Made by a program: the position numbers and the translations under genes. From NCBI RefSeq assembly GCF_028551275.1, contig NZ_CP117025.1, forward strand, positions 1,483,501-1,547,500: a stretch of 64,000 nucleotides of DNA. The letters are read 5' to 3'. The notes under the pieces are model-generated. The model saw nothing but the letters and a program-made list of their open reading frames with translations, ran no database searches and was not told where the DNA came from. Source of the stretch: Sphingomonas hankookensis (lineage in GTDB: Bacteria; Pseudomonadota; Alphaproteobacteria; Sphingomonadales; Sphingomonadaceae). Of this stretch, positions 1 to 64,000 are shown one piece after another; position 1 is the stretch's first letter, and every line of letters begins with the position of its first letter.

Positions 1-1137
1 GTCGGGAATGCCCGGGCCGTCATCCTCGACCCGGATCACCGTCGCGCCATCCTTTAACGCGAGGGTCAGCGTGACGCTGCCGCCATAATGGATCGCATTC
101 TCGACCAGGTTGACGACGGCGCGGCGGAAATTCGACCGGCGTACCGCGCGTTCGAAATGGTCGGGGCCGACATAGGTCGCGTCATGGCCATGGTCGGCGG
201 CATCGTCGACGATGCTGGCGCACAGCACCGCAATGTCGACCAACACGGCGCGTTCGGGTTCGCTCTCCCCGCCCAGAAAGGCGAGCAGCGAGGTGACCAT
301 CGCCTCCATCTCTGCCAGGTCGTTCTGCACCGTGTCGCGCAGGTCGCGGTCGGGAATGGCATCGGTGCGCAGGCGCAGGCGGGCGAGCGGGGTGCGCAGG
401 TCGTGGCCGACGGCGGCGAGCGCGCGGGTGCGCTCGTCGATCAGCCGGTGGATGCGCGCCTGCAACCCGTTGAATGCGACGACGAGGCGGCGGACCTCGC
501 TCGGCCCCGCTTCCTCGATGGTCGGCAGGGTCGATCCGCCACCCGGGCCGAACCGGTCGACCGCATCGGCCAGCTGGCGCATCGGGCGCAGCGTCCGGCG
601 GATCAGCAACCCGCCGACCACCATCAGCGCGATGGCCGGGATGAGCGCCAGCAGGATGCGGCCCAGGGCGAGGTCGAACGCGCGCAACGGTTCGAGGGTG
701 CGGAAATAGAGCCAGCTGCCATCCTCCAGCTGGAGTGCGCCGCTGACCACCGATCGCCGCCCCTGGCCGATCAGGGTCAGGTGGAGGCCGGTGGGCGCGA
801 GGCTCGGTTCCCAGGCGAGTACCTGCTGCTCCATCTCGCGCAGCTCGGTGCCGCTGGCCGGCAGTTCGGGCGCGGTCGCGCGCCATTGCACGGCATAGCG
901 TTCGGTGGTCAGCTCGGTCGCCATGCCGGCGCGCTGGTCGACCGGGCGTTCCTCGACGATGCGGGTGGCGATGACGAGGTGCTCCGCCAGGCGGCGCGCC
1001 TCGTCATCGCGCACCGAAAACTGGCTGGCGCGTTCGTACAGCAGGACCGACACGCCGAATTCGAGGACGATGGTCAGCAGCAAGATCGCGACGATCCGGC
1101 CGATCAGCCCGACCGGCAAAGCCGTGAAACGCTTCAA
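1..1137 (-). CDS. Sensor histidine kinase, HAMP-containing (C-terminus cut by window edge)
   Basis: Membrane histidine kinase that should phosphorylate the response regulator encoded just upstream. 379 codons are visible. They show an N-terminal membrane helix (about residues 7-34), a periplasmic sensor stretch, a second helix (about 156-179), a HAMP linker, the HisKA H-box AAVGHDLRTPLARL with phospho-acceptor His245, and the ATPase N-box NLVENAIHYGG (Asn about 346) and G1 box DDGPGIPD at the very edge. The last part of the ATP-binding domain lies outside the window. The start is inferred to be TTG at 1135-1137, whose bases overlap the TGA of the regulator gene (TTGA). This overlap implies translational coupling. 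The signal sensed cannot be told; the architecture is EnvZ/OmpR-like. Confidence 0.88.
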   Translation of the reverse strand, partial: MKRFTALPVGLIGRIVAILLLTIVLEFGVSVLLYERASQFSVRDDEARRLAEHLVIATRIVEERPVDQRAGMATELTTERYAVQWRATAPELPASGTELREMEQQVLAWEPSLAPTGLHLTLIGQGRRSVVSGALQLEDGSWLYFRTLEPLRAFDLALGRILLALIPAIALMVVGGLLIRRTLRPMRQLADAVDRFGPGGGSTLPTIEEAGPSEVRRLVVAFNGLQARIHRLIDERTRALAAVGHDLRTPLARLRLRTDAIPDRDLRDTVQNDLAEMEAMVTSLLAFLGGESEPERAVLVDIAVLCASIVDDAADHGHDATYVGPDHFERAVRRSNFRRAVVNLVENAIHYGGSVTLTLALKDGATVIRVEDDGPGIPD

Positions 1138-1844
1138 CGGCGTTCCACCGGCACGTTCAGCATATAGCCGACGCCGCGCACGGTGACGATCGGCGGGGTG
1201 CCGCCCGCGGTCGACAGCTTGCGACGCAGGCGGCTGATGAGCACGTCGATGCTGCGGTCCGAACTGTCGCCCAGCCGGGTGCGGGACAGCTCGATCAGCC
1301 GTTCGCGGGCGATGACGCGCTGGGCATGGTCGAGCAGCACGACCAGCAGGTCGAATTCGGCACCGGTCAGGTCGACCTGCGCGCCGGTCGGCGAAGTCAG
1401 TTCGCGGCGCGGCACGTTCGCGGTCCAGCCTTCGAAGCTGTAGATGCCTTCCTCGCGCTGCGCCGCCTGGGCGTTCAGCTCGCCCCGGCGCAGCACGGCG
1501 CGGACGCGGGCGATCAGCTCGCGCGTGCCGAACGGCTTGGGCAGGTAATCGTCGGCGCCGAGTTCGAGGCCGATGACGCGATCGACCTCGCTGCCCTTGG
1601 CCGATACGAAGATGATCGGCACGCTGCTGTTCTGGCGGATCTGGCGACACAGGTCGATGCCGCTGGTGCCGGGCAGCATGATGTCGAGCAGGATCAGGTC
1701 GACCGGCCCCTGTTCCAGCGCCAGCCACATTTCGGGCGCAGCCGAACAAGTGCGGACATGATAGCCATTTTCCTGCAACGCGCGGGCGGTCAGTGTGCGC
1801 AGGGCGGGATCGTCCTCGACGACGATGATCGAAGGGGCGGTCAT
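1134..1844 (-). CDS. OmpR/PhoB-family response regulator
   Basis: DNA-binding partner of the overlapping histidine kinase. Residues 5-117 form a receiver domain with the acidic pair E10/D11/D12, phospho-acceptor Asp54 in LILLDIML and the conserved Lys in LPKPFG. Residues about 145-235 form the winged-helix effector domain ending in RGVGYML. The 236-residue length is normal for the family. I chose ATG 1844 because the protein then begins directly with MTAPSIIVVEDD. An in-frame upstream start at 1898 would add 18 residues encoded partly by the intergenic repeat and is unlikely. Target genes are unknown; the M14 peptidase upstream lies on the same strand beyond a repeat pair. Confidence 0.9.
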   Translation of the reverse strand: MTAPSIIVVEDDPALRTLTARALQENGYHVRTCSAAPEMWLALEQGPVDLILLDIMLPGTSGIDLCRQIRQNSSVPIIFVSAKGSEVDRVIGLELGADDYLPKPFGTRELIARVRAVLRRGELNAQAAQREEGIYSFEGWTANVPRRELTSPTGAQVDLTGAEFDLLVVLLDHAQRVIARERLIELSRTRLGDSSDRSIDVLISRLRRKLSTAGGTPPIVTVRGVGYMLNVPVERR

Positions 1845-1892
1845 GGGGTCAGGCTCTCCATCGCGTTCTTGTCGTGGCCTATCGGCTCGGAT

Positions 1893-1992
1893 CGTCATTC
1901 CCGCGGAGGCGGGAATCCATAGACGCAGCGGTTATGGTTCGATCCACGACCTTGGCGTGTATGGATCCCCGCCTGCGCGGGGATGACGAGGT
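1893..1992. repeat. Paired inverted intergenic repeat, family 1 (CATTCCCGCGNAGGCGGGAATCCA type)
   Basis: Two copies of a short element that itself contains the hairpin TCCCGC..GCGGGA face each other at about 1893-1930 and 1957-1992, separated by about 25 bp. The whole unit is therefore a large imperfect inverted repeat between the M14 peptidase and response-regulator genes. Related pairs occur at 49804-49890 and 59437-59533. It could act as a transcript-end or RNA-stability structure; that is inference. Confidence 0.85.
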
Positions 1993-2048
1993 TTGACTGG
2001 CGGAATTCGTTCACTTCCTCCGCTATGTCCATCGGAGCGGGCAATCCG

Positions 2049-3836
2049 TCAATTCACCTCGCGCCCGATCGGATACAGCAGAAACCGTTCGTCATAATAG
2101 GGCGTGCGGGCATAGAACCATTGCAGCCGCGCGGTCGGATCGGCGGCGAAGGCCGGGTCGGCGGCGATCTTCGCATCGAATTCCGCCTTCAGCTTCGGGT
2201 CGTTCGCCAGCATTCGGTCGGCGAGCGGCGCGATGGCATAGCCCTCGATATATTCGGTCCGTTGCAGCATGCCGGGTGCGAGGTTCCATGCGAGCACGCC
2301 ATCCTCGCTTTCGGGTTCGAGCAGGAAGGCGGCGAGGAGGCCCAGCGGCTGGTCGGCGGGCACGCGGACCGACCCGGCAGGCATGGTCTCGCGGCGGCGT
2401 TCATGGACGATCGTCGCCTCCAGCGGGATATGGCCTTCATTGGCGCGGCCGAGCTTCGGGTCGGTCGCGCGCGCCATGTCGAGGTCGAGCGTGCGCGGTG
2501 CCGCGATCGGTTCGATGGCGATGCCGTGCAGCTTCAGCAGGTCGATGACATGCGGCAGGGTGGCGGGCACCCACCACGCGCGGGGCAGCGTAACCGTTTT
2601 GTCGGGGTTGCTGCCATAGACCGGCATCTTGAAGGTGACGGGTTTGGGCAGCCAGCGCAGTTCGTCGCGGCCCGAGGCGGGCGAGCGATAGGTGTCGTGC
2701 GCCAGGCCGAGGAAATCGACGCTGTAGATCGGCTCGGGCGTCTGCTTCCACGACGTCGTGACGGTTGCCGGTCGGGCGGCGCGGTCGGCATCGATCGCGG
2801 CGCGCAGTTCGCCGGCGCGCTCGCCCGCCAGCCGCAGCGATTCCTCGACGAAGACATAGGTGCCGAGCACCCGCTGGCGATAGGGCTTGAGCGAGTGCGT
2901 CTCGACCAGCACCGTCGGGATATGCGCGACATCGCCGTAACCGGTCGAGAAACGCGGCGTGTCGACGTCCTGCGTCATGCCCTTTTCCGGCTCGCGATTG
3001 TCGAGCGTGCTGACATAATAGCCCGGAATATGGCCTTTGCGCTTGAGCGCCGCGTCCATCGCCGGGCGCAGCCGCGTGTCGAGGAACCGCCCGATCGCCG
3101 CCGACCGCGCATAATAGCCCCGCCAGCCGGAAAAGGCGTAGGTCACGTCATAGCGGTGGTCGATGCCGTCGGTGACATGCAGGTCGAGATACAGGATCGG
3201 ATCGACCCGGCGGATCAGGCCGATCATCGCCTGCGTCTCCGGCGCATCGGCCTTCAGATAGTCGCGGTTGAGGTTCAGGTTCTGCGCGGTGGTGCGCCAG
3301 CCCATGTCCTTGGGCCCGCGCTGGTTCGGGCGGTTGAACGGTGAGGAGCGTTCATGGCCGTCGACATTGTAGATGGGGACGAACACCAGATCGACCTTGT
3401 CGAGCAGCCGGTCCTTGCCGCGCAGCGCGATGTCGCGCAGCAGCATCAGGCCGGCATCCTTGCCCTCGATCTCGCCGGAATGGATGCCCGCCTGTACCAG
3501 CACGACCGGTTTCGGTGTCGCGGGGCCGCCGACCACCGGCTTGTGCGCGCGGACGGCATAGAGGTCGCGCCCCTGCGGGCTTTTGCCGAAGGTTTCGATC
3601 GAGAGCAGCGGAGAAGCGGCGACGAGCTTGTCGATCCACGCGCGGGTTGCGGCATAGTCCGGCGTGGTGACGAACCCGCTTGCCTCCGCCGGGGTGATCC
3701 ACGGATCGGCGGGCTTCGCGACCAGCTTTTCGCTCGCACCGTGCCACGGGCGGACCGGAGGCAGGGGCGCTTCGAGCGGCGTCTGGGCGGTGGCGGTCGA
3801 GGCGAGGAGCGCGGCGGCGAGGATCAGGATACGCAT
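2049..3836 (-). CDS. Secreted M14-family zinc carboxypeptidase
   Basis: Predicted periplasmic or extracellular metallocarboxypeptidase, 595 residues. A signal peptide (MRILILAAALLASTATAQ) is followed by the peptidase domain, roughly residues 55-400. Zinc ligands are visible as His119 and Glu122 in AGIHSGEIEG and His220 in LDLHVTDG, and the likely catalytic Glu is in VETHSLKPY. A C-terminal extension of about 190 residues carries no motif I recognise. ATG 3836 is chosen because it starts exactly at the signal peptide; the longer upstream reading (to 3995) covers the intergenic region and has no protein character. The gene is divergent from the MFS pump and followed on the same strand by the response regulator. 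Substrate unknown; peptide scavenging is a reasonable guess. Confidence 0.88.
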   Translation of the reverse strand: MRILILAAALLASTATAQTPLEAPLPPVRPWHGASEKLVAKPADPWITPAEASGFVTTPDYAATRAWIDKLVAASPLLSIETFGKSPQGRDLYAVRAHKPVVGGPATPKPVVLVQAGIHSGEIEGKDAGLMLLRDIALRGKDRLLDKVDLVFVPIYNVDGHERSSPFNRPNQRGPKDMGWRTTAQNLNLNRDYLKADAPETQAMIGLIRRVDPILYLDLHVTDGIDHRYDVTYAFSGWRGYYARSAAIGRFLDTRLRPAMDAALKRKGHIPGYYVSTLDNREPEKGMTQDVDTPRFSTGYGDVAHIPTVLVETHSLKPYRQRVLGTYVFVEESLRLAGERAGELRAAIDADRAARPATVTTSWKQTPEPIYSVDFLGLAHDTYRSPASGRDELRWLPKPVTFKMPVYGSNPDKTVTLPRAWWVPATLPHVIDLLKLHGIAIEPIAAPRTLDLDMARATDPKLGRANEGHIPLEATIVHERRRETMPAGSVRVPADQPLGLLAAFLLEPESEDGVLAWNLAPGMLQRTEYIEGYAIAPLADRMLANDPKLKAEFDAKIAADPAFAADPTARLQWFYARTPYYDERFLLYPIGREVN

Positions 3837-3910
3837 GCACGCGATGGTAGCGGATGTTACCGGTGATGCCAGTGGCTCGCTTGGCCGGCCGACTTTATCC
3901 ATTGCCGATC

Positions 3911-3927
3911 CGGAACGATCGGTTCCG
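3911..3927. promoter_or_regulatory. Candidate operator (CGGAAC-N5-GTTCCG) in divergent promoter region
   Basis: A perfect inverted repeat with 6-bp arms and a 5-bp centre lies between the divergent M14 peptidase (start 3836) and MFS pump (start 3967), 40 bp upstream of the pump start codon. Its size and place suit a dimeric repressor, but no regulator gene lies directly beside it. Confidence 0.35.
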
Positions 3928-3966
3928 TGACAAGTTGTTGCTCGATCAATATTCCCATATGGAGCC

Positions 3967-5631
3967 ATGGCGATCGCCCCGGCGTATGAATTCAAGCCGC
4001 ACGAGCGGCCGTTCCTGCCCGGATCTCCCGCGACGCCCGATCATCCGTTCGGGCGGCGCGTCGGCTATTTCGCGACCGGCATCCTGCTGGGGGTGACCGG
4101 GGGGTTCAGCAACGGGCTGCTGATCGCGAACCTGCCGCAGATCCAGGGATCGCTCGGCCTGACGCCGGTCGAGGGCGGCTGGCTAACCGCCGTGTCGTCG
4201 ATGACCAGCGTGTGCATGTCGATGCTGCTGATCAAGTTCCGCCAGCAATTCGGGATGCAGCGCTTTACGCGGGTGTTCCTGGCCGCGTTCCTGATCCTCA
4301 ATATCCTCCAGCTGGTCGTGCACAGCTATGGCGTGCAGCTGGTGGTGCGTGGCGCATCGGGGATCGTCGCCAGTGCGCTGACGACCCTGTGCTTCCTCTA
4401 CATCATGCAGGCGCTGCCCGCCGCCGCGCGGCTTTCGGGGATGATCATGGGGTTCGGCGCGTCGCAGGTGGCGCTGCCGCTGGCGCGCACGCTGTCGCCG
4501 CTGCTGCTGGCCGATGGGCGGATCGAGGCGCTGTTCTGGTTCGAACTGGGGCTGACGCTGATGTGCCTCGGCGCGGTCGCGCTGCTGCGGCTGCCGCCGT
4601 CGGAGCGGACGCCGGCGTTCGAGAAGATCGATTTCCTGACCTTCGCGCTGCTGGCACCGGGTGTCGCGTTGCTGTGCGCGGTGCTGGTGCAGGGACGGAT
4701 CCAATGGTGGTCGACGCCGTGGCTGGGCTATGCGCTGGCCGCCGCCATCCCGCTGATCGGGGGGGCGCTGCTGATCGAGCATAACCGCGCCAACCCGCTG
4801 CTCAACACCCGCTGGATGCTGGGGCGCAACATCATCCGGTTCGCGATCGTGGCGGCAAGCTTGCGCATCCTCCTGTCCGAACAGACGTTCGGCACGGTCG
4901 GGCTGCTGACCGTGGTCGGCATGGGCAACGACCAGCTGGTGACATTGAGCCTCGTCATGACGCTGGCGTCGATCGGCGGGGTCGTGGTCAGCCTCAAGAT
5001 GCTGAACATGCAGGATTTGTACAAGCCGGTGGTGATCGCCGTCGCGCTGATCGGCCTTGGCGCGTGGCTGGATTCGGATTCGACCAACCTGACCCGCCCG
5101 TCGAGCCTGTATGTCAGCCAGGGGATCATCGCCTTTGCCGCGCTCTATTTCCTGGGGCCAATGATCATGATCGGCGTGTTTCGCGCGCTGGCGCGGGGGC
5201 CCAGCCATATCATCAGCTTCTCGGCGATCTTCAGCATTTCGCAGACGATGGGCGGCCTCGCCGGCACCGCGCTGCTAGGCTCCTTCCAGATCGTGCGCGA
5301 GAAATATCATGCCTTCGAACTGACCCAGACGCTGACGGCGACCGACCCGCAGGTGGTGCAGCGTATCCAGCAGCTGGGCGGTGCCTATGCCCGCGTGCTC
5401 GGCGACTCGGCGCTGCGCCAGGCGTCGGGTGCCGGGCTGCTCGGGCAGCAGGTGACGCGCGAGGCGAACATCCTTGCCTATAACGACGTGTTCCTTGGCG
5501 TCGCGATGCTGTCGGCGGCGATGGTCGTGTGGCTGGGGGCGCTGTGGCTGCGCTTCCGCGTGAAGGGCGTGAACCCGCTCGCCGGCGATCTCGCCGCCGT
5601 ACAGCAGATGCGACAGAAACAGATGTCATGA
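3967..5631 (+). CDS. MFS drug efflux transporter, DHA2/EmrB type
   Basis: Inner-membrane proton-driven exporter, 554 residues. The sequence is a succession of hydrophobic helices starting near residue 35 (GYFATGILLGVTGG), with the typical early motif IQGSLGLTPVEGGWLTAVSSM. A long polar loop before the last helix (about residues 455-515) is characteristic of the 14-helix DHA2 group. The start ATG follows GGAG by 2 bp, and the protein begins with a cytoplasmic polar tail. It is the first gene of an operon: its TGA overlaps the ATG of the HlyD/EmrA-like adaptor (ATGA), which in turn overlaps the outer-membrane factor. Together they would form an inner membrane-periplasm-outer membrane pump. The substrate cannot be deduced; amphiphilic toxic compounds are usual for the family. 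Confidence 0.9.
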   Translation: MAIAPAYEFKPHERPFLPGSPATPDHPFGRRVGYFATGILLGVTGGFSNGLLIANLPQIQGSLGLTPVEGGWLTAVSSMTSVCMSMLLIKFRQQFGMQRFTRVFLAAFLILNILQLVVHSYGVQLVVRGASGIVASALTTLCFLYIMQALPAAARLSGMIMGFGASQVALPLARTLSPLLLADGRIEALFWFELGLTLMCLGAVALLRLPPSERTPAFEKIDFLTFALLAPGVALLCAVLVQGRIQWWSTPWLGYALAAAIPLIGGALLIEHNRANPLLNTRWMLGRNIIRFAIVAASLRILLSEQTFGTVGLLTVVGMGNDQLVTLSLVMTLASIGGVVVSLKMLNMQDLYKPVVIAVALIGLGAWLDSDSTNLTRPSSLYVSQGIIAFAALYFLGPMIMIGVFRALARGPSHIISFSAIFSISQTMGGLAGTALLGSFQIVREKYHAFELTQTLTATDPQVVQRIQQLGGAYARVLGDSALRQASGAGLLGQQVTREANILAYNDVFLGVAMLSAAMVVWLGALWLRFRVKGVNPLAGDLAAVQQMRQKQMS

Positions 5632-6776
5632 CCGATACCCAACTTTCCACAGAAGAAGCAGAACGGCTGGCCGATCCGGTCGAGGTGCCGCAGGAACCGA
5701 CCAAGGCGCGCGGCTGGGCACCGCCGCGCGGCAGTCTCAAATCCACGCTCGGCTTCGTCGCGCTGCTGCTCGGCGGGGTGGCGCTGGCCCTCTATGCCTG
5801 GGGGCTGTGGCCGTTCGGCAGTGCGATCCAGGCGACCGACAATGCCTATGTCCGTGGGCAGACGACGATCATCGCGCCGCAGGTCAACGGCTATGTGACG
5901 GAGGTGCTGGTTCGCGATTTTCAGGACGTGAAGGGCGGGCAGGTGCTCGCCCGGATCGACGACCGCATCTATCGCCAGCGGGTCGACCAGGCGCGGGCGC
6001 AGCTGGCGGCGCAACAGGCCAACCTCGCCAATTCGCAGCAGAGCGAGCGGTCGAGCGAGGCGAGCCTGGGTGGACAGGACGCGGCGGTGCAGAATGCGCG
6101 GGCGCAGCTGGCACGCGCGCAGGCCGACATGGCGCGGGTCAACGATCTGGTGCGCGAAGGATCGGTGTCGCTGCGCGAACGCGATCAGACGCTCGCCGCC
6201 CTGCGCGCCGCCGAGGCGGGGGTCGCGCAGGCGCAGGCGCAGCGCAGCGTCGCACAGGAACAGGTGCGGACCGTCACGGTCGGGCGCGGCGGGCTGTCGG
6301 CGGCGGTCGAGAATGCGAAGGCGGCGGTGCGACTGGCCGAGATCGATCTGGCCAATACCGTCATCCGCGCGCCGCAGGACGGGCGGCTGGGTGAGGTCGG
6401 CGTCCGGCTGGGCCAATATGTGACGGCGGGCACCCAGATGATGTTCCTGGTCCCGCCGACCGTGTGGGTGACCGCCAATTTCAAGGAAGCGCAGACCGCG
6501 CGCATCGCACCGGGACAGCCGGCGACGATCCGCGTCGACGCGCTGGACCGCGCCGAGCTGCACGGTCGGGTCGAGCGGATCGCCCCGGCTGCGGCCAATG
6601 AGTTCGCGGTGATCCGCGCCGACAACGCCACCGGCAATTTCGTGAAGGTGGCGCAGCGTATTCCGGTGCGCATCGCGATCGACCGCAACGATCCGCTGTT
6701 CCAGCGGCTGCGGCCCGGCATGTCGGTCGAGGCGCGGGTCGATACGCGCGGCGGCACGTCGCCGGCGGCGCGATGA
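5628..6776 (+). CDS. HlyD/EmrA-family membrane fusion protein
   Basis: Periplasmic adaptor of the MFS pump encoded upstream, 382 residues. It has a cytoplasmic N-terminus, one membrane helix (about residues 45-65, FVALLLGGVALALYAWG), a barrel-sandwich hybrid half beginning TDNAYVRGQTTIIAPQVNGYV, a long Gln/Ala/Arg-rich coiled-coil hairpin (about 115-235), the second half VIRAPQDGRLGEVGVRLGQYV, and a beta-barrel region. The TDNAYV and APQDG motifs are typical of EmrA-type adaptors. The start overlaps the pump stop codon (ATGA), so the two are translationally coupled. Confidence 0.92.
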   Translation: MTDTQLSTEEAERLADPVEVPQEPTKARGWAPPRGSLKSTLGFVALLLGGVALALYAWGLWPFGSAIQATDNAYVRGQTTIIAPQVNGYVTEVLVRDFQDVKGGQVLARIDDRIYRQRVDQARAQLAAQQANLANSQQSERSSEASLGGQDAAVQNARAQLARAQADMARVNDLVREGSVSLRERDQTLAALRAAEAGVAQAQAQRSVAQEQVRTVTVGRGGLSAAVENAKAAVRLAEIDLANTVIRAPQDGRLGEVGVRLGQYVTAGTQMMFLVPPTVWVTANFKEAQTARIAPGQPATIRVDALDRAELHGRVERIAPAAANEFAVIRADNATGNFVKVAQRIPVRIAIDRNDPLFQRLRPGMSVEARVDTRGGTSPAAR

Positions 6777-8131
6777 AACGGGCTGCGCTCCTAGGGTTGG
6801 CGCTGCTGGGCGCCTGTACCCCGGCCAAGCGGCCGCGACCCGAGGCGGCCAGCGTCACGCCGCCGGCCGCGTGGCGCACGACGCTGCCCGGTACGGCGAC
6901 CGTAGCGGCGAACTGGTGGGAGGCGTTCGGCGATCCCGAACTGACGCGGCTGGTAACGGCGGCGCTCGCCAACAATCCCGACATCGCCGTTGCGGTGGCG
7001 CGGGTGGCGGAAGCGCGGGCGGCCGAGCGGGTGGCGCGCGCGGCGCGCTTTCCGACGCTCGACGCCGGCGTCGGGCTGATCGAACAGCGCGCGCTCAATG
7101 CGTTCGGCTCGGCGACGACGGGCACCTCGCTGCAACCTGTGTTCCAGTCGGCCTATGAGGTCGACCTGTTCGGCCGGGTCAAGCGCACCATCGATGCCGC
7201 GCGACTGACCGGCGATGCCGCTGCCGCTGCCGCCGATACCGCGCGGCTGTCCGTCGCCGCCGCCACCGCCAGCGGGTATGTCACGTTGCGCGGGCTGGAT
7301 GCGCGGATCGCAACGGTGCGGGCGACGATCGCGTCGCGTGGCGAGGCGCTGCGCATCGCCCGGTCGCGGGCGGAAGCGGGCTATACCTCGCAGCTCGAAC
7401 TGCGGCAGGCGGAGGCGGAATATGCCGCCGTGACCCAGACCCTGCCGCAGCTGGAGCTTCTCGCGCGGCGGCAGGAAAATGCGCTGTCGCTGCTGACCGG
7501 CACCCCGCCGCGCACCATCGCGCGCGGACGGCCGCTGGAGGCGCTGGTGCCGCCTCCGATCCCCGCCGGTCTGCCGTCCGACCTGCTGCGCCGCCGGCCG
7601 GATATCGCGCAGGCAGAGGCGTCGCTGGCGGCAAGCGACGCATCGTTGGCGGCGGCGCGCGCGCAGTTCCTGCCGCAGCTGCGCCTGACCGGATCGACCG
7701 GCGAGGTGTTGTCGAGCGCCTTGCCCAATCCGGTCGGCATCTGGTCGATCGGGGCGAGCGTGCTGGCGCCGCTGTTCCGGGGCGGGCAGCTGCGCGGCAA
7801 TTACGATGCGGCGACCGCGCGGCGCGATCAGGCGGCCTTCGCCTATCAGCGCAGCGTGCTGACCGCGTTTCGCGAGGTCGAGGATGCGCTGGCGGCGGTC
7901 GACCGGCTGGCTGCACAGCGACGCGCGCTGGAAACGCAGCGGACCGCGACGGCGGAGGCGCTGCGCCATGCCACCAATCGCTATCGCGCCGGGTACAGCC
8001 CGTATCTGGAGCAGCTGGATGCCCAGCGCGCCTTGTTCAGCGCCGAATTGACGCTGGAGCAGACGCGCGCCGACCAGTTGAACGCGCTGGTGGCGCTGTA
8101 TCAGGCGATGGGCGGGGGCTGGGGCGGATGA
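6773..8131 (+). CDS. Outer-membrane efflux lipoprotein, NodT/OprM type
   Basis: TolC-like outer-membrane channel, 452 residues, for the MFS/HlyD system with which it overlaps by ATGA. A lipobox (LLGAC, Cys15) marks it as a lipoprotein. The mature part shows the two outer-membrane-factor repeats, each with long helices rich in Ala, Arg and Gln, the family landmark WWEAFGDPELTRLV near residue 45, and the LRRRPDIAQAEA motif midway. The presence of a dedicated channel gene means this pump need not borrow TolC. It resembles in layout the second outer-membrane factor at 13.9 kb but they are clearly separate genes. Confidence 0.93.
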   Translation: MKRAALLGLALLGACTPAKRPRPEAASVTPPAAWRTTLPGTATVAANWWEAFGDPELTRLVTAALANNPDIAVAVARVAEARAAERVARAARFPTLDAGVGLIEQRALNAFGSATTGTSLQPVFQSAYEVDLFGRVKRTIDAARLTGDAAAAAADTARLSVAAATASGYVTLRGLDARIATVRATIASRGEALRIARSRAEAGYTSQLELRQAEAEYAAVTQTLPQLELLARRQENALSLLTGTPPRTIARGRPLEALVPPPIPAGLPSDLLRRRPDIAQAEASLAASDASLAAARAQFLPQLRLTGSTGEVLSSALPNPVGIWSIGASVLAPLFRGGQLRGNYDAATARRDQAAFAYQRSVLTAFREVEDALAAVDRLAAQRRALETQRTATAEALRHATNRYRAGYSPYLEQLDAQRALFSAELTLEQTRADQLNALVALYQAMGGGWGG

Positions 8132-8643
8132 TCCGGGTCGCGACCCCGGCGGACATCCCCGCGCTGCACGCGCTGGTCGAATCGGCGTTTCGTGGCGACA
8201 GCGCGCGGGGCGGCTGGACGCACGAGGCCGACCTATTGGACGGCCAGCGTACCGATCCGGCTGCGCTGGCCGATGCGATCGCCGATCCCGACCGCACCAT
8301 CTTGATCGCGCTGGACGGCGATGCACTGATCGGCTGCGTCGAGGCGAAGCGTGCCGGAATGGGACGCTCGGCGCTCGGCATGTTGTCGGTCCGGCCCGAC
8401 CGGCAGGCGACGGGACTCGGGCGGCGGCTGGTCGCGGCGGCGGAGGCCTATGCCCGCACGGAACACGGCGCGACGCGGATGGAGATGACGGTCATCGCCT
8501 CGCGGGGCGAACTGATCGCCTGGTATGAGCGGCTGGGCTATGCGCGGACCGGAGAAACCCGGCCTTTTCCGATGGATGACCCGCGGTTCGGGCTGCCGCG
8601 TATGGCCTTGTCGTTCGTCGTGCTCGACCGGAACATCGGGTGA
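8128..8643 (+). CDS. GNAT-family N-acetyltransferase
   Basis: Small cytoplasmic acetyl-CoA-dependent acyltransferase, 171 residues. It has the GNAT layout: an N-terminal strand MIRVATPADIPALHALVE, the acetyl-CoA pyrophosphate-binding segment VRPDRQATGLGRRLVAAAEAYA (Q/RxxGxG/A form) around residues 88-110, and the late strand with WYERLGYARTGETRPF. It overlaps the outer-membrane factor gene by ATGA and is therefore the fourth gene of the efflux operon. The acceptor substrate is unknown. Being co-translated with a drug pump suggests it may modify a pumped compound, but that is inference. Confidence 0.88.
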   Translation: MIRVATPADIPALHALVESAFRGDSARGGWTHEADLLDGQRTDPAALADAIADPDRTILIALDGDALIGCVEAKRAGMGRSALGMLSVRPDRQATGLGRRLVAAAEAYARTEHGATRMEMTVIASRGELIAWYERLGYARTGETRPFPMDDPRFGLPRMALSFVVLDRNIG

Positions 8644-8662
8644 CCTGCCCGGATGCGACAAG

Positions 8663-8686
8663 CCCCGCCCGGTGGTCCGGACGGGG
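8663..8686. terminator. Hairpin between convergent genes (possible bidirectional terminator)
   Basis: CCCCGCCCGG and CCGGACGGGG form a 10-bp stem with one mismatch around a TGGT loop, in the 80-bp gap between the convergent acetyltransferase and TetR genes. There is no T-tract on either side, so intrinsic termination is uncertain. Confidence 0.4.
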
Positions 8687-8723
8687 CCTGCGACGGCTGC
8701 GCAAGGGAGTGCGCTCCGTAACT

Positions 8724-9395
8724 CTACTTCGGCGTCACGAATCCGCAACGGCTGTTTTCGAAGATCGGGTCCGGCTCCGGTCCGATCAGCACGTCGATAT
8801 AGGCGTCGAGAACGCCGATCAGGCGGCGAAAGGTCGCGGCTTCTTCGAAATCCGGGTCGCCGATCCGGCGATACAGGACCCCGGCGCTCATCGTCAGGAT
8901 CATGTCGCACAGCCGGCTGCGCGCTTCCGCCTGCGACTCGTCGGGCGCCAGCGCTTCCAGCACGCGCATCAGCGCCGCCGACACGCTAGGGTTGATCCTG
9001 TGCGCGATGGTGCGGATCCGGTCGTTGCGCGCCGCCTCCGCCATGATCTCCGCGAACAGCGGATCGGGTTCGCCGTCGCTGCCGCAACGCAGGAACTCGC
9101 GCAGCCATTCCCGGAGCGCGGGAACGTCGCGATGCTCGATCGCGCGGGTCATGTCCTGATCGTTCAGGAAGACCGCCAGATCGCTCTCGACAATTTCCGC
9201 AACGATCGCCTCCTTGTCAGCGAAGTCGCGGTAGATCTGCCCGACCTTGATTCCCGACTCGGCGGCCAGCTGGGCGACGCCGGTGCCGTGGAAACCCTGT
9301 TCGGCGAACAGTCGCCGGGCCACGCTGACCAGTTTTTCGCGACGTGCCGCCGCCCGGCTGGCGCGACATGCCTCTCCGCACTGCAACAAATTCAC
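8724..9395 (-). CDS. TetR/AcrR-family repressor of the divergent RND efflux operon
   Basis: Homodimeric transcriptional repressor, about 223 residues. The N-terminal helix-turn-helix domain is clear: REKLVSVARRLFAEQGFHGTGVAQLAAESGIKVGQIYRDFADKEAIVAEIV. The remaining all-helical ligand-binding part (TetR_C) is variable, as usual. I place the start at GTG 9395, preceded by AGGTG. An in-frame ATG at 9470 lies inside the palindromic operator and would add 25 residues that do not look like a TetR N-terminus. The gene is transcribed away from the RND operon, and a perfect 20-bp palindrome between them is the probable binding site, implying that it represses the pump and itself until a pump substrate binds. 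Confidence 0.9.
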   Translation of the reverse strand: MNLLQCGEACRASRAAARREKLVSVARRLFAEQGFHGTGVAQLAAESGIKVGQIYRDFADKEAIVAEIVESDLAVFLNDQDMTRAIEHRDVPALREWLREFLRCGSDGEPDPLFAEIMAEAARNDRIRTIAHRINPSVSAALMRVLEALAPDESQAEARSRLCDMILTMSAGVLYRRIGDPDFEEAATFRRLIGVLDAYIDVLIGPEPDPIFENSRCGFVTPK

Positions 9396-9454
9396 TTGTG
9401 GTTCACCTGTACCCTCTTGCCACAATCGCAATCGCGGCGTACCCGCCGCAAAGT

Positions 9455-9474
9455 GTGAGTGATCGATCACTCAC
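9455..9474. promoter_or_regulatory. Perfect 20-bp palindrome, probable TetR operator
   Basis: GTGAGTGATC followed immediately by its exact reverse complement. It lies between the TetR gene (start 9395, minus) and the RND adaptor gene (start 9501, plus), 26 bp before the latter. TetR/AcrR proteins bind palindromes of about this size, so this is the expected site of repression of both promoters. Confidence 0.8.
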
Positions 9475-9500
9475 GTTTAGCACATCCGTCGAGGACGTTC

Positions 9501-10691
9501 ATGAAAAATCGCATGGCCCCACTGGCACTGGCGCTCATCCTTTCGGCTTGCGGCGGCGGCGGCGAGTCGCAGCAGCAGGGCGCGCCGCAGGGGCCACCCC
9601 AGGTCGGGTTCGTGACCGTCCAGCAGCAGCCGGTGACGCTGACCACCGAACTGCCCGGTCGGACCGCGCCCTATGAGACGTCCGACGTCCGGCCGCAGGT
9701 CAACGGGCTGATCCTCGCCCGCCTGTTCCAGGAAGGCGATTATGTGCGCCAGGGCCAGCCGCTCTATCGCATCGATCCCGCGCCCTATCAGGCGGCGGTC
9801 GCTAGCGCGCGGGCCGCGCTGTCGCGGGCGCAGGCGTCGATCGCCTCGACCCGCAACCTCGCGCGGCGCTATGGCGAACTGGTCAAGATCAACGCGATCA
9901 GCCGGCAGGAATATGAGAATGCGGTGAGCGGCGCGCAGCAGGCCGAGGCCGATATCGCCGCCCAGCGCGCCGCACTGCAACAGGCGCAGATCGACCTGTC
10001 GCGCACCACCATCCGCGCGCCGATTTCCGGCCGGATCGGGCGGTCGGTATCGACCACCGGCGCGCTGGTATCGGCCGCGCAGACCGAAGCGCTGACCACG
10101 ATCCAGCGGCTCGACCCGATCTATGTCGATATCCAGCAGTCGAGCGCCGACCTGTTGAAGCTGCGCCAGCAGATCATGGACGGCGACCTGTCGCGCGGCA
10201 CCGGCGCGGCGCGCGTACGGCTGAAGCTGGAGGATGGCAGCACCTATCCGATGGAAGGTACGCTGAAGTTCACCGACGTCACCGTCGATCCGGCGACCGG
10301 CACGCAGGCGATCCGCGCGGTCTTTTCCAACCCGCGCGGGCTGCTGCTGCCGGGCATGTATGTCCGTGCCGAACTGGTCGAGGGGACGAAGGCCAACGGC
10401 ATCCTCGTGCCGCAGCGTGCGGTGACGCGCGATCCGAAGGGGGCGGCGACCGTCCTCGTCATCGGTGCCGATGGCAAGCTGGCGCCGCGTCCGCTCCAGA
10501 CGCAGCGCACCGTGGGCGACCAGTGGCTGGTTACCGGCGGCCTGCAACCGGGCGACAAGGTCGTGATCGAAGGTGCGCAGATGCTCCAGCCCGGCACCCC
10601 GGTGAAGGGCTATCCGTGGAAGCCCCAGCCCGAGGGGCAGGCACCGCAGGGTGCCGCCCCGGCGGGCGGGCCCCAGGCACAGGCGAAGTAA
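9501..10691 (+). CDS. RND efflux periplasmic adaptor, AcrA/MexA type
   Basis: Lipid-anchored membrane fusion protein, 396 residues, joining the RND pump to its outer-membrane channel. The signal peptide ends in a lipobox (ILSAC, Cys17). It is followed by a barrel-sandwich half (LPGRTAPYETSDVRPQVNGLI), a helical hairpin (about residues 100-165), the matching half with TTIRAPISGRIGRSVSTTGALV, beta-barrel and membrane-proximal domains, and a Pro/Gln/Gly-rich tail. ATG 9501 is chosen for the signal peptide and the GAGGA 6 bp upstream; the in-frame ATG at 9459 is inside the operator palindrome. It is the first gene of the RND operon. Confidence 0.94.
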   Translation: MKNRMAPLALALILSACGGGGESQQQGAPQGPPQVGFVTVQQQPVTLTTELPGRTAPYETSDVRPQVNGLILARLFQEGDYVRQGQPLYRIDPAPYQAAVASARAALSRAQASIASTRNLARRYGELVKINAISRQEYENAVSGAQQAEADIAAQRAALQQAQIDLSRTTIRAPISGRIGRSVSTTGALVSAAQTEALTTIQRLDPIYVDIQQSSADLLKLRQQIMDGDLSRGTGAARVRLKLEDGSTYPMEGTLKFTDVTVDPATGTQAIRAVFSNPRGLLLPGMYVRAELVEGTKANGILVPQRAVTRDPKGAATVLVIGADGKLAPRPLQTQRTVGDQWLVTGGLQPGDKVVIEGAQMLQPGTPVKGYPWKPQPEGQAPQGAAPAGGPQAQAK

Positions 10692-10697
10692 AGAGCC

Positions 10698-13600
10698 ATG
10701 TCCCGCTATTTCATCGACCGGCCCATCTTCGCATGGGTCATCGCCATCGTCATGATGCTGGCCGGCGCGATCGCGATCCGCAGCCTGCCGATCGCCCAGT
10801 TCCCGGAAATCGCGCCGCCCGCCGTCGCGATCACCGCCACCTATCCGGGTGCGGATGCCGAGACGCTGGAGCGCACGACGACCCAGATCATCGAGCAGCA
10901 GCTCAAGGGCATCGATAACCTGCGCTACTTCTCGTCCTCGTCCTCCTCGGCGGGGACGGTGACGATCACGCTGACGTTCGAACAGGGCACCGATCCCGAC
11001 ATTGCGCAGGTGCAGGTGCAGAACAAGCTGCAGGCGGCGACCCCGCTGCTGCCGCAGGAGGTCCAGCGCCAGGGGATTCAGGTCACCAAGTCCGCCGCCA
11101 GCTTCCTGCTGGTCGTCGGCCTCGTGTCGACCGACGGGTCGCACAGCAACAACGACCTGTCCGACATGGTCGTGTCGCAGTTCCAGGACCCGATCAGCCG
11201 CGTGAGCGGGGTCGGCGAGTTGCAGATGTTCGGCGCGCAATATGCGATGCGCATCTGGCTCGATCCGATCAAGCTCAACAGCTACCAGCTGACCGTCGCC
11301 GACGTGACGTCGGCGGTGCAGTCGCAGAACGCCCAGGTTTCGGCCGGCCAGATCGGCGCGCAGCCGGCGCCCAAGGAGCAGATGCTCAACGCCACGGTCA
11401 GCGTGCAGTCGCGGCTCCAGACGCCCGAGCAGTTCGCCAATATCCGCCTGAAGACCAACGCCGACGGCGCGGTCGTCCGGCTGGGCGATGTCGCGCGGGT
11501 CGAGCTGGGTGCCGAGAATTACGGCTTCGACGTGCAGTATAACGGCAAGCCCGCCTCGGGCTTCGGCGTGCGCCTTGCCGCCGGTGCCAATGCACTCGAC
11601 ACGGTCGAACTGGTCAAGCAGCGCGCCGAGGAAATCGGTCGCGGCCTGCCGGGCGACGTCAAGGTCATCTACCCGTACGACACGACCCCGTTCGTCCGCC
11701 TGTCGGTCGAACAGGTCATCCACACGCTGATCGAGGCGGTGGTGCTCGTCTTCCTCGTCATGTTCCTGTTCCTGCAGAACTGGCGGGCGACGATCATCCC
11801 GACCATCGCGGTGCCGGTGGTGCTGCTCGGCACCTTCGCGGTGATGGCGGTCGCCGGGTTCACGATCAACACGCTGACCCTGTTCGGCATGGTGCTGGCG
11901 ATCGGCCTGCTGGTCGACGACGCGATCGTCGTCGTCGAAAACGTCGAACGCCTGATCCAGACCGAGGGGCTGTCGCCAAAGGAAGCCGCGCGCAAGTCGA
12001 TGGACGAGATCACCGGCGCGCTGGTGGGTATCGGCCTCGTCCTGTCGGCGGTGTTCCTGCCGATGGCGTTCTTCGGCGGGTCGACCGGCGTGATCTATCG
12101 CCAGTTCTCGATCACGATCGTCTCGGCGATGGTGCTCTCGGTGCTGGTTGCGCTGATCCTGACGCCGGCACTCTGCGCCACGATCCTGAAACCGCACGAC
12201 CCGCACAAGCATGAGCAGGGCAACGGCCCGCTCGCGCGCTTCTTCCGCTGGTTCAACGACCGGTTCGAACGCAGCCAGCATAAGTACGAGAACGGCGTCC
12301 GGCGCACCACGCGCAGCTGGAAGCGGTCGATGCTGGTCTACCTGCTGATCGTGCTGGGCATGGTGTTCGTGTTCACGCGCCTGCCCTCGGGCTTCCTGCC
12401 CGACGAGGATCAGGGGACGGTGCTGGCGCTGGTCCAGGGTCCGGCCGGCGCGACGAGCAGCCGTACTGACAAGGGGCTGACGCTGGTGCGCGACCATTTC
12501 CTGAAGCAGGAAAGCGGCAATGTCGCCGGTGTGTTCACCATCAACGGTTTCAGCTTCGCGGGGCAGGGGCAGAATGCCGGTCTGGTGTTCGTCAACCTGA
12601 AGCCATGGGAGGAGCGCAGCGGCGCCGAGAACAAGGCGCAGGCGATCGTCGGCCGCGCGATGGGCACATTCGCCGGGTATAAGGACGGGCTGATCTTTGC
12701 GCTGGTCCCGCCCGCGGTGCAGGAGCTGGGCAACGCCACCGGCTTCGACGTGCAGCTGGTCGATACCGGCGGCATCGGCCATGAACGGCTGGTGCAGGCG
12801 CGCAACATGATGCTGGGCATGGCGGCGCAGGACCCGCGCGTGGCACAGGTCCGTCCGCTCAGCCTGGAGGATGCGCCGCAGCTCAAGGTCAAGATCGACG
12901 AGGACAAGGCGCGCGCGCTCGGGCTCGACCTCGCCGACGTCAACTCGACCATCGCGACCGCATGGGGCGGCGGGTACATCAACGACTTCATCGATCGCGG
13001 TCGCGTGAAGCGCGTCTATGTCCAGGCCGATGCGCCCTATCGCCTCGCGCCGGAGGATGTCGGCGACCTGTATGTCCGCAACGCCACCGGACAGATGGTG
13101 CCGTTCACCGCCTTCTCGACGCTGGAATGGGCCAATGCTCCGGTGTCGCTGACCCGCTATAACGGGCAGTCGGCGATGCAGCTGCAGGGATCGCCCGGAC
13201 CGGGGCTGAGCACCGGTGCGGCGATGGAGGCGATGGAGGAAATCCATGCCAAGCTGCCGCCGGGCACCGCGCTGGAATGGACCGGGCTGTCGTTCGAGGA
13301 ACGGTTGTCGGGCGGCCAGGCACCGGCGCTGTACGGCCTGTCGCTGCTGATCGTGTTCCTGTGCCTGGCGGCGCTGTACGAAAGCTGGTCGGTGCCGATC
13401 TCGGTGCTGCTGGTCGTGCCGCTGGGCATCCTGGGCGCGCTGCTGGCGGCGTGGCTGACGGGGCTGAACAACGACATCTACCTCCAAGTCGGGCTGATCA
13501 CCACGATCGGCGTGTCGGCGAAGAACGCGATCCTGATCGTGGAATTTGCCGAGGAGCGGATGGCCGACGGCCTGAATGCGGTCGATGCGGCGGTCGAGGC

Positions 13601-13916
13601 GGCGCGGCTGCGGTTGCGCCCGATCCTGATGACGTCGCTGGCGTTCGTCTTCGGCGTGTTGCCGCTGGCGATCAGCACCGGTGCCGGTGCCGGTGGCCAG
13701 AACGCGATCGGCCGCGCGGTGGTCGGCGGCATGTTGTCGGCGACGGTCCTCGCGATCTTCTTCGTACCGATGTTCTTCGTCGTCGTGCTGCGCCTGTTCG
13801 GGCACGGCGGCAAGGACACTCCGTCCGCCAACCGGCCGTCCGCGAACGACGACGTCGAACCCGATGGCGGCAACCGGTCCTCCGATGGCGGCGAACCCGC
13901 GCCGCAGGGGGCATGA
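10698..13916 (+). CDS. RND multidrug efflux pump, AcrB/MexB (HAE1) type
   Basis: Inner-membrane trimeric proton/drug antiporter, 1072 residues, the normal family length. It begins with the hallmark [21 protein letters not shown] and shows two halves, each with six membrane helices and a large periplasmic loop. The proton-relay Asp407 and Asp408 stand in helix 4 ([17 protein letters not shown]), at the same numbers as in E. coli AcrB. A polar C-terminal tail of about 35 residues ([14 protein letters not shown]...) is variable in the family. It follows the adaptor gene by 6 bp and overlaps the outer-membrane factor gene by ATGA. HAE1 pumps export hydrophobic and amphiphilic antimicrobials; the exact range here is unknown. 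Confidence 0.96.
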
Positions 13917-15379
13917 CCATGAGCAAAGTGATGACGCTGCGTAGTCTGACCCTCCTTGTCGCCACCACCGCACTGGCGGGATGCAACCTTGCGCCCAAGA
14001 ATGTCCGGCCGGAGGGGGCGATCCCGCTGACGCTGCCGCAGGGCGGGCCGTACCCGGTGCTGGGCGCCGAACAGGCCGATGTGACCCGGATCGGCTATCG
14101 CGACTTCTTCCTCGATCCGCGGTTGCAGGCGGTGATCGCGACGGCGCTGGAGAATAATCGCGATTACCGCGTGACGGCGGCCAACGTGCTCGCCGCCCGC
14201 GCCCAGTACCGCGTGACCCGCGCCAGCCAGGTGCCGACGACGGCGGCCAATGGCGGCGTCACCTACACCAACAACCCGTTCGGCGCGCTGGGCGGTGCCG
14301 GCGGGGCAGGGGGCGCCGGCGGGGTGGGCGGCGTGCCCGCGCAGACCGGCAACCTCGAAATCTATCAGGCGTCGGTCGGCTTCTCCGCCTTCGAACTCGA
14401 CCTGTTCGGTCGGGTGCGCAATCTCAGCCAGGCGGCGCTCCAGGAATATTTCGCGACCGAAGAGGCGCAGCGGGCGGCGCGGATCGCGTTGATCGGTGAA
14501 GTCGCGACCGCGTGGCTGACCATGGCCGCCGATCAGGACCAGTTGCGCCTGTCGCGCGAAACGCTGGCCAGCTTCGGCCGGACGCTGGAGCTGACCCGCG
14601 CCCAGTTCCGGGTCGGCGTCATCTCCGAACTGGAGGTTCAGCAGGCGGAAACCAGCTATCAGCAGGCGCGCAACGATATCGCCGCGCTGACCGCGCAGAT
14701 CGCGCAGGACCAGAATGCGATCAACCTTCTGGCGGGCACCACCGTCCCGGCCGAGCAATTGCCGGCGGAACTGGGCGATCGCGACCTGATCCTGTCGAAC
14801 CTGCCGACCGGCGTGTCGTCGACCGTGCTGTTGCGCCGCCCCGATGTGCTGCAGGCAGAACGCCGCCTCTATGCCGCCAATGCCAATATCGGTGCGGCGC
14901 GCGCGGCGCTGTTCCCGACCATCTCGCTCACCGCGACGCTGGGCACGATCAGCACGGCGCTGGGCGGGCTGTTCGGTGCGGGCACGCAGCAATTCTCCGT
15001 CTCGCCGGGCGTGGCGCTGCCGTTGTTCGACGGCGGCCAGCGGCGCGGCAATGTCGAGGTCGCGCGCGCGCAGCAGCTGGCGGCTGTCGCGACCTATGAA
15101 GGCGCGCTCCAGACCGCGTTCAGGGAAGTCGCCGACGCGCTGGCGACGCGCGGGACCATCGGCGAGCAGCTGTCGGCGCAGACGGCCAAGGCGCAGGCGG
15201 CGGCGACCGCCCAGCGGCTGTCCGACGCACGCTACCGGGCCGGGATCGATTCGTTCCTCAACACGCTGGATGCGCAGCGGACCAGCTATGCCGCGCGGCA
15301 GACGCTGGTACAGACCCGGCTGGCGCGCGCGACCAACCTGGTCACGCTGTACCGGACGCTGGGGGGCGGACTGAACTGA
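13913..15379 (+). CDS. Outer-membrane efflux lipoprotein, OprM type
   Basis: Outer-membrane channel of the RND pump, 488 residues, translationally coupled to the pump gene (ATGA). The signal peptide ends in the lipobox TALAGC (Cys24). The mature protein carries the two outer-membrane-factor repeats, with the [28 protein letters not shown] motif typical of the OprM/NodT group and a Gly-rich insert (about residues 125-140, [15 protein letters not shown]) in the first repeat. The Gly-rich insert lies in a position that would face the surface loop region of these channels. It is distinct from the efflux channel at 6.8-8.1 kb. Confidence 0.94.
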
Positions 15380-15414
15380 CGGCGGCACCCGGTCGAACTT
15401 CCTGCCGGTCCCGA

Positions 15415-15439
15415 CCGGACGCAGCCCCCTTGCGTCCGG
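15415..15439. terminator. Hairpin downstream of the RND operon
   Basis: CCGGACGC and GCGTCCGG form an 8-bp perfect stem 36 bp after the stop of the outer-membrane factor gene. No T-run follows, so it may be an RNA-stabilising structure rather than an intrinsic terminator. Confidence 0.4.
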
Positions 15440-15485
15440 ACAGGATCGGCATATGCTCTCCTGTATAACCATAAGGAGAGGAACG

Positions 15486-15749
15486 ATGAATCCGATCGAA
15501 CCGTGCGATGCCGCCGGCGAGAAGAGCATGGTGATCCTGCAGAGCCTGCTGTGTCTCCTGCGCGAAAAGAACCTGCTGTCGCGTGCGGATATCGAGGAAC
15601 TGGCCGCCAAGGTCGCCAGCCGCGCCGCCGACCGCGACCATGATCCGCTGCCCTGCCAGAGCGACGCCGCGATCGCCGCCGCCAGCGAGATGAACCGGCT
15701 GGGCGCCTATATCGGCGGGCGCTACGGCGGAAAACACCGTCGTATGTAA
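15486..15749 (+). CDS. Small protein of unknown function (87 aa)
   Basis: A cytoplasmic-looking protein of 87 residues with no signal peptide. ATG 15486 is supported by an excellent ribosome-binding site (AAGGAGAGGAACG). The middle (about residues 15-45, MVILQSLLCLLREKNLLSRADIEELAAKVA) is predicted to be helical and amphipathic, reminiscent of a small helical dimerisation segment; the rest is polar and ends in GGRYGGKHRRM. It has three cysteines (residues 7, 22 and 57). It has its own promoter region after the RND operon. I do not recognise a family; coding is supported by codon use and the ribosome-binding site. Confidence 0.65.
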   Translation: MNPIEPCDAAGEKSMVILQSLLCLLREKNLLSRADIEELAAKVASRAADRDHDPLPCQSDAAIAAASEMNRLGAYIGGRYGGKHRRM

Positions 15750-15916
15750 TTGATTCGGCGTCGTTCGCCGCATGTCCCATTGCGACCGGCGGTGTCATCA
15801 CGGCGTCAGAATTTGCGGCGACACGCATCCCCGGAACCTGTCGTGCGTTCAAGCAACGTCCGGTTCCGCCGGGCGAGTATTAGAAACGGACGATTGAACG
15901 TCCTTGAGAGGTTGTC

Positions 15917-16099
15917 GTGTCTTCGATTGGACCGGACGAAATGTCCTACTTCGTACGCCGTGCCGAACAGCAGTTGGAACTGGCGCAGCAGGCCGACCAC
16001 GAACAGGTCGTCAGCGCGCATTACGAACTGGCAAACCTGTACCTCGACCGCGCTTATGCGCCGGTCATGCCGGCGGAGGGTTCGCAGCAGGCGGCGTGA
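15917..16099 (+). CDS. Small protein of unknown function (60 aa, GTG start)
   Basis: A 60-residue acidic, helical protein. Translation probably begins at GTG 15917, preceded by GAGAGG; an alternative is ATG 15941, which would give a 52-residue product. Residues 9-48 (MSYFVRRAEQQLELAQQADHEQVVSAHYELANLYLDRAY) look like a helical hairpin resembling one TPR-like unit. No export signal. Such short proteins are common in sphingomonads but I cannot assign a function. The downstream gap to 16454 holds a repeat pair and no gene. Confidence 0.6.
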   Translation: MSSIGPDEMSYFVRRAEQQLELAQQADHEQVVSAHYELANLYLDRAYAPVMPAEGSQQAA

Positions 16100-16170
16100 G
16101 GCCGATTCCGAAGCGATCCGCCGACCGTCCCAACCTGGTTTCAGATCGAGCCCCAACCCTCCACCACACG

Positions 16171-16331
16171 TCACCCCGGGCTTGACCCGGGGTCCCGCTT
16201 GTTACCGCCCGTGGCGAGTAAGGAGTACACCAACGCGTTCGTGCTGCGCCTGGTCGGATTGGGCTGGTTGACGTGCCACTTCTTCCAAGATTGGAGAAGA
16301 AGCGGGACCCCGGGTCAAGCCCGGGGTGACG
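16171..16331. repeat. Paired inverted intergenic repeat, family 2 (GTCACCCCGGGCTTGACCCGGGG type)
   Basis: Two copies of an element, at 16171-16203 and 16298-16331, are near-perfect reverse complements over about 33 bp and are separated by about 95 bp. Each copy also folds on itself (CCCGGG..CCCGGG). The pair fills most of the gene-free stretch 16100-16454 between a plus-strand small gene and the minus-strand lipoprotein. The same family recurs at 29392-29482, also between convergent genes. Confidence 0.85.
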
Positions 16332-16454
16332 AATGGGGAGAACCGCCTCCGATCTTGTGAAAGGCCTCACGCCCTCCGCTGATCCAGCACCGATCCCCAA
16401 GCCGACCGGAAGCACGCAGCGCCCCCGGAGCCGGGCCTCCACGAAACCGCAGCC

Positions 16455-16816
16455 CTATTCCCCCTGCTGGTTCACCATCGCATCGTCGACCGGCGCGTCG
16501 TCGCTGCTTTCCTGCCCGCGGGTCGATCGCGACGTCATGCCGGTGGCGGACGCGTCGTCCAGCACCTGCTGGTCGGGTTCGACCGGTGGGGGCGGGGGAG
16601 ATCCTCGACCGGGGCGGGTGCCGACAGATTCTCCGTAATCACCGGCGCCGCCTCGAAATTCTGCTCCGGTAGCGGGGTCGGCGGCGGGGCGTCCTCGTCG
16701 AACGCGCTGTTCTCGATCGGTGCCTCGTCCACATTCTCGTTCGAACAGGCACCAAGCCCGGTCGCCAGCAACAGGCCGCTGCCAGCCAGCAGCGCCACAC
16801 GCCATCCGTTGAACAT
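16455..16816 (-). pseudogene. Small lipoprotein gene with an apparent one-base frameshift
   Basis: Reading from ATG 16816 gives a lipoprotein signal (FNGWRVALLAGSGLLLATGLGAC, lipobox Cys) and an acidic Pro-rich mature part up to APAPVEDL, then nonsense. Another frame from that point gives PPPPPVEPDQQVLDD...MVNQQGE and a stop at 16455. The two parts join into one sensible protein of about 120 residues if the C-run (plus-strand G-run 16594-16598) held six bases rather than five. ATG 16816 is preferred over 16822 because AAGGGG then sits 6 bp upstream. The gene begins 10 bp after the L,D-transpeptidase stop, so they are probably co-transcribed. Either a real mutation or a sequencing/assembly error in the homopolymer explains this; a programmed shift is less likely. 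As written, the frame from 16816 ends at the stop at 16535. Confidence 0.75.
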
Positions 16817-16826
16817 CGTCATCCCC

Positions 16827-18326
16827 TTATCGAGCCGCCATCTGGCTGGCTTCGGCGCGTGCGGCGATCTTGTTCGCCAGCACGCCGTCCCATTTATACG
16901 GATCCTCGCGGAAGCTCATCGTGCCGTTCGGTGTCGCGAACGCGGTCCAATACAGCAGATAGACCTTTACCGGATCGGCGACCTTGGCCCGCACCGTTTT
17001 GCCCGATGCCAGCGTCGCGTCGATCTGCGTATCCGGCCATTCGGGCGTCGTGCGCAGCAACAGCCGCGCAAGATCCTCGGGCTTTTCCAGACGGACGCAG
17101 CCATGGCTGGCCAGCCGGTCGAACTTCGCAAAGCCGGCCTGCGCCGGCGTGTCGTGCAGATACACCGCGAACGGATTGTCGAAATCGAACTTGAACCGGC
17201 CTAGCGCGCTATTCTCCGACGCTTGTTGCAGGCGACGCCCGCCGCCCTCGGTCTCGATCACGCGAAAGCCGTTGCGCTTAAGATAGCCTGGGTTCGCCCG
17301 CTCCTTCGGCCACAATTCCTTGTCGGCGATCGACGACGGCACGTTCCACGGCGGATTGAGCACGATCGAATGGATCGTCGAGGTCAGCATCGGCGTCTCG
17401 TCACCCGGACGCCCGGTCACCGCCTTCATCGACGTGACCGGCTGGTCGCCATCGAACACGGTCAGCACGGCGGCGGCGATGTTGACCTGGATACGGTTCT
17501 TTTCCAGCTCGGTCGGCAGCCAGCGCCACCGCTCCATATTCGCCTTGATCTGCTTGATCCGCTCGCCCACCGGCACGTTCAGCGACGCGACGGTCTGCGC
17601 GCCGACCTGTCCAGCGGGGTTGAGACCATAGCGGCGCTGGGCGCGGCGGACGGCATCCAGCATCGCCTGATCGAAGGTATCGCCGGTCGGCGACAGGTCG
17701 GCATCCTCGATCGCCAGCCGCTTGCGCAGCGCCGCGACCTGTGGACCCTTGCCGCCCAGCCGCATTTCTGAGCCGGCACCAACCGTCGGCCAACCGCCAT
17801 TCGCCTGAATCTTGCGATAGCGGGCCAGACCGGTCACCAGCGTGTCATAGCCGGCATAGGGCGGTGGCAGCGACGCGATCCAGGCAGCCAGCCGGTCCTT
17901 CGCCAGCGCGTCGCGGAACGACGGCAGCGGGTCGAACGCCTGCGGGCGCATCGCCCAGTCCTTCTGGAAATCGGCATTGTCCAGCCGCCCCGCGCGCACC
18001 GCATGGGCATGATCGAGCGCGGCACGCACGAGTGCCGGTCCGGTCAGCCCGGCCAGCGACGGTTCGCGATCCTTCAACCCCTGCGCCACGGCATCGCGTG
18101 CCAGCAACCGCGCGAGCTCGCTCTCCTGCGCCGCGGTCAGCGTCGGCAGCGGGGCGGCGGCCGGGATTGGCTGCACCATCGACTGGGTCGTCGGCAGCGT
18201 CGGGACGACCGGCGGTGGCGTCACCTGCGCCACGGCGGCGGTCGCACCGGTCAGCGCGATGCCGGCCAGCAGCGCGCGGTGCGCAAGGCGGGCGAAACGA
18301 GGGCGATGGTCGGTAATGCTAATCAT
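16827..18326 (-). CDS. L,D-transpeptidase, YcbB/LdtD type
   Basis: Periplasmic enzyme that makes 3-3 peptidoglycan cross-links or attaches proteins to the wall, using a catalytic cysteine insensitive to most beta-lactams. 499 residues: a signal peptide (about 1-34), an N-terminal scaffold region, a peptidoglycan-binding-1 domain (GGKGPQVAALRKRLAIEDAD...FDQAMLDAVRRAQRRYGLNPAGQVGAQTVASLN, about 195-250), then the YkuD domain with the signature SHGCVRL containing catalytic Cys410. The long form with a binding domain and an inserted lid segment within YkuD fits LdtD (YcbB). ATG 18326 is chosen at the head of the signal peptide; longer in-frame reading upstream overlaps the regA gene. A small lipoprotein gene follows 10 bp after its stop. 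Confidence 0.92.
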   Translation of the reverse strand: MISITDHRPRFARLAHRALLAGIALTGATAAVAQVTPPPVVPTLPTTQSMVQPIPAAAPLPTLTAAQESELARLLARDAVAQGLKDREPSLAGLTGPALVRAALDHAHAVRAGRLDNADFQKDWAMRPQAFDPLPSFRDALAKDRLAAWIASLPPPYAGYDTLVTGLARYRKIQANGGWPTVGAGSEMRLGGKGPQVAALRKRLAIEDADLSPTGDTFDQAMLDAVRRAQRRYGLNPAGQVGAQTVASLNVPVGERIKQIKANMERWRWLPTELEKNRIQVNIAAAVLTVFDGDQPVTSMKAVTGRPGDETPMLTSTIHSIVLNPPWNVPSSIADKELWPKERANPGYLKRNGFRVIETEGGGRRLQQASENSALGRFKFDFDNPFAVYLHDTPAQAGFAKFDRLASHGCVRLEKPEDLARLLLRTTPEWPDTQIDATLASGKTVRAKVADPVKVYLLYWTAFATPNGTMSFREDPYKWDGVLANKIAARAEASQMAAR

Positions 18327-18445
18327 CCTATACTCTTCCGGTGCGGCACGCAGGCTATAGTCTCTTCGAACCTGCCGCACGATGAACCGTTCCGCCTTTG
18401 GCGGCATGTTACCACAGGGACGGGGTGGTTTCGAACCCCTGCCGC

Positions 18446-18976
18446 TCAAGAAAGATGGCGCTTGTCGAGCTTTCGCGCGAGCGTCCTGCGGTGCATTCCC
18501 AGCCTTCGCGCGGCTTCCGAGATGTTGAATCCAGTGTCCGCGAGCGTCTGATGGATGTGTTCCCACTCCAGCGTCTTGATCGAGGTGGGAGCGGCGGTCA
18601 GGTCGGCATCGGCATTGCCCTCTACCCGGGCGAAGGCGGCCTCGATTTCGTCGGTGTTGGCCGGTTTGGTCAGATAGTTGGTCGCACCCAGCTTGATCGC
18701 CTCCACCGCGGTCGCGATGCTGGCGAAGCCGGTCAGCACGACGATGCGGATCGTCGGATCGATCGCCGACAGCGCGGAGACGCAGGCCAGCCCAGACGCG
18801 CCGCCCAGCCGCAGGTCGACCACCGCATATTCCGGTTCGAAGCTGCGCGCGACATCCTCCAGCCGGTCGGGACCGTCGATCACCTCTACGCCATAGCCGC
18901 GTCGTTCGAACGATCGGCACAATGTACGGGCAAAGGTCGCGTCGTCCTCGACGATCAGCAATCGGCGCTCGGTCAT
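18446..18976 (-). CDS. Redox response regulator, RegA/ActR/PrrA family
   Basis: Cytoplasmic response regulator of 176 residues, partner of the overlapping RegB-like kinase. Receiver domain residues 5-115 with Asp11/Asp12, phospho-acceptor Asp54 (YAVVDLRLGG) and Lys in YLTKPAN. A short linker leads to a Fis-type helix-turn-helix (EWEHIHQTLADTGFNISEAARRLGMHRRTLARKLDKR), the most conserved signature of this family. RegA-type regulators control respiratory oxidases, photosynthesis, nitrogen and carbon fixation genes in response to quinone redox state. Its position beside cyoABCD makes the quinol oxidase an obvious candidate target. The reading overlaps regB by ATGA. Confidence 0.92.
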   Translation of the reverse strand: MTERRLLIVEDDATFARTLCRSFERRGYGVEVIDGPDRLEDVARSFEPEYAVVDLRLGGASGLACVSALSAIDPTIRIVVLTGFASIATAVEAIKLGATNYLTKPANTDEIEAAFARVEGNADADLTAAPTSIKTLEWEHIHQTLADTGFNISEAARRLGMHRRTLARKLDKRHLS

Positions 18977-20280
18977 CGCGTCTTCTCCAGCGCCAGCGAA
19001 TCGATCGGCAGGATCAGCGTCGTCTCCGCCCCGCCGCCATCACGGTTCAATGCCTCGATCGTGCCGCCCAGCGGGCGCAGGACATTGGTGGCGAGATAGA
19101 GGCCGAGCCCGGCGCCCTGCCGATCCTTGCTGGTATTATAGGGTTTGCCGAGCTGTGAGAGAATGCGGTCGGTAAAACCATTGCCGTCGTCGCGCACCGT
19201 CAGTCGGAGCGTCGATCCGTCGCGCAGCGCCAGCAGCGCGATGTTGCGCCCGCCAGCCTCGAGAGCATTGTCGAGCAGATTGGTCAGCGCTTGCGCCAGC
19301 GCGCGGTCGGCGACGATCGGTACGTCGGGCCCCAAGCGATCCTCGAACACGGCGCGTGCCGGATCGTTGCCGCGCCAGCGGTCGAGCGTCGCGGTCAGGA
19401 AGGTCCGCAATGTCGTGCGGGTCGGTGCCTCGCCGGTCACTTCGCCCGCGGCGAACAGGATGCCCGACACGATTTCCTTGCAGCGCGCGACTTCGGCCCG
19501 CATGTCGTCGACCTCCGCGACGAAGCGCGGGTCGCGGCAGATCGCCGGTTCGTTCTTCCAGTCGCCGAGCAGCACCGAGATCGACGACAGCGGCGTGCCC
19601 AGCTCGTGCGCCGCACCGCTGGCGAGCAGGCCCATGCGGACGATATGCTCTTCCTCGACCGCGCGCTGGTGGAGCTGGGCGACCTTGGTATCGCGGTCGC
19701 GCAGGTTCGCGGCGATGCGCGTGACGAAGGCGACCAGCAGGGTCGCCGCCAGCACAAAATTGATCCAGTTGCCGATCAGATAGGCGTCGGACAGGCTGCT
19801 GGCATAGGCCGGCGGCAGGTCGAGCGGGCGGTGGAACGGGCCGAGCAGCGCGAACGCCCCGCTGGTGATCGCGACCAGCGCCCAGCTCGACCAGACCTTC
19901 AACAGGATCGCGCCGATCACGACCTGCAACAGATAGAGCGACACGAACGGATTGCGCGCCCCGCCCGACAAGTACAGTTGCGCCGTCAGTGCGGCGACGT
20001 CGAGGACGAGCGCAGCGAACAGCGGCAAATTGGTGTCGCTCCACCGCGACCGGCGCGCCAGCGTGACGAGGTTCAGCACCACCAGCGCCGCCAGCACGCT
20101 CGCCATCGGGATCAGTGGCAGGCGGATGCCGAGCAGCCCGTCGACCACCAGGATCGTGCCCAGCTGCCCCCCGACCGCCAGCCAGCGCAGCTGCACGAGC
20201 AACAGCATGTTGCGGCCGACTCCGTCCGCCATGGGCAGGCGCGGAGTCGTGGAAGGAGGGGCGGGTTGCATCGGGCGCAT
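18973..20280 (-). CDS. Redox sensor histidine kinase, RegB/ActS/PrrB family
   Basis: Membrane kinase, 435 residues, with six predicted membrane helices (about residues 25-190) and a cytoplasmic HisKA/ATPase module. Family marks are all present: the ubiquinone-binding motif GGARNPF at 106-112, the H-box SGAAHELGTPLSSISVLLGDW with His225, a cysteine at 267 (RCKEIVSG) matching the redox-active Cys of RegB, N-box TNLLDNALEAGG and GAGLGLYLA. In Rhodobacter RegB the quinone pool and that Cys inhibit kinase activity under oxidising conditions. It starts 1 bp after the surf1 stop codon, so it is part of the quinol-oxidase transcript or coupled to it. An alternative start at Met17 is possible. Confidence 0.93.
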   Translation of the reverse strand: MRPMQPAPPSTTPRLPMADGVGRNMLLLVQLRWLAVGGQLGTILVVDGLLGIRLPLIPMASVLAALVVLNLVTLARRSRWSDTNLPLFAALVLDVAALTAQLYLSGGARNPFVSLYLLQVVIGAILLKVWSSWALVAITSGAFALLGPFHRPLDLPPAYASSLSDAYLIGNWINFVLAATLLVAFVTRIAANLRDRDTKVAQLHQRAVEEEHIVRMGLLASGAAHELGTPLSSISVLLGDWKNEPAICRDPRFVAEVDDMRAEVARCKEIVSGILFAAGEVTGEAPTRTTLRTFLTATLDRWRGNDPARAVFEDRLGPDVPIVADRALAQALTNLLDNALEAGGRNIALLALRDGSTLRLTVRDDGNGFTDRILSQLGKPYNTSKDRQGAGLGLYLATNVLRPLGGTIEALNRDGGGAETTLILPIDSLALEKTR

Positions 20281-20281
20281 G

Positions 20282-20977
20282 TTACGCCCGTGGTTCGCGC
20301 CGTGCGACCCACCATGTCATGCCACCCAGCAGCAGCGCGAGGCCGAACCAGGTCAGCGCGTAGACGAGGTGGTTGTTGCGGAACGAGACGATGGTCAGCC
20401 CACCGCGCGGCCACTCGACCTGTGGATCGGCGACGGCATCGATGAAATAGGGGGCGACGTCGGTGAGCCCACGCCGGGCCGCGATCGCCGCGACGTCGCG
20501 TGAATGCCAGCGATCCTCGGCCGGCACGTTGCTGCGCAGGAAGCCGCCGCCCGGTTCGCTGATGCGCAGCAGCCCGCGCACGGTCACGGTGCCGGGTGGC
20601 GGGGGCACCTTGCCGCGCTGGTCAGCCGGCACGAACCCGCGATTGACGAGGAGCGTGAAGCGCCCGGTATCGAGCGGCGTCAGGACCCAGAAGCCGCCGC
20701 CGAGCGCCGTTGCGGCCTGGGTATAGGTGTCGGCGTCGGGGCGGTAGCGCCCGGTAGCGATGACGGGACGATAGGCGTCGTTGCTCGTGATCGTGCCCCA
20801 TGCCGCTGGGGGCGGGGCGGGGACGGGCGGGGAGCGGAGCATCCCTTCGGTCCGCTGGATCAGGTCCAGCTTCCATGCGCGACGCTGCAGCTGCCACACG
20901 CCCAGGCCGATCAGGCCGGCGATGACGCATCCGATCAGCGTGCCGATCAGGATGCGTCGGATCGGCCGGCCCCGCAT
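20282..20977 (-). CDS. SURF1-family oxidase assembly protein
   Basis: Inner-membrane assembly factor, 231 residues, with the SURF1 topology: an N-terminal membrane helix (about 9-29, GTLIGCVIAGLIGLGVWQLQR), a periplasmic domain, and a C-terminal helix (about 203-223, NHLVYALTWFGLALLLGGMTWW). Conserved landmarks include LGVWQLQRRAWKLDLIQ, the central GFWVLTPLDTGRFTLLVNRGFVP and the end NNHLVYALTWFGLA. SURF1 helps insert haem into haem-copper oxidases. Its ATG overlaps the cyoD TGA, so this copy appears dedicated to the quinol oxidase, as known for Surf1q of Paracoccus. ATG 20977 is chosen because the longer reading is a shadow of cyoD. Confidence 0.92.
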   Translation of the reverse strand: MRGRPIRRILIGTLIGCVIAGLIGLGVWQLQRRAWKLDLIQRTEGMLRSPPVPAPPPAAWGTITSNDAYRPVIATGRYRPDADTYTQAATALGGGFWVLTPLDTGRFTLLVNRGFVPADQRGKVPPPPGTVTVRGLLRISEPGGGFLRSNVPAEDRWHSRDVAAIAARRGLTDVAPYFIDAVADPQVEWPRGGLTIVSFRNNHLVYALTWFGLALLLGGMTWWVARREPRA

Positions 20978-21366
20978 CACATCGCGCCCATGTCCCCGGA
21001 CATCTGCGGCATCATGTTCACGTTCATATGGTACATGACCCACAGCGACCCGGCGATCACGATCCCGACCAGGACGACGGTGAAGATCAGCGCCATCAAC
21101 GTCCAGCCGCTTTCCGACTTGGTGTTCATGTGCAGGAAGTAGATCATGTGGACGACGATCTGCACGACCGCGCACAGCATGACGATGCCCGCGGTGATCC
21201 GCGTATCGGCAAAGGCGTTGGTCATGACGAGCGCGAAGGGGATCGCGGTCAGCAGCACCGACAGCAGGAAGCCGATGACATAGTCCTTGCGCGAACCATG
21301 TGCGGGCGCGTCGCCATGGCCGTGAGCGCCATGACCGTGCGCGTCGTGATGGGCGTGGCTGGCCAT
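20977..21366 (-). CDS. cyoD: Cytochrome bo3 quinol oxidase subunit IV
   Basis: Small membrane subunit, 129 residues, of the proton-pumping ubiquinol oxidase. Three hydrophobic helices follow: YVIGFLLSVLLTAIPFALVM, AGIVMLCAVVQIVVHMIYFLHM and LMALIFTVVLVGIVIAGSLWVMYHMN, matching CyoD in order and spacing (QIVVHMIYFLHMN is a strong mark). The N-terminus (MASHAHHDAHGHGAHGHGDAPAHG) is unusually rich in His, with nine in the first 28 residues; a metal-holding role is conceivable but unproven. The ATG overlaps the cyoC TAA by one base. Confidence 0.94.
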   Translation of the reverse strand: MASHAHHDAHGHGAHGHGDAPAHGSRKDYVIGFLLSVLLTAIPFALVMTNAFADTRITAGIVMLCAVVQIVVHMIYFLHMNTKSESGWTLMALIFTVVLVGIVIAGSLWVMYHMNVNMMPQMSGDMGAM

Positions 21367-21995
21367 TAGAGGACTCCCAGCAGATAGACGAAGGTGAAGA
21401 CGCCGATCCAGATGACGTCGAGGAAGTGCCAGAACAGCGACAGGCACATCAGCCGGCGCATGTTGGCAGCACCGAGGCCGTATTTGGCGACCTGCACCAT
21501 CAGCGTGACCAGCCAGATCGAGCCGAAGGTGACGTGCAACCCGTGGGTGCCGACCAGCGTGAAGAACGCCGACAGGAACGCGCTGCGCTGCGGCCCGGCG
21601 CCTTCATGGATCAGGTGGCTGAATTCGTAGAGTTCGATGCCGAGGAAGCACAGGCCGAACACGCCGGTGATGGCGAGCCAGCGCAGCGTCGCGGCCTTCT
21701 TGCCCTCTTCGGCGGCGATCATCGCGAAGCCGTAGGTGATCGACGAGAACAGCAGCATCGCGGTGTTGAGCGCGACGAGCGGCAGGTCGAACAGCTCCTT
21801 GGCGTCGGGGCCACCCGCGGTGCTACCCGAATAGACGCCATAGGCGGCGAAGAGCATGGCGAAGATGAGACAGTCGCTCATCAGGTAAAGCCAGAAGCCG
21901 AGCATGGTGCTCGACCCGGCCTCATGCTCATGCTCCTCCGCCAGGTGGTAGGCGCGACCTTCCGCGCCCGCGGGGACTTGTACCGACGAACCCAT
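21366..21995 (-). CDS. cyoC: Cytochrome bo3 quinol oxidase subunit III
   Basis: Membrane subunit of 209 residues with five hydrophobic helices, as in CyoC: LGFWLYLMSDCLIFAMLFAAYGVY, LVALNTAMLLFSSITYGFAMI, the helix with ITGVFGLCFLGIELYEF, FFTLVGTHGLHVTFGSIWLVTLMVQV and LFWHFLDVIWIGVFTFVYLLG. The motifs GxxLYLMSDCLIFA and THGLHV..WHFLDVIWIGVF are diagnostic for heme-copper oxidase subunit III. It sits 3 bp downstream of the cyoB stop, in the normal cyoABCD order. Confidence 0.95.
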   Translation of the reverse strand: MGSSVQVPAGAEGRAYHLAEEHEHEAGSSTMLGFWLYLMSDCLIFAMLFAAYGVYSGSTAGGPDAKELFDLPLVALNTAMLLFSSITYGFAMIAAEEGKKAATLRWLAITGVFGLCFLGIELYEFSHLIHEGAGPQRSAFLSAFFTLVGTHGLHVTFGSIWLVTLMVQVAKYGLGAANMRRLMCLSLFWHFLDVIWIGVFTFVYLLGVL

Positions 21996-21998
21996 GTT

Positions 21999-23999
21999 TT
22001 ACGCCCCCGCGGCCTGGAGGTCGGCGGTGCGCCGCCGCTCCGTCTCGATGACTTCCTCGACCGGAATGTGGAAGTCACGCTTGTAGTTGAAGGTGTGGAA
22101 GATCGCGATGCCGATCACCGCGACGAACGACAGCGCCGCCAGCCACCAGATATACCAGACCATCGCCAGACCGAACACGGTCGACACGCCCGCGATCACG
22201 ATACCGGCCCAGGTGTTGCTCGGCATGTGGATCGGCTGGAAGCCTTCGGTCGGCCGGGCATATTTGTGGCTCTTCATGTCGTACCACGCGTCCATGTCAT
22301 GAACGACGGGGGTGAAGGCGAAGTTATAGTCCGGCGGCGGCGACGAGGTCGCCCATTCGAGGCTGCGGCCGTCCCACGGATCGCCGGTCACGTCGCGCAG
22401 CTTGTCGCGGTTCAAGATGCTGACGGCGATCTGCACCAGGAAGGCGGCGATGCCGACCGCGATGATCACGGCACCCACGGCGGCAATGACGAACCAGATC
22501 TGCAGGCTCGGATCGTCGAAGTGGCGCAGACGCCGGGTGATGCCCATCAGGCCCAGCACGTAGAGCGGCGTGAAGGCGACCCAGAAGCCGACGAACCAGC
22601 ACCAGAAGCTGACCAGACCCCATTTGCGGTCGAGCTTGAAGCCGAACGCCTTGGGGAACCAGTAGTTGATGCCGGCGAAGGTACCGAACACGACCGCGCC
22701 GATGATCACGTTGTGGAAGTGCGCGATCAGGAACAGCGAGTTGTGCAGCACGAAGTCGGCCGGCGGCACCGCGAGCAGAACGCCGGTCATGCCGCCGATG
22801 GTGAAGGTCAGCATGAAGGCGATCGCCCACATCATCGGCAGCTCGTAGCGGATACGGCCGCGATACATGGTGAACAGCCAGTTGAAGATCTTCGCGCCCG
22901 TCGGGATCGAGATGATCATCGTGGTGATGCCGAAGAACGAGTTGACGCTCGCCCCCGACCCCATGGTGAAGAAGTGGTGCAGCCACACCAGATACGACAG
23001 GATGGTGATGACCAGCAGCGCGTAGACCATCGACGTATAGCCGAACAGCCGCTTGCTGGAGAAGGTCGACACGACTTCGGAGAACACGCCGAACACCGGC
23101 AGGACCAGGATGTAGACCTCCGGGTGGCCCCAGATCCAGATCATGTTCACGTACATCATCGGGTTGCCGCCGAGCGTGTTCGTGAAGAAGTTGGTGCCGA
23201 CATAGCGGTCGAGCGACAGCATGGCGAGCACGGCGGTCAGGACCGGGAAGGCGGCGACGATCAAAATGTTGGTGACCAGCGCCGACCAGGTGAAGATCGG
23301 CATCTTCATCAGGCCCATGCCCGGTGCGCGCATCTTGACGATGGTCGCGATCAGGTTGACGCCCGACAACAATGTCCCGACGCCCGCCAGCTGGAGCGCC
23401 CAGATATAATAGTCGACGCCCACGTCCGGCGAATAATCCAGCCCCGACAGCGGCGCGAACGCCAGCCAGCCGGTGCGGGCGAATTCGCCGACGAACAGGC
23501 TGGCCATCACGATCACGACGCCCGATGCGGTCATCCAGAAGCTGAAATTGTTCAGGAACGGGAAGGACACGTCGCGCGCCCCGATCTGCAACGGCACGAT
23601 ATAGTTCATCAGCCCGGTGACGAACGGCATCGCGACGAAGAAGATCATGATGACACCGTGAGCGGTGAACACCTGATCATAATGGTGCGCGTTCAGAAAG
23701 CCTTCGTTGTCGCCGAACGCGATCGCCTGCTGGCTGCGCATCATGATGGCGTCGGCGAAGCCGCGCAGCAGCATGACGATGCCGAGGATCATGTACATGA
23801 TCCCGATCTTCTTGTGATCGACCGTCGTGAACCACTCTTTCCAGAGATAGCCCCACAGTTTGAAATAGGTCAGCGCCGCCAGCACCGCCGCGCCGCCGAT
23901 GGCGACCGCGATGAAGGTCATGACGATGATCGGTTCGTGGATCGGGAAGCTTTCGAGCGTCAGGCGCCCGAAGATCAGCTTGGTAAGGGTATCGGACAT
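21999..23999 (-). CDS. cyoB: Cytochrome bo3 quinol oxidase subunit I
   Basis: Catalytic subunit, 666 residues (E. coli CyoB has 663), holding low-spin haem b, haem o3 and CuB. It has about 15 membrane helices. Haem and copper ligands are recognisable in [15 protein letters not shown] (low-spin haem His), [17 protein letters not shown] (CuB His cross-linked to Tyr), the VWLHHFFT His pair (CuB) and [20 protein letters not shown] (haem His). Ubiquinol oxidation drives proton pumping. ATG 23999 is chosen; an in-frame TTG six codons upstream is less convincing. The haem O synthase gene cyoE is not present in the window. Confidence 0.97.
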
Positions 24000-24009
24000 G
24001 ATCTCGTTC

Positions 24010-25155
24010 TCAGCCAAGTGCCGGAGCGGTGCGGCCCGGGATCGCGGGCGGCGCGATGCGGGTCATGTTGCGGTTGGCGTCGTTGCCCGGATCGGCGGCA
24101 CCGGGAGCGGCCGACGACCCCTGCGGCGCATCGCCGCTGCTATGCGGGCTGACACCATATTCGGAAGGTGCCTTTTCCAGCGCGCCCTTGGTACGCTCCC
24201 CTTCGGGCAGTCGGCTGTTGACCGCCGAACCATGGCCTCCATGGCCCATGCTTTCGGTCATGCACGGCGTGCCGGGCTTGACGCACATCTGCACGATGCG
24301 GGTGAACAGCCCCTGTTCGACCCCGCTGAAGCCCATCGGCGGCACCTTTTCGCTCGGCTTCTCCAGCTCGAGATAGCGCGCGGTGTCCAGCCGGTTCGGC
24401 ATCGCCTTCACGCCTGCCACGAACTTGTCGAAGCCGGCGGCGTCGGTGCTCGTCGTCTTGAAGTTCATATAGGAGAAGCCGGCACCGCTATAATGCGCCG
24501 ACATGCCGTCGAAGGTGCCCGGACGGTTCAGCACGGCGTGGAGCTTCGTCTCCATGCCCGGCATCGTGTAGATCATGCCGGCCATGGCAGGCACGTAGAA
24601 GGTGTTCATCACCGACGACGACGACAGACGGAACCGTACCTGGCGATCGACCGGCACGACCAGGCGATTGACCGTCGCGATGCCCTGTTCGGGATAGATG
24701 AACAGCCATTTCCAGTCGAGCGAGACGACCTGGATCTCCAGCGGCTGCTGGTCCTCGGGCACCGGCTTGCCGGACGAAATCTGCCCGATCGGGCGATAGG
24801 GATCGAGCAGGTGGGTGCTGATCCAGGTCAGCGCGCCGAGCGCGATGACGATCAGCAGCGGACCGGACCAGATGACCAGTTCGAGCGCGGTCGAATGGTC
24901 CCAGTCGGGCTTGTAGGTCGCCGTTTCGTTGCTGGCGCGGTATTTCCACGCGAACCAGACGATCAGCGCCATCACCGGAATGATGATGAGCAGCATCAGG
25001 CCGACCGATATCATCAGGACGTCGGCCTGTTGGCGCGCGATGTCGCCGGCGGGATTGAGCACGACCAGGTCGCATCCGCCGAGCAGCGGCAGGGCCGCGA
25101 GCGGGAGGAGCGAACGCAGTGGCCGGTGCCACGGGAGCGAGCGGGGCAGGATCAT
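24010..25155 (-). CDS. cyoA: Cytochrome bo3 quinol oxidase subunit II (lipoprotein)
   Basis: Subunit II, 381 residues, about 65 longer than E. coli CyoA. A signal peptide ends in the lipobox LPLLGGC (Cys28). Two membrane helices follow (about 45-68 and 90-112) and then the cupredoxin-like domain with [19 protein letters not shown] and [25 protein letters not shown]. The CuA ligands of cytochrome c oxidases are absent, as expected for a quinol oxidase. The extra length is a C-terminal polar tail rich in Pro, Ala, Gly and Ser (about 315-381). First gene of cyoABCD-surf1-regB-regA; its promoter lies in the divergent region with the MHS transporter gene. Confidence 0.95.
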
Positions 25156-25180
25156 GGGCGCGACCTATGCCGTGCGATGC

Positions 25181-25232
25181 TGCACTGCGATAGGACATTT
25201 TGTCCTATCCCCGCGTTTGGTGCATTGCGATA
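25181..25232. promoter_or_regulatory. Inverted repeat and direct repeats in the cyoA / MHS divergent promoter region
   Basis: GATAGGACA and TGTCCTATC (25189-25197 and 25201-25209) form a perfect 9-bp inverted repeat around TTT. It is flanked by a direct repeat TGCAYTGCGATA at 25181-25192 and 25221-25232, offset 40 bp, close to four helical turns. The cluster begins 26 bp upstream of the cyoA start and ends 55 bp before the MHS gene start. This arrangement suggests operator sites, for RegA or another oxygen or redox regulator; the identity of the binder is unknown. Confidence 0.5.
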
Positions 25233-25286
25233 ACGGGCGCACATTCTGTTTATCCGCGCGGCATCCGCGCTGCTCTTGGAGTCCCT

Positions 25287-26618
25287 ATGGCCGAGGCCTT
25301 CGTCCACTCCCGCGAACTCGAGGCCGATGCCCGGGCCGTCAACCATGGCGGCGGCGAGGTGAACGTCCAGTCCGAAGAGATCGCGATCGGCGTGATCATC
25401 GGGCGTACGTCGGAATTTTTCGACTTCTTCGTCTATGCGATCGCGTCGGTGATCGTGTTCCCGCAGCTGATGTTCCCCTATGTCGATCGGCTGACGGGCA
25501 CGCTGTACTCGTTCGCGCTGTTCCCGCTGGCGTTCTTCGCGCGGCCGCTGGGCACGCTGCTGTTCATGTGGATCGACCGTCGCCATGGGCGCGGCACGAA
25601 GCTGACCATCGCGCTGTTCCTGCTCGGCACGGCGACGGTGGCGATGGGGTTCCTGCCGGGCTATGCCCAGGTCGGCGCATGGTCGGTGATCCTGCTGGCG
25701 GTGCTGCGTATCCTGCAGGGTATCGCGCTGGGCGGCGCATGGGACGGGCTCGCCTCGCTGCTGGCGCTCAACGTGCCGCAGGATCGCCGCGGCTGGTACG
25801 CGATGATCCCGCAGCTGGGCGCCCCGCTCGGCCTGATGGTCGCCAGCGCGCTGTTCGCCTTCTTCACCGCTTATATGAGCGCCGAGGATTTCATCAGCTG
25901 GGGCTGGCGCTATCCGTTCTTCGTGGCGTTCGCGCTGAACGTCGTGGCGCTGTTCGCGCGGCTGCGCATCGTCGTGACGCCCGAATATACCAAGCTGTTC
26001 GAGAATCGCGAGCTGAAGGCGTCCCCGGTGCTGCCGACGGTCGGCCGCGAGTGGAAGACGATCGTGATCGGCGCGCTGGTGCCGCTGGCCAGCTTCGCGC
26101 TGTTCCATATGGTCACGGTGTTCCCGCTGTCGTGGATCCTGCTGAAGACCGAGCAGCCGATCGAACGCTTCCTGTGGATCGAGACCGCGTGCGCGCTGTT
26201 CTTCATCTTCGCGATCATCATTTCGGGCGTGCTGGCCGATCATGTCGGTCGCCGCACCCTGCTAGGCATCGGTGCCATCGCCATCGCGCTGTTCTCCGGC
26301 CTTGCGCCGCTGCTGCTGAACGGCGGCGACGCGGGTGAGATCGCGTTCATGATCACCGGCTTCATCCTGCTGGGCCTGTCGTTCGGTCAGTCGTCGGGGA
26401 CGGTGGCGTCGAACTTCGCCAAGGATTCGCGCTATACCGGCGCGGCGCTGACGTCGGACCTAGCGTGGCTGTTCGGGGCGGGCTTCGCGCCGTTCGTGGC
26501 ACTGGCGCTGGCCGACAAGCTGGGGCTGCTGGCATCGGGCCTGTACCTGCTGTCGGGTGCCGTCGGCACGCTGGCGGCACTGGCGCTCAACAAGGAACTG
26601 GCACGCCGGCTCGATTGA
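25287..26618 (+). CDS. MFS transporter of the metabolite:H+ symporter (MHS) family
   Basis: Twelve-helix inner-membrane symporter, 443 residues. The family features are visible: IIGRTSEFFDFFVYAIASVIVFP in helix 1 (Asp/Glu and aromatic cluster of MHS proteins), RPLGTLLFMWIDRRHGRGTKLT in loop 2-3, and GIALGGAWDGLASLLALNVPQDRRGWYAMIPQLGAPLG midway. MHS members take up organic acids, osmolytes or aromatic acids; the substrate here is not predictable. TTGGAG ends 6 bp before ATG 25287, and the longer in-frame reading to 25200 lies in the promoter region. It is divergent from cyoA and is followed 8 bp later by the protease gene, with which it may form an operon. Confidence 0.88.
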   Translation: MAEAFVHSRELEADARAVNHGGGEVNVQSEEIAIGVIIGRTSEFFDFFVYAIASVIVFPQLMFPYVDRLTGTLYSFALFPLAFFARPLGTLLFMWIDRRHGRGTKLTIALFLLGTATVAMGFLPGYAQVGAWSVILLAVLRILQGIALGGAWDGLASLLALNVPQDRRGWYAMIPQLGAPLGLMVASALFAFFTAYMSAEDFISWGWRYPFFVAFALNVVALFARLRIVVTPEYTKLFENRELKASPVLPTVGREWKTIVIGALVPLASFALFHMVTVFPLSWILLKTEQPIERFLWIETACALFFIFAIIISGVLADHVGRRTLLGIGAIAIALFSGLAPLLLNGGDAGEIAFMITGFILLGLSFGQSSGTVASNFAKDSRYTGAALTSDLAWLFGAGFAPFVALALADKLGLLASGLYLLSGAVGTLAALALNKELARRLD

Positions 26619-26626
26619 TCCGGTCG

Positions 26627-27865
26627 ATGCTGCGATACTGGACGGCGGCGCTTGCGCTGGCGGCGGGAACCCCCGCCGCGACGCAGGACGCCGCCGTCGT
26701 CGTTTCCGCCGACACCGCACTGGCACAGGATGCGGCCGAAGTCGCTCGCATCCGCAGCATCGATCCGGCCGATGCGCTGGTCCTGTTGCGCAAGCAGGCG
26801 GCCAGCGTCGCCGTGACCGAATGGATCGAGGGCGAATATCGCGACCGGCTGGCGGGAACCTCGGTCGAGCGGGACGGCGCGGTCACCGTCCTGCTGACCG
26901 GCAAGCGAGCCGTACCGGACGGGCAGGTGACCATCGACGGCCTGTCGATCCCGATCCGGTTCCGCATCGGTGCGACCGCCACGCGTACGCAGATGCTGGC
27001 GGCGATTGCCGATCACCAGGCGGCGATCCGGGCGATGGTGCAGCGTCCGCCGGCCATGGGAATCGACGCCCGGAACGGCACGTTGCTGGTCCTGATCGGC
27101 GCGGCGGATGCAGCGGGCGATGTTGCGGCGCTCAAGCGGCGGATCGAGTCGCTGACCGGCGTGCCCGTCCGGATCGCGACCAGCGGTCGACCCGAACTGG
27201 ACCTGTCGGGCGAGGTCGTCGGCGGATCGCGGCTGATCGGCCCCGATCCGGTCAGCGGGCGGCGCTTCTACTGCACGACCGGCTTCGTCGTGACCGATGG
27301 CGTGCAGAACGGCATCGTCACGGCCGCCCACTGCCCCGACACGCTGGAGCATGTTGCCAAGGACGGTACCCGCACCCCGCTGACCTTTATCGGTCAATGG
27401 GGCTGGGGGTTTCACGACGTACAGGTCAATGCCAGCCCCGATGCGGTGCAGCCGCGATTCTATTCCGACGCGGCGCGCACGGTGCTGCGCCCGGTCGAGG
27501 GGCAGCGCAGCCGGACCGGCACGCGGGTCGGGGATATCGTGTGCCACCGGGGCGAACATAGCGGCTATAGCTGCGCCGAGGTCGAAATGGTCGACTTCGC
27601 GCCTTCCGGTGACCTGTGCGGCGGGCCGTGCCTGCCGACTTGGGTCGCGGTGGCAGGGCCGGGATGCAAGGGCGGCGACAGCGGCGGGCCGGTGTTCGTC
27701 GGCACGACCGCGATCGGGCTGTTGAAGGGGGCGAGCTACCGTCCCGACGGGACCTGCGTCTTCTATTATTACATGTCGCTCGACTTCCTGCCCGATGGCT
27801 GGCGACTGGTTCGCGCAGGCGGCGACTTCACATTGCCGGGGGCGCTTCCCAACTCCCCGCGATGA
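26627..27865 (+). CDS. Secreted chymotrypsin-fold serine protease with N-terminal pro-region (streptogrisin/alpha-lytic-like)
   Basis: Exported S1-type endopeptidase, 412 residues. A signal peptide (about 1-20) is followed by a pro-region of some 180 residues with repeated helical segments, like those that fold and inhibit streptogrisin and alpha-lytic protease. The protease domain (about 200-395) has catalytic His235 in VTAAHC, Asp264 in FHDVQV and Ser352 in GCKGGDSGGPVF. Cys216/Cys236 next to the His and the pairs at 306/316, 331/335 and 347/377 suggest several disulfides. The start is ATG 26627; a TTG overlapping the transporter stop (26615) is the alternative. Its TGA overlaps the Nudix ATG. 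Role unknown: nutrition or processing of envelope proteins. Confidence 0.85.
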   Translation: MLRYWTAALALAAGTPAATQDAAVVVSADTALAQDAAEVARIRSIDPADALVLLRKQAASVAVTEWIEGEYRDRLAGTSVERDGAVTVLLTGKRAVPDGQVTIDGLSIPIRFRIGATATRTQMLAAIADHQAAIRAMVQRPPAMGIDARNGTLLVLIGAADAAGDVAALKRRIESLTGVPVRIATSGRPELDLSGEVVGGSRLIGPDPVSGRRFYCTTGFVVTDGVQNGIVTAAHCPDTLEHVAKDGTRTPLTFIGQWGWGFHDVQVNASPDAVQPRFYSDAARTVLRPVEGQRSRTGTRVGDIVCHRGEHSGYSCAEVEMVDFAPSGDLCGGPCLPTWVAVAGPGCKGGDSGGPVFVGTTAIGLLKGASYRPDGTCVFYYYMSLDFLPDGWRLVRAGGDFTLPGALPNSPR

Positions 27866-28575
27866 CGACCGCGATTCCCGCCGCCACCTTGATCCTGTTG
27901 CGCGACCGGGCCGTCGGACCGCCCGAACTGTTGATGGTCGAGCGGTCGGCGGCAATGGCCTTTGCCGGCGGCGCACTGGTATTTCCCGGCGGGCGGATCG
28001 ACCCGGGCGACCGGGCGTTGGCGCTGGCGATGGGTAACGGTGATCTTGCGCCGCGACTGGCCGCGATCCGCGAGACGATCGAGGAGGCCGGGATCGCGAT
28101 CGGCCTATCCGGCGACGTGGAAGCGATGCGCGCGGCACTGGCTGATGGCGCACCGATCGGGGCGTTGGGCCCGGTCGATCCGTCACCACTGATCTCCTAT
28201 GCCCGGTGGCGTCCCGACCATGTGCCGGTACGGGTGTTCGACACGTGGTTCTACGTCGCCCGCCTGCCGGAGGATGCACCGCCTGCACGGGTCGATGCGA
28301 CGGAGAATGTCCGGACCCTGTGGCTGGCAGCCGCCGACGCGCTCGCCTCCGCCGACCGGGGGGAGGCGACCTTGCTGTTTCCGACCCGCCGGGTCCTGGA
28401 GCGGCTCGCGCAGCATGAGTCGGCCGACGAGGTGCTGGCCGATGCCGCGCGCTGGCCGGTCCGGACGATAACGCCGTGGGTCGAGGAGCGGGACGAGGGC
28501 CGCTTCATCTGCATCCCCGACGATCTGGGCTATCCGGTCACGGCCGAACCCGCCGACCGCGCGGTGCGCGCATGA
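27862..28575 (+). CDS. Nudix hydrolase (NUDT7/NUDT19-like)
   Basis: Cytoplasmic hydrolase of nucleoside diphosphates linked to another group, 237 residues. The Nudix box is split as GGALVFPGGRIDPGD ... AAIRETIEEAGIAI (residues 36-80), with the metal-binding Glu residues in RETIEEAG. The FPGGRIDPGD start and the long insertion before RE.xEE resemble the coenzyme A/NADH-type group (NUDT7/19 and NudL-like). The start overlaps the protease stop (ATGA) and its own stop overlaps the extensin-like gene, so it lies in a tightly coupled operon with two exported proteins, which is an odd combination. Substrate is not predictable from sequence alone. Confidence 0.85.
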   Translation: MTTAIPAATLILLRDRAVGPPELLMVERSAAMAFAGGALVFPGGRIDPGDRALALAMGNGDLAPRLAAIRETIEEAGIAIGLSGDVEAMRAALADGAPIGALGPVDPSPLISYARWRPDHVPVRVFDTWFYVARLPEDAPPARVDATENVRTLWLAAADALASADRGEATLLFPTRRVLERLAQHESADEVLADAARWPVRTITPWVEERDEGRFICIPDDLGYPVTAEPADRAVRA

Positions 28576-29309
28576 AGGCGCTGTCGGTCGGCGTTCGTAC
28601 CCTCGTATGGCTCGCCGTCCTCGCTGCCATCGCTTTTGCCATCTACGCTTTTTCCCGCAGTCGCCCGCAGGACGTGCCCTGGACCCCGCTCGACCTGTCG
28701 CAGCCGGTTGGCATGTTCACGCGTGCGAAGATAGGTGATTTGGCGGGCGACTTCGCGGGGTGCCGTGCGCTGCTGGATGTGGCAGGCGTGCGCTACACCG
28801 CGCTGCCGCCGCGCGACGATGCGGGGCAATGCGGGTACGACGATGCGGTGCGGATGCGCGGGGGCGGGTCGCGGACCATTGCCATCACGCCCGATGTCGG
28901 CGTGTCGTGCCGCGTCGCGACCGGGATGGCGCTATGGGAGTGGCAGGTCGTCCAGCCCGCCGCGCAGAAGCATTTCGGCGAACCGGTCGTCAGAATCGAG
29001 AATTTCGGCAGCTATAATTGCCGGCGGATGTATGGCCGCGACACCGGGGCGTTCAGCGAGCATGCGACAGCCAACGCGCTCGACATCGCTGCATTCGTGC
29101 TGGCCGATGGACGGCGGGTGAGCGTCGTCGGCGACTGGACGGCAGGGCAGGGCCGCGACGATGCGGCGAAGGCGGCGTTCCTGCGCGAGGTCCGCGATGG
29201 CGCGTGTGGCGTCTTCTCGACCGTGCTGTCGCCCGATTACAATGCCGCGCACCGCGACCATTTCCACTTCGATCAGGCTACGCGCGGATTCGGCGGGGCA
29301 TGCAGGTGA
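28572..29309 (+). CDS. Extensin-like C-terminal domain protein with M15-type metallopeptidase motifs
   Basis: Exported or membrane-anchored protein, 245 residues: an N-terminal membrane helix (about 10-27) and an Extensin-like_C domain (about 55-240). Despite the family name it carries the residues of LAS/M15 D,D-peptidases: SEHATANALDIAAF (His164, Asp171) and HRDHFHFD (His230, His232). These suggest a zinc enzyme acting on peptidoglycan peptides. Cysteines at 64, 87, 113, 150, 212 and 244 could form disulfides in the periplasm. Its ATG overlaps the Nudix stop. Followed by a family-2 repeat in the convergent gap. Enzymatic activity has not been shown for most members, so the function is inferred. 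Confidence 0.82.
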   Translation: MKALSVGVRTLVWLAVLAAIAFAIYAFSRSRPQDVPWTPLDLSQPVGMFTRAKIGDLAGDFAGCRALLDVAGVRYTALPPRDDAGQCGYDDAVRMRGGGSRTIAITPDVGVSCRVATGMALWEWQVVQPAAQKHFGEPVVRIENFGSYNCRRMYGRDTGAFSEHATANALDIAAFVLADGRRVSVVGDWTAGQGRDDAAKAAFLREVRDGACGVFSTVLSPDYNAAHRDHFHFDQATRGFGGACR

Positions 29310-29391
29310 GGGGGCCGGCTGCTGGGCGTGGTAAGGCTGGCACGGATTGACCGGCCGCGGCTGATGCGGTGGCACCAGTCCAAATCCTGTC

Positions 29392-29482
29392 CGTCACTCC
29401 CGGACCTGATCCGGGTCCCGCTTCTACCTACTCCCCCCCGGACGAAGAAGAAGCGGGACCCCGGCTCAAGGCCGGGGTGACG
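29392..29482. repeat. Paired inverted intergenic repeat, family 2
   Basis: Second copy in the window of the GTCACYCCGGRCYTGAYCCGGG element pair, with arms at 29392-29425 and 29446-29482, here only 20 bp apart. It lies between the extensin-like gene (plus) and the hypothetical gene (minus), which converge. The resulting transcript would fold into a long hairpin from either strand, so it may mark transcript ends for both genes. Confidence 0.85.
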
Positions 29483-29542
29483 TTTTAGGACAGAGTGGGC
29501 CGTCATATCACGGAACGGTCGGAGCCCCATCCGCCCCCGCGA

Positions 29543-30094
29543 TCAATGCATCGGCGCGCCGGCTTCGACCTTTTCGACCCACGCCGGATAGAAGGCCGGT
29601 TGACGCATCGACCAGCCCGATGCCGTTGCCGCCGCTTCGCTGAGCGATTGCAGCAGCTTGCGACGTAGTTCGGGATGGAGATGCGGCAAGGCGGCCGAGG
29701 CGCAGAAGGCGGCGGGCAGCCATGGGCGTGCCTCCGGCCCGACCAGACGTTCGTACAGGAAGCGATAGGCGCCGAACGTCGTCAGCCGCCCCTGGCCCAG
29801 ATCGAACGCGGTCACCGTCAGCAGCGGCGTCATGAACGGTTCGATCGCATCCAGCCCGCTGTCCTCGGGAATGCACGCGCGGATGTCGGGCAGGCGATCA
29901 TAGATGCGTGCCTGTGCACGGATGCTGGCGGCCTCCACCACGTCTCGCGACCAGCGGCGCATCGCGTCGTCGCGATCCAGCCCGATATCGAGCGAGCGGC
30001 GGATGTACCGCTGCGTCGCTGCCGAAAAGGTCGCGAACTCCTTCATCTCCGCCAGCGTCATCGCGCCTTCCGCCGGCCTGCGTGCAATCGCCAT
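29543..30094 (-). CDS. Conserved-looking hypothetical protein (183 aa)
   Basis: A cytoplasmic protein with no signal peptide or membrane helix. ATG 30094 is preceded by GGGGAG at good spacing. The sequence is mostly helical (predicted), with aromatic residues and many Arg/Asp pairs: MTLAEMKEFATFSAATQRYIRRSLDIGLDRDDAMRRWSRDVVEAAS near the start, and TPLLTVTAFDLGQGRLTTFGAYRFLYERLVGPEARPWLPAAF in the middle. I do not recognise a family. Transcribed convergently with the extensin-like gene, across a repeat pair, and divergently from the CHAP gene 339 bp away. Confidence 0.65.
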   Translation of the reverse strand: MAIARRPAEGAMTLAEMKEFATFSAATQRYIRRSLDIGLDRDDAMRRWSRDVVEAASIRAQARIYDRLPDIRACIPEDSGLDAIEPFMTPLLTVTAFDLGQGRLTTFGAYRFLYERLVGPEARPWLPAAFCASAALPHLHPELRRKLLQSLSEAAATASGWSMRQPAFYPAWVEKVEAGAPMH

Positions 30095-30433
30095 CTGTGA
30101 ACTCCCCGCCCAAGATTACAACCGACCGAATAGTGCCGAAGAATAGTTAACGGCTTGCTGAACGAAACACGGCACCCCCGATCGACGACATATCCGAACA
30201 GGTTCGGTGCTGCATTGCAACAACGACCTGATGCAGTTCGTCGCATCGGCGTTCGGCGACACGTCGGGAGCGGGCAGGGCAAAACGACCGGCGTTCCACG
30301 GTTCATCCGCCAGTCATCGCCGCGCAAACACGGTTCGTCGGAATTGGTTCCCATTTGGCCAGGGGTGGGGTTTTCGTGGGCGGTAAACCCTGCTTCATGC
30401 CGCTCACGACATTCGTGGGGCCGTGGGGGTCAG
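30095..30433. other. 339-bp gene-free divergent spacer
   Basis: Lies between the hypothetical gene (minus) and the CHAP-domain gene (plus). I see no convincing reading frame, tRNA or strong repeat. It must hold both promoters; the low-GC patch AATAGTTAACGG near 30140-30152 is the most promoter-like part on the hypothetical-gene side. Confidence 0.5.
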
Positions 30434-31012
30434 ATGAAGTTTGGTGCTGTGGCAGCGCGTTTCGCGCTGGTGGTTTCGTGCGCTCTGGCGATGGTGGCTC
30501 CGGCCCAGGCCCGGTTCTGGCAATGCGCCCCCTATGCCCGCGAAATCTCGGGCGTCGAAATCTTCGGCAACGCCCATACCTGGTGGGGCCAGGCCGCCGG
30601 CAAGTATGAACGCGGCCATGCGCCCAAGGAAGGGGCGGTTCTGTCCTTTGCCGCCACCTCCAAGATGCGCCTCGGTCATGTCGCGATGGTGTCGAAGGTC
30701 GTCAGCGACCGCGAAGTCCTGCTGACCCATGCCAACTGGTCGCGCCGCGGCGGGATCGAGCGCGATGTCCGCGCGATCGACGTGTCGGCCGCCGGCGACT
30801 GGAGCGAAGTGAAGGTGTGGTACGGTCCGCTTGGCGGTCTCGGCACCTCGGCCTATCCAGCGAACGGCTTCATCTATGCCAAGCACGCGCCGCGCGGCAG
30901 CGAGCTGGAAGCGCCGCTGGTGATCGTGAAGACCGATCCGCCCGCTCCGGTGCAGGGCGGTGCCAGCACCCAGCCGGCCCATGCCCGCATGGTCGTCGCG
31001 CTCAACGACTGA
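30434..31012 (+). CDS. Secreted CHAP-domain (cysteine amidohydrolase/peptidase) protein
   Basis: Exported protein of 192 residues. A signal peptide (MKFGAVAARFALVVSCALAMVAPAQA) is followed directly by a CHAP fold of about 110 residues with catalytic Cys31 in FWQCAPYAREISG, His82 in RLGHVAMVS and a polar residue around Asn101 in THANW. CHAP enzymes cut peptidoglycan peptide bonds. The tail (about 150-192) is Pro/Gly/Ser-rich and probably disordered. ATG 30434 is supported by the signal peptide. It is a one-gene transcript closed by a strong hairpin terminator at 31032. Cell-wall remodelling or septum work is the likely role. Confidence 0.85.
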   Translation: MKFGAVAARFALVVSCALAMVAPAQARFWQCAPYAREISGVEIFGNAHTWWGQAAGKYERGHAPKEGAVLSFAATSKMRLGHVAMVSKVVSDREVLLTHANWSRRGGIERDVRAIDVSAAGDWSEVKVWYGPLGGLGTSAYPANGFIYAKHAPRGSELEAPLVIVKTDPPAPVQGGASTQPAHARMVVALND

Positions 31013-31031
31013 TCCGATCCCCGCGCCATTG

Positions 31032-31072
31032 CCAAAAGGGCCCGCCGCACGCGGAATGCGGCGGGCCTTTTG
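31032..31072. terminator. Strong bidirectional hairpin terminator
   Basis: CCAAAAGG.CCCGCCGCA and TGCGGCGGGCCTTTTGG form an almost perfect stem of about 16 bp with a 7-base loop, with A- and T-runs on either side. It separates the convergent CHAP and msrB genes and would stop transcripts from both directions. Confidence 0.9.
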
Positions 31073-31076
31073 GTGT

Positions 31077-31562
31077 TCAGGCGGGGCGGAAGGTCATCGC
31101 CACGCCGTTCATGCAATAGCGCTTGCCCGTCGGCGGCGGCCCGTCGTCGAACACGTGGCCGAGATGCCCGCCGCAGCGGCTGCACAATACCTCGGTCCGG
31201 GTCATCATCAGCGAGCGGTCGGCGCGGGTCATGACGGCGCCCGGGCGCGGGGTGTAGAAGCTCGGCCAGCCGGTGCCGCTTTCGAACTTGGTCGTCGACA
31301 GGAACAGCGGCTGATTGCAACCGGCGCAGGCGAAGACGCCCTTGCGCTTTTCGTCGTTCAGCGGGCTACTATAGGGGCGTTCGGTCCCCTCCTGCCGCAG
31401 CACGTTATATTGCGCCGGGGTCAGGCGCGCCTTCCACTGGGCGTCGGTCAGCTTGAACGGGAAGGTCTGCGCAGCCTCGCTCGCCTCCGGTGCACAGCCG
31501 ATCAGCGCGGCGAGCGCCGACATTCCGGTCAGTTCGAGCAGGCGGCGGCGATCGATCGGCAT
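31077..31562 (-). CDS. msrB: Exported peptide-methionine (R)-S-oxide reductase, MsrB
   Basis: Reduces R-methionine sulfoxide in proteins. 161 residues: a Tat-like twin-arginine leader (MPIDRRRLLELTGMSALAALIGC) ending in a lipobox with Cys23, then the MsrB domain. Zinc-binding CAGC (Cys79/82) and CSRC (Cys127/130) are present, together with GGHLGHVFDDGP and catalytic Cys150 in RYCMNGVAM. An exported lipoprotein MsrB is less common than the cytoplasmic form and would repair periplasmic proteins. ATG 31562 is chosen at the leader; the longer frame to 31718 is promoter DNA. It may need reducing power from a periplasmic thiol system such as the DsbD-like protein at 40.2 kb (inference). Confidence 0.9.
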   Translation of the reverse strand: MPIDRRRLLELTGMSALAALIGCAPEASEAAQTFPFKLTDAQWKARLTPAQYNVLRQEGTERPYSSPLNDEKRKGVFACAGCNQPLFLSTTKFESGTGWPSFYTPRPGAVMTRADRSLMMTRTEVLCSRCGGHLGHVFDDGPPPTGKRYCMNGVAMTFRPA

Positions 31563-31728
31563 CGTGCGATTCCCTTCGCCGCCGATGTGGGGAAGGGGCG
31601 TCGCACCGGCAATGTCCGGGTACGGAAGCCGACAAACGAAAATCTTTTGCCAATTTCGCGGTCCGGTTGCATGGTAAACGATACGCATGGCCTTGCCGTA
31701 GCCGCAATTTGGGGCCATTTGGCGCGTT

Positions 31729-33405
31729 ATGCCTTTTTCGACGTTACCCGAACCGCTCGCCGCGGCGCTTTCCGCGCGTGGTTATGAAGCCCCGACCGCC
31801 GTTCAGGCGGCCGTCCTGACGCCTGATGCCGAAGGACGCGACCTGCTGGTGTCCGCCCAGACCGGATCGGGCAAGACCGTCGCCTTCGGTCTCGCCATCG
31901 CGCGCGACCTGCTCGACGCCGAGGACAAGATGCCGCGCGCCGGCGCGCCGCTGGCGCTGGTCATCGCCCCGACCCGCGAGCTGGCGTTGCAGGTCGCGCG
32001 CGAATTGCTGTGGCTGTACGGCCCAACCGGCGCGCGCATCGTGTCGTGCGTCGGCGGCATGGATGCGGCGCGCGAACGCCGGAATCTGAGCCATGGCGCG
32101 CATATCGTCGTGGGGACGCCGGGGCGTCTGCGCGATCACCTCGAACGCGGCGCGCTCGACCTGTCGGGGCTGAAGGTCGCGATCCTCGACGAAGCCGACG
32201 AGATGCTCGACATGGGCTTTCGCGAGGATCTCGAAGGGATTCTCGACGGCACGCCGGCCGAGCGCCGCACGCTGTTGTTCTCGGCGACGCTCGCCAAGCC
32301 GATCGTGGCGCTGGCCAAGCGCTACCAGAAGGACGCGTTCCGCATCGACACGCGCGAGGCGGAGCGGGGCCATGGCGACATCAGCTATCAGGCGATGACC
32401 GTCGCGCCGAACGATATCGAGAATGCGGTCGTCAACCTGCTGCGCCTGCACGAACCGGACACCGCGTTCCTGTTCTGCGCGACGCGCGAAGCGGTGCGCC
32501 ACCTGCACGCCAATCTGGTCGAGCGCGGTTTCGATGCGGTCGCGCTGTCGGGCGAGCATTCGCAGTCGGAGCGCAACCATGCGTTACAGGCGCTGCGTGA
32601 CCGCCGTGCGCGCGTCTGCGTCGCGACCGACGTTGCCGCCCGCGGCATCGATCTGCCGTCGCTGAGCCTGGTCGTCCATGTGGAACTGCCGCGTGATGCC
32701 GAAGCGCTCCAGCACCGTTCGGGCCGCACCGGCCGCGCGGGCAAGAAGGGCATCGCCGCGCTGATCGTGCCGTTCCAGCGTCGTCGCCGGGTCGAAGGAC
32801 TGCTGCGCGATGCGAAGATCAACGCCGAATGGATCGGCGTGCCGACCCCCGAGCAGATTCACGCGGCCGATCGGGAGCGCCTGCTCGCCAAGCTGGCCGA
32901 GCCGGTCGAATTCGACGAGGCCGATGTCGAACTGGGCGCGCGCCTGCTGGCCGAGAAGACGCCGGAAGATATCGCCGCGCTGCTGGTCCGCGCCTATCGC
33001 GCCAAGCTGCCCGCGCCCGAGGAATTGTCGGCTGGCGGCATGCCCGAACGACGCGAGCGCCAAGAAGGGCCGCGTCCGGGGTTCGAGGACACGGTGTGGT
33101 TCCGCATGAATGTCGGTCGCCGGCACAATGCCGATCCGCGCTGGCTGCTGCCGCTGCTGTGCCGTCGCGGTCACATCACCAAGGGTGAGATCGGCGCGAT
33201 CCGCATTGCGAACGATGAATCGGCGTTCGAAATTCCCAAGGCGATCGCGGGCAAGTTCATCGCCTCGGTCAAGCGCACGGCGATGCCGGACGATGACCTG
33301 ATGTTCGAACAGATGTCGGGTCCGCCGGCCGCTCCGCAGCGCCGGACCAATGGCGCACCGCCTCGCCATTCCGCCAAGCCGTATCGCGGCGGGCGTCGGG
33401 GGTGA
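31729..33405 (+). CDS. DEAD-box RNA helicase, DeaD/CsdA-like
   Basis: ATP-dependent RNA helicase of 558 residues. The Q-motif begins FSTLPEPLAAALSARGYEAPTAVQ; Walker A is SAQTGSGKT, motif II is DEAD in VAILDEADEMLDMGF, motif III is SAT (LLFSATLAKP), and motif VI is HRSGRTGRAGKKG. A C-terminal RRM of the DbpA/CsdA type follows (about 445-520, WFRMNVGRRHNADPRWLLPLLCRRGHITKGEIGAIRI). It ends with a basic tail that can bind RNA. Such helicases help ribosome assembly and mRNA turnover, especially in the cold. It is divergent from msrB and precedes rpsA by a 460-bp spacer. Confidence 0.93.
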   Translation: MPFSTLPEPLAAALSARGYEAPTAVQAAVLTPDAEGRDLLVSAQTGSGKTVAFGLAIARDLLDAEDKMPRAGAPLALVIAPTRELALQVARELLWLYGPTGARIVSCVGGMDAARERRNLSHGAHIVVGTPGRLRDHLERGALDLSGLKVAILDEADEMLDMGFREDLEGILDGTPAERRTLLFSATLAKPIVALAKRYQKDAFRIDTREAERGHGDISYQAMTVAPNDIENAVVNLLRLHEPDTAFLFCATREAVRHLHANLVERGFDAVALSGEHSQSERNHALQALRDRRARVCVATDVAARGIDLPSLSLVVHVELPRDAEALQHRSGRTGRAGKKGIAALIVPFQRRRRVEGLLRDAKINAEWIGVPTPEQIHAADRERLLAKLAEPVEFDEADVELGARLLAEKTPEDIAALLVRAYRAKLPAPEELSAGGMPERRERQEGPRPGFEDTVWFRMNVGRRHNADPRWLLPLLCRRGHITKGEIGAIRIANDESAFEIPKAIAGKFIASVKRTAMPDDDLMFEQMSGPPAAPQRRTNGAPPRHSAKPYRGGRRG

Positions 33406-33865
33406 GCTGATTTTCGCGCGGAGGCGCGGAGGGGTTGCGGTCGCGGCGACCATCCGCCGCGACAGCGGCTGTTCTCCTCTGCTGCAGGGTAGTCGAAAGG
33501 CTTCGCCGGACAAGCGTCAGGCGTTCGACACGCAACTTCTCTGCGCCTCCGCGTCTCTGCGCGAAAATCTAACCTTCTCCCTTCTTCTCCGCGTCATCGC
33601 GCCTTCGCGTGAACCAACCTTTCTTCCGCTGCCCAAACCGTTGCGTGATCCGCCCAAAAGGCGTATGGCGCGCCGGTTCGACGAGCACAGACTCGCGTAG
33701 GCCGGATGCGCAGGCGTCCTTTCCGCATTGCCGGGGCAAGCCTTTCGTGACGACAGGGTCGTGGAATGCCGCGTGTCGTATTCGGCGCGCGCGGCAATGC
33801 CGGTCAAAGACCGCCGGAGACAACCGGCCGGCCGGAAACAGATACGTTTAGGAACCAAGAGTTAT
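33406..33865. repeat. 460-bp spacer upstream of rpsA with an imperfect inverted repeat
   Basis: TTTTCGCGCGGAGGCGCGGAG near 33412 and its approximate complement CTGCGCCTCCGCGTCTCTGCGCGAAAA near 33541-33568 are the arms of an intergenic element of the kind common in sphingomonads. A related segment, CTCCGCGTCATCGCGCCTTCGCGTGAACC, follows at about 33588-33616. No convincing gene is visible; rpsA must have its promoter in the downstream part (about 33650-33850). Confidence 0.6.
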
Positions 33866-35569
33866 ATGGCCAGCATGGCAAATCCCACCCGTGACGATTT
33901 CGCGTCGATGCTCGACGACATGTTCGGTGCTTCGGAAAGCTTCGAAGGCCGCGTTGTCATCGGCACCGTCACGGGCATCGAAAACGACCTCGCCGTCATC
34001 GACGTCGGCCTGAAGTCGGAAGGCCGCGTGCCGCTGCGCGAATTCGCGGCGCCGGGCCAGAAGGCCGATCTGAAGGTCGGTGACGAAGTCGAAGTCTATG
34101 TCGACCGCGTCGAGAATGCGAACGGCGAAGCGATGCTGAGCCGCGACCGCGCCCGTCGCGAAGCCGCGTGGGACAAGCTGGAAACTGAATTCGCCAAGAC
34201 CGCGCGCGTCGAAGGCGTCATCTTCGGTCGCGTCAAGGGCGGCTTCACCGTCGACCTGTCGGGCGCCGTGGCGTTCCTGCCGGGTTCTCAGGTCGATATC
34301 CGTCCGGTTCGCGACGTCACCCCGCTGATGGACATCCCGCAGCCGTTCCAGATCCTGAAGATGGACCGCAAGCGCGGCAACATCGTCGTGTCGCGTCGCG
34401 CGGTGCTGGAAGAAACCCGCGCCGAGCAGCGTTCGGGCCTGATCCAGAGCCTTGCCGAAGGTCAGGTGATCGACGGCGTGGTCAAGAACATCACCGATTA
34501 CGGTGCGTTCGTGGACCTGGGCGGCATCGACGGCCTGCTGCACGTTACCGACCTGTCGTACAAGCGCGTCGGGCATCCGTCGGAAGTGCTGAACATCGGC
34601 GACACCGTCCGCGTTCAGATCATCCGCATCAACCGCGACACGCAGCGCATCTCGCTCGGCATGAAGCAGCTGGAAAGCGATCCGTGGGATGGCGCCGGTG
34701 CCAAGTATCCGGTCGGGGCGAAGCTGTCGGGCCGCGTCACGAACATCACCGAATATGGTGCGTTCGTCGAACTGGAGCCGGGTATCGAAGGTCTGGTCCA
34801 CGTTTCGGAAATGAGCTGGACCAAGAAGAACGTCCATCCGGGCAAGATCGTCAGCACTTCGCAGGAAGTCGACGTGATCGTCCTCGAGGTCGATCAGGAC
34901 AAGCGCCGCATCTCGCTGGGCCTCAAGCAGGCACAGGCGAATCCGTGGGAGAAGTTCGCGGAAGATCACCCCGTCGGTTCGACCGTCGAGGGCGAAGTCA
35001 AGAACGCGACCGAATTCGGCCTGTTCATTGGCCTGGACGGCGACGTCGACGGCATGGTCCACATGTCGGACATCGCCTGGGGCATTTCGGGCGAAGACGC
35101 GCTCAATCTGCACCGCAAGGGCGAGACGGTTCAGGCCGTCGTGCTGGCGGTCGAGCCGGACAAGGAGCGCATCTCGCTCGGCATGAAGCAGCTGGAGCGT
35201 GGTGGCCCGGTCGCGGCGCAGGCGGGTGATCGCCTGAACAAGAACGCGATCGTGACCGTGACCGTGCTCGAAGTCCGCGATGCGGGCCTCGAAGTGCAGC
35301 AGGGCGACGATGGCGCGACCGGCTTCATCAAGCGCACCGATCTCGGCCGCGACCGCGACGAACAGCGTCCGGAGCGGTTCCAGGTTGGCCAGAAGTTCGA
35401 CGCGATGGTCACCGGCTTCGATCGTTCGAAGAAGCCGACCTTCTCGATCAAGGCGATGCAGATCGCCGAAGAGAAGCAGGCGGTTGCGCAGTACGGTTCG
35501 TCCGACTCGGGCGCGTCGCTGGGCGACATTCTGGGCGAGGCGCTGAAGGCGCGCGGCGAACAGAAGTAA
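33866..35569 (+). CDS. rpsA: 30S ribosomal protein S1
   Basis: Ribosomal protein that binds mRNA and helps initiation, 567 residues with six S1 (OB-fold) repeats. Landmarks include [29 protein letters not shown] in repeat 1, the repeated [17 protein letters not shown] and [30 protein letters not shown] in repeats 3 and 4, and [15 protein letters not shown] in repeat 5. ATG 33866 is preceded by AGGA; Met 3 codons later is an alternative start. In many alphaproteobacteria the order is cmk-rpsA-ihfB; here a helicase gene and a spacer replace cmk, but ihfB still follows after a terminator. Confidence 0.97.
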
Positions 35570-35600
35570 GCTTTTCGTCCGCCGATCGGTGGAAACAGGG

Positions 35601-35634
35601 ACGGGGTGCTCCAGTTTGGAGCGCCCCGTTTTTG
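35601..35634 (+). terminator. Intrinsic terminator of rpsA
   Basis: ACGGGGTGCTCC and GGAGCGCCCCGT form a 12-bp stem (one G-T pair) around an AGTTT loop, followed by TTTTT. It lies 32 bp after the rpsA stop codon and separates rpsA from ihfB. Confidence 0.92.
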
Positions 35635-35741
35635 CGTTCATTCGAAAGGCGGATTGTGAGGAACGATCAACATAGGTTAGTGCAACCCAATGTCCGGATC
35701 GAACCGTTCCGCGACATGGTTTTGATTTGGTGGGGGAAAAG

Positions 35742-36020
35742 ATGATCCGATCGGAACTGGTTCAGCAACTGGCCCAGGAAAATCCCGAATTGCCGGTGCG
35801 GGATGTCGAACGGATCGTCGCGACCTTTTTCGATGCGATCACCGAACAGCTGCGTGAAGGCGGTCGTGTCGAACTGCGCGGCTTCGGCGCCTTTTCAACC
35901 CGCGCGCGCGATGCCCGTACCGGCCGCAACCCGCGCACCGGCGAAGCGGTCGAGGTCGATGCCAAGCGCGTGCCCTATTTCAAGCCCGGCAAGGAAATGC
36001 GCGCGCGGCTGAACGTCTGA
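35742..36020 (+). CDS. ihfB: Integration host factor subunit beta
   Basis: DNA-bending protein of 92 residues, one half of the IHF heterodimer (the alpha subunit is elsewhere). It matches the HU/IHF fold: [50 protein letters not shown], then the flexible arm [31 protein letters not shown], where the Pro in GRNPRTG intercalates DNA. IHF-beta rather than HU is favoured by the EL..FG and KPGKEMR signatures and the position after rpsA. ATG 35742 is chosen for its GGGGAAAAG ribosome-binding site. Confidence 0.94.
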
Positions 36021-36108
36021 GCGCGTACCGCGCCGGGACGGTTTTGCCCTCTTTCGCGCAGGGCTTTGCTGGCGCATGGCATGGGCCGAACCGATAGAGG
36101 ACCGGCCG

Positions 36109-37050
36109 ATGCACGTTCGCCACTTCCTGCCCTTCGCGCTGGTGCTGCTGGCGGCTCCGCTGCCGGCGCAGCAGCGCACCGCCCCGTTCGTGATCGAACA
36201 GACCGGCGAGGGGTTCGCGACGATCGATGCGGCGGTGACGGCGGTGCGCGACGGCACCGCGACCATCCTGATTGCGCCTGGGACCTATCGCGACTGCACG
36301 GTGCAGACCGGCGGCGACATCACCTTTCGCGCGCGTACGCCCGGCACGGTCATCTTCGACGGCGGGGCGTGCGAGGAAAAGGCGACCTTCGTCCTGCGCG
36401 GACGGCGCTCGACCGTCGACGGAATCGTGTTCCGTCGCATCCGCGTGCCCGATGGCAATGGCGCGGGCATCCGTACCGAGATCGGCGACCTGACCGTGAC
36501 CAACTCCACCTTCCTCGACAGCCAGGAAGGAATATTGGGCGGCAATCCGGACGGGCGGCAGCGCATCGTCATCGACCGCTCGACCTTTGCCGGGCTCGGC
36601 CAGTGCGACGAGACGACCGACTGTTCGCATTCAGTCTATCTCGGCAACAACGGCTCGATCACCATCACCCGGTCGCGCTTCGAACGCGGCACCGGCGGCC
36701 ATTATGTGAAGATCCGCGCGCCCCGCATCGACATCACTGACTCCAGCTTCGACGACAGTCGTGGCAACAAGACCAACTATATGATCGACCTACCCGAAGG
36801 CGCGACCGGAGTGATCGCACGCAACACCTTCGTCCAGGGCAAGGCTAAGGAGAACTGGACCGGCTTCATCGTCGTCGGTGCTGAGAAGCGCACTTTCCCG
36901 GCGCGCGGGCTGCGCATCGACGATAACGACGCACGGCTGGCGCCCGGCATGGACAAGAGTCCGGCGTTCGTCGCCGACTATACCGGCGACGGCGTTGCGG
37001 TCGGCGCGAACCGGCTGGGACCGGGGGTTCGCAAATTCGAGACGCGGTGA
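36109..37050 (+). CDS. Secreted right-handed parallel beta-helix protein
   Basis: Exported protein of 313 residues. A signal peptide (MHVRHFLPFALVLLAAPLPAQ) is followed by repeats of short strands typical of beta-helix (PbH1) proteins: TILIAPGTYRDCTVQTGGDITFRA, VIFDGGACEEKATFVLRGRRSTVDGIVFRR, GDLTVTNSTFLDSQEGILGG, NNGSITITRSRFERGTGG and PRIDITDSSFDDSRG. Proteins with this fold are often pectate-lyase-like or polysaccharide-binding; no catalytic residues can be assigned here. ATG 36109 is supported by the signal peptide and GAGG upstream. It is followed 69 bp later by the secreted hydrolase gene. Confidence 0.75.
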   Translation: MHVRHFLPFALVLLAAPLPAQQRTAPFVIEQTGEGFATIDAAVTAVRDGTATILIAPGTYRDCTVQTGGDITFRARTPGTVIFDGGACEEKATFVLRGRRSTVDGIVFRRIRVPDGNGAGIRTEIGDLTVTNSTFLDSQEGILGGNPDGRQRIVIDRSTFAGLGQCDETTDCSHSVYLGNNGSITITRSRFERGTGGHYVKIRAPRIDITDSSFDDSRGNKTNYMIDLPEGATGVIARNTFVQGKAKENWTGFIVVGAEKRTFPARGLRIDDNDARLAPGMDKSPAFVADYTGDGVAVGANRLGPGVRKFETR

Positions 37051-37119
37051 CGCAGGCTATTGCTAGCCGGCCACGCTTTCCCCTTCGGTCGAACGGCAAT
37101 ACGCGATATTCGTGCATCC

Positions 37120-38349
37120 ATGAAAAGCCGTTTTACGCTCGCTGCACTTCTGACGCTGTCGGCCATGCCGACGCTTGCCGCGCCCCGACAGTCACCGCCC
37201 GTGCGCACTTTGAACGACCTGTCAAATTGGACGATGCAGCCGGATGCGGTGCGGCGGAACGACGCTGCGGTGCTTCGTCGGCCATTGTCGAAGGCAGAGG
37301 CGGATGTGGCGCTCGAACTGTTGGCGGCGGCACGGATGCGGCAAGTGACAGCCGACTATCGGGCGGCGATGGCGGCGAAGGCGATCACGCTGGGCGACAA
37401 GACGCTGCGCTGGGAAAGTCGTCAGTTCGGCAGCGCTCTCCATGGCAAGCGCAGCCTGTGGATTTCGATGCATGGCGGCGGCAATGCCGCGCCGGCGGTC
37501 AACGACCAGCAATGGCGCAACCAGATCCGGCTCTACGAACCGGCCGAGGGCATCTACCTCGCGCCGCGCGCACCGACCGATACGTGGAATCTGTGGCACG
37601 AGGCGCATATCGATCCGCTGTTTCAACGGCTGATCGATGCGCAGGTCGCGATCAACGGCGTCGATCCGGATCGGGTCTATCTGCTCGGCTATTCGGCCGG
37701 CGGCGATGGCGTGTGGCAACTGGCGCCGCGCATGGCGGATCGCTTCGCCGCGGCATCGATGATGGCGGGCCATCCGAACGAGGCGGGCGTGGCGTCCTTA
37801 CGCAACCTGCCGTTCGGCATCTTCATGGGCGGAGCGGACGCCGCTTATGACCGCAACAGGATCGCCGCCGAAAAGAGCGCGGAACTGGCGAAGCTCCACG
37901 CCGCTGATCCGGGCGGTTATGTTTCGATCACCCGCATCTATCCCGGCCTGCCGCACTGGATGAACCGCAGGGATGCCGAGGCCCTGCCATGGATGGCGCA
38001 ATTCGTCCGCAATCCGTGGCCGAAGCGAGTCGTCTGGGTGCAGGACGATGTGACCCACGACCGTTTCTACTGGCTGCACCTGCCTGACGGCGCCGCGCCC
38101 AAAGCGGGCGACCGGATCGATGCGCGCGTCGACGGACAGGCGATCACCATCGACGGCGCGGTCCCGGCGGGGCTGGTGCTGCGCCTGTCGGACCGGCTGG
38201 TCGATCTCGACCGGCCGGTGCGGGTGACCGTCAACGGCGGGCGGGTATTCGCGGGCAAGGTGCCGCGCACCGCCGCCGCGATCGTCCGCTCGCTGGAGGA
38301 GCGGGCCGATCCGGCAGCGGCGGCGACGGCGATGCTGCGGTTGCCGTGA
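37120..38349 (+). CDS. Secreted alpha/beta hydrolase
   Basis: Exported serine hydrolase, 409 residues. A signal peptide (about 1-21, MKSRFTLAALLTLSAMPTLAA) is followed by an alpha/beta fold. An oxyanion-like HGGGN motif (SLWISMHGGGNAAP, about residue 118) and a nucleophile elbow GYSAGG (about residues 190-195) are visible; candidate acid and His residues lie in the PGLPHWMNRRDAE stretch. The C-terminal region (about 325-405) resembles a small beta-sandwich found at the end of PHB-depolymerase-like esterases. The substrate is unknown. It forms, with the beta-helix protein before it, a possible pair of exported carbohydrate-ester or polymer-handling proteins. Confidence 0.8.
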   Translation: MKSRFTLAALLTLSAMPTLAAPRQSPPVRTLNDLSNWTMQPDAVRRNDAAVLRRPLSKAEADVALELLAAARMRQVTADYRAAMAAKAITLGDKTLRWESRQFGSALHGKRSLWISMHGGGNAAPAVNDQQWRNQIRLYEPAEGIYLAPRAPTDTWNLWHEAHIDPLFQRLIDAQVAINGVDPDRVYLLGYSAGGDGVWQLAPRMADRFAAASMMAGHPNEAGVASLRNLPFGIFMGGADAAYDRNRIAAEKSAELAKLHAADPGGYVSITRIYPGLPHWMNRRDAEALPWMAQFVRNPWPKRVVWVQDDVTHDRFYWLHLPDGAAPKAGDRIDARVDGQAITIDGAVPAGLVLRLSDRLVDLDRPVRVTVNGGRVFAGKVPRTAAAIVRSLEERADPAAAATAMLRLP

Positions 38350-38383
38350 GTGGGCGCGTCCGTCGAGCGGAGTTCTTGACGGA

Positions 38384-38422
38384 CGCTTCTCGACGAGCTC
38401 GAAGCTGCTCGAACCGAACGGT
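38384..38422. repeat. 39-bp direct repeat, copy 1 of 2
   Basis: CGCTTCTCGACGAGCTCGAAGC and the following 17 bases (to 38422) recur at 59581-59619 with one mismatch. The element lies in the 77-bp gap after the alpha/beta hydrolase gene, just before the convergent alkaline phosphatase. It contains the palindromic core GAGCTC plus a second GCTCGAA repeat. Likely an intergenic repeat family member. Confidence 0.8.
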
Positions 38423-38426
38423 CGGA

Positions 38427-40097
38427 TCAGCGACAGGTCGACCCTTCGCCGGGGTTCAGGTCGAGGCAGCGGCCGTCGATTTCTCCCTTCGGCACGTTCA
38501 GCCCGATGGTGGCTGCCAGCGTCGGCAGGATATCGACCGTCTCGACACCGAACGGCTCCTCGAACCCGCCGGCGCCCTTGCGCCAGAACAGGATCGGCAC
38601 GCGCCGGTCATAGTCCCAGAAGCTGCCATGCGTCGCGACCGCGCTGCCGACAACCGGATGCGGCAGCGTCAGCACTCGCGGCTTCATCGCCACCAGCAGG
38701 TCGCCCGAGCGCGGCGGATAGAAGGACGCGCGGGCGCGCTCGACCAGCGTCCAGGTTTCGGGCGGGGTGTTCGGCACGGTCGTTGCCATGATCTGCGCGC
38801 GGGTAAAGACCGCCTGGGTCTGCGGATGCGCCATGAACATCGCGATCGCCTCGCGCTCGACCGCCGCCTTCTGCGCCGGGGTGAGCTTGATGTCGTACCA
38901 CACATCGCCATTGACCCCGCCGAACAGGATGGGGCCGGCGATGCCGAGCTTCTGCCCGATCGCCTTGCCGATGCCCTCGACGGTCAGCTCGCCGTCCTGC
39001 CGCACGGCGTCGGGAATTGCGTGGTGCGCATGGCGTTCGCTGGCGTCGCTGCCGCCATGGTCGGCGGTCAGCACAACCTGATAGTCGACACCCGTCGCGT
39101 CGAGCACCTTGAAGAACTCACCGAGGCTCTGGTCGAGCGAGGTCAGCTGCAGGCACATCTCGCTGCCTTCGGTGCCATAGCCGTGCCCGACATAGTCGGT
39201 GGCCGACGCGCCGATCGAGATGATGTCGGTCTGCGGCCCCTGACCCAGCTTCATGTCCTGGATCAGCCCGGCGGCAAGTGCGAGGACGGCGGCGTCATAT
39301 TCGGGCGAGCGGCGGAAATTGTTCACGTCGCCGGCGGCGCGTTCGAACCGGCCGGTGCCGATCGTCTTGCCCGCGACCGCAACGGCGCGGGCGAGCGGCT
39401 GGCAGAAGGTCGGCAGCGTCATCGGGCCTTGCGCGGTGGCGATCTGCTTCGCGACGGCTGCGTTGGCGCGTGCGACGACCGGCGGCATCGTGCGACCGGC
39501 ATAGCTGGTGAAGCCGTCCTTACCGAACCACCACAGCTCGTCGACCTTGTGCCCGCCCATCATCACCGCCGCGCGGTCCTTGCCCGCGACCGATACGACG
39601 CGGGTGCGCGGATCGGCGGCCTTCATCCGCTCGCCCAGCGTGGGCACCATCAGGTGCACGTCGGACACGGTATAGTCCTTGAAGGTCGAGCCGGGGACGC
39701 GCTCGTCCTCTGCACAATAGACCTTGTGATCGGGGCGGTTGTTGCCGCGCTGGTCGATCCAGTCATTGGCGATGATGCCGGTGCGCGACGGGCGCGATCC
39801 GGTCAGGATCGTCGAATGGCCGGGGCAGGTCTCCGTCGCGGCATGGCTCTGATAGCCCGAGGGGAACACTGCGCCCTGCATCATCCGCACGAACCCGCCG
39901 GTGAAGCGCGCGCGATATTCGGCGAACAGGTCGGCGGAGAATTGATCGACCGAGATCGCGACGATCAGCTTGGGCGGCGTCGCCGGATAGGTCGGCGGCA
40001 CCGGTAGGGCGGCCGGGACAGGGGCCGGTGCGGCGGTCTGCGCCAGAGCGGGGACGGCGGTGCCAAGCAGTAGCGCAGCGAGGGTCAGGAAACGCAT
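38427..40097 (-). CDS. Secreted alkaline phosphatase, PafA/SPAP type
   Basis: Periplasmic or surface phosphomonoesterase, 556 residues, of the nucleotide pyrophosphatase-like PhoA superfamily. A signal peptide (about 1-20) is followed by VAISVDQFSADLFAEY with the first metal-binding Asp. The nucleophile is Thr89 in ATETCPGHSTILTG, exactly the position and residue type described for the Sphingomonas enzyme SPAP, rather than the Ser of E. coli PhoA. Further metal-ligand motifs are TADHGGSD and the late THGSFWDYDRRVPI. The length also agrees with SPAP. ATG 40097 is chosen at the signal peptide. It may help phosphate scavenging; no Pho box was recognised upstream. Confidence 0.9.
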   Translation of the reverse strand: MRFLTLAALLLGTAVPALAQTAAPAPVPAALPVPPTYPATPPKLIVAISVDQFSADLFAEYRARFTGGFVRMMQGAVFPSGYQSHAATETCPGHSTILTGSRPSRTGIIANDWIDQRGNNRPDHKVYCAEDERVPGSTFKDYTVSDVHLMVPTLGERMKAADPRTRVVSVAGKDRAAVMMGGHKVDELWWFGKDGFTSYAGRTMPPVVARANAAVAKQIATAQGPMTLPTFCQPLARAVAVAGKTIGTGRFERAAGDVNNFRRSPEYDAAVLALAAGLIQDMKLGQGPQTDIISIGASATDYVGHGYGTEGSEMCLQLTSLDQSLGEFFKVLDATGVDYQVVLTADHGGSDASERHAHHAIPDAVRQDGELTVEGIGKAIGQKLGIAGPILFGGVNGDVWYDIKLTPAQKAAVEREAIAMFMAHPQTQAVFTRAQIMATTVPNTPPETWTLVERARASFYPPRSGDLLVAMKPRVLTLPHPVVGSAVATHGSFWDYDRRVPILFWRKGAGGFEEPFGVETVDILPTLAATIGLNVPKGEIDGRCLDLNPGEGSTCR

Positions 40098-40150
40098 TAA
40101 GGAACTCCGCGGACGGTGCATCCGTCCCGAAACTTCGCTACCCGGCGTAC

Positions 40151-42166
40151 ATGACACCGGCAAGAACGCTGTGGCGACTCGTCCTGATCCTTTTCGCATT
40201 TCTGGGCGCGTTGCCGGTGGCGGCACAGGTGCCGGGACAGCGGCATGTCCAGATGCGGATCGTAGCGGAGAGCGACGCCCCGGCGGCGGGATCGCGCGTT
40301 GCGCTGGCGCTGGTATCGATGCCCGATGCGGGATGGCACGGTTACTGGCAGAATCCCGGCGCGGTCGGCACCCAGCCGCAGCTCGACTGGACATTGCCGG
40401 CGGGTGCCAGCGTCGGTCCCTTGCGCTATCCGGTGCCCGAGCGGCTGACCGTCGCGGGCATCATGAACTATGTCTATGAGCGACCCTGGACCATCCTGAC
40501 CGAGCTGCAACTGCCCGCCGGGCTGGCGAAGGGCACCATCGTGCCGGTGCGGCTGTCGATCGACTATCTGGTCTGCACCCGCGAAATCTGCGTACCGGAA
40601 AAGGCGGAGCTCGCCACCGAACTGACGATTGGTGACGGCGCGATCAACCCGGAGCGTCGCGCCGATTTCGATGGCTGGCGGCGCGCGCTGCCCCGGCCGC
40701 TAGGATCGCCCGCACTGTTCCAGGCTGGCGACACCCTGAGGCTACGCGTGCCGTTTCCGGCGTCGCAGGCGATCGGCGATCCCTATTTCTTCCCGCTCAC
40801 CGAGAGCGCGGTCGATTACGATGCGCCGCAAAAGATCGCGCGCGACGGCGACGCCCTCGTTATCGAAACGAAGGCTACGGGCAAGTCGGCTGCGATCGAA
40901 GGCGTGCTCGCGACCGGTCCGGGGAAGGGCTTCGCGATCCGCGCGACCCCCGGCACGGTGGCGGCAGCGGCCGAACCGGCACCGATCCGCACCGTGCTGA
41001 TCGCCTTTGCCGGGGCGCTGCTCGGCGGACTGCTGCTCAACATCATGCCGTGCGTCTTTCCGATCCTGAGCCTCAAGGCGTTGAGCTTGGCCCGTTCGGG
41101 CGAGTCCGCGGTCCATGCGCGGGCGGAGGGTGTTGCCTATACCGCTGGAGCGGTCGTCACCTGCATGGCATTGGGCGGCATATTGCTCGCGATCCGTGCG
41201 GCGGGCGTGGCGGCGGGATGGGCGTTCCAGCTGACCGATCCGCGCGTCGTATTGCTGTTGCTGGTGCTGACCGGCGGCATCGCGCTGAACCTCGCCGGGC
41301 TGTTCGAACTGCCTACGCCACAGGTCGGCAACCGCAGCGGGCGGGGCGGGGCGTTCGCCACCGGGGCACTCGCGGCGTTCGTTGCCACTCCCTGTACCGG
41401 CCCGTTCATGGGTGCCGCGCTGGGATCGGCGCTGGTCCTTCCGCCGGTCGCGGCGATGGCGGTGTTTGCCGGGCTGGGCTTCGGTCTTGCACTGCCGTTT
41501 CTGTTGCTGGGCTTCGTTCCGGCGCTGCGGCGGCGCCTGCCTAAGCCCGGCGCGTGGATGGACGCGTTCCGGAAAGCGCTGTCGGTGCCGATGTTCCTGA
41601 CCGCGCTGGCGCTGGCATGGATATTGGGGCGGCAGTCCGGGGTCGACGGGATGGCAATGGGGCTGGGGGCACTGCTGCTCGCCGGGCTGGGACTGTGGTG
41701 GACCGGGCGGCGACAGCTGCGCGGGCGCGATCGGGCATGGAGGCCGGGGATCGCCGCACTGGTGCTGGCGGTGGCGAGTGCCGCGCTGGTGCAGCGCGCA
41801 CCGCCGGCCGGCGCTGCGACTACCGGGATCGCCGGCGCCGAACCGTTCAGCGAGGCACGGTTGGCGGCGCTGCGCGCAGAGGGCAAACCGGTCTTCGCCT
41901 ATTTCACCGCGGACTGGTGCCTGACCTGCAAGGTCAACGAACGCGCCGCAATCGAGACTCGCGCGGTGGCGGAGGCGTTCGGCAAGGGTGGCGTAAAGGT
42001 GCTGGTCGGCGATTGGACCGATGGCGACCCAGCGCTGGGCCGTTTTATCGAGGCGCATAACCGTGCCGGCGTGCCGCTATATCTTTATTATGCGCCGGGC
42101 AGCGGAGAGGCACGCGTGCTGCCGCAAGTACTTACGCCGGCGACGCTGACCGAACTGGTATCCTGA
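40151..42166 (+). CDS. Thiol:disulfide interchange protein, DsbD-like
   Basis: Membrane electron carrier passing reducing equivalents from cytoplasmic thioredoxin to the periplasm, 671 residues. A signal sequence is followed by an N-terminal beta domain with a Cys pair (LVCTREICVPE, about residue 140), a central membrane domain of about eight helices starting LLGGLLLNIMPCVFPILSLKAL (about 290-565) and containing a second Cys (ATPCTGP), and a C-terminal thioredoxin-like domain with CLTC (Cys590, Cys593 in TADWCLTCKVNERAA). All three redox Cys pairs needed for the relay are visible. It starts 53 bp from the divergent phosphatase gene. The reduced pathway could supply the exported MsrB at 31 kb. 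Confidence 0.9.
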   Translation: MTPARTLWRLVLILFAFLGALPVAAQVPGQRHVQMRIVAESDAPAAGSRVALALVSMPDAGWHGYWQNPGAVGTQPQLDWTLPAGASVGPLRYPVPERLTVAGIMNYVYERPWTILTELQLPAGLAKGTIVPVRLSIDYLVCTREICVPEKAELATELTIGDGAINPERRADFDGWRRALPRPLGSPALFQAGDTLRLRVPFPASQAIGDPYFFPLTESAVDYDAPQKIARDGDALVIETKATGKSAAIEGVLATGPGKGFAIRATPGTVAAAAEPAPIRTVLIAFAGALLGGLLLNIMPCVFPILSLKALSLARSGESAVHARAEGVAYTAGAVVTCMALGGILLAIRAAGVAAGWAFQLTDPRVVLLLLVLTGGIALNLAGLFELPTPQVGNRSGRGGAFATGALAAFVATPCTGPFMGAALGSALVLPPVAAMAVFAGLGFGLALPFLLLGFVPALRRRLPKPGAWMDAFRKALSVPMFLTALALAWILGRQSGVDGMAMGLGALLLAGLGLWWTGRRQLRGRDRAWRPGIAALVLAVASAALVQRAPPAGAATTGIAGAEPFSEARLAALRAEGKPVFAYFTADWCLTCKVNERAAIETRAVAEAFGKGGVKVLVGDWTDGDPALGRFIEAHNRAGVPLYLYYAPGSGEARVLPQVLTPATLTELVS

Positions 42167-42245
42167 GCCGCCAAACCCGCTTGCCAGCACCGATTTCGCA
42201 GCGCAGCATGCGGAGCATAATCCGTCAGGCGGCGTTGGGGGTTGA

Positions 42246-43739
42246 ATGGGGCAAGCGTTCGACGAAATCTGGGGACAAGGCGGGCCGGACGATCCGCGCG
42301 CCGACCTTGCGGCACTGGCACGGTGGATGCGCGAGGTGCCGCCCCATGAGTTGAAACGCCGCCTGCAATCCGCCGAAGCGACCTTTCGCCAGCTGGGCAT
42401 CACCTTTGCCGTGTATGGCGATAGCGAGGCGGCGGAGCGGATCATCCCGTTCGACATCGTGCCGCGCGTGTTCATGGCCGACGAATGGGCACGCCTGTCC
42501 AAGGGGCTGATCCAGCGGACGCAGGCGATCAATGCGTTCCTCGACGACATTTATGGCGAACGCCGCATTCTGAAGGCCGGGGTGCTGCCGCCCGACCTGA
42601 TCTTCGGCAACGCGCAGTTCCGCCCCGAAATCGCCGGCATCCGTCCGCCGCACGGTGTCTGGGCGCATATCTGCGGCATCGATCTGGTCCGCACCGGGCC
42701 GGACGAGTTCTTCGTGCTGGAGGACAATGCCCGCACCCCGTCGGGCGTGTCGTACATGCTGGAAAATCGCGAGGCGATGATCCGGCTGTGCCCCGAACTG
42801 TTCCGCAATTTCCGCGTGGCGGCGGTGGACAGCTATCCCGACAAGCTGCTGGAGACGATGCGTTCCGTCGCTCCGCCCGGGGCGGGGGCGCATCCGACCT
42901 GCGTCGTGCTGACGCCGGGCCATTTCAATTCGGCCTATTACGAACACAGCTTCCTGGCCGATTCGATGGGTGTCGAACTGGTCGAGCCGGCCGACCTGCT
43001 GGTCGATGACGACGTGGTATGGATGCAGACCATTGCCGGGCGGGTGCGGGTCGATGTCATCTATCGCCGGATCGACGACGACTTCATCGATCCGGTGGTT
43101 TTCCGGCCGGAATCGCTGTTGGGGGTACCCGGCCTGATCGCCGCCTATCGCGCGGGCAATGTCGCGCTGGTCAATGCGCCGGGCAACGGCATCGCCGACG
43201 ACAAGGCGATCTACAGCTATATGCCCGAGATCGTCCGCTTTTATGCGGAGAGCGAGCCTTTGCTCCCCAATGTCGAGACATGGCGCTGCCGGGAGCCGGA
43301 TGCGCTCAAATACGTCCTCGACCATCTGGACGAGGTGGTGGTGAAGCTGGTCGACGGGTCGGGCGGCTACGGCATGCTGGTCGGGCCGACTGCGTCCAAA
43401 CAAGAGATCGAGGATTTCCGCCGCGCGCTGATCGCCGAACCGCAGCGTTATATCGCGCAGCCGACGCTGGCGCTGTCGACCGTGCCCACCCTGACCGACG
43501 CTGGCCTCGCCCCGCGTCACGTCGATTTCCGCCCATTCGTGCTGACCGGTGCGGAGACGGTACAGGTCGTGCCGGGCGGGCTGACCCGCGTTGCGCTGAA
43601 GGAAGGGTCGCTGGTCGTCAATTCGAGCCAGGGCGGCGGGACCAAGGACAGTTTCGTGCTCATGGACGATGGTCCGGTGCAGTCGCAGGTGCAGGCGCAA
43701 TCGATGGGCGGCATGACCCAGTCGCAGGGGGGGCGCTGA
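42246..43739 (+). CDS. Circularly permuted ATP-grasp protein
   Basis: Cytoplasmic enzyme of 497 residues, first gene of an ATP-grasp / alpha-E / transglutaminase-like triad. It belongs to the circularly permuted ATP-grasp group (DUF404/DUF407-like). Strong segments are FDIVPRVFMADEWARLSKGLIQRTQAINAFLDDIYGERRILKAGVLPPDLI, GIDLVRTGPDEFFVLEDNARTPSGVSYMLENREAM, and the late VVVKLVDGSGGYGMLVGPTASKQEIEDF with its Gly-rich nucleotide-binding loop. The family is predicted to form peptide (amide) bonds, and its genes are found beside alpha-E and transglutaminase genes in many bacteria, but no substrate is known. The next gene begins 1 bp after its stop. Confidence 0.88.
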   Translation: MGQAFDEIWGQGGPDDPRADLAALARWMREVPPHELKRRLQSAEATFRQLGITFAVYGDSEAAERIIPFDIVPRVFMADEWARLSKGLIQRTQAINAFLDDIYGERRILKAGVLPPDLIFGNAQFRPEIAGIRPPHGVWAHICGIDLVRTGPDEFFVLEDNARTPSGVSYMLENREAMIRLCPELFRNFRVAAVDSYPDKLLETMRSVAPPGAGAHPTCVVLTPGHFNSAYYEHSFLADSMGVELVEPADLLVDDDVVWMQTIAGRVRVDVIYRRIDDDFIDPVVFRPESLLGVPGLIAAYRAGNVALVNAPGNGIADDKAIYSYMPEIVRFYAESEPLLPNVETWRCREPDALKYVLDHLDEVVVKLVDGSGGYGMLVGPTASKQEIEDFRRALIAEPQRYIAQPTLALSTVPTLTDAGLAPRHVDFRPFVLTGAETVQVVPGGLTRVALKEGSLVVNSSQGGGTKDSFVLMDDGPVQSQVQAQSMGGMTQSQGGR

Positions 43740-43740
43740 A

Positions 43741-44679
43741 ATGGCGATGCTGTCGCGCACCGCCGCCTCCCTCTACTGGCTGGGCCGCTATGTCGAACGC
43801 GCCGATTTCCTCGCACGGCTGGTTGAGGCAACGGTGCGGCTCGACGCGCTGTCGTCGCGCCCGGCGGGCGACGCCGCCTGGGCCAGCGCGCTGGCGGTCA
43901 GCTATACCGAAGACAGCTTTGCCGCGACCGGGCAGGCGGTCGGGCAGGCCTCGGTCGCCCGCTTCCTGACCTGCGACCGCAGCCATGCCGGGTCGATTCT
44001 GTGGTGCCTCGACGCGGCGCGCAACAATGCGAAGGCGGTGCGCACCGCGCTGACCCGCGACGCATGGACGGCGATCAACCGCGCGTGGATCGTCTTCAAC
44101 TCACCGCGTGGCGAGGAGGGCGAGGATATCCTCAACCTGGTCGAGGCGATCAAGGCGGAGGCGCGCGGCTTCGAAGGCGCGGTCCAGCGCATGATGAAGA
44201 ACGAGGCGACGTGGTTCGTCCAGCTGGGTGCCGCAATCGAACGCGCCGACAACACCGCGCGGCTGATCGACGTCAAATATCACCTGCTGCTGCCCGAAGG
44301 CGAGCGGATCGGTGGCGCGATCGACCGCGACCAGTGGACCACGATCCTGCAGACGGTTTCGGCCGTCACCGCCTATCGCTGGCTGTACAGCGAGGGGCTG
44401 AAGCCCGCGAACGTCATCGAACTGCTGCTGTCACGTGGCGAAGTGCCGCGCAGCCTCGCCGCGTGCGTCGACGAAACGGTCGAGATGCTGAACATGCTCG
44501 GCAAGCGTACCGGCTTCCAGGGCGAGGCCGACCGCATGGCCCGCGCACGCCTCGCCCGGATGCAGAAGACCCGCGCACACGAGGTCATCGTCAGCGGCCT
44601 GCATGAATATCTGAATGCCTTCATCCGGGAGAATGCGATGCTCGACGCCGCGATCGCCCGCCAGTTCCGCTTCATCTGA
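43741..44679 (+). CDS. Alpha-E domain protein
   Basis: All-helical protein of 312 residues matching the bacterial alpha-E domain, the usual partner of the ATP-grasp gene upstream. The N-terminus MAMLSRTAASLYWLGRYVERADFLARLVEATVRLD is the family signature, followed by SAHAGSILWCLDAARNNAKAVRTALTRDAW-like helices and the repeated ERADNTARLIDVKYHLL. Charged Arg/Asp/Glu residues on the helices could form a conserved binding surface. No catalytic motif is known. Its last base overlaps the start codon of the transglutaminase-like gene (TGATG), so the three are co-translated. Confidence 0.88.
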   Translation: MAMLSRTAASLYWLGRYVERADFLARLVEATVRLDALSSRPAGDAAWASALAVSYTEDSFAATGQAVGQASVARFLTCDRSHAGSILWCLDAARNNAKAVRTALTRDAWTAINRAWIVFNSPRGEEGEDILNLVEAIKAEARGFEGAVQRMMKNEATWFVQLGAAIERADNTARLIDVKYHLLLPEGERIGGAIDRDQWTTILQTVSAVTAYRWLYSEGLKPANVIELLLSRGEVPRSLAACVDETVEMLNMLGKRTGFQGEADRMARARLARMQKTRAHEVIVSGLHEYLNAFIRENAMLDAAIARQFRFI

Positions 44680-45470
44680 TGCGGCTGTCGGTCCACCATG
44701 AGACGCGGTATCGCTTCACCGAACCGCAGGCGCGCATCGTCCAGCTGCTCCGGCTGTTTCCCGGCGATACGAGCCATCAGACGGTGGTCAACTGGCGTAT
44801 CGATGTCGACTGCGACGCACGGCTGCGGGAAGGGTTTGACGGCTACGGCAACATCACCCGGATGCTCTATGCCGAAGGCCCGGTCGATACGCTCGTCCTC
44901 TCCGTGTCCGGCGAAGCGCTGCTGACCGAACAGGACGGCCCGATCGAGGTCACCGACGAGCCGTTTCCCCCCGACCTGTTCCGTCGCGTAAGGCCGCTGA
45001 CGCGCGCGGATGCGTTGATCGAGGGGCTGGGGCAAGGCGACGACCTTGGCGCGATGACGGCGCTGGCCGGCGCGATCCATGCCCGCTGGCCGCTCGACCG
45101 GCGACCGACCCCGGCGATCCGCTCGGCGGCTGAGGCGGCAGGCGACGAGCGGCTGGGACCGCGCGACATGGCGCAAATCTTCATCGCCGCGGCACGGGCG
45201 CAGGGTGTGCCCGCGCGCTACGTATCGGGCTACAGCCTTTCCGGCGACGACGAACGGCGGACCGCTGCGCCGCATGCCTGGGCGGAGGCGTATGTGTCAG
45301 GCGGCTGGTACGCGTTCGATCCCGCGACCGGCGGGCGTTCGGGCCTCGATCATATCCGGGTCGCGGTGGCGCTGGATGCCGCGGGTGCAGCGCCGATCGC
45401 CGGGGTCCGGATGGGGGCGGGCGAGGAGGAACTGGACGTGGATGTCCGGGTAGGCAGCGAGACGGAGTAA
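44679..45470 (+). CDS. Transglutaminase-like protein lacking the catalytic cysteine
   Basis: Third member of the triad, 263 residues. It has the N-terminal immunoglobulin-like domain (MRLSVHHETRYRFTEPQARIVQLLRLFPGDTSHQTVVNWRI) and the transglutaminase core. The His and Asp of the catalytic triad are present (His199 in PHAWAEAYV, Asp214 in FDPATG). In related proteins the nucleophile stands in G-V-C-x-D-x-A; here the same place reads G-P-R-D-M-A, so Pro161 (codon 45159-45161) replaces Cys. The rest of the core (IFIAAARAQGVPARYVSGYSLSGDD) is well kept, so the gene is under selection but probably not a classical thiol enzyme. Binding or structural role, or an unusual mechanism, are the possibilities. 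Confidence 0.85.
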   Translation: MRLSVHHETRYRFTEPQARIVQLLRLFPGDTSHQTVVNWRIDVDCDARLREGFDGYGNITRMLYAEGPVDTLVLSVSGEALLTEQDGPIEVTDEPFPPDLFRRVRPLTRADALIEGLGQGDDLGAMTALAGAIHARWPLDRRPTPAIRSAAEAAGDERLGPRDMAQIFIAAARAQGVPARYVSGYSLSGDDERRTAAPHAWAEAYVSGGWYAFDPATGGRSGLDHIRVAVALDAAGAAPIAGVRMGAGEEELDVDVRVGSETE

Positions 45471-45472
45471 CA

Positions 45473-45593
45473 TCCTCCCCGGCACGGGGGAGGGCCGTGA
45501 AGCTGTGGTGGAGGGGATCGTCCCGAGCGTTCCGCTTGCGGAGCGTCCCCTCCACCAGCCTGCGGCTGGTCCCTCACCCCGTGCCGGGGAGGA
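45473..45593. repeat. Paired inverted intergenic repeat, family 3 (CCTCCCCGGCACGGGG type)
   Basis: TCCTCCCCGGCACGGGG at 45473 and its exact complement at 45577-45593 are the outer arms, with a second pair, GGTGGAGGGG/CCCCTCCACC, inside. The element fills the gap between the convergent transglutaminase-like gene and pyruvate kinase. The same family occurs at 49146-49279 between yebC and ruvC. Confidence 0.85.
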
Positions 45594-45597
45594 GCTT

Positions 45598-47064
45598 TTA
45601 GGCTTCGTGCCCCCGATAGTTCTTCAGTTCGTCGCCGACGATCTGAACCACGTGCAGCACGTTGGTCGACCCCGGCGTTCCGAACGGCACGCCGGCGCAG
45701 ACGACGACACGGTCGCCCGCGCGGGCCATGTTGTGGCGCAGGACCATGCGCTTGGCCTTCGCCACCATCTCCTCGAACGATTCGACGTCGCGGGTGTGGA
45801 CGGCATGGACGCCCCACAGCAGCCCCAGGCGACGCGCGGTGTCGATCTGCGGCGTCAGTACCATGATCGGCACGGCGGGACGTTCGCGCGCGATGCGGCG
45901 CGCGGTCGAACCCGACTTCGTGAAGCACAGGATCGCCTTCGCATCGACCGTGGCGGCGATGTTCTTGGCGGCTTCGGCCAGCGCGTCGGCGGTGGTGGGA
46001 TCGGGGCGCAGCACGGTGAAGTGGACGCGGTCGCCATGCGCCGGGTCGCGTTCGACGGCGTGCGAGATGTCGTTCATCATCGCCACCGATTCGACCGGCC
46101 AGCTGCCCGCGGCGCTTTCCGCCGACAGCATGATCGCGTCCGCCCCGTCATAGACGGCGGTCGCCACGTCCGACACTTCGGCGCGGGTCGGCGAGGGCGA
46201 GGTAATCATCGATTCGAGCATCTGCGTCGCGACGACGACCGGGCGGCCGAGGCGGCGGGCGGTCTCGACGATGCGCTTCTGCAGCGGCGGCACCGACTGC
46301 GGCGGCAGCTCGACGCCCAGATCGCCGCGCGCGACCATTACGCCGTCGCACTGCTCGACGATCTCTTCCAGCCGGGCGACGGCCGAGGGCTTCTCGATCT
46401 TGGCGAGCAGCGCCGCCTTGCCTTGAATGAGCTTGCGCGCTTCGGCCAGATCCTCCGGACGCTGCACGAACGACAGCGCGATCCAGTCCACGCCCTGGTC
46501 GACCGCGAAGTGCAGGTCGGAAATGTCCTTGGGTGTCAGCGCGGCCATCGGCAGCACGACGTCGGGCACGTTCAACCCCTTCGAATTCGACAGCGCACCG
46601 CCGACGACCACTTCGGTTTCGATCTTGTCATCGTCATGATCGAGGACGCGCAGCACCAGCTTGCCGTCATCGAGCAGCAGGCGGGCATCACGGGCGATCG
46701 CGGCGAAAATCTCCGGGTGCGGCAGTTCGACACGGGTCGCGTCGCCCGGCTCGTTCGAACGGTCGAGCGTGAAGCGCTGCCCGGCTTCGAGCATGACGCG
46801 CCCTTCGGCGAAGCGGCCGACGCGCAGCTTCGGTCCCTGCAGATCGGCGAGGATGGTCGTCGGGCGGCCGAACTGCTTCTCCAGCCCGCGAATCGCTTCG
46901 ATCACGGCAACCTTCGACTGCTGGTCGCCATGGCTCATATTGACGCGGAAGGCGTCGGCGCCGGCTTCGAACAGCTTGGCGATCATTTCCGGCGTGTTGC
47001 TGGCGGGGCCAAGCGTGGCGAGGACGCGAACCTTGCGCGAACGGGGGCTGATGGCCTTGGTCAT
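45598..47064 (-). CDS. pyk: Pyruvate kinase
   Basis: Glycolytic enzyme converting phosphoenolpyruvate and ADP to pyruvate and ATP, 488 residues. It shows VRVLATLGPASNTPEMIAKLFEAGADAFRVNMSHGD at the N-terminus (Arg and Asn/Ser of the active site), KLRVGRFAEG, the K+/Mg2+ site IARGDLGVELPP, the MIxxPxPTRAEVSDVATAVYDGADAIMLSAESAAG stretch, and a C-terminal allosteric domain with AILCFTKSGSTARRIARERPAVPI. Good length for a type A/B kinase. It is divergent from the DUF1244 gene, with a 71-bp promoter region, and convergent with the transglutaminase-like gene. Confidence 0.96.
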   Translation of the reverse strand: MTKAISPRSRKVRVLATLGPASNTPEMIAKLFEAGADAFRVNMSHGDQQSKVAVIEAIRGLEKQFGRPTTILADLQGPKLRVGRFAEGRVMLEAGQRFTLDRSNEPGDATRVELPHPEIFAAIARDARLLLDDGKLVLRVLDHDDDKIETEVVVGGALSNSKGLNVPDVVLPMAALTPKDISDLHFAVDQGVDWIALSFVQRPEDLAEARKLIQGKAALLAKIEKPSAVARLEEIVEQCDGVMVARGDLGVELPPQSVPPLQKRIVETARRLGRPVVVATQMLESMITSPSPTRAEVSDVATAVYDGADAIMLSAESAAGSWPVESVAMMNDISHAVERDPAHGDRVHFTVLRPDPTTADALAEAAKNIAATVDAKAILCFTKSGSTARRIARERPAVPIMVLTPQIDTARRLGLLWGVHAVHTRDVESFEEMVAKAKRMVLRHNMARAGDRVVVCAGVPFGTPGSTNVLHVVQIVGDELKNYRGHEA

Positions 47065-47135
47065 GAAAGTCTCCGGGCGTTGCGCGCCTGCCTCTAAGGC
47101 TTATTCGTAAAGGTTCAACCTTGGAGCGGAAACTC

Positions 47136-47501
47136 ATGCCATCAATCGATTCCATCAGCGACGCCGCACAGGCCGCCGCATTCCGCCGGCTGGTCCGCCA
47201 CCTCCAGCATCGCACCGACGCGCAGAATGTCGACCTGATGGGGCTGGCCGGTTTCTGTCGCAACTGCCTGGGCGACTGGCTGGGCGAGGCCGCCGGCCTG
47301 TCGAAGGACGAAGGGCGCGAGGCGGTGTACGGCATGCCCTATGCCCAGTGGAAGGCGACGCATCAGCTGCCCGCGACCCCCGAACAGATCGCCCGCATGG
47401 ACGAGAGCGTCGCGAAGAACCGCACCGATGCCGCGCTGGACGAGGCGTTGGACGACAGCTTTCCGGCGAGCGACCCGCCGGCGATGACCGAACCCCGTTG
47501 A
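47136..47501 (+). CDS. DUF1244-family protein with a C-terminal SFPASDPP tail
   Basis: Small cytoplasmic protein, 121 residues. Residues 5-90 match the DUF1244 pattern: FRRLVRHLQHRTDAQNVDLMGLAGFCRNCLGDWL...GREAVYGMPYAQWKATHQLPAT, including the conserved CRNC Cys pair (about 46-49). It ends in LDDSFPASDPPAMTEPR, a tail common at the end of many short alphaproteobacterial proteins, so this looks like a fusion or an extended variant. ATG 47136 is preceded by GGAG at suitable spacing; a TTG 5 codons upstream is less likely. Function unknown. It precedes the gapR-like gene, a common neighbourhood. Confidence 0.82.
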   Translation: MPSIDSISDAAQAAAFRRLVRHLQHRTDAQNVDLMGLAGFCRNCLGDWLGEAAGLSKDEGREAVYGMPYAQWKATHQLPATPEQIARMDESVAKNRTDAALDEALDDSFPASDPPAMTEPR

Positions 47502-47574
47502 TCGGTTGAGGCGGGCGCGCGGATCGGCTAGGCGCGCCCGTTCACGAATTCTTGACCATCGTTAAGGGAACCCC

Positions 47575-47811
47575 ATGACCGACAACGTCTCGGCGGAACA
47601 GCTCCGCCTGCTCATCGAGCGCATCGAACGCCTCGAAGAGGAAAAGAAGGGCATCAGCGACGACATCAAGGACGTCTATGGCGAAGCCAAGTCGACCGGG
47701 TTCGACGTGAAGACGATGCGCACGATCATCCGCCTGCGCCGCATGGAAAAGCACCATCGCGACGAAGCGGACATGCTGCTCGAAACCTACAAGCAGGCGC
47801 TCGGCATCTAA
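47575..47811 (+). CDS. gapR: GapR-family (DUF2312) DNA-binding protein
   Basis: Small nucleoid protein of 78 residues matching GapR of Caulobacter, which binds overtwisted AT-rich DNA ahead of replication and transcription forks and helps topoisomerases. The sequence is almost all helix: [74 protein letters not shown], with the diagnostic GFDxKTMRxIIRLRKM segment. The ATG follows AGGGAACCCC. A segment TTGACCATCGTTAAG lies just upstream (47552-47566). Confidence 0.9.
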
Positions 47812-47833
47812 GCAGGACCAGGGGGGCAGGGAC

Positions 47834-48367
47834 ATGGCCAGCGTCTTCCACTTCGCGACGCGCCTGCTGAAAGGGCGTGGCGACCCGCAGGGCGAGGAAG
47901 AGGCCCATGTCCTCTCCGCGATCGAACGCGGCACCCCCGTCACCCGCGACGCCGCCGACGAATCGGATGCGCGCGCGACGTTCGGTGATCGGCTGGCGGA
48001 CCGGGTCGCGGCGGTCGGCGGGTCGTGGGGGTTCATCATCGCTTTCACGGCCGTCCTGCTCGGATGGATGCTGCTCAATTCCGACGTGCTCTCGCATTTC
48101 GGGCTGGCGTTCGATCCTTACCCTTACATCTTTCTCAACCTGATGCTGTCGACCCTCGCCGCGATCCAGGCGCCGGTCATCATGATGAGCCAGAACCGGC
48201 AGTCGGAAAAGGATCGGCTGGCCGCGCGGCTGGACTATGAAACCAATTTGCGCGCAGAGATCGACATCCTCGCGCTGCACGCCAAGCTCGATACCGATGT
48301 GATCGATCGGCTGGCGGCGCTGGAGGCGAAGATCGACGCGCTGGCGCGAACCGCGCCCACCGCCTAA
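47834..48367 (+). CDS. DUF1003 membrane protein
   Basis: Predicted inner-membrane protein of 177 residues. Two hydrophobic helices are visible in the middle: [22 protein letters not shown] and [33 protein letters not shown]; the [30 protein letters not shown] region is the family hallmark. The C-terminal third is a charged coiled-coil-like segment ([25 protein letters not shown]...[14 protein letters not shown]). Function unknown for the family. Located 22 bp after the gapR-like gene and 28 bp before yebC. Confidence 0.85.
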
Positions 48368-48395
48368 GAGCGGACCAGAACCTAAAGAGGCACCG

Positions 48396-49139
48396 ATGGC
48401 AGGCCATAGCAAATTCAAGAACATCATGCACCGCAAGGGTGCGCAGGATAAGAAGCGGTCGGGCATGTTTTCCAAGCTCAGCCGCGAAATTACCGTCGCG
48501 GCGAAGATGGGCCTGCCCGATCCCGACATGAACCCGCGCCTGCGCGCGGCGATCAACGCCGCCAAGGCGCAGTCGATGCCCAAGGACAATATCCAGCGCG
48601 CGGTCGACAAGGCGTCGAAGGGCGACATGGAGAATTACGAGGAAATCCGCTACGAAGGCTTCGGCCCGGCGGGGGTTTCGCTCATCATTGAGGCGCTGTC
48701 CGACAACCGCAACCGCACCGCCACCAACGTGCGCACCGCCGTGTCGAAGAATGGCGGCAACCTCGGCACCGCCGGTTCGGTCAGCCACGGGTTCGACCGG
48801 GTCGGCCTCATCAACTATCCCGCCAAGGCCGGTGACGCCGAAAAGGTGTTCGAGGCGGCGCTGGAAGCCGGAGCCGAAGACGTGACGTCGAGCGAGGACG
48901 GCCACGAGATCTGGACCGCTCAGGGCGATCTGCACGAAGTCGCGAAGGCACTGGAGCCGGTGCTGGGCGAGGCGGAAGGTGCCAAGCTCGCATGGCGGCC
49001 GCAGACGATGGTGTCGGTCGGCGAGGACGATGCGGCGACGCTGTTCAAGCTGCTCGACGCGCTCGACGACGACGATGACGTCCAGACCGTGTGGGGCAAT
49101 TACGAAGTGTCCGACGAGGTCATGGAGAAGCTGGGTTGA
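48396..49139 (+). CDS. YebC/PmpR-family protein (transcription/translation regulator)
   Basis: Cytoplasmic protein of 247 residues, in three-domain YebC form. Signature start [39 protein letters not shown], then the centre [32 protein letters not shown] and [49 protein letters not shown]. Proteins of this family act as DNA-binding regulators or, as recently shown for YebC, help translation through proline runs. Gene order yebC-ruvC-ruvA-ruvB is classical. A family-3 repeat pair follows directly. Confidence 0.93.
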
Positions 49140-49145
49140 TGGATC

Positions 49146-49279
49146 CGATCCTCCCCGGCACGGGGAGGGGGACCGCCGCGAAGCGGTGGTGGAGGGGGAT
49201 GTCCAAGCAGTGCATCGCCTGTGAAAGCCCCCCTGCACCGGAGTGCGGCTGGTCTCCCTCCCCGGGCCGGGGAGGATCG
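49146..49279. repeat. Paired inverted intergenic repeat, family 3, between yebC and ruvC
   Basis: CGATCCTCCCCGG at 49146 and CCGGGGAGGATCG ending at 49279 are exact complements; an inner arm, GGTGGAGGGGGA, pairs imperfectly with TCTCCCTCC. It fills the whole 142-bp yebC-ruvC gap. Its right end, GGGGAGGATCG, lies immediately before the ruvC start codon. Confidence 0.85.
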
Positions 49280-49281
49280 TT

Positions 49282-49791
49282 TTGCTGATCCTCGGCCTTG
49301 ACCCCGGGCTCGGCACCACCGGCTGGGGCGTGATCCGCGCCGATGGCAACCGCCTGTCCCATGTCGCCAACGGCCAGATCCGCACGGACCCGTCGATGCA
49401 GCTCCCCCGCCGCCTCGCTTTGCTGTTCGGCGCCTTGGGCGAGGTGATCCGCACCGAGCGTCCCGATGGCGCCGCGGTCGAGGAGGTGCTCGGCAACAGC
49501 AACGCGCAATCGACGCTGAAGCTCGGCCAGGCACGCGGAGTCGTGCTGTTGTCCGCATCGACGGCGGGCCTCGCGATCGGCGAATATCATCCGAGCATCG
49601 TCAAGAAGGCGGTGGTCGGCACCGGCGGCGCGGACAAGAAGCAGATTCAGGCGATGGTCGGCCATCTGCTGCCGGGCGTAAAGCTGTCCGGTCCCGACGC
49701 GGCGGATGCCTTGGCGGTGGCGATCACTCATGCGCATCACCTTGCCAGCGCACAGGCGCGGGCGCGGCGGTCGACGGGGATCGGCGCGTGA
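49282..49791 (+). CDS. ruvC: Holliday junction endodeoxyribonuclease RuvC
   Basis: Resolvase that cuts four-way DNA junctions, 169 residues. Catalytic acidic residues are visible: Asp in [16 protein letters not shown] near the start, Glu in [11 protein letters not shown], and Asp in [19 protein letters not shown] take TTG 49282 as the start, because the next codons read LLILGLDPG, matching the family N-terminus, and GGGGAGGATCG precedes it. The longer in-frame ATG at 49243 would add residues encoded by the repeat. The stop is followed by a family-1 repeat pair before ruvA. Confidence 0.93.
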
Positions 49792-49803
49792 GCGTGGCCG
49801 CGA

Positions 49804-49890
49804 CCGTATCCCCGCGCAGGCGGGGACCCAGAGCCAAACAGAACCGGCGTCGATGGTCGCCCTGGATCCCCGCCTGCGCGGGGATACGCC
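49804..49890. repeat. Paired inverted intergenic repeat, family 1, between ruvC and ruvA
   Basis: CGTATCCCCGCGCAGGCGGGGA near 49805 and its complement at about 49868-49888 face each other across 30 bp. The pair lies wholly in the 118-bp spacer between two genes of the same cluster, so ruvC-ruvA mRNA would carry this structure. Confidence 0.85.
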
Positions 49891-49909
49891 GTATCGAGAG
49901 AAGTCCCGC

Positions 49910-50509
49910 ATGATCGCCCATCTCAAAGGCACGCTGTCCGTCTCCGGCATCGACCATGCGGTCATCGACGTGAACGGCGTCGGCTATCTGGTCGGCGCGT
50001 CGTCGCGCACCTTGCAGGCGCTGGGACCGGTCGGCGGCAGCGTGACGATCCATACCGAGATGCTGGTTGCCGAGGATTTCATCCGGCTGGTCGGGTTCGC
50101 GAGCGCCGACGAACGCGACTGGTTCCGTTTGCTGACCGGGGTGCAGGGCGTCGGCGCGCGGGTTGCGCTCGGCATCCTGTCGACCCTGTCGCCCGAGGAG
50201 GTGCGCACCGCGATCGTGCGGGGGGACAAGGCCAGCATCGCCCGCGCCAATGGCGTCGGTCCGAAACTGGCCCAGCGGATCGCGATGGAATTGAAGGACA
50301 AGGTCGGTGGCATCGCCATCGGTCCTGGTGCGGTCGCTCCCGCGGCTGGCGGTGATGGTGTCGAAGGTGACGCAGTATCGGCGTTGTTGAACCTTGGCTT
50401 CAAACCGGCCGAGGCGGCGACGGCGGTCGGGAAGGCGGCGGAGGAGCTGGGTTCGGGTGCCAGCCTTGACGCGCTGGTGCGGCTGGCGTTGCGCAAGGCG
50501 GCACGCTGA
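49910..50509 (+). CDS. ruvA: Holliday junction DNA helicase subunit RuvA
   Basis: Tetrameric junction-binding protein, 199 residues. An N-terminal OB-fold ([31 protein letters not shown]) is followed by two helix-hairpin-helix motifs ([22 protein letters not shown] and [19 protein letters not shown]) and a C-terminal three-helix domain ([21 protein letters not shown]) that binds RuvB. ATG 49910 gives the canonical N-terminus. Confidence 0.95.
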
Positions 50510-50526
50510 TCGGGCGGGGGCGTGGC

Positions 50527-51261
50527 ATGTTCCTGCTGATGTTGACACTCCAATCAGCCGCCATCTTGCCAGCGGGTACCGCGCCGCCTCTACGCGGGGA
50601 AGCGTGGCTGGTCCTGCAGACCGCCGCCGATCCGCTGGCGCTGGTCGGAGCGGATGTCACCAAGCGCGTGCCGGACGCACGGGTCATCGCGACCGAGGAA
50701 TGCGACGGAATGCGTCCCGGCCTGTTCATCCTCGTGGTGAAGCCCGGTTCGTCCGCGCGAACGCGTGATGCCTATGTCCGGCGCTGTATCGCCCAACCCT
50801 ATAGCGCGACGGGGCGCGGCATTCCGTCGGTCGACCCCAGCTTTGCGGCGTTGCGTGCACGGCCGGTCAATTTCGACGGCAAGGACATCGTCACCTTCAT
50901 CCGCGCGAACCTGCTGGTCCGTCCTTACTATGTCGATTTGGCCAACGACCCGCGCGAGGGATTGCGCGTGGCGGTCGAGGATATGATCGATGGCCGCCGT
51001 CGCCCGATCGAACGCGACTGCAACGCTCCCGAAGTGATGCGCGGAGTCGATCATATCGCCATTGCCTGTGCCGTGGAGCAGATCGCCGGACAGCCCGTCT
51101 ACCGCACCGTAATCTACCGCGCGAGCGACCTTTCGCGCGTTCGGGAGATACCGCGCTGTCGCGACCCGCAATTCTTTCGGGTCGACCTGCTGCGCTGCTG
51201 GACGCAAACGGTTTCTGCAATGGGCAAGGTGACGCTGAAACCGCGCTACGTCACGTTTTGA
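50527..51261 (+). CDS. Exported protein of unknown function between ruvA and ruvB
   Basis: A 244-residue protein with a short hydrophobic N-terminus (MFLLMLTLQSAAILPAGTA) that may be a signal peptide or anchor. The mature part contains six cysteines spaced through it (LRCW, EECDG, YVRRCIAQPY, ERDCNAP, IACAVE, IPRCRDPQ), consistent with a disulfide-rich periplasmic protein. I recognise no family. It starts 17 bp after ruvA and is followed by ruvB 56 bp later, so it splits the usual ruvA-ruvB pair. Codon use is like its neighbours. It is a likely lineage-specific insertion into the cluster. Confidence 0.65.
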   Translation: MFLLMLTLQSAAILPAGTAPPLRGEAWLVLQTAADPLALVGADVTKRVPDARVIATEECDGMRPGLFILVVKPGSSARTRDAYVRRCIAQPYSATGRGIPSVDPSFAALRARPVNFDGKDIVTFIRANLLVRPYYVDLANDPREGLRVAVEDMIDGRRRPIERDCNAPEVMRGVDHIAIACAVEQIAGQPVYRTVIYRASDLSRVREIPRCRDPQFFRVDLLRCWTQTVSAMGKVTLKPRYVTF

Positions 51262-51317
51262 TGGCTGACGGTGCGACGCATCTCGACCGCCTGCACGCGA
51301 ACGTCTAGGGAACAGGC

Positions 51318-52337
51318 GTGACCGACGACCGTATCACCACCCCGATCCGCCGCCCCGACGACGTCGACGCCGCGCTGCGGCCCAAGGCGCTCGACGAATT
51401 CGTCGGGCAGCAGGCGGCGCGCGAGAATCTGCGCGTGTTCATCGATGCCGCGCGCGGGCGGGGCGATGTGCTCGACCATGTCCTGTTCTTCGGCCCGCCG
51501 GGATTGGGCAAGACGACGCTGGCGCAGATCGTCGCGCGCGAGATGGGCGTCGGCTTCCGTGCCACCTCCGGCCCGGTGATCGCGAAGTCCGGCGATCTCG
51601 CCGCGCTGCTGACGAACCTCGAGGATGGCGACGTCCTGTTCATCGACGAAATCCACCGGCTCAATCCGGCGGTCGAGGAAGTGCTGTACCCGGCGATGGA
51701 GGACCGCGCGCTCGACCTGATGATCGGGGAGGGGCCGTCGGCACGCAGCGTGCGGATCGACCTGCCGCGCTTCACTTTGGTCGGTGCGACGACGCGACAG
51801 GGGTTGCTGACCACGCCGCTGCGCGACCGGTTCGGCATCCCGATCCGCCTGCAATTCTACACGGTCGACGAACTGACGCGTGTCGTCACGCGCGCCGCCG
51901 GGCTGCTCGACCTGGGTATCGCCAAGGACGGCGCGACCGAGGTCGCCCGCCGGGCGCGGGGCACGCCGCGTATCGCCGGTCGCCTGCTGCGCCGCGTACG
52001 TGACTTCGCCAATGTCGCGGGCGTCGAGATCGTCGACGCGCGCACCGCCGATGCCGCGCTCAACCGGCTGGAGGTCGATGCCAAGGGCCTCGATGCGATG
52101 GACCGCCGCTATCTGACCATGATCGCCGATGTGTATCGCGGCGGTCCGGTCGGCGTGGAGACGCTGGCGGCGGGCCTGAGCGAGCCGCGCGACACGATCG
52201 AGGAAGTGATCGAGCCCTATCTGATCCAGATCGGCATGATCGCCCGCACCGCGCGGGGGCGGTGCCTGAATGCGGGCGGGTGGAAACATCTGGGTTTCGA
52301 GCCGCCGGCGGGGGTTCAGGACGGGCTGTTCGACTGA
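51318..52337 (+). CDS. ruvB: Holliday junction branch migration ATPase RuvB
   Basis: Hexameric AAA+ motor that drives branch migration with RuvA, 339 residues. It has [25 protein letters not shown] at the N-terminus, Walker [18 protein letters not shown], Walker [25 protein letters not shown], the sensor regions [21 protein letters not shown], and a winged-helix C-terminal domain with [52 protein letters not shown]. Same strand and cluster as ruvC and ruvA. Confidence 0.97.
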
Positions 52338-52739
52338 TCAGGCGGCGATCGCCTCGGTCAGCCACGCCATTGCCGATTCCCGATCGCCGAACAGGCCATA
52401 GCCCGGCGCGGTCCGGCGCGCCTGTTGCTTCAGCAGCGTACTGCCGACGAGCACGGCGATACGCCGTGACCCGATCGACGGATCGGCCGCCATGGCGCCG
52501 AGCGCGGCCAGCGTCTCCTGATTCTGGACGGGAAAATCGAGCAGGTCGAACAACGTGACCTGCTGGCCGATCGGACAGCCGCGTTGCGGCAGCCAGGGCA
52601 ATTCCCGCCGCAGCGTCCGATCGAACCGCCGCATCGTCGTGGCATCCCAGAATCCCCGCATCCGGATTTCGACGAACCGGTCCTGTGCCGAGAGGTGGAT
52701 GGTGAAAGCGGAATCTTCGATGATATGGGCCGACGGCAT
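52338..52739 (-). CDS. Small STAS-like hypothetical protein
   Basis: A cytoplasmic protein of about 133 residues, convergent with ruvB (its stop immediately follows the ruvB stop) and divergent from ybgC. The pattern FTIHLSAQDRFVEIRMRGFWDATTMRRFDRTLRRE...VTLFDLLDFPVQNQETLAALGAMAADPSI...RIAVLVGSTLLKQQARRTAPGYGLFGDRESAMAWL resembles SpoIIAA/STAS-like proteins: alternating strands and helices, ending in the xAxxWL motif. I place the start at ATG 52739; a GTG at 52796 would add 19 residues that look less like protein. Neither has an obvious ribosome-binding site, so the start is uncertain. Confidence 0.6.
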   Translation of the reverse strand: MPSAHIIEDSAFTIHLSAQDRFVEIRMRGFWDATTMRRFDRTLRRELPWLPQRGCPIGQQVTLFDLLDFPVQNQETLAALGAMAADPSIGSRRIAVLVGSTLLKQQARRTAPGYGLFGDRESAMAWLTEAIAA

Positions 52740-52860
52740 GGCGGTATCGCTATGGATGAAGCCGTTAAGAACCGTATAAACTTCGCCTGCCGCCACTCCG
52801 AGGGTACGTGGAGGACCGTCCCCCCTTTCCCGTTCCGGCCGCGATGGTTAAAGCGGACAA

Positions 52861-53319
52861 ATGACCGACCCCGACCAGCCGGCCGGCGGCCGCTTCGTCG
52901 GCGGCACGCATCGCTTTCCCGTCCGCATCTATTTCGAGGACACCGACCTGTCGGGCGTCGTCTATCATGCGAACTATCTGCGCTATTTCGAACGGGCGCG
53001 CAGCGACATGCTGATGATCGCCGGTATCGACCAGCGCGCGGCGCATGAAGCGGGCGAGGGCGCCTATGCGGTGCGGTCAATGCAGCTCGACTGGCGGGCG
53101 CCCGCACGGCTGAACGATGCGCTGGTCGTGGTCAGCACCGTCGAACGGGTCCGCGCGGCGGCGGTCGATATTCAGCAAACAGTCATCCGCGACGATCTTC
53201 TACTGGCGTCGGCACGGGTGGAGGTCGCGTTCGTGGCCCCCGGCGGGCGGCCGCGTCGCCAGCCGGCGGCGTGGATCGACACCTTCGCCGCGCTGGTCGC
53301 AACCGATAAAGGGGCATGA
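52861..53319 (+). CDS. ybgC: YbgC-family acyl-CoA thioesterase
   Basis: Hot-dog-fold thioesterase of 152 residues, first gene of the Tol-Pal cluster. The motif FPVRIYFEDTDLSGVVYHANYLRYFERARSDML contains the catalytic Asp and the YHANYL signature. YbgC hydrolyses acyl-CoA or acyl carrier protein thioesters and is associated with phospholipid metabolism and Tol-Pal function. Its stop codon overlaps the tolQ start (ATGATGG). Confidence 0.93.
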   Translation: MTDPDQPAGGRFVGGTHRFPVRIYFEDTDLSGVVYHANYLRYFERARSDMLMIAGIDQRAAHEAGEGAYAVRSMQLDWRAPARLNDALVVVSTVERVRAAAVDIQQTVIRDDLLLASARVEVAFVAPGGRPRRQPAAWIDTFAALVATDKGA

Positions 53320-54008
53320 TGGACGTTTTCGTGAACACCGACGCCGCGACCATGTCGCCGGTCGCGCTCTTCCTTCAGGCCGACTGGGTGGTGAAGGCGG
53401 TGATGCTGGGGCTGCTGGCGGCGAGCATCTGGACCTGGGCGATCATCGTCGGCTTCCTGGTCCGCGCCCGCAAGGTGCGGCGCGACATCGACCGGTTCGA
53501 AACCGAGTTCGAACAGGCCGAGGATATCGACGCGTTCCACCGGTTGCAGGGATCGCGCGACACCGCCATCGCCCGCGTCTTTTCGTCGGGTGTGCGTGAA
53601 TGGCGCCGCTCGACCGCGTCGAAGCAGATCGATCGGGAGGGGACCCGCGAACGCCTTGCCACCGCCATGGCGTCGAGCGTGGCGGATGAGAGCGAGACGC
53701 TGGCCGACCGGCTCAACATCCTCGCGACGGTCGGATCGGTCGCGCCGTTCGTCGGGTTGTTCGGTACGGTGTGGGGCATCATGCGGTCGTTCACCGCGAT
53801 CGCGTCCGAACAGAACACTTCGCTGGCGGTGGTCGCGCCGGGCATTGCCGAGGCGTTGTTCGCGACCGCCATCGGCCTGTTCGCAGCGATCCCGGCGGTC
53901 ATCGCCTATAACCGCTTCAGCCACCGCGTGAACCGGATCGAGGCGCGGCTGAACCGCTTTGCCGATGCGTTCCACGCGACGCTGTCGCGCCAGCTCGAAG
54001 GCGTCTGA
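53316..54008 (+). CDS. tolQ: Tol-Pal motor subunit TolQ
   Basis: Inner-membrane proton-channel subunit, 230 residues, of the MotA/TolQ/ExbB family. Three helices: near residue 20-45 (VVKAVMLGLLAASIWTWAIIVGFLV), about 135-160 (LNILATVGSVAPFVGLFGTVWGIM) and 170-195 (VVAPGIAEALFATAIGLFAAIPAVIAYN). The conserved GLFGTVWGIMRSF segment and the Thr/Pro in IAEALFATAIGLFAAIPA are diagnostic. With TolR it uses the proton motive force to energise TolA, helping outer-membrane constriction at division. Confidence 0.96.
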   Translation: MMDVFVNTDAATMSPVALFLQADWVVKAVMLGLLAASIWTWAIIVGFLVRARKVRRDIDRFETEFEQAEDIDAFHRLQGSRDTAIARVFSSGVREWRRSTASKQIDREGTRERLATAMASSVADESETLADRLNILATVGSVAPFVGLFGTVWGIMRSFTAIASEQNTSLAVVAPGIAEALFATAIGLFAAIPAVIAYNRFSHRVNRIEARLNRFADAFHATLSRQLEGV

Positions 54009-54011
54009 TCC

Positions 54012-54443
54012 ATGGGCATCAACCTGCCGTCGGCAAAGGGAAAAGGGCGCCGGGCACCGATGGCGGAGATCAACGTCACGCCGCTGGTCGACGTGATGCT
54101 GGTGCTGCTGATCATCTTCATGGTGACCGCACCGCTGATGACCGCGGGTGTGCCGGTAAACCTGCCCGACAGCCGTGCCAAGGCGGTCGAGCCGACCCAG
54201 CAGCCGGTGACGCTGTCGATGGATGCCGATGGGCGGACCTATATCGACGATGTCGAAGTGTCCGCCGACAACCTGCCGGGCGAACTGGAAAAGATCGCGG
54301 CGGCGGGTGCCGGCGCGACCGAGCCTCGGCAGGTCATGCTGCGCGCCGACCGCAGCCTCGACTATGGCCGGGTCAATGCGGTGCTGGGCGAACTCAACCG
54401 CGCCGGGTTGAACCGCGTGTCGCTGATCAGCGTGGCGCAGTAA
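54012..54443 (+). CDS. tolR: Tol-Pal motor subunit TolR
   Basis: Inner-membrane subunit of the ExbD/TolR family, 143 residues, starting 3 bp after tolQ. One helix (about 22-42, INVTPLVDVMLVLLIIFMVTAPLM) carries the essential Asp in PLVDVMLVLLIIFMV. The periplasmic part shows LSMDADGRTYIDDVEVSADNLPGELEKI and ends in VNAVLGELNRAGLNRVSLISV, as expected for TolR. Confidence 0.96.
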   Translation: MGINLPSAKGKGRRAPMAEINVTPLVDVMLVLLIIFMVTAPLMTAGVPVNLPDSRAKAVEPTQQPVTLSMDADGRTYIDDVEVSADNLPGELEKIAAAGAGATEPRQVMLRADRSLDYGRVNAVLGELNRAGLNRVSLISVAQ

Positions 54444-54447
54444 GCCC

Positions 54448-55461
54448 ATGCAGAAGGCGGAGAAGATCGGGCTTGGCGCGGCGGTTGCGGGACATGTCGT
54501 CCTGTTCGGCCTGTTGTCGGTCGGCTTTCTCGCCACGCCGAACCCGGTGAAGTTGAAGAACCAGCCGATGGACGTCAGCTTCGCCGAAGAGGTTGCGGCC
54601 GAACAGAGCGCGCCCGAACAGACCGACGCGCCGGCGATCAGCCAGGCGCCGGAAACCGGCGCGCCCGAGGAGGCGGCACCGAGCGAACCGGTGAGCGAGC
54701 CGGAGGCCGCACCGGAACCCGAACCCGCCCCGCCGGCGCCTGCGCCCCGGTCGCAGCCGGCGCCACGCCCGGAACCCAGGCCTGCGCCCAAGCCGGCGCC
54801 GGCCCCCAAGCCCGTACCGAAACCGGTGCCCAAGCCGGCGCCGAAGCCCGCTCCGGCGCCGAAGCCCGAACCCAAGCCGGCTCCGGCGCGGCAACCGGCT
54901 CGACCTGCGCCCGCCCGCCCGACGGCGGTTGCGAAGGCGCCGCCCAAGGCCGCCCCGGCCAAGCCTTCGCCAGCACCCGCCAAACCGGCGACCAAGCCTG
55001 CGACGACGCGCGGACAGGGGAATAATGCACAGGCAACGGCGCAGCGTCCGCGCGGCGGGCGTCTGGGCAATGATTTCCTGAAGGGCATCGCGGACACGCC
55101 CGCGCCGGGCAAGGCGCCGGCGCCGCGCGGCACCGCGGTCAGCGCGCAGTCGGTCGCCGGCCTCGCCAGCGCGATCCAGCGGCAGGTGCAGCCCTGCGCC
55201 AACAAGATTCCGAACCCCGGCCCCGGCGCGAACCAGATCCGGTCGCGCATCCGGTTGCAGATGCGGTCGGACGGGACCTTTGCCGCCAGGCCCGAACTGC
55301 GCGGGCAGACGGGAATCGACGACGAGAATCGCCGCTATGCGCAGCGCGTATCCGAACTGGCGATCGCCGCGCTGACGCAGTGCGCGCCGTACGAATTGCC
55401 CGCCGACCTGTATGAAGGCGGGTGGAAAGACATCATCATCAACTACAAGCTGCCCGGCTGA
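54448..55461 (+). CDS. tolA: Tol-Pal protein TolA with a Pro/Lys/Ala-rich spacer
   Basis: Inner-membrane protein that links the motor to Pal, 337 residues. One N-terminal helix (about 10-30, VAGHVVLFGLLSVGFLATP) is followed by a spacer of about 150 residues (45-195) rich in Pro, Ala and Lys, with tandem PKPAPAPKPVPKP-type units, instead of the long Lys/Glu/Ala helix of E. coli TolA. The C-terminal domain (about 225-337) contains GLASAIQRQVQPCANKIPNP and YAQRVSELAIAALTQCAPYELPADLYEGGWKDIIINY, the TolA/TonB-like end with two cysteines able to form a disulfide. It starts 4 bp after tolR. Confidence 0.9.
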   Translation: MQKAEKIGLGAAVAGHVVLFGLLSVGFLATPNPVKLKNQPMDVSFAEEVAAEQSAPEQTDAPAISQAPETGAPEEAAPSEPVSEPEAAPEPEPAPPAPAPRSQPAPRPEPRPAPKPAPAPKPVPKPVPKPAPKPAPAPKPEPKPAPARQPARPAPARPTAVAKAPPKAAPAKPSPAPAKPATKPATTRGQGNNAQATAQRPRGGRLGNDFLKGIADTPAPGKAPAPRGTAVSAQSVAGLASAIQRQVQPCANKIPNPGPGANQIRSRIRLQMRSDGTFAARPELRGQTGIDDENRRYAQRVSELAIAALTQCAPYELPADLYEGGWKDIIINYKLPG

Positions 55462-55474
55462 CCGGAGGGGATGT

Positions 55475-56797
55475 ATGCGTAAACTGACGATGGCACTGGG
55501 CGCGGTCCTCGCGAGCCTGCTGGCGGCACCGGCCGCCTTCGCGCAGGTCGAGGTCGATATCGAGGGCGGCATTTCCGAACCGCTGCCGATCGCGGTGCCG
55601 GTGATGCCGACGCCGCAGATTGCCTCCACCCCCGCCGGGTCGACCGACGCGCTGGGGCGGCAGCTGGCGGAGATCGTCGCCAACGACCTGCGCAATTCGG
55701 GGCTGTTCAAGCCCGCCGGCCCGGCCGGGCTGCCCGCCATCGCGATGGCGCAGGTGCAGGCGCCCGACTATGCCGCGTGGAGCAATGCGCAGGCGCTGGT
55801 GCAGGGCTATGTCCGCGCCGAGGGTAACGGCACGCTGACCATTGGCTGCTATCTCTACGACACGTTCGGGCGCACCGAACTGACGCGGCAGGGGTTCAAC
55901 GTGGCGCCCGCCGAATGGCGCCGCGCTGCCCACAAATGCGCCGATGCGGTCTATACCCGCCTGTCGGGCGAGAGCGCCTATTTCGACAGCCGCATCGTCT
56001 ATGTCAGCGAGACGGGGCCGAAGGGCAATCGCATCAAGCGGCTGGCGATCATGGACCAGGACGGGGCCAATCACCGCTTCCTGACCAACGGCCAGTCGAT
56101 CGTGCTGACGCCGCGTTTCGCGCCGAACCAGCAGTCGATCGTCTATATGAGCTACGCCAATGAGCGGCCGGCGATCTATGTCCTCGACCTCGACAGCGGG
56201 CGGCAGCGGTTGCTGGTGCAGAACGCCTCGCTGACGTTTGCGCCGCGCTTCTCGCCCGATGGCCGCTATGTGCTGTTCTCGATGGCGCAGGCGGGCAATA
56301 CCGACATCTACCGCGTGTCCGCATCGGGCGGCAGTCCGCAGCGGCTGACCAATGCGCCGGGGATCGACACCGGGGGCAGCTATTCGCCCGATGGCTCCAA
56401 GATCGTGTTCGAAAGCGACCGGTCGGGGTCGCAGCAGCTCTATGTGATGAACGCCGACGGGTCGAACCAGCAGCGGATCAGCTTTGGCGGCGGGCGCTAT
56501 GCGACGCCGGTATGGAGCCCGCGCGGCGACCTGATCGCCTTTACCCGGCAGGGCGGCGGATCGTTCCGCGTCGGCATCATGTCGCCCAGCGGCGGGGGCG
56601 AAAAGCTGTTGTCCGACGCCTGGGGCGATGAAGGGCCGAGCTGGTCGCCCAATGGCCGCGTGCTCACCTTCTTCCGCAGCGCGCAGGGGTCGGGCCGGAC
56701 GCAGATCTGGTCGGTCGACCTGACCGGCGCGAACATCCGCCGCATTCCGACCGCGCTCGACGGGTCGGACCCGAGCTGGGGGCCGCTGCGCCCCTGA
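55475..56797 (+). CDS. tolB: Tol-Pal periplasmic beta-propeller protein TolB
   Basis: Periplasmic protein of 440 residues. Signal peptide (MRKLTMALGAVLASLLAAPAAFAQ) followed by an N-terminal alpha/beta domain (about 30-165) and a six-bladed beta-propeller (about 190-440) with repeats such as LTPRFAPNQQSIVYMSYANERPAIYVLDLDSGRQ, FAPRFSPDGRYVLFSMAQAGNTDIYRVSASGGSPQRLTN and GSYSPDGSKIVFESDRSGSQQLYVMNADGSNQQRIS. ATG 55475 has GGAGGGG upstream and opens the signal peptide; the upstream ATG overlaps another frame. Confidence 0.96.
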   Translation: MRKLTMALGAVLASLLAAPAAFAQVEVDIEGGISEPLPIAVPVMPTPQIASTPAGSTDALGRQLAEIVANDLRNSGLFKPAGPAGLPAIAMAQVQAPDYAAWSNAQALVQGYVRAEGNGTLTIGCYLYDTFGRTELTRQGFNVAPAEWRRAAHKCADAVYTRLSGESAYFDSRIVYVSETGPKGNRIKRLAIMDQDGANHRFLTNGQSIVLTPRFAPNQQSIVYMSYANERPAIYVLDLDSGRQRLLVQNASLTFAPRFSPDGRYVLFSMAQAGNTDIYRVSASGGSPQRLTNAPGIDTGGSYSPDGSKIVFESDRSGSQQLYVMNADGSNQQRISFGGGRYATPVWSPRGDLIAFTRQGGGSFRVGIMSPSGGGEKLLSDAWGDEGPSWSPNGRVLTFFRSAQGSGRTQIWSVDLTGANIRRIPTALDGSDPSWGPLRP

Positions 56798-56869
56798 TCG
56801 TTCACCAACGGGGACCAATCCGCTACAGGGGCATTGTAGCGAGGAGCGAAACGACCAAGGGAGGTTTCG

Positions 56870-57397
56870 ATGACCAAGTTTTCCACCACGCTGATCGTGG
56901 CAGGCGCGCTGCTGGCGACGGCGGGCTGCGCCAAGAAGCGGCCCGAAGTGCTGCCGCCCGCACCGGGCCAGACCGTCGATCCGAATGCGGGCACCGGCGG
57001 CACGGGCACCGGGACCGGCGCCAATGGCGTCGTGCCGGGATCGCGCGCCGATTTCCAGCAGTCGGTCGCCAGCGACACGATCAATTTCGGTCTCGACCAG
57101 TACGATATCGACGCGACCGCGCGGCAGATCCTCGACAGCCAGGCGCAGTGGCTGACGCGCTATCCCAATGTCCGCGTGACGATCGAGGGGCATGCCGACG
57201 AACGCGGCACCCGCGAATATAACCTCGCGCTGGGCGATCGTCGCGCCAATGCCGCGAGCAGCTACCTGGCGACGCGCGGCATTTCGCCGTCGCGGATCAC
57301 GACGATCAGCTATGGCAAGGAACGCCCGCTGGCGCTGGGTTCGGACGAAGCGGCGTGGGCGCAGAACCGTCGCGCCGTCACGGTCGTCCTCCAGTAA
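56870..57397 (+). CDS. pal: Peptidoglycan-associated lipoprotein Pal
   Basis: Outer-membrane lipoprotein that binds peptidoglycan, 175 residues. The signal peptide ends in the lipobox ATAGC (Cys20). A Gly/Thr-rich linker (NAGTGGTGTGTGANG) leads to an OmpA-like domain with TINFGLDQYDIDATARQILDSQAQWL, VTIEGHADERGTREYNLALGDRRANAASSYLATRG and SYGKERPLALG, containing the residues that hold meso-diaminopimelate. No cpoB/ybgF gene follows; the next gene is on the other strand. Confidence 0.95.
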   Translation: MTKFSTTLIVAGALLATAGCAKKRPEVLPPAPGQTVDPNAGTGGTGTGTGANGVVPGSRADFQQSVASDTINFGLDQYDIDATARQILDSQAQWLTRYPNVRVTIEGHADERGTREYNLALGDRRANAASSYLATRGISPSRITTISYGKERPLALGSDEAAWAQNRRAVTVVLQ

Positions 57398-57404
57398 TCC
57401 GATG

Positions 57405-57433
57405 CGGCGGCGGTGCGCGACGCGCCGCCGCCG
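57405..57433. terminator. GC-rich hairpin between pal and the Lrp-family gene
   Basis: CGGCGGCGG (57405-57413) and CCGCCGCCG (57425-57433) form a perfect 9-bp stem with an 11-base loop between the convergent pal and Lrp-like genes. No T-run follows, so its termination strength is uncertain. Confidence 0.5.
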
Positions 57434-57434
57434 G

Positions 57435-57896
57435 TCAGTCGAGCGGGCGTGCCGCCGACCATTTGCGCCGTTTCTTGACGAAGCGGGTTTCGTAGCGGCG
57501 AACGACCGGATCGCCCGCCAGCATCGCATCGGCGAAGCGGTTGTAGTCGGCCATGTCCGCGACCACGACCATCAGCGTCAGGTCGAACGTTCCGGTCACT
57601 TCGAGGATCGCCTGCACCTCCGGCACCGCATCCAGCCGCCGCAGCAGCGCCTCGATATGCGGCAGGGCGTGGCGGTCGAGCTGGATATCGACGAGCGCCG
57701 ACAGGAAGGGACCGACCCGGTCCGACACGATCGAGACATCGGCGACGATCGTCCCGTCCTCCCGCATCCGCCGCACCCGCCGGGTGATCGCGGACGGCGA
57801 CAGGGCGACGTCGCGCGCGAGATCGTCGGCGGTGCGCAGCGCGTCGCGTTGCAGCCAGTGGAGCAGTTCGCGATCATAGCGATCCAGATCGCGCAT
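57435..57896 (-). CDS. Lrp/AsnC-family transcriptional regulator
   Basis: Small DNA-binding regulator of 153 residues. An N-terminal winged helix (MRDLDRYDRELLHWLQRDALRTADDLARDVALSPSAITRRVRRMREDGTIVADVSIV) is followed by the ligand-sensing RAM/ACT-like domain (LSALVDIQLDRHALPHIEALLRRLDAVPEVQAILEVTGTFDLTLMVVVADMADYNRFADAML). Feast/famine regulators usually respond to amino acids. I chose ATG 57896 because it gives the canonical start; the longer frame to 57920 adds eight residues. It is divergent from the S41 peptidase gene and convergent with pal. Confidence 0.9.
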   Translation of the reverse strand: MRDLDRYDRELLHWLQRDALRTADDLARDVALSPSAITRRVRRMREDGTIVADVSIVSDRVGPFLSALVDIQLDRHALPHIEALLRRLDAVPEVQAILEVTGTFDLTLMVVVADMADYNRFADAMLAGDPVVRRYETRFVKKRRKWSAARPLD

Positions 57897-58007
57897 TCCC
57901 GTTCCAGGCCCCCGCCGCATTGCCGGTTTTCGGCGATGTCGCCCCGTTCTTTGCCGAAATCGGGCAGGGCAGCCAAGCGATAAAACGGAACGTCACCGGG
58001 AGGAATT

Positions 58008-59291
58008 ATGCGTCGCTGGATCGTTGCTTCATCATTGTCGCTGGCCATGGCCGGCATCGCCGTCGCGCAGGCGCCCGCCGACGATCCCGCCGCCGTCGTC
58101 GCGGCGACCCGGAAGGCGATCAGCGAACGCTATGTCCTGCCCGATACCGCCGCCCGGCTGAGCGCGGCGCTGGCTTCGCCGGCGCATTATCGCGGTCTGT
58201 CGGGTGAGGCGCTGGCCGAGCGGATCAATGCCGATCTGCGCACGGTTACTGCCGACAAGCATCTGGGCATCCGGTACGACCCGACCATGGCGGCGATGCT
58301 GGGCAGTCAGCCTTTGCCCGACGATGACGCGGCGATGCCGCCGGCCATGGCACGGATGATCGCGCGGCAGAATGGCGGCGTCCGGGCGATGGAGGTGCTG
58401 CCCGGCAATATCCGCATGGTCGCCTATGACGGGTTCGCTTGGGGCACGCCGGAGGCCGAGGCGGCGATCGTCGGCGCGATGCAGTTCCTGCGCGGTGGCG
58501 ACGCGTACATCATCGATCTGCGCCGCAATGGCGGCGGGTCGCCGGGAGCGGTCGCGGCATTAGCCAGCTATTTCGTGCCCGCCGGCACGCCGTTGATGCG
58601 CTTCGAGATGCGCGGCAAGCCGGGCGAGGCGACCACCGCGCCCAAGGCGCCGTTCAGCCTGGCCGGCAAGCCGCTCTATGTGCTGACCAGCGGCGGCACC
58701 GCATCGGCGGCGGAGGAGTTCGCGACCCATGTATCGGCGCTGGGCTTCGGTACGCTGGTCGGCGAGCGGACCGCCGGGGCGGGCTTTCGCAACGACCTGC
58801 TGCCCATCGGCAAGAGCTATGTGCTGAGCGTATCGAGCGGGCGGGCGATCAGCCTGAAGACCGGCAAGGATTGGGAAGCGGTGGGGGTTGCTCCCGCCAT
58901 CGCCGTGCCGGTCGATCGGGCGCTGGCTGCGGCGCAGGCGGCGGCGATGAGCGCGATTGCGGCGAAGGCCGGCGGCGACGAACGGCGCGAGGCGGAGCGG
59001 CTGGCCGCCTTCTACCGGGCCATGGCGACGCCGGTGCGGGCAGCGCATCCGCTGGCGGACTATGCCGGAAGCTATGGCGAGCGGCGGCTGGTCGTCAGCG
59101 GCGACCGGCTGACCAGCAGCCGCGGTGGACGCGCGCCGTCGCCGCTGGTGCCGATCGAGGGGAATGTCATGGTGCCGGAAGGTGACCCTTTGTCGCGCTT
59201 CCGCTTCGTGGAGGAGGGCGGGCGGATCGTCGCGCTGGAGGTCGAACGGATCGACGGGTCGGTCGAGCGCGTGGCGCGTGGCGCGGGGTAA
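58008..59291 (+). CDS. Secreted S41-family peptidase (TSPc/IRBP-like)
   Basis: Exported serine peptidase-like protein, 427 residues. Signal peptide (about 1-20) followed by an N-terminal helical region (residues 25-120 including YVLPDTAARLSAALASP), then the C-terminal processing protease core with FLRGGDAYIIDLRRNGGGSPGAVAALASYFVPAG and the nucleophile Ser233 in TSGGTASAAEEFATHVSALGFGTLVGERTAGAG. No PDZ domain is visible, so it resembles the IRBP/tricorn-like group rather than CtpA. The ribosome-binding site is GGGAGGAATT. The substrate is unknown. The gene is divergent from the Lrp regulator, which may control it. Confidence 0.87.
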   Translation: MRRWIVASSLSLAMAGIAVAQAPADDPAAVVAATRKAISERYVLPDTAARLSAALASPAHYRGLSGEALAERINADLRTVTADKHLGIRYDPTMAAMLGSQPLPDDDAAMPPAMARMIARQNGGVRAMEVLPGNIRMVAYDGFAWGTPEAEAAIVGAMQFLRGGDAYIIDLRRNGGGSPGAVAALASYFVPAGTPLMRFEMRGKPGEATTAPKAPFSLAGKPLYVLTSGGTASAAEEFATHVSALGFGTLVGERTAGAGFRNDLLPIGKSYVLSVSSGRAISLKTGKDWEAVGVAPAIAVPVDRALAAAQAAAMSAIAAKAGGDERREAERLAAFYRAMATPVRAAHPLADYAGSYGERRLVVSGDRLTSSRGGRAPSPLVPIEGNVMVPEGDPLSRFRFVEEGGRIVALEVERIDGSVERVARGAG

Positions 59292-59436
59292 GGGTTGTCG
59301 GTTGGTCGTCACCCGCGCGAGCGACGGGGCATGCGGCGGCAAGGAGGGCGGGAGTTATCCCATGTCGACCGTCAGGGGTCGGAGTGACCTCTCCGTCCTT
59401 GGCACCGATCGACGTTCAGCGACAATCGTGAGTGTT

Positions 59437-59533
59437 CGTCATTCCCGCGCAGGCGGGAAGTCCATAGACGCCGAGGTTTCGGCTGGCTTCGCGACGCTGG
59501 CGCATCGGGACTCCCGCCTGCGTGGGAGTGACG
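59437..59533. repeat. Paired inverted intergenic repeat, family 1
   Basis: CGTCATTCCCGCGCAGGCGGGA at 59437 and its approximate complement, ending GTGGGAGTGACG at 59533, flank about 35 bp. Third pair of this family in the window. Confidence 0.82.
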
Positions 59534-59580
59534 GGAGTATCCGGGCGAGCTTATGGTCCGGAAGGCGTGTTCTCGACGGT

Positions 59581-59619
59581 CGCTTCTCGACAAGCTCGAA
59601 GCTGCTCGAACCGAACGGT
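59581..59619. repeat. 39-bp direct repeat, copy 2 of 2
   Basis: Same element as at 38384-38422 with one base changed (A for G in CGACAAGCTCGAAGC). Both copies are on the plus strand and in gene-free DNA. Confidence 0.8.
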
Positions 59620-59898
59620 TTCGTGTAATGATTACAAGGAGTTACCGGACAGAGGCGTTTCAAAGTTCACTAAGTTCACACTCGTGCGCAGTGCGTGCGT
59701 TGCGTGGACTTGGCCATTCGGCGGCGGCGTGGCGTGTTCCGTTGGAAAGAGCGCCAGCGATCATGACGATGCCGCGAATTGTAGGAAAGGGTCATCGTGG
59801 GCGATCGTTTTGCGCTAACGCAGGAAGGACCCCAGCCTTCGCCGGGATGACGCGAGCAGGTGGCATCCGGCCTTAGAGCATGATGACTTCAGGCATAG

Positions 59899-60010
59899 CC
59901 GTTCGTCCTGAGTAGCCGCTGGAGCTTGGCGAAGGGGCGTATCGAAGGACTGCCACAGATGCTTCGATACGGGTCTTCGACAAGCTCAGCCCCTACTCAG
60001 CACAAACGGG
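59899..60010. repeat. Long imperfect inverted repeat (GCTTCGATACGGG/TTCGTCCTGAGTAG type)
   Basis: CCGTTCGTCCTGAGTAGC..CTTGGCGAAGGGGCGTATCGAAGG (59899-59949) pairs imperfectly over about 50 bp with GCTTCGATACGGG..CTACTCAGCACAAACGGG (59961-60010). It contains the CTTCGACAAGCTCAG segment seen in related form in the 39-bp repeats. The element lies just downstream of the clpA terminator. Confidence 0.75.
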
Positions 60011-60041
60011 TAGAGTTCATGTCATTGGATCTAAACGAAAA

Positions 60042-60069
60042 CCGCCCCGTAGATCGCTCTACGGGGCGG
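60042..60069 (-). terminator. Intrinsic terminator of clpA
   Basis: CCGCCCCGTAG and CTACGGGGCGG form a perfect 11-bp stem with a 6-base loop. On the minus strand it is followed by a short TTTTCG run and lies 8 bp after the clpA stop codon. Confidence 0.88.
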
Positions 60070-60076
60070 AGTCGTG

Positions 60077-62395
60077 TCAGGCGCCGGCGGCGGCCTTGGT
60101 CTTGCCGCCCTTGCGCGGTTTCTTGGGCGCGGCGGGGGTCATTTCGAAGGCGAGGGCATTGTCCTTCAACCGGACCTTCACCTCGCCGCCATGGACGAGC
60201 TTGCCGAACAGCAGCTCCTCGGCCAGCGGCTGCTTGATCTTGTCCTGGATCAGGCGGCCCATCGGCCGTGCGCCGTAGAGCTTGTCATAGCCGCGCTCGG
60301 TCAGCCACGTCTTCGCTTCGTCGTCCAGATGGATATGGACGCCGCGATCGGCCAGCTGGAGTTCGAGCTGGAGGATGAACTTGTCCACGACGCGCGCGAC
60401 GACTTCCGGCGGCAGATAGCCGAACGGCACGATCGCATCGAGGCGGTTGCGGAATTCGGGGGTGAAGAGCTTCTTCACCGCTTCCTCCTGCACGTCCTCG
60501 CGGTCGATCTGGCCGAAGCCGATCGATTCCTTGGCCATGTCCGATGCGCCCGCATTGGTCGTCATGATCAGGATGACGTTGCGGAAATCGACGGTCTTGC
60601 CGTGGTGGTCGGTCAGCTTGCCGTTGTCCATCACCTGCAACAGGATGTTAAACAGGTCGGGATGCGCCTTCTCGATCTCGTCGAGCAGCAGCACGCAATG
60701 CGGCTGCTGGTCGATCGCGTCGGTCAGCAGGCCGCCCTGGTCATAGCCGACATAGCCCGGAGGGGCACCGATCAGCCGGCTGACCGAATGGCGCTCCATA
60801 TATTCGGACATGTCGAAGCGCTGGAGCGGAATGCCCATGATCTCCGACAGCTGACGCGCGACCTCGGTCTTGCCGACGCCGGTGGGGCCGGTGAAGAGAT
60901 AGTTGCCGATCGGCTTGTCGGGGTCACGCAGGCCGGCGCGCGACAGCTTGATCGCCGAGGACAGCGCCTTGATCGCGTCGTCCTGCCCGAACACCACCCG
61001 CTTGAGGTCGAGTTCGAGATTGGCGAGCACGCGGGTATCGTCGGTCGACACGGTCTTTGGCGGGATGCGGGCCATCGTCGCGATGACCGCCTCGATCTCC
61101 TTGGCGGTGATCGTCTTCTTCCGCTTGGGCGCCGGCACCAGCATCTGCATCGCGCCGACCTCGTCGATCACATCGATCGCCTTGTCGGGCAGCTTGCGGT
61201 CGTTGATGTAGCGCGCCGACAATTCCACCGCCGACTTGATCGAATCGGGGGTGTACTTGACCTTGTGATGCTCCTCGAACGCCGTGCGCAGGCCGGTCAG
61301 GATCTTGATCGTATCCTCGACCGAGGGTTCGTTCACGTCGATCTTCTGGAACCGGCGCAGCAGCGCGCGATCCTTTTCGAAGTGGTTGCGGAACTCCTTG
61401 TAGGTCGTCGAGCCGATACAGCGAATCTGTCCGCCCGACAGCGCGGGCTTCAACAGGTTCGACGCGTCCATCGCCCCGCCGCTGGTCGCGCCGGCGCCGA
61501 TGACGGTGTGAATTTCGTCGATGAAGAGGACCGCGTGGGGCAGTTTTTCCAGCTCGGTCACGACCTGCTTCAGCCGTTCCTCGAAATCGCCGCGATAGCG
61601 GGTGCCGGCGAGCAGCGCGCCCATGTCGAGCGAATAGATCACCGCAGGCAGCAGCACTTCGGGCACGTCGCCCTCGACGATCTTGCGCGCGAGGCCTTCG
61701 GCGATGGCGGTCTTGCCGACGCCGGGGTCGCCCACATAGAGCGGGTTGTTCTTCGAACGGCGGCAGAGAATCTGCACGGTGCGGTCGACCTCGGCCGACC
61801 GGCCGATCAGCGGGTCGACCTTGCCGGTCTTCGCCTTCTCGTTCAGGTCGACGCAGAACTGCTTGAGCGCGCTCTCGTTCTTGCCCTTATCGGCAGCCTT
61901 GGGGCTTTCCTTTTCCTCGGCACCCTTGGGCGCGGGGGTTTCGGTGGCGGTCGATCCGCCCTTGCCGACGCCGTGGCTGATGAAGCTGACGGCATCGAGG
62001 CGGCTCATATCCTGCTGTTGCAGGAAATAGACGGCATAGGTCTCGCGCTCGCTGAACATCGCGACCAGCACATTGGCACCAGTCACTTCGTCACGGCCCG
62101 ACGACTGCACGTGCAGGATCGCGCGCTGCACGACGCGCTGGAAGCTGCTGGTCGGCGAGGGGTCGGTCGCGGCGTCGAGTTTGAACGTGTCGAGTTCGGT
62201 GTCGAGATAATGGGCGACGGTCGCGCGCAGTTCGTCGAGGTCGACGCCGCAGCCGGTCATCACCTTGGCCGCATCGACATCGTCGGTCAGCGCGAACAGG
62301 AGGTGTTCGAGCGTCGCATATTCGTGCCGGCGCGAGGATGCGGCCTCGAGCGCCTTGTGCAGCGTGGATTCCAGTGCGGATGCGAAGGATGGCAT
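60077..62395 (-). CDS. clpA: ATP-dependent Clp protease ATP-binding subunit ClpA
   Basis: AAA+ unfoldase that feeds ClpP, 772 residues. Clp-N repeats (MPSFASALESTLHKALEAASSRRHEYATLEHLLFALTDD), first AAA module with Walker A VGDPGVGKTAIAEGLA and Walker [32 protein letters not shown], and second module with TGPTGVGKTEVARQL and CVLLLDEIEKAHPDLFNILLQVMDNG. The Ile-Gly-Phe-type loop needed to dock on ClpP is represented by IGFG (SIGFGQID) near residue 620. It lacks the middle coiled-coil domain of ClpB, which confirms ClpA. No clpS gene lies next to it; instead a DUF1192 gene stands upstream. Confidence 0.96.
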   Translation of the reverse strand: MPSFASALESTLHKALEAASSRRHEYATLEHLLFALTDDVDAAKVMTGCGVDLDELRATVAHYLDTELDTFKLDAATDPSPTSSFQRVVQRAILHVQSSGRDEVTGANVLVAMFSERETYAVYFLQQQDMSRLDAVSFISHGVGKGGSTATETPAPKGAEEKESPKAADKGKNESALKQFCVDLNEKAKTGKVDPLIGRSAEVDRTVQILCRRSKNNPLYVGDPGVGKTAIAEGLARKIVEGDVPEVLLPAVIYSLDMGALLAGTRYRGDFEERLKQVVTELEKLPHAVLFIDEIHTVIGAGATSGGAMDASNLLKPALSGGQIRCIGSTTYKEFRNHFEKDRALLRRFQKIDVNEPSVEDTIKILTGLRTAFEEHHKVKYTPDSIKSAVELSARYINDRKLPDKAIDVIDEVGAMQMLVPAPKRKKTITAKEIEAVIATMARIPPKTVSTDDTRVLANLELDLKRVVFGQDDAIKALSSAIKLSRAGLRDPDKPIGNYLFTGPTGVGKTEVARQLSEIMGIPLQRFDMSEYMERHSVSRLIGAPPGYVGYDQGGLLTDAIDQQPHCVLLLDEIEKAHPDLFNILLQVMDNGKLTDHHGKTVDFRNVILIMTTNAGASDMAKESIGFGQIDREDVQEEAVKKLFTPEFRNRLDAIVPFGYLPPEVVARVVDKFILQLELQLADRGVHIHLDDEAKTWLTERGYDKLYGARPMGRLIQDKIKQPLAEELLFGKLVHGGEVKVRLKDNALAFEMTPAAPKKPRKGGKTKAAAGA

Positions 62396-62412
62396 TCAGT
62401 TCACTCCGGTCG

Positions 62413-62434
62413 GCCGGCGAGAACGCGCCGGCCC
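62413..62434. other. Short perfect hairpin in the clpA leader
   Basis: GGCCGGCG and CGCCGGCC with a 6-base loop, 18 bp upstream of the clpA start codon, between the DUF1192 gene and clpA. It could weaken or stabilise the upstream transcript; its role is a guess. Confidence 0.45.
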
Positions 62435-62505
62435 TGCGTCCCGGTATCCCGGGTCTCCCCCAATGTCGGTATGCCGCCGCCCGGCATCAAGCGGGGCGGA
62501 ACATC

Positions 62506-62703
62506 TCATGACCGGAACAGCGCGTCGGCGCTGGCACGGTGGCTATTGGCTCGCTCGATCCGCGCGCGGCATCGCTCGATCTCGCGCTCCAGCGCGGCGA
62601 TACGCTTCGTCAGTTCGTCGACCGACAGCGGGTCCAGATCCTCGGCGAGCACCATGGCCAGCAGGTTGCCACGAACATGGTTAACATTTTCGTCGGGTTC
62701 CAT
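62506..62703 (-). CDS. DUF1192-family small protein
   Basis: A 65-residue cytoplasmic protein with the DUF1192 pattern: MEPDENVNHVRGNLLAMVLAEDLDPLSVDELTKRIAALEREIERCRARIERANSHRASADALFRS. The core motif DLDPLSVDELxxRIAALExEIxR predicts a single coiled coil. ATG 62703 is used. Function unknown; in many alphaproteobacteria it precedes or follows quinone oxidoreductase genes. It is transcribed toward clpA and divergent from the quinone oxidoreductase. Confidence 0.87.
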   Translation of the reverse strand: MEPDENVNHVRGNLLAMVLAEDLDPLSVDELTKRIAALEREIERCRARIERANSHRASADALFRS

Positions 62704-62759
62704 CACGATGCAGCGTTGACCCTACGGCTGGCGATGTCAATAACGCCGGAGACAGGGGG

Positions 62760-63767
62760 ATGAGCGTTATGGACGTACCAGCGGCGATGCGTGCGATCGA
62801 TCCGACGGAAGCCGGAGGTCCGGAGGTGCTGGTCGTCGTCGATCGCCCGACCCCGCGGCCGGGTCCCGGCGAGGTGCTTATCCGGGTGGCCGCGGCCGGC
62901 GTCAATCGCCCCGACGTCCTGCAACGCACCGGCGGCTATGCCCCGCCGCCCGGCGCGCCGAGCATCCCCGGGCTGGAGGTCGCAGGCCATGTCGTCGCGG
63001 TCGGCGACGAGGGTGACGCGCATCTGGTGGGGCAGCCGGTCTGTGCGCTGCTCGCGGGCGGCGGCTATGCCGAGTATGTCGCGGTGCCGGCCGGGCAGTG
63101 CCTGCCGGTGCCCGACGGGCTGTCGATGGTCGAGGCGGCGGCGCTGCCCGAAACCTTGTTCACCGTGTGGACCAACTTGTTCGAGCGCGGCTACGCGGCG
63201 GAGGGCGACAGCGTGCTGGTCCATGGCGGCACCAGCGGCATCGGCACCATGGCGATCCTGCTCGGCAAGCTGTTCGGGCTGACCGTCATCGTCACCGTTG
63301 GCAGCGATGCGAAGGCGAAGGCCGCCCGCGATCTGGGGGCGGCACATGCGATCAACTACCGCACCGAGGATTTCGTCGAGCGGGTGGCGGAGATCACCGG
63401 CGGGAAGGGCGTCAGCGTCGTGCTCGACATGGTCGGCGGCGACTATGTGCCGCGCAACATCAAGTGCCTGGCCGAGGATGGTCGCCACGTCTCGATCGCG
63501 GTGCAGGGCGGGGCGAGCGCCACGGTGCCGCTATGGGATATCATGCGCCGCCGCCTGACGCTGACCGGATCGACGCTGCGCCCGCGCGATGCGGCGTTCA
63601 AGGAAATGGTCGCCGACGAATTGTCGCGCACGGTGTGGCCGCACGTCGCCGAAGGGCGGCTGCGCCCGGTCATGGACCGGACTTTCCCGCTGGAACAAGC
63701 CGCCGATGCGCATCGCCGGATGGAAGCGGGCGATCATGTCGGGAAGATCGTGCTGACCCTAGAATAG
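62760..63767 (+). CDS. NAD(P)H-quinone oxidoreductase (zeta-crystallin/PIG3-like)
   Basis: Cytoplasmic medium-chain dehydrogenase/reductase of 335 residues without the catalytic zinc ligands. It shows GPGEVLIRVAAAGVNRPDVLQRTGGYAPPPGAPSIPGLEVAGHVVAVG, the mid-domain ETLFTVWTNLFERGY, the NADPH-binding fold LVHGGTSGIGTMAILLGKLFGLTVIVTVGSDAKAKAARDLGAAHAINY, and FPLEQAADAHRRMEAGDHVGKIVLTLE at the end. The TxWxNLF and HGGTSGIGTMAI segments fit the PIG3 group of quinone reductases. The start has AGGGGG upstream. Divergent from the DUF1192 gene. Confidence 0.92.
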   Translation: MSVMDVPAAMRAIDPTEAGGPEVLVVVDRPTPRPGPGEVLIRVAAAGVNRPDVLQRTGGYAPPPGAPSIPGLEVAGHVVAVGDEGDAHLVGQPVCALLAGGGYAEYVAVPAGQCLPVPDGLSMVEAAALPETLFTVWTNLFERGYAAEGDSVLVHGGTSGIGTMAILLGKLFGLTVIVTVGSDAKAKAARDLGAAHAINYRTEDFVERVAEITGGKGVSVVLDMVGGDYVPRNIKCLAEDGRHVSIAVQGGASATVPLWDIMRRRLTLTGSTLRPRDAAFKEMVADELSRTVWPHVAEGRLRPVMDRTFPLEQAADAHRRMEAGDHVGKIVLTLE

Positions 63768-63842
63768 ACCGGTCCGACGCGGTGCTGCTGCGGGCCGGGG
63801 TCGGCCGCGGTAGTCGATCGCCATTCCTTTGGGAGAGTGGTG

Positions 63843-64000
63843 ATGCGAACGATCCTCGGCCTGGTTGCGATGGCGAGCGCAGTTCCGGCGGCGGCACAGA
63901 TGGACCCGGTCGTGACCGCACAGGGACAGTTGCTGTCTGCCACCATGCGCGGCCACGCCGAGCGGGACGCCGCGCGGTTGCGGCGGGGTGTTCCGCCCAA
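63843..64000 (+). CDS. Secreted protein of unknown function (cut by window edge)
   Basis: Only 52 codons are visible. ATG 63843 is preceded by GGGAGAGTGGTG and opens a signal peptide, MRTILGLVAMASAVPAAAQ, followed by MDPVVTAQGQLLSATMRGHAERDAARLRRG. The rest of the protein is outside the window, so no family can be given. Confidence 0.7.
   Translation, partial: MRTILGLVAMASAVPAAAQMDPVVTAQGQLLSATMRGHAERDAARLRRGVPP

Follow-up and report, generated by a model that had tools for sequence, protein, structure and literature searches.

What keeps a transglutaminase-fold protein in a tight gene cluster once its catalytic cysteine is gone? The question is raised by the third of three co-oriented genes in the window, the whole stretch of 64,000 nucleotides of Sphingomonas hankookensis DNA analyzed here. 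Our preferred answer, which we hold with somewhat better than even confidence, is that this protein, TG1, is a conserved pseudoenzyme whose fold and cleft are kept to serve the ATP-grasp/alpha-E ligase as a structural or substrate-binding partner, and whose loss of the nucleophile is tolerated where a second, type-2 triad supplies the thiol step. The original prediction, made from the sequence of this locus, had suggested a pseudoenzyme role or a different chemistry. Three points go beyond it: the triad is an Anbu operon minus Anbu, the loss of the cysteine recurs, and the loss tracks a second triad.

The triad is an Anbu operon lacking Anbu

An ORF check of the window confirms three intact ORFs with the layout originally described, a 1-bp gap followed by a TGATG overlap. 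The genes and their downstream surroundings are as follows.

42246..43739, forward strand: circularly permuted ATP-grasp ligase, 497 aa, type-1 (Anbu-operon) form (PF14403, E = 3.5 × 10−164)
43741..44679, forward strand: Alpha-E protein, 312 aa (PF04168, E = 2.5 × 10−76)
44679..45470, forward strand: TG1, transglutaminase-fold protein without the catalytic Cys, 263 aa (Bact_transglu_N and Transglut_core)
45471..45597: intergenic stretch with inverted repeats, the site of Anbu in relatives; Anbu absent
45598-47064, reverse strand: pyruvate kinase, next after TG1 beyond the inverted repeats

Pfam matching gives CP_ATPgrasp_2/1, then Alpha-E, then Bact_transglu_N and Transglut_core, the latter two being the only domains in TG1; NCBIfam has no match to any of the three proteins. 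Residues 5-474 of the ATP-grasp protein match PDB ID: 3N6X (E = 4.3 × 10−188), and the alpha-E protein has no informative sequence match to solved structures (best E = 0.57).

The Anbu operon, as in Yersinia bercovieri and Hyphomicrobium, is made up of ATP-grasp, alpha-E, transglutaminase-like and Anbu genes, according to the excerpted text of PMC6376114 and PMC5666114. The window has the same families in the same order on one strand, a PF14403/PF04174 ATP-grasp, a PF04168 alpha-E and a Bact_transglu_N/Transglut_core protein, and its ATP-grasp is 57-72% identical to those of Anbu-bearing operons read at full length outside the Cys-less clade. It differs in that the nucleophile of the TG is replaced, no Anbu proteasome-like gene lies directly 3' of TG1, and profile A1 finds no Anbu match in the genome. 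Taking the Anbu protease gene away from the known Anbu operon leaves exactly this triad of ATP-grasp, alpha-E and TG.

The TG1 active site

Three features define what TG1 has lost and kept.

45153..45170, forward strand: degenerate active-site motif L159-G-P161-R-D-M164, replacing G-V-C-Q-D-x (codon reading, alignments and predicted model)
45273-45275, forward strand: His199 codon CAT, catalytic-triad residue kept (His in 109/109 Cys-less and 63/63 Cys rows)
45318-45320, forward strand: Asp214 codon GAT, catalytic-triad residue kept (Asp in 109/109 Cys-less and 63/63 Cys rows)

Pro161 is encoded by CCG at 45159-45161, where relatives have the cysteine of GVCQD. The original prediction had described both a proline in place of this cysteine and a shortened segment. 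The proline stands and the shortening does not, since L-G-P-R-D-M-A aligns with G-V-C-Q-D-x-A ungapped and with no deletion, the Gly, Val, Cys and Gln all being replaced. Its claim that His199 and Asp214 are intact is borne out by the codons and by every Cys-less row.

The predicted model of TG1 has the transglutaminase fold, like PDB ID: 3ISR, a Cytophaga hutchinsonii transglutaminase-like protein which differs in having the Cys (GvCRDFAH in the alignment). In the model, P161 opens the helix on which the nucleophile should sit, and H199 and D214 are placed in core strands. TG1 therefore has the predicted fold and the catalytic His and Asp of the transglutaminase-like cysteine protease superfamily, and lacks, with Pro161, the catalytic Cys of the GVCxD motif. 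From its sequence, TG1 is presumably without catalytic activity.

A replacement cysteine common to all Cys-less TG1 rows was not found. The candidates for a relocated nucleophile are C45, which G016 and the majority of the Sphingomonas Cys-less rows have, and C162, one residue downstream of the lost C161 in the PCD or ACD loops of four genomes (L060, L062, L063 and L064). That either takes over from C161 is very improbable, as C45 is missing from L038, L070, L073, L074, L164, L187 and L190 and lies, in the predicted model, within a hairpin of the beta domain at the N terminus, and none of the remaining cysteines occurs in every row.

Distribution of the cysteine loss

The genus sample is 101 Sphingomonas genomes, 98 of them with TG1. 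The Cys is absent in 90, kept in 7 and probably regained in 1 (G069), so the idea that the change might be common to a clade is upheld for the loss of Cys, though not for Pro, which is merely the commonest state: residue 161 in the 90 Cys-less genomes is P in 38, S in 23, A in 21, G in 4, V in 2 and T in 1, with the loop deleted in 1. Ten close relatives in separate records are likewise all Cys-less (8 P, 1 A, 1 S) and have synonymous differences at codon 161 and its neighbors; on these grounds, together with the 90/98 genus genomes, an assembly error is excluded as the source of Pro161. A single loss would be the simplest account of the Sphingomonas Cys-less clade. The TG1 of G079 is split over two contig ends, and since its second piece reads GVCQD it is counted as ancestral Cys.

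Outside the genus, matched sets of 142 and 79 genomes led to the operons of 81 genomes being read, 61 with a TG1 state, and 16 named loci were added. Trees used for counts are from FastTree, with local support only, and a 41-row IQ-TREE check. Among the alphaproteobacterial rows read, there are about 6-7 Cys losses, and His and Asp survive in every case. None of the literature matches listed deals with Anbu-operon TGs that lack the Cys, which is no proof of absence.

The retained residues raise the question of a different chemistry, in which the His199-Asp214 dyad, perhaps with Arg162/Asp163, catalyzes a thiol-free reaction, for example by activating water or an amine to attack the acyl phosphate product of the ATP-grasp. 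His and Asp are in all 109 Cys-less rows, those from outside Sphingomonas included, and Asp163 and Arg162 are in 91% and 93% of the Sphingomonas Cys-less rows. However, the loop does not give the impression of having been refitted as an active site, because members of the genus have P, S, A, G, V or T at residue 161, and L066, L067 and L070 have other residues in place of Arg162/Asp163. As H199 and D214 lie in predicted core strands, their role may be structural, and we regard the thiol-free reaction as quite unlikely.

A second triad with an intact cysteine

It had also been suggested that a second, Cys-containing TG might stand beside another ATP-grasp gene in the same genome, and one is there.

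L205:4061-7539, this genome: type-2 triad, fused ATP-grasp/alpha-E and Cys-bearing TG2

This triad has the same three domains as the type-1 triad and differs in that its ATP-grasp and alpha-E are fused and TG2 keeps the motif GGVCQDFAQ. TG1 and TG2 share 28% identity along almost the full length of both, and the two triads are about 0.34 Mb apart. The TG2 motif VCQD is present in 36/36 loci examined, 30 in the genus and 6 outside.

For comparison with the Cys state, type-2 is taken to mean a second, fused alpha-E in agreement with TG2 matches, and 157 rows were counted. Left out of these are rows lacking TG1, gapped at 161 (L067) or duplicated (L030), genomes not searched for type-2, and G079; L306 was dropped beforehand, its own TG being a type-2 TG. 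G164 has a second, unfused alpha-E and G113, G132, G246 and G261 have other TG paralogues, none of which was counted as type-2. In G062 and G088, TG2 is in two pieces.

Within the genus, the type-2 triad is in 90/90 Cys-less genomes versus 0/7 ancestral-Cys genomes; G069 probably regained its Cys although the type-2 triad is present. Outside the genus it is in 7/7 Cys-less rows versus 12/55 Cys rows (Fisher p = 1.0 × 10−4, uncorrected for phylogeny), the 12 having both triads without Cys loss. All 6 of the inferred Cys losses end on type-2 branches (p = 4 × 10−4 to 1.2 × 10−3 under a branch-length null), with the triad gained on the same branch as the loss in 3 of them and only the other 3 starting on a type-2 branch. 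An independent-pairs test gives 4.2 pairs for and 0 against, with a median p of 0.125, which is not significant. The type-2 hypothesis was drawn from the same data, with only Hansschlegelia and Devosia tested after it was formed.

This distribution invites the reading that TG1 and TG2 form a split enzyme pair, as a hetero-oligomer or in a shared pathway, with the active site of TG2 working in trans and TG1 as the binding or regulatory half. The presence of the type-2 triad in every Cys-less row tested, the unbroken retention of the TG2 cysteine and the near full-length similarity would fit, but the triads are far apart in this genome and simple redundancy explains their co-occurrence equally well; we consider the split pair unlikely. 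The pseudoenzyme reading is supported by the clade-wide loss, by a His/Asp pair and a fold core that do not vary, by purifying selection, by the want of a universal replacement Cys and now by the second, Cys-bearing TG. TG2 would substitute for the lost TG1 step, and the second, complete set in the same cells is perhaps the cause of TG1 being kept largely intact after its Cys was lost.

Anbu and the order of losses

PF00227 is too insensitive for Anbu, with no match in G016, G073 or G078, and an Anbu alignment was used instead. Anbu is found in 8/101 genus genomes, the 7 with ancestral Cys and G073, leaving 93/101 without a match. In G073 (L036), TG1 is Cys-less and Anbu is present with its three candidate catalytic positions kept. 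In Sphingomonas, the Cys was therefore probably lost before Anbu, as the tree also supports. Anbu loss was considered as the driver of Cys loss and rejected, L024, L036, L204 and L287 being Cys-less with Anbu. Anbu is absent from the stretch read in 105/109 Cys-less rows versus 11/63 Cys rows, where absence outside the genus refers to the fetched stretch alone, and some of these stretches are short or ended by a contig. Independent-pairs tests give 3.4 pairs for and 0 against (median p = 0.125) for Anbu loss with Cys loss, and 5.9 for and 0 against (median p = 0.031, range 0.008-0.25) for Anbu loss with the type-2 triad. Some relatives have an operon of ATP-grasp, alpha-E and Anbu without a detected TG.

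Selection on TG1 and its partners

Over 55 pairs, dN/dS is 0.139 for TG1, 0.089 for the ATP-grasp and 0.049 for alpha-E, and TG1, judged by these codon comparisons, is under purifying selection. None of the 98 genus matches, one of them partial, has an internal stop. In 103 Sphingomonas Cys-less rows, 29/261 TG1 positions are invariant, including H199, W201, G209, W210 and D214, and positions 159-162 are free to vary. Of the columns near-invariant in Cys-type operons, the Sphingomonas Cys-less clade still keeps 124/127 in the ATP-grasp and 18/20 in alpha-E. When ATP-grasp identity is matched, TG1 shows more rapid divergence than the Cys-type TG in 5/5 bins (in one bin, identity is 0.508 for TG1 versus 0.597, with only 8 Cys pairs there), and therefore part of the change is relaxation.

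That faster divergence, the shortened loops in L066, L067 and L070, and the TG-less operons of some relatives are what would be expected if TG1 were a functionless remnant decaying slowly, held by operon coupling. A dN/dS of 0.14, the absence of stops and 29 positions invariant across 103 rows make this improbable. The combination of a lost essential catalytic residue with a retained (predicted) fold and purifying selection is that of a pseudoenzyme.

A possible course of events and related systems

The ancestor of TG1 would be a Cys-His-Asp transglutaminase-fold protein of a four-gene Anbu operon. In a Sphingomonas ancestor, the nucleophile and its loop may have been freed from selection in genomes also holding the type-2 triad with its Cys-bearing TG, Anbu being lost at a later stage, with the ATP-grasp and alpha-E ligase half held under strong constraint. 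The fold and cleft of TG1, including His199 and Asp214, may have remained of use to the ligase, TG1 most likely acting as a subunit for binding or presenting the peptide substrate, so that it would bind the ATP-grasp/alpha-E proteins. In the excerpted text of PMC6376114, Yersinia bercovieri Anbu used as bait in pull-downs did not specifically bind the other operon proteins, which counts against the binding of operon proteins in the pseudoenzyme reading.

More tentatively, and with less than even confidence, the two paralogous peptide-tailoring triads of a cell may split the labor, the type-2 triad giving the thiol enzyme, the type-1 TG repeatedly turning, across Alphaproteobacteria, into a dedicated non-catalytic subunit of its ATP-grasp/alpha-E ligase with a substrate-binding or regulatory role, and Anbu being dropped afterwards. 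If true, enzymes would here become pseudoenzymes repeatedly and predictably, with a second gene cluster as the trigger. Repeated losses that go with a second triad make the retention of a dead enzyme a comparative question with replicates, for which TG1 is a natural test case of how dead enzymes stay useful, and predict the same or overlapping substrates for both triads. That Sphingomonas dropped two presumed cleaving parts, the TG Cys and then Anbu, with the ligase half nearly unchanged suggests that this half is the conserved core, and its strains let ligase and hydrolase functions be studied apart.

Erythrocyte protein 4.2 (EPB42, PDB ID: 7UZS) differs from TG1 in being a human red-cell protein, and is not known to have an ATP-grasp partner. 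A Burkholderia cluster made up of these same families is dependent on NtrC (PMC5491218). In the RloB/RloC system of Pseudomonas aeruginosa, according to the excerpted text of PMC12239564, an inactive transglutaminase-7TM protein goes with an ATP-grasp protein and the aspartic peptidase RloA, and mutants without Rlo peptidases have their defects rescued when RloB and RloC are mutated. The likeness lies in an inactive transglutaminase domain keeping company with both an ATP-grasp protein and a peptidase. RloB, according to the same excerpt, crosses the membrane with seven helices and its TG domain is periplasmic, whereas TG1 is a 263-aa protein that matches the Bact_transglu_N family and has no long helix in its model, the longest being 14 residues.

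Cysteine loss in the triad transglutaminase

In the Sphingomonas hankookensis window, Pfam matches for the three triad proteins are a circularly permuted ATP-grasp, an Alpha-E, and Bact_transglu_N plus Transglut_core, the last pair in the transglutaminase-fold protein TG1. The three open reading frames, with a 1-bp gap and then a TGATG overlap, are as originally predicted. TG1 and its surroundings are as follows.

40028-42166, same strand as the triad: DsbD-like thiol:disulfide protein, ending 79 bp upstream of the ATP-grasp gene
44679-45470, forward strand: TG1, 263 aa, third gene of the triad
45473-45593, between TG1 and pyruvate kinase: nested perfect inverted repeats with 17-nt and 12-nt arms; a probe from them occurs once within the window

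TG1 had been said to lack the catalytic cysteine in a shortened motif; the absence stands, and the shortening needs a small correction because L159-G160-P161-R162-D163 aligns without gaps to the GVCQD of relatives. His199 and Asp214 are present in the window sequence and alignment as claimed. The observation is correct overall, and its extent is larger than the original prediction could see.

Of the 101 genus genomes, 98 have TG1 (one match partial), with no internal stops found in those 98, and the S. hankookensis CN3 protein is identical to that of the window, the close named relatives being Sphingomonas. Position 161 lies in the ancestral GVCQD in 7 genomes (G016, G048, G049, G063, G078, G079, G091) and has no cysteine in 90 (38 P, 23 S, 21 A, 4 G, 2 V, 1 T, and 1 with the loop deleted). 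One further genome, G069 (locus L182), reads PDCRD; here the cysteine is not preceded by GV, and Anbu, the proteasome-like threonine protease, is absent. On a tree built from ATP-grasp and alpha-E but not the transglutaminase, the Cys-less Sphingomonas rows group in a single clade. The loss is thus common to a clade, which had been put forward as a point to test, and the sister of these rows is G016 (L208; GVCQD, Anbu present). G069 is nested within the Cys-less clade, and its cysteine is therefore best read as regained. Separately, one small clade (loci L060, L062, L063, L064) has the motif ACD or PCD, with the cysteine one residue past the catalytic position. A contig titled 'Bacillus sp. 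2B10' (L016, RPSH01000020.1) looks mislabelled or contaminated, because its triad is 86-99% identical at the protein level to that of Sphingomonas.

Recurrence outside the genus

Class-wide searches gave matches in 79 of 240 and 142 of 385 genomes; operons were read from 81 genomes outside the genus, with the TG1 state known in 61. Cys-less TG1 is found with Anbu present in Hansschlegelia (L024; Ala), G138 (Tyr) and G192 (Pro), and with no Anbu in the stretch read in G142 (Ser), G457 and G379 (both Ala) and Devosia (L027; aligned Ala). The scan that yielded L024 and L027 used peptides of the Cys-less window protein, a bias toward Cys-less finds and not toward genomes with the type-2 triad described below. 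Parsimony on 172 typed rows of a 195-row tree gives 8 changes of cysteine state, read either as seven losses plus a single regain or as six losses plus two regains, and His199 and Asp214 are kept in 109/109 Cys-less and 63/63 Cys rows. The cysteine loss is best described as a recurrent conversion of an enzyme to a putative pseudoenzyme, within an already known operon.

Constraint on TG1

Among the window's sequence and those of ten close relatives, dN/dS comes to 0.139 in TG1, 0.089 in ATP-grasp and 0.049 in alpha-E. The Sphingomonas Cys-less clade retains 124/127 of the columns near-invariant in Cys-type operons for ATP-grasp, 18/20 for alpha-E and 15/21 for the transglutaminase, where 4 of the 6 changed columns are G159, V160, C161 and Q162. 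Across 103 rows, 29 of 261 TG1 positions are invariant, including H199, W201, G209, W210, D214 and an N-terminal-domain group (D44, D46, G55, G57, N58, M62, Y64) whose conservation is lower in the Cys set; shared descent may account for part of this invariance. Where ATP-grasp identity is 0.78-0.82, transglutaminase identity is 0.508 in the Cys-less clade (402 pairs) versus 0.597 in Cys rows (8 pairs), whereas alpha-E goes in the opposite direction (0.710 versus 0.610); transglutaminase identity in the Cys-less clade falls below that of the Cys rows in 5/5 such bins, each of which holds 2-13 Cys pairs. TG1 is under somewhat relaxed constraint, yet not free.

Anbu and the order of losses

Most Cys-type relatives read have Anbu after the transglutaminase, which is the four-gene Anbu operon described in PMC5666114 and PMC6376114. 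The latter reports phosphate release from ATP by the Yersinia ATP-grasp protein, no peptidase activity of the Anbu proteins tested on the substrates tried, and Thr1, Asp17 and Lys32(33) as candidate catalytic residues. Anbu profile matches occur in 8/101 genus genomes: all seven with the ancestral Cys, plus G073, whose transglutaminase lacks the cysteine. The G073 Anbu shares 57% identity with its G016 counterpart and keeps all three residues (T2, D18, K33 counting the start Met), and a tree in which G073 branches outside every other Cys-less Sphingomonas row does as well as the best tree found (p-AU 0.518). In Sphingomonas, therefore, the cysteine was probably lost before Anbu, and the loss of Anbu can be a single, later event.

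The opposite reduction, ATP-grasp, alpha-E and Anbu with no transglutaminase detected, is seen at L250, L255, L257, L261, L274, L277, L278, L279, L281, L284 and L289, of which L257 has the Tyr161 row L204 as its sister on the 195-row tree. The genome holding L257 (G266) has two type-1 operons (L257 and L300): one has a Cys transglutaminase but, in the stretch read, lacks Anbu, and the other has Anbu but lacks a transglutaminase.

Proposed role of TG1

By family, the TG1-type thiol and the threonine protease Anbu have cleaving or acyl-transfer functions. In the window's lineage both have been given up; the ATP-grasp/alpha-E half is apparently an intact ligase. Since TG1 retains its fold, its His and Asp and the aromatic residues around them, it most likely binds or presents the ligase's peptide substrate, or stabilises the ligase. 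Yersinia pull-downs, as given in PMC6376114, found no specific binding to Anbu, hence caution against assuming a tight assembly.

The type-2 triad

The second, Cys-bearing transglutaminase envisaged beside another ATP-grasp gene of the same genome is present: 0.34 Mb from the type-1 triad lies a set with a fused ATP-grasp/alpha-E protein and TG2, which reads GGVCQDFAQ. TG2 occurs in 91/101 genus genomes, namely the 90 Cys-less genomes and G069, setting aside the G016 and G079 matches, which are their own TG1; none was found in the seven ancestral-Cys genus genomes, each with one alpha-E. The search outside the genus covered 61 genomes and then Hansschlegelia and Devosia, both positive, and the second, fused alpha-E independently confirms the set. 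Type-2 triads accompany 7/7 Cys-less versus 12/55 Cys rows outside the genus (Fisher p = 1.0 × 10−4, uncorrected), and TG2 reads VCQD in 36/36 loci examined, Hansschlegelia and Devosia among these.

With parsimony ancestral states, 6/6 cysteine losses end on type-2 branches (p = 4 × 10−4 to 1.2 × 10−3), these being 27-33% of the Cys-present branch length with the branches of change included, and type-2 gain falls on the same branch as the loss in 3/6. Under the stricter independent-pairs test, 4.2 pairs favour the association and 0 oppose it (median p = 0.125). The association is likely real, though unproven. Adjoining the type-2 triad of the window's genome (L205:7784-13637), Pfam identifies an IMS-family and a DNA polymerase III alpha-type open reading frame after TG2, the former preceded by a smaller one without a Pfam match, an arrangement that resembles imuA-imuB-dnaE2.
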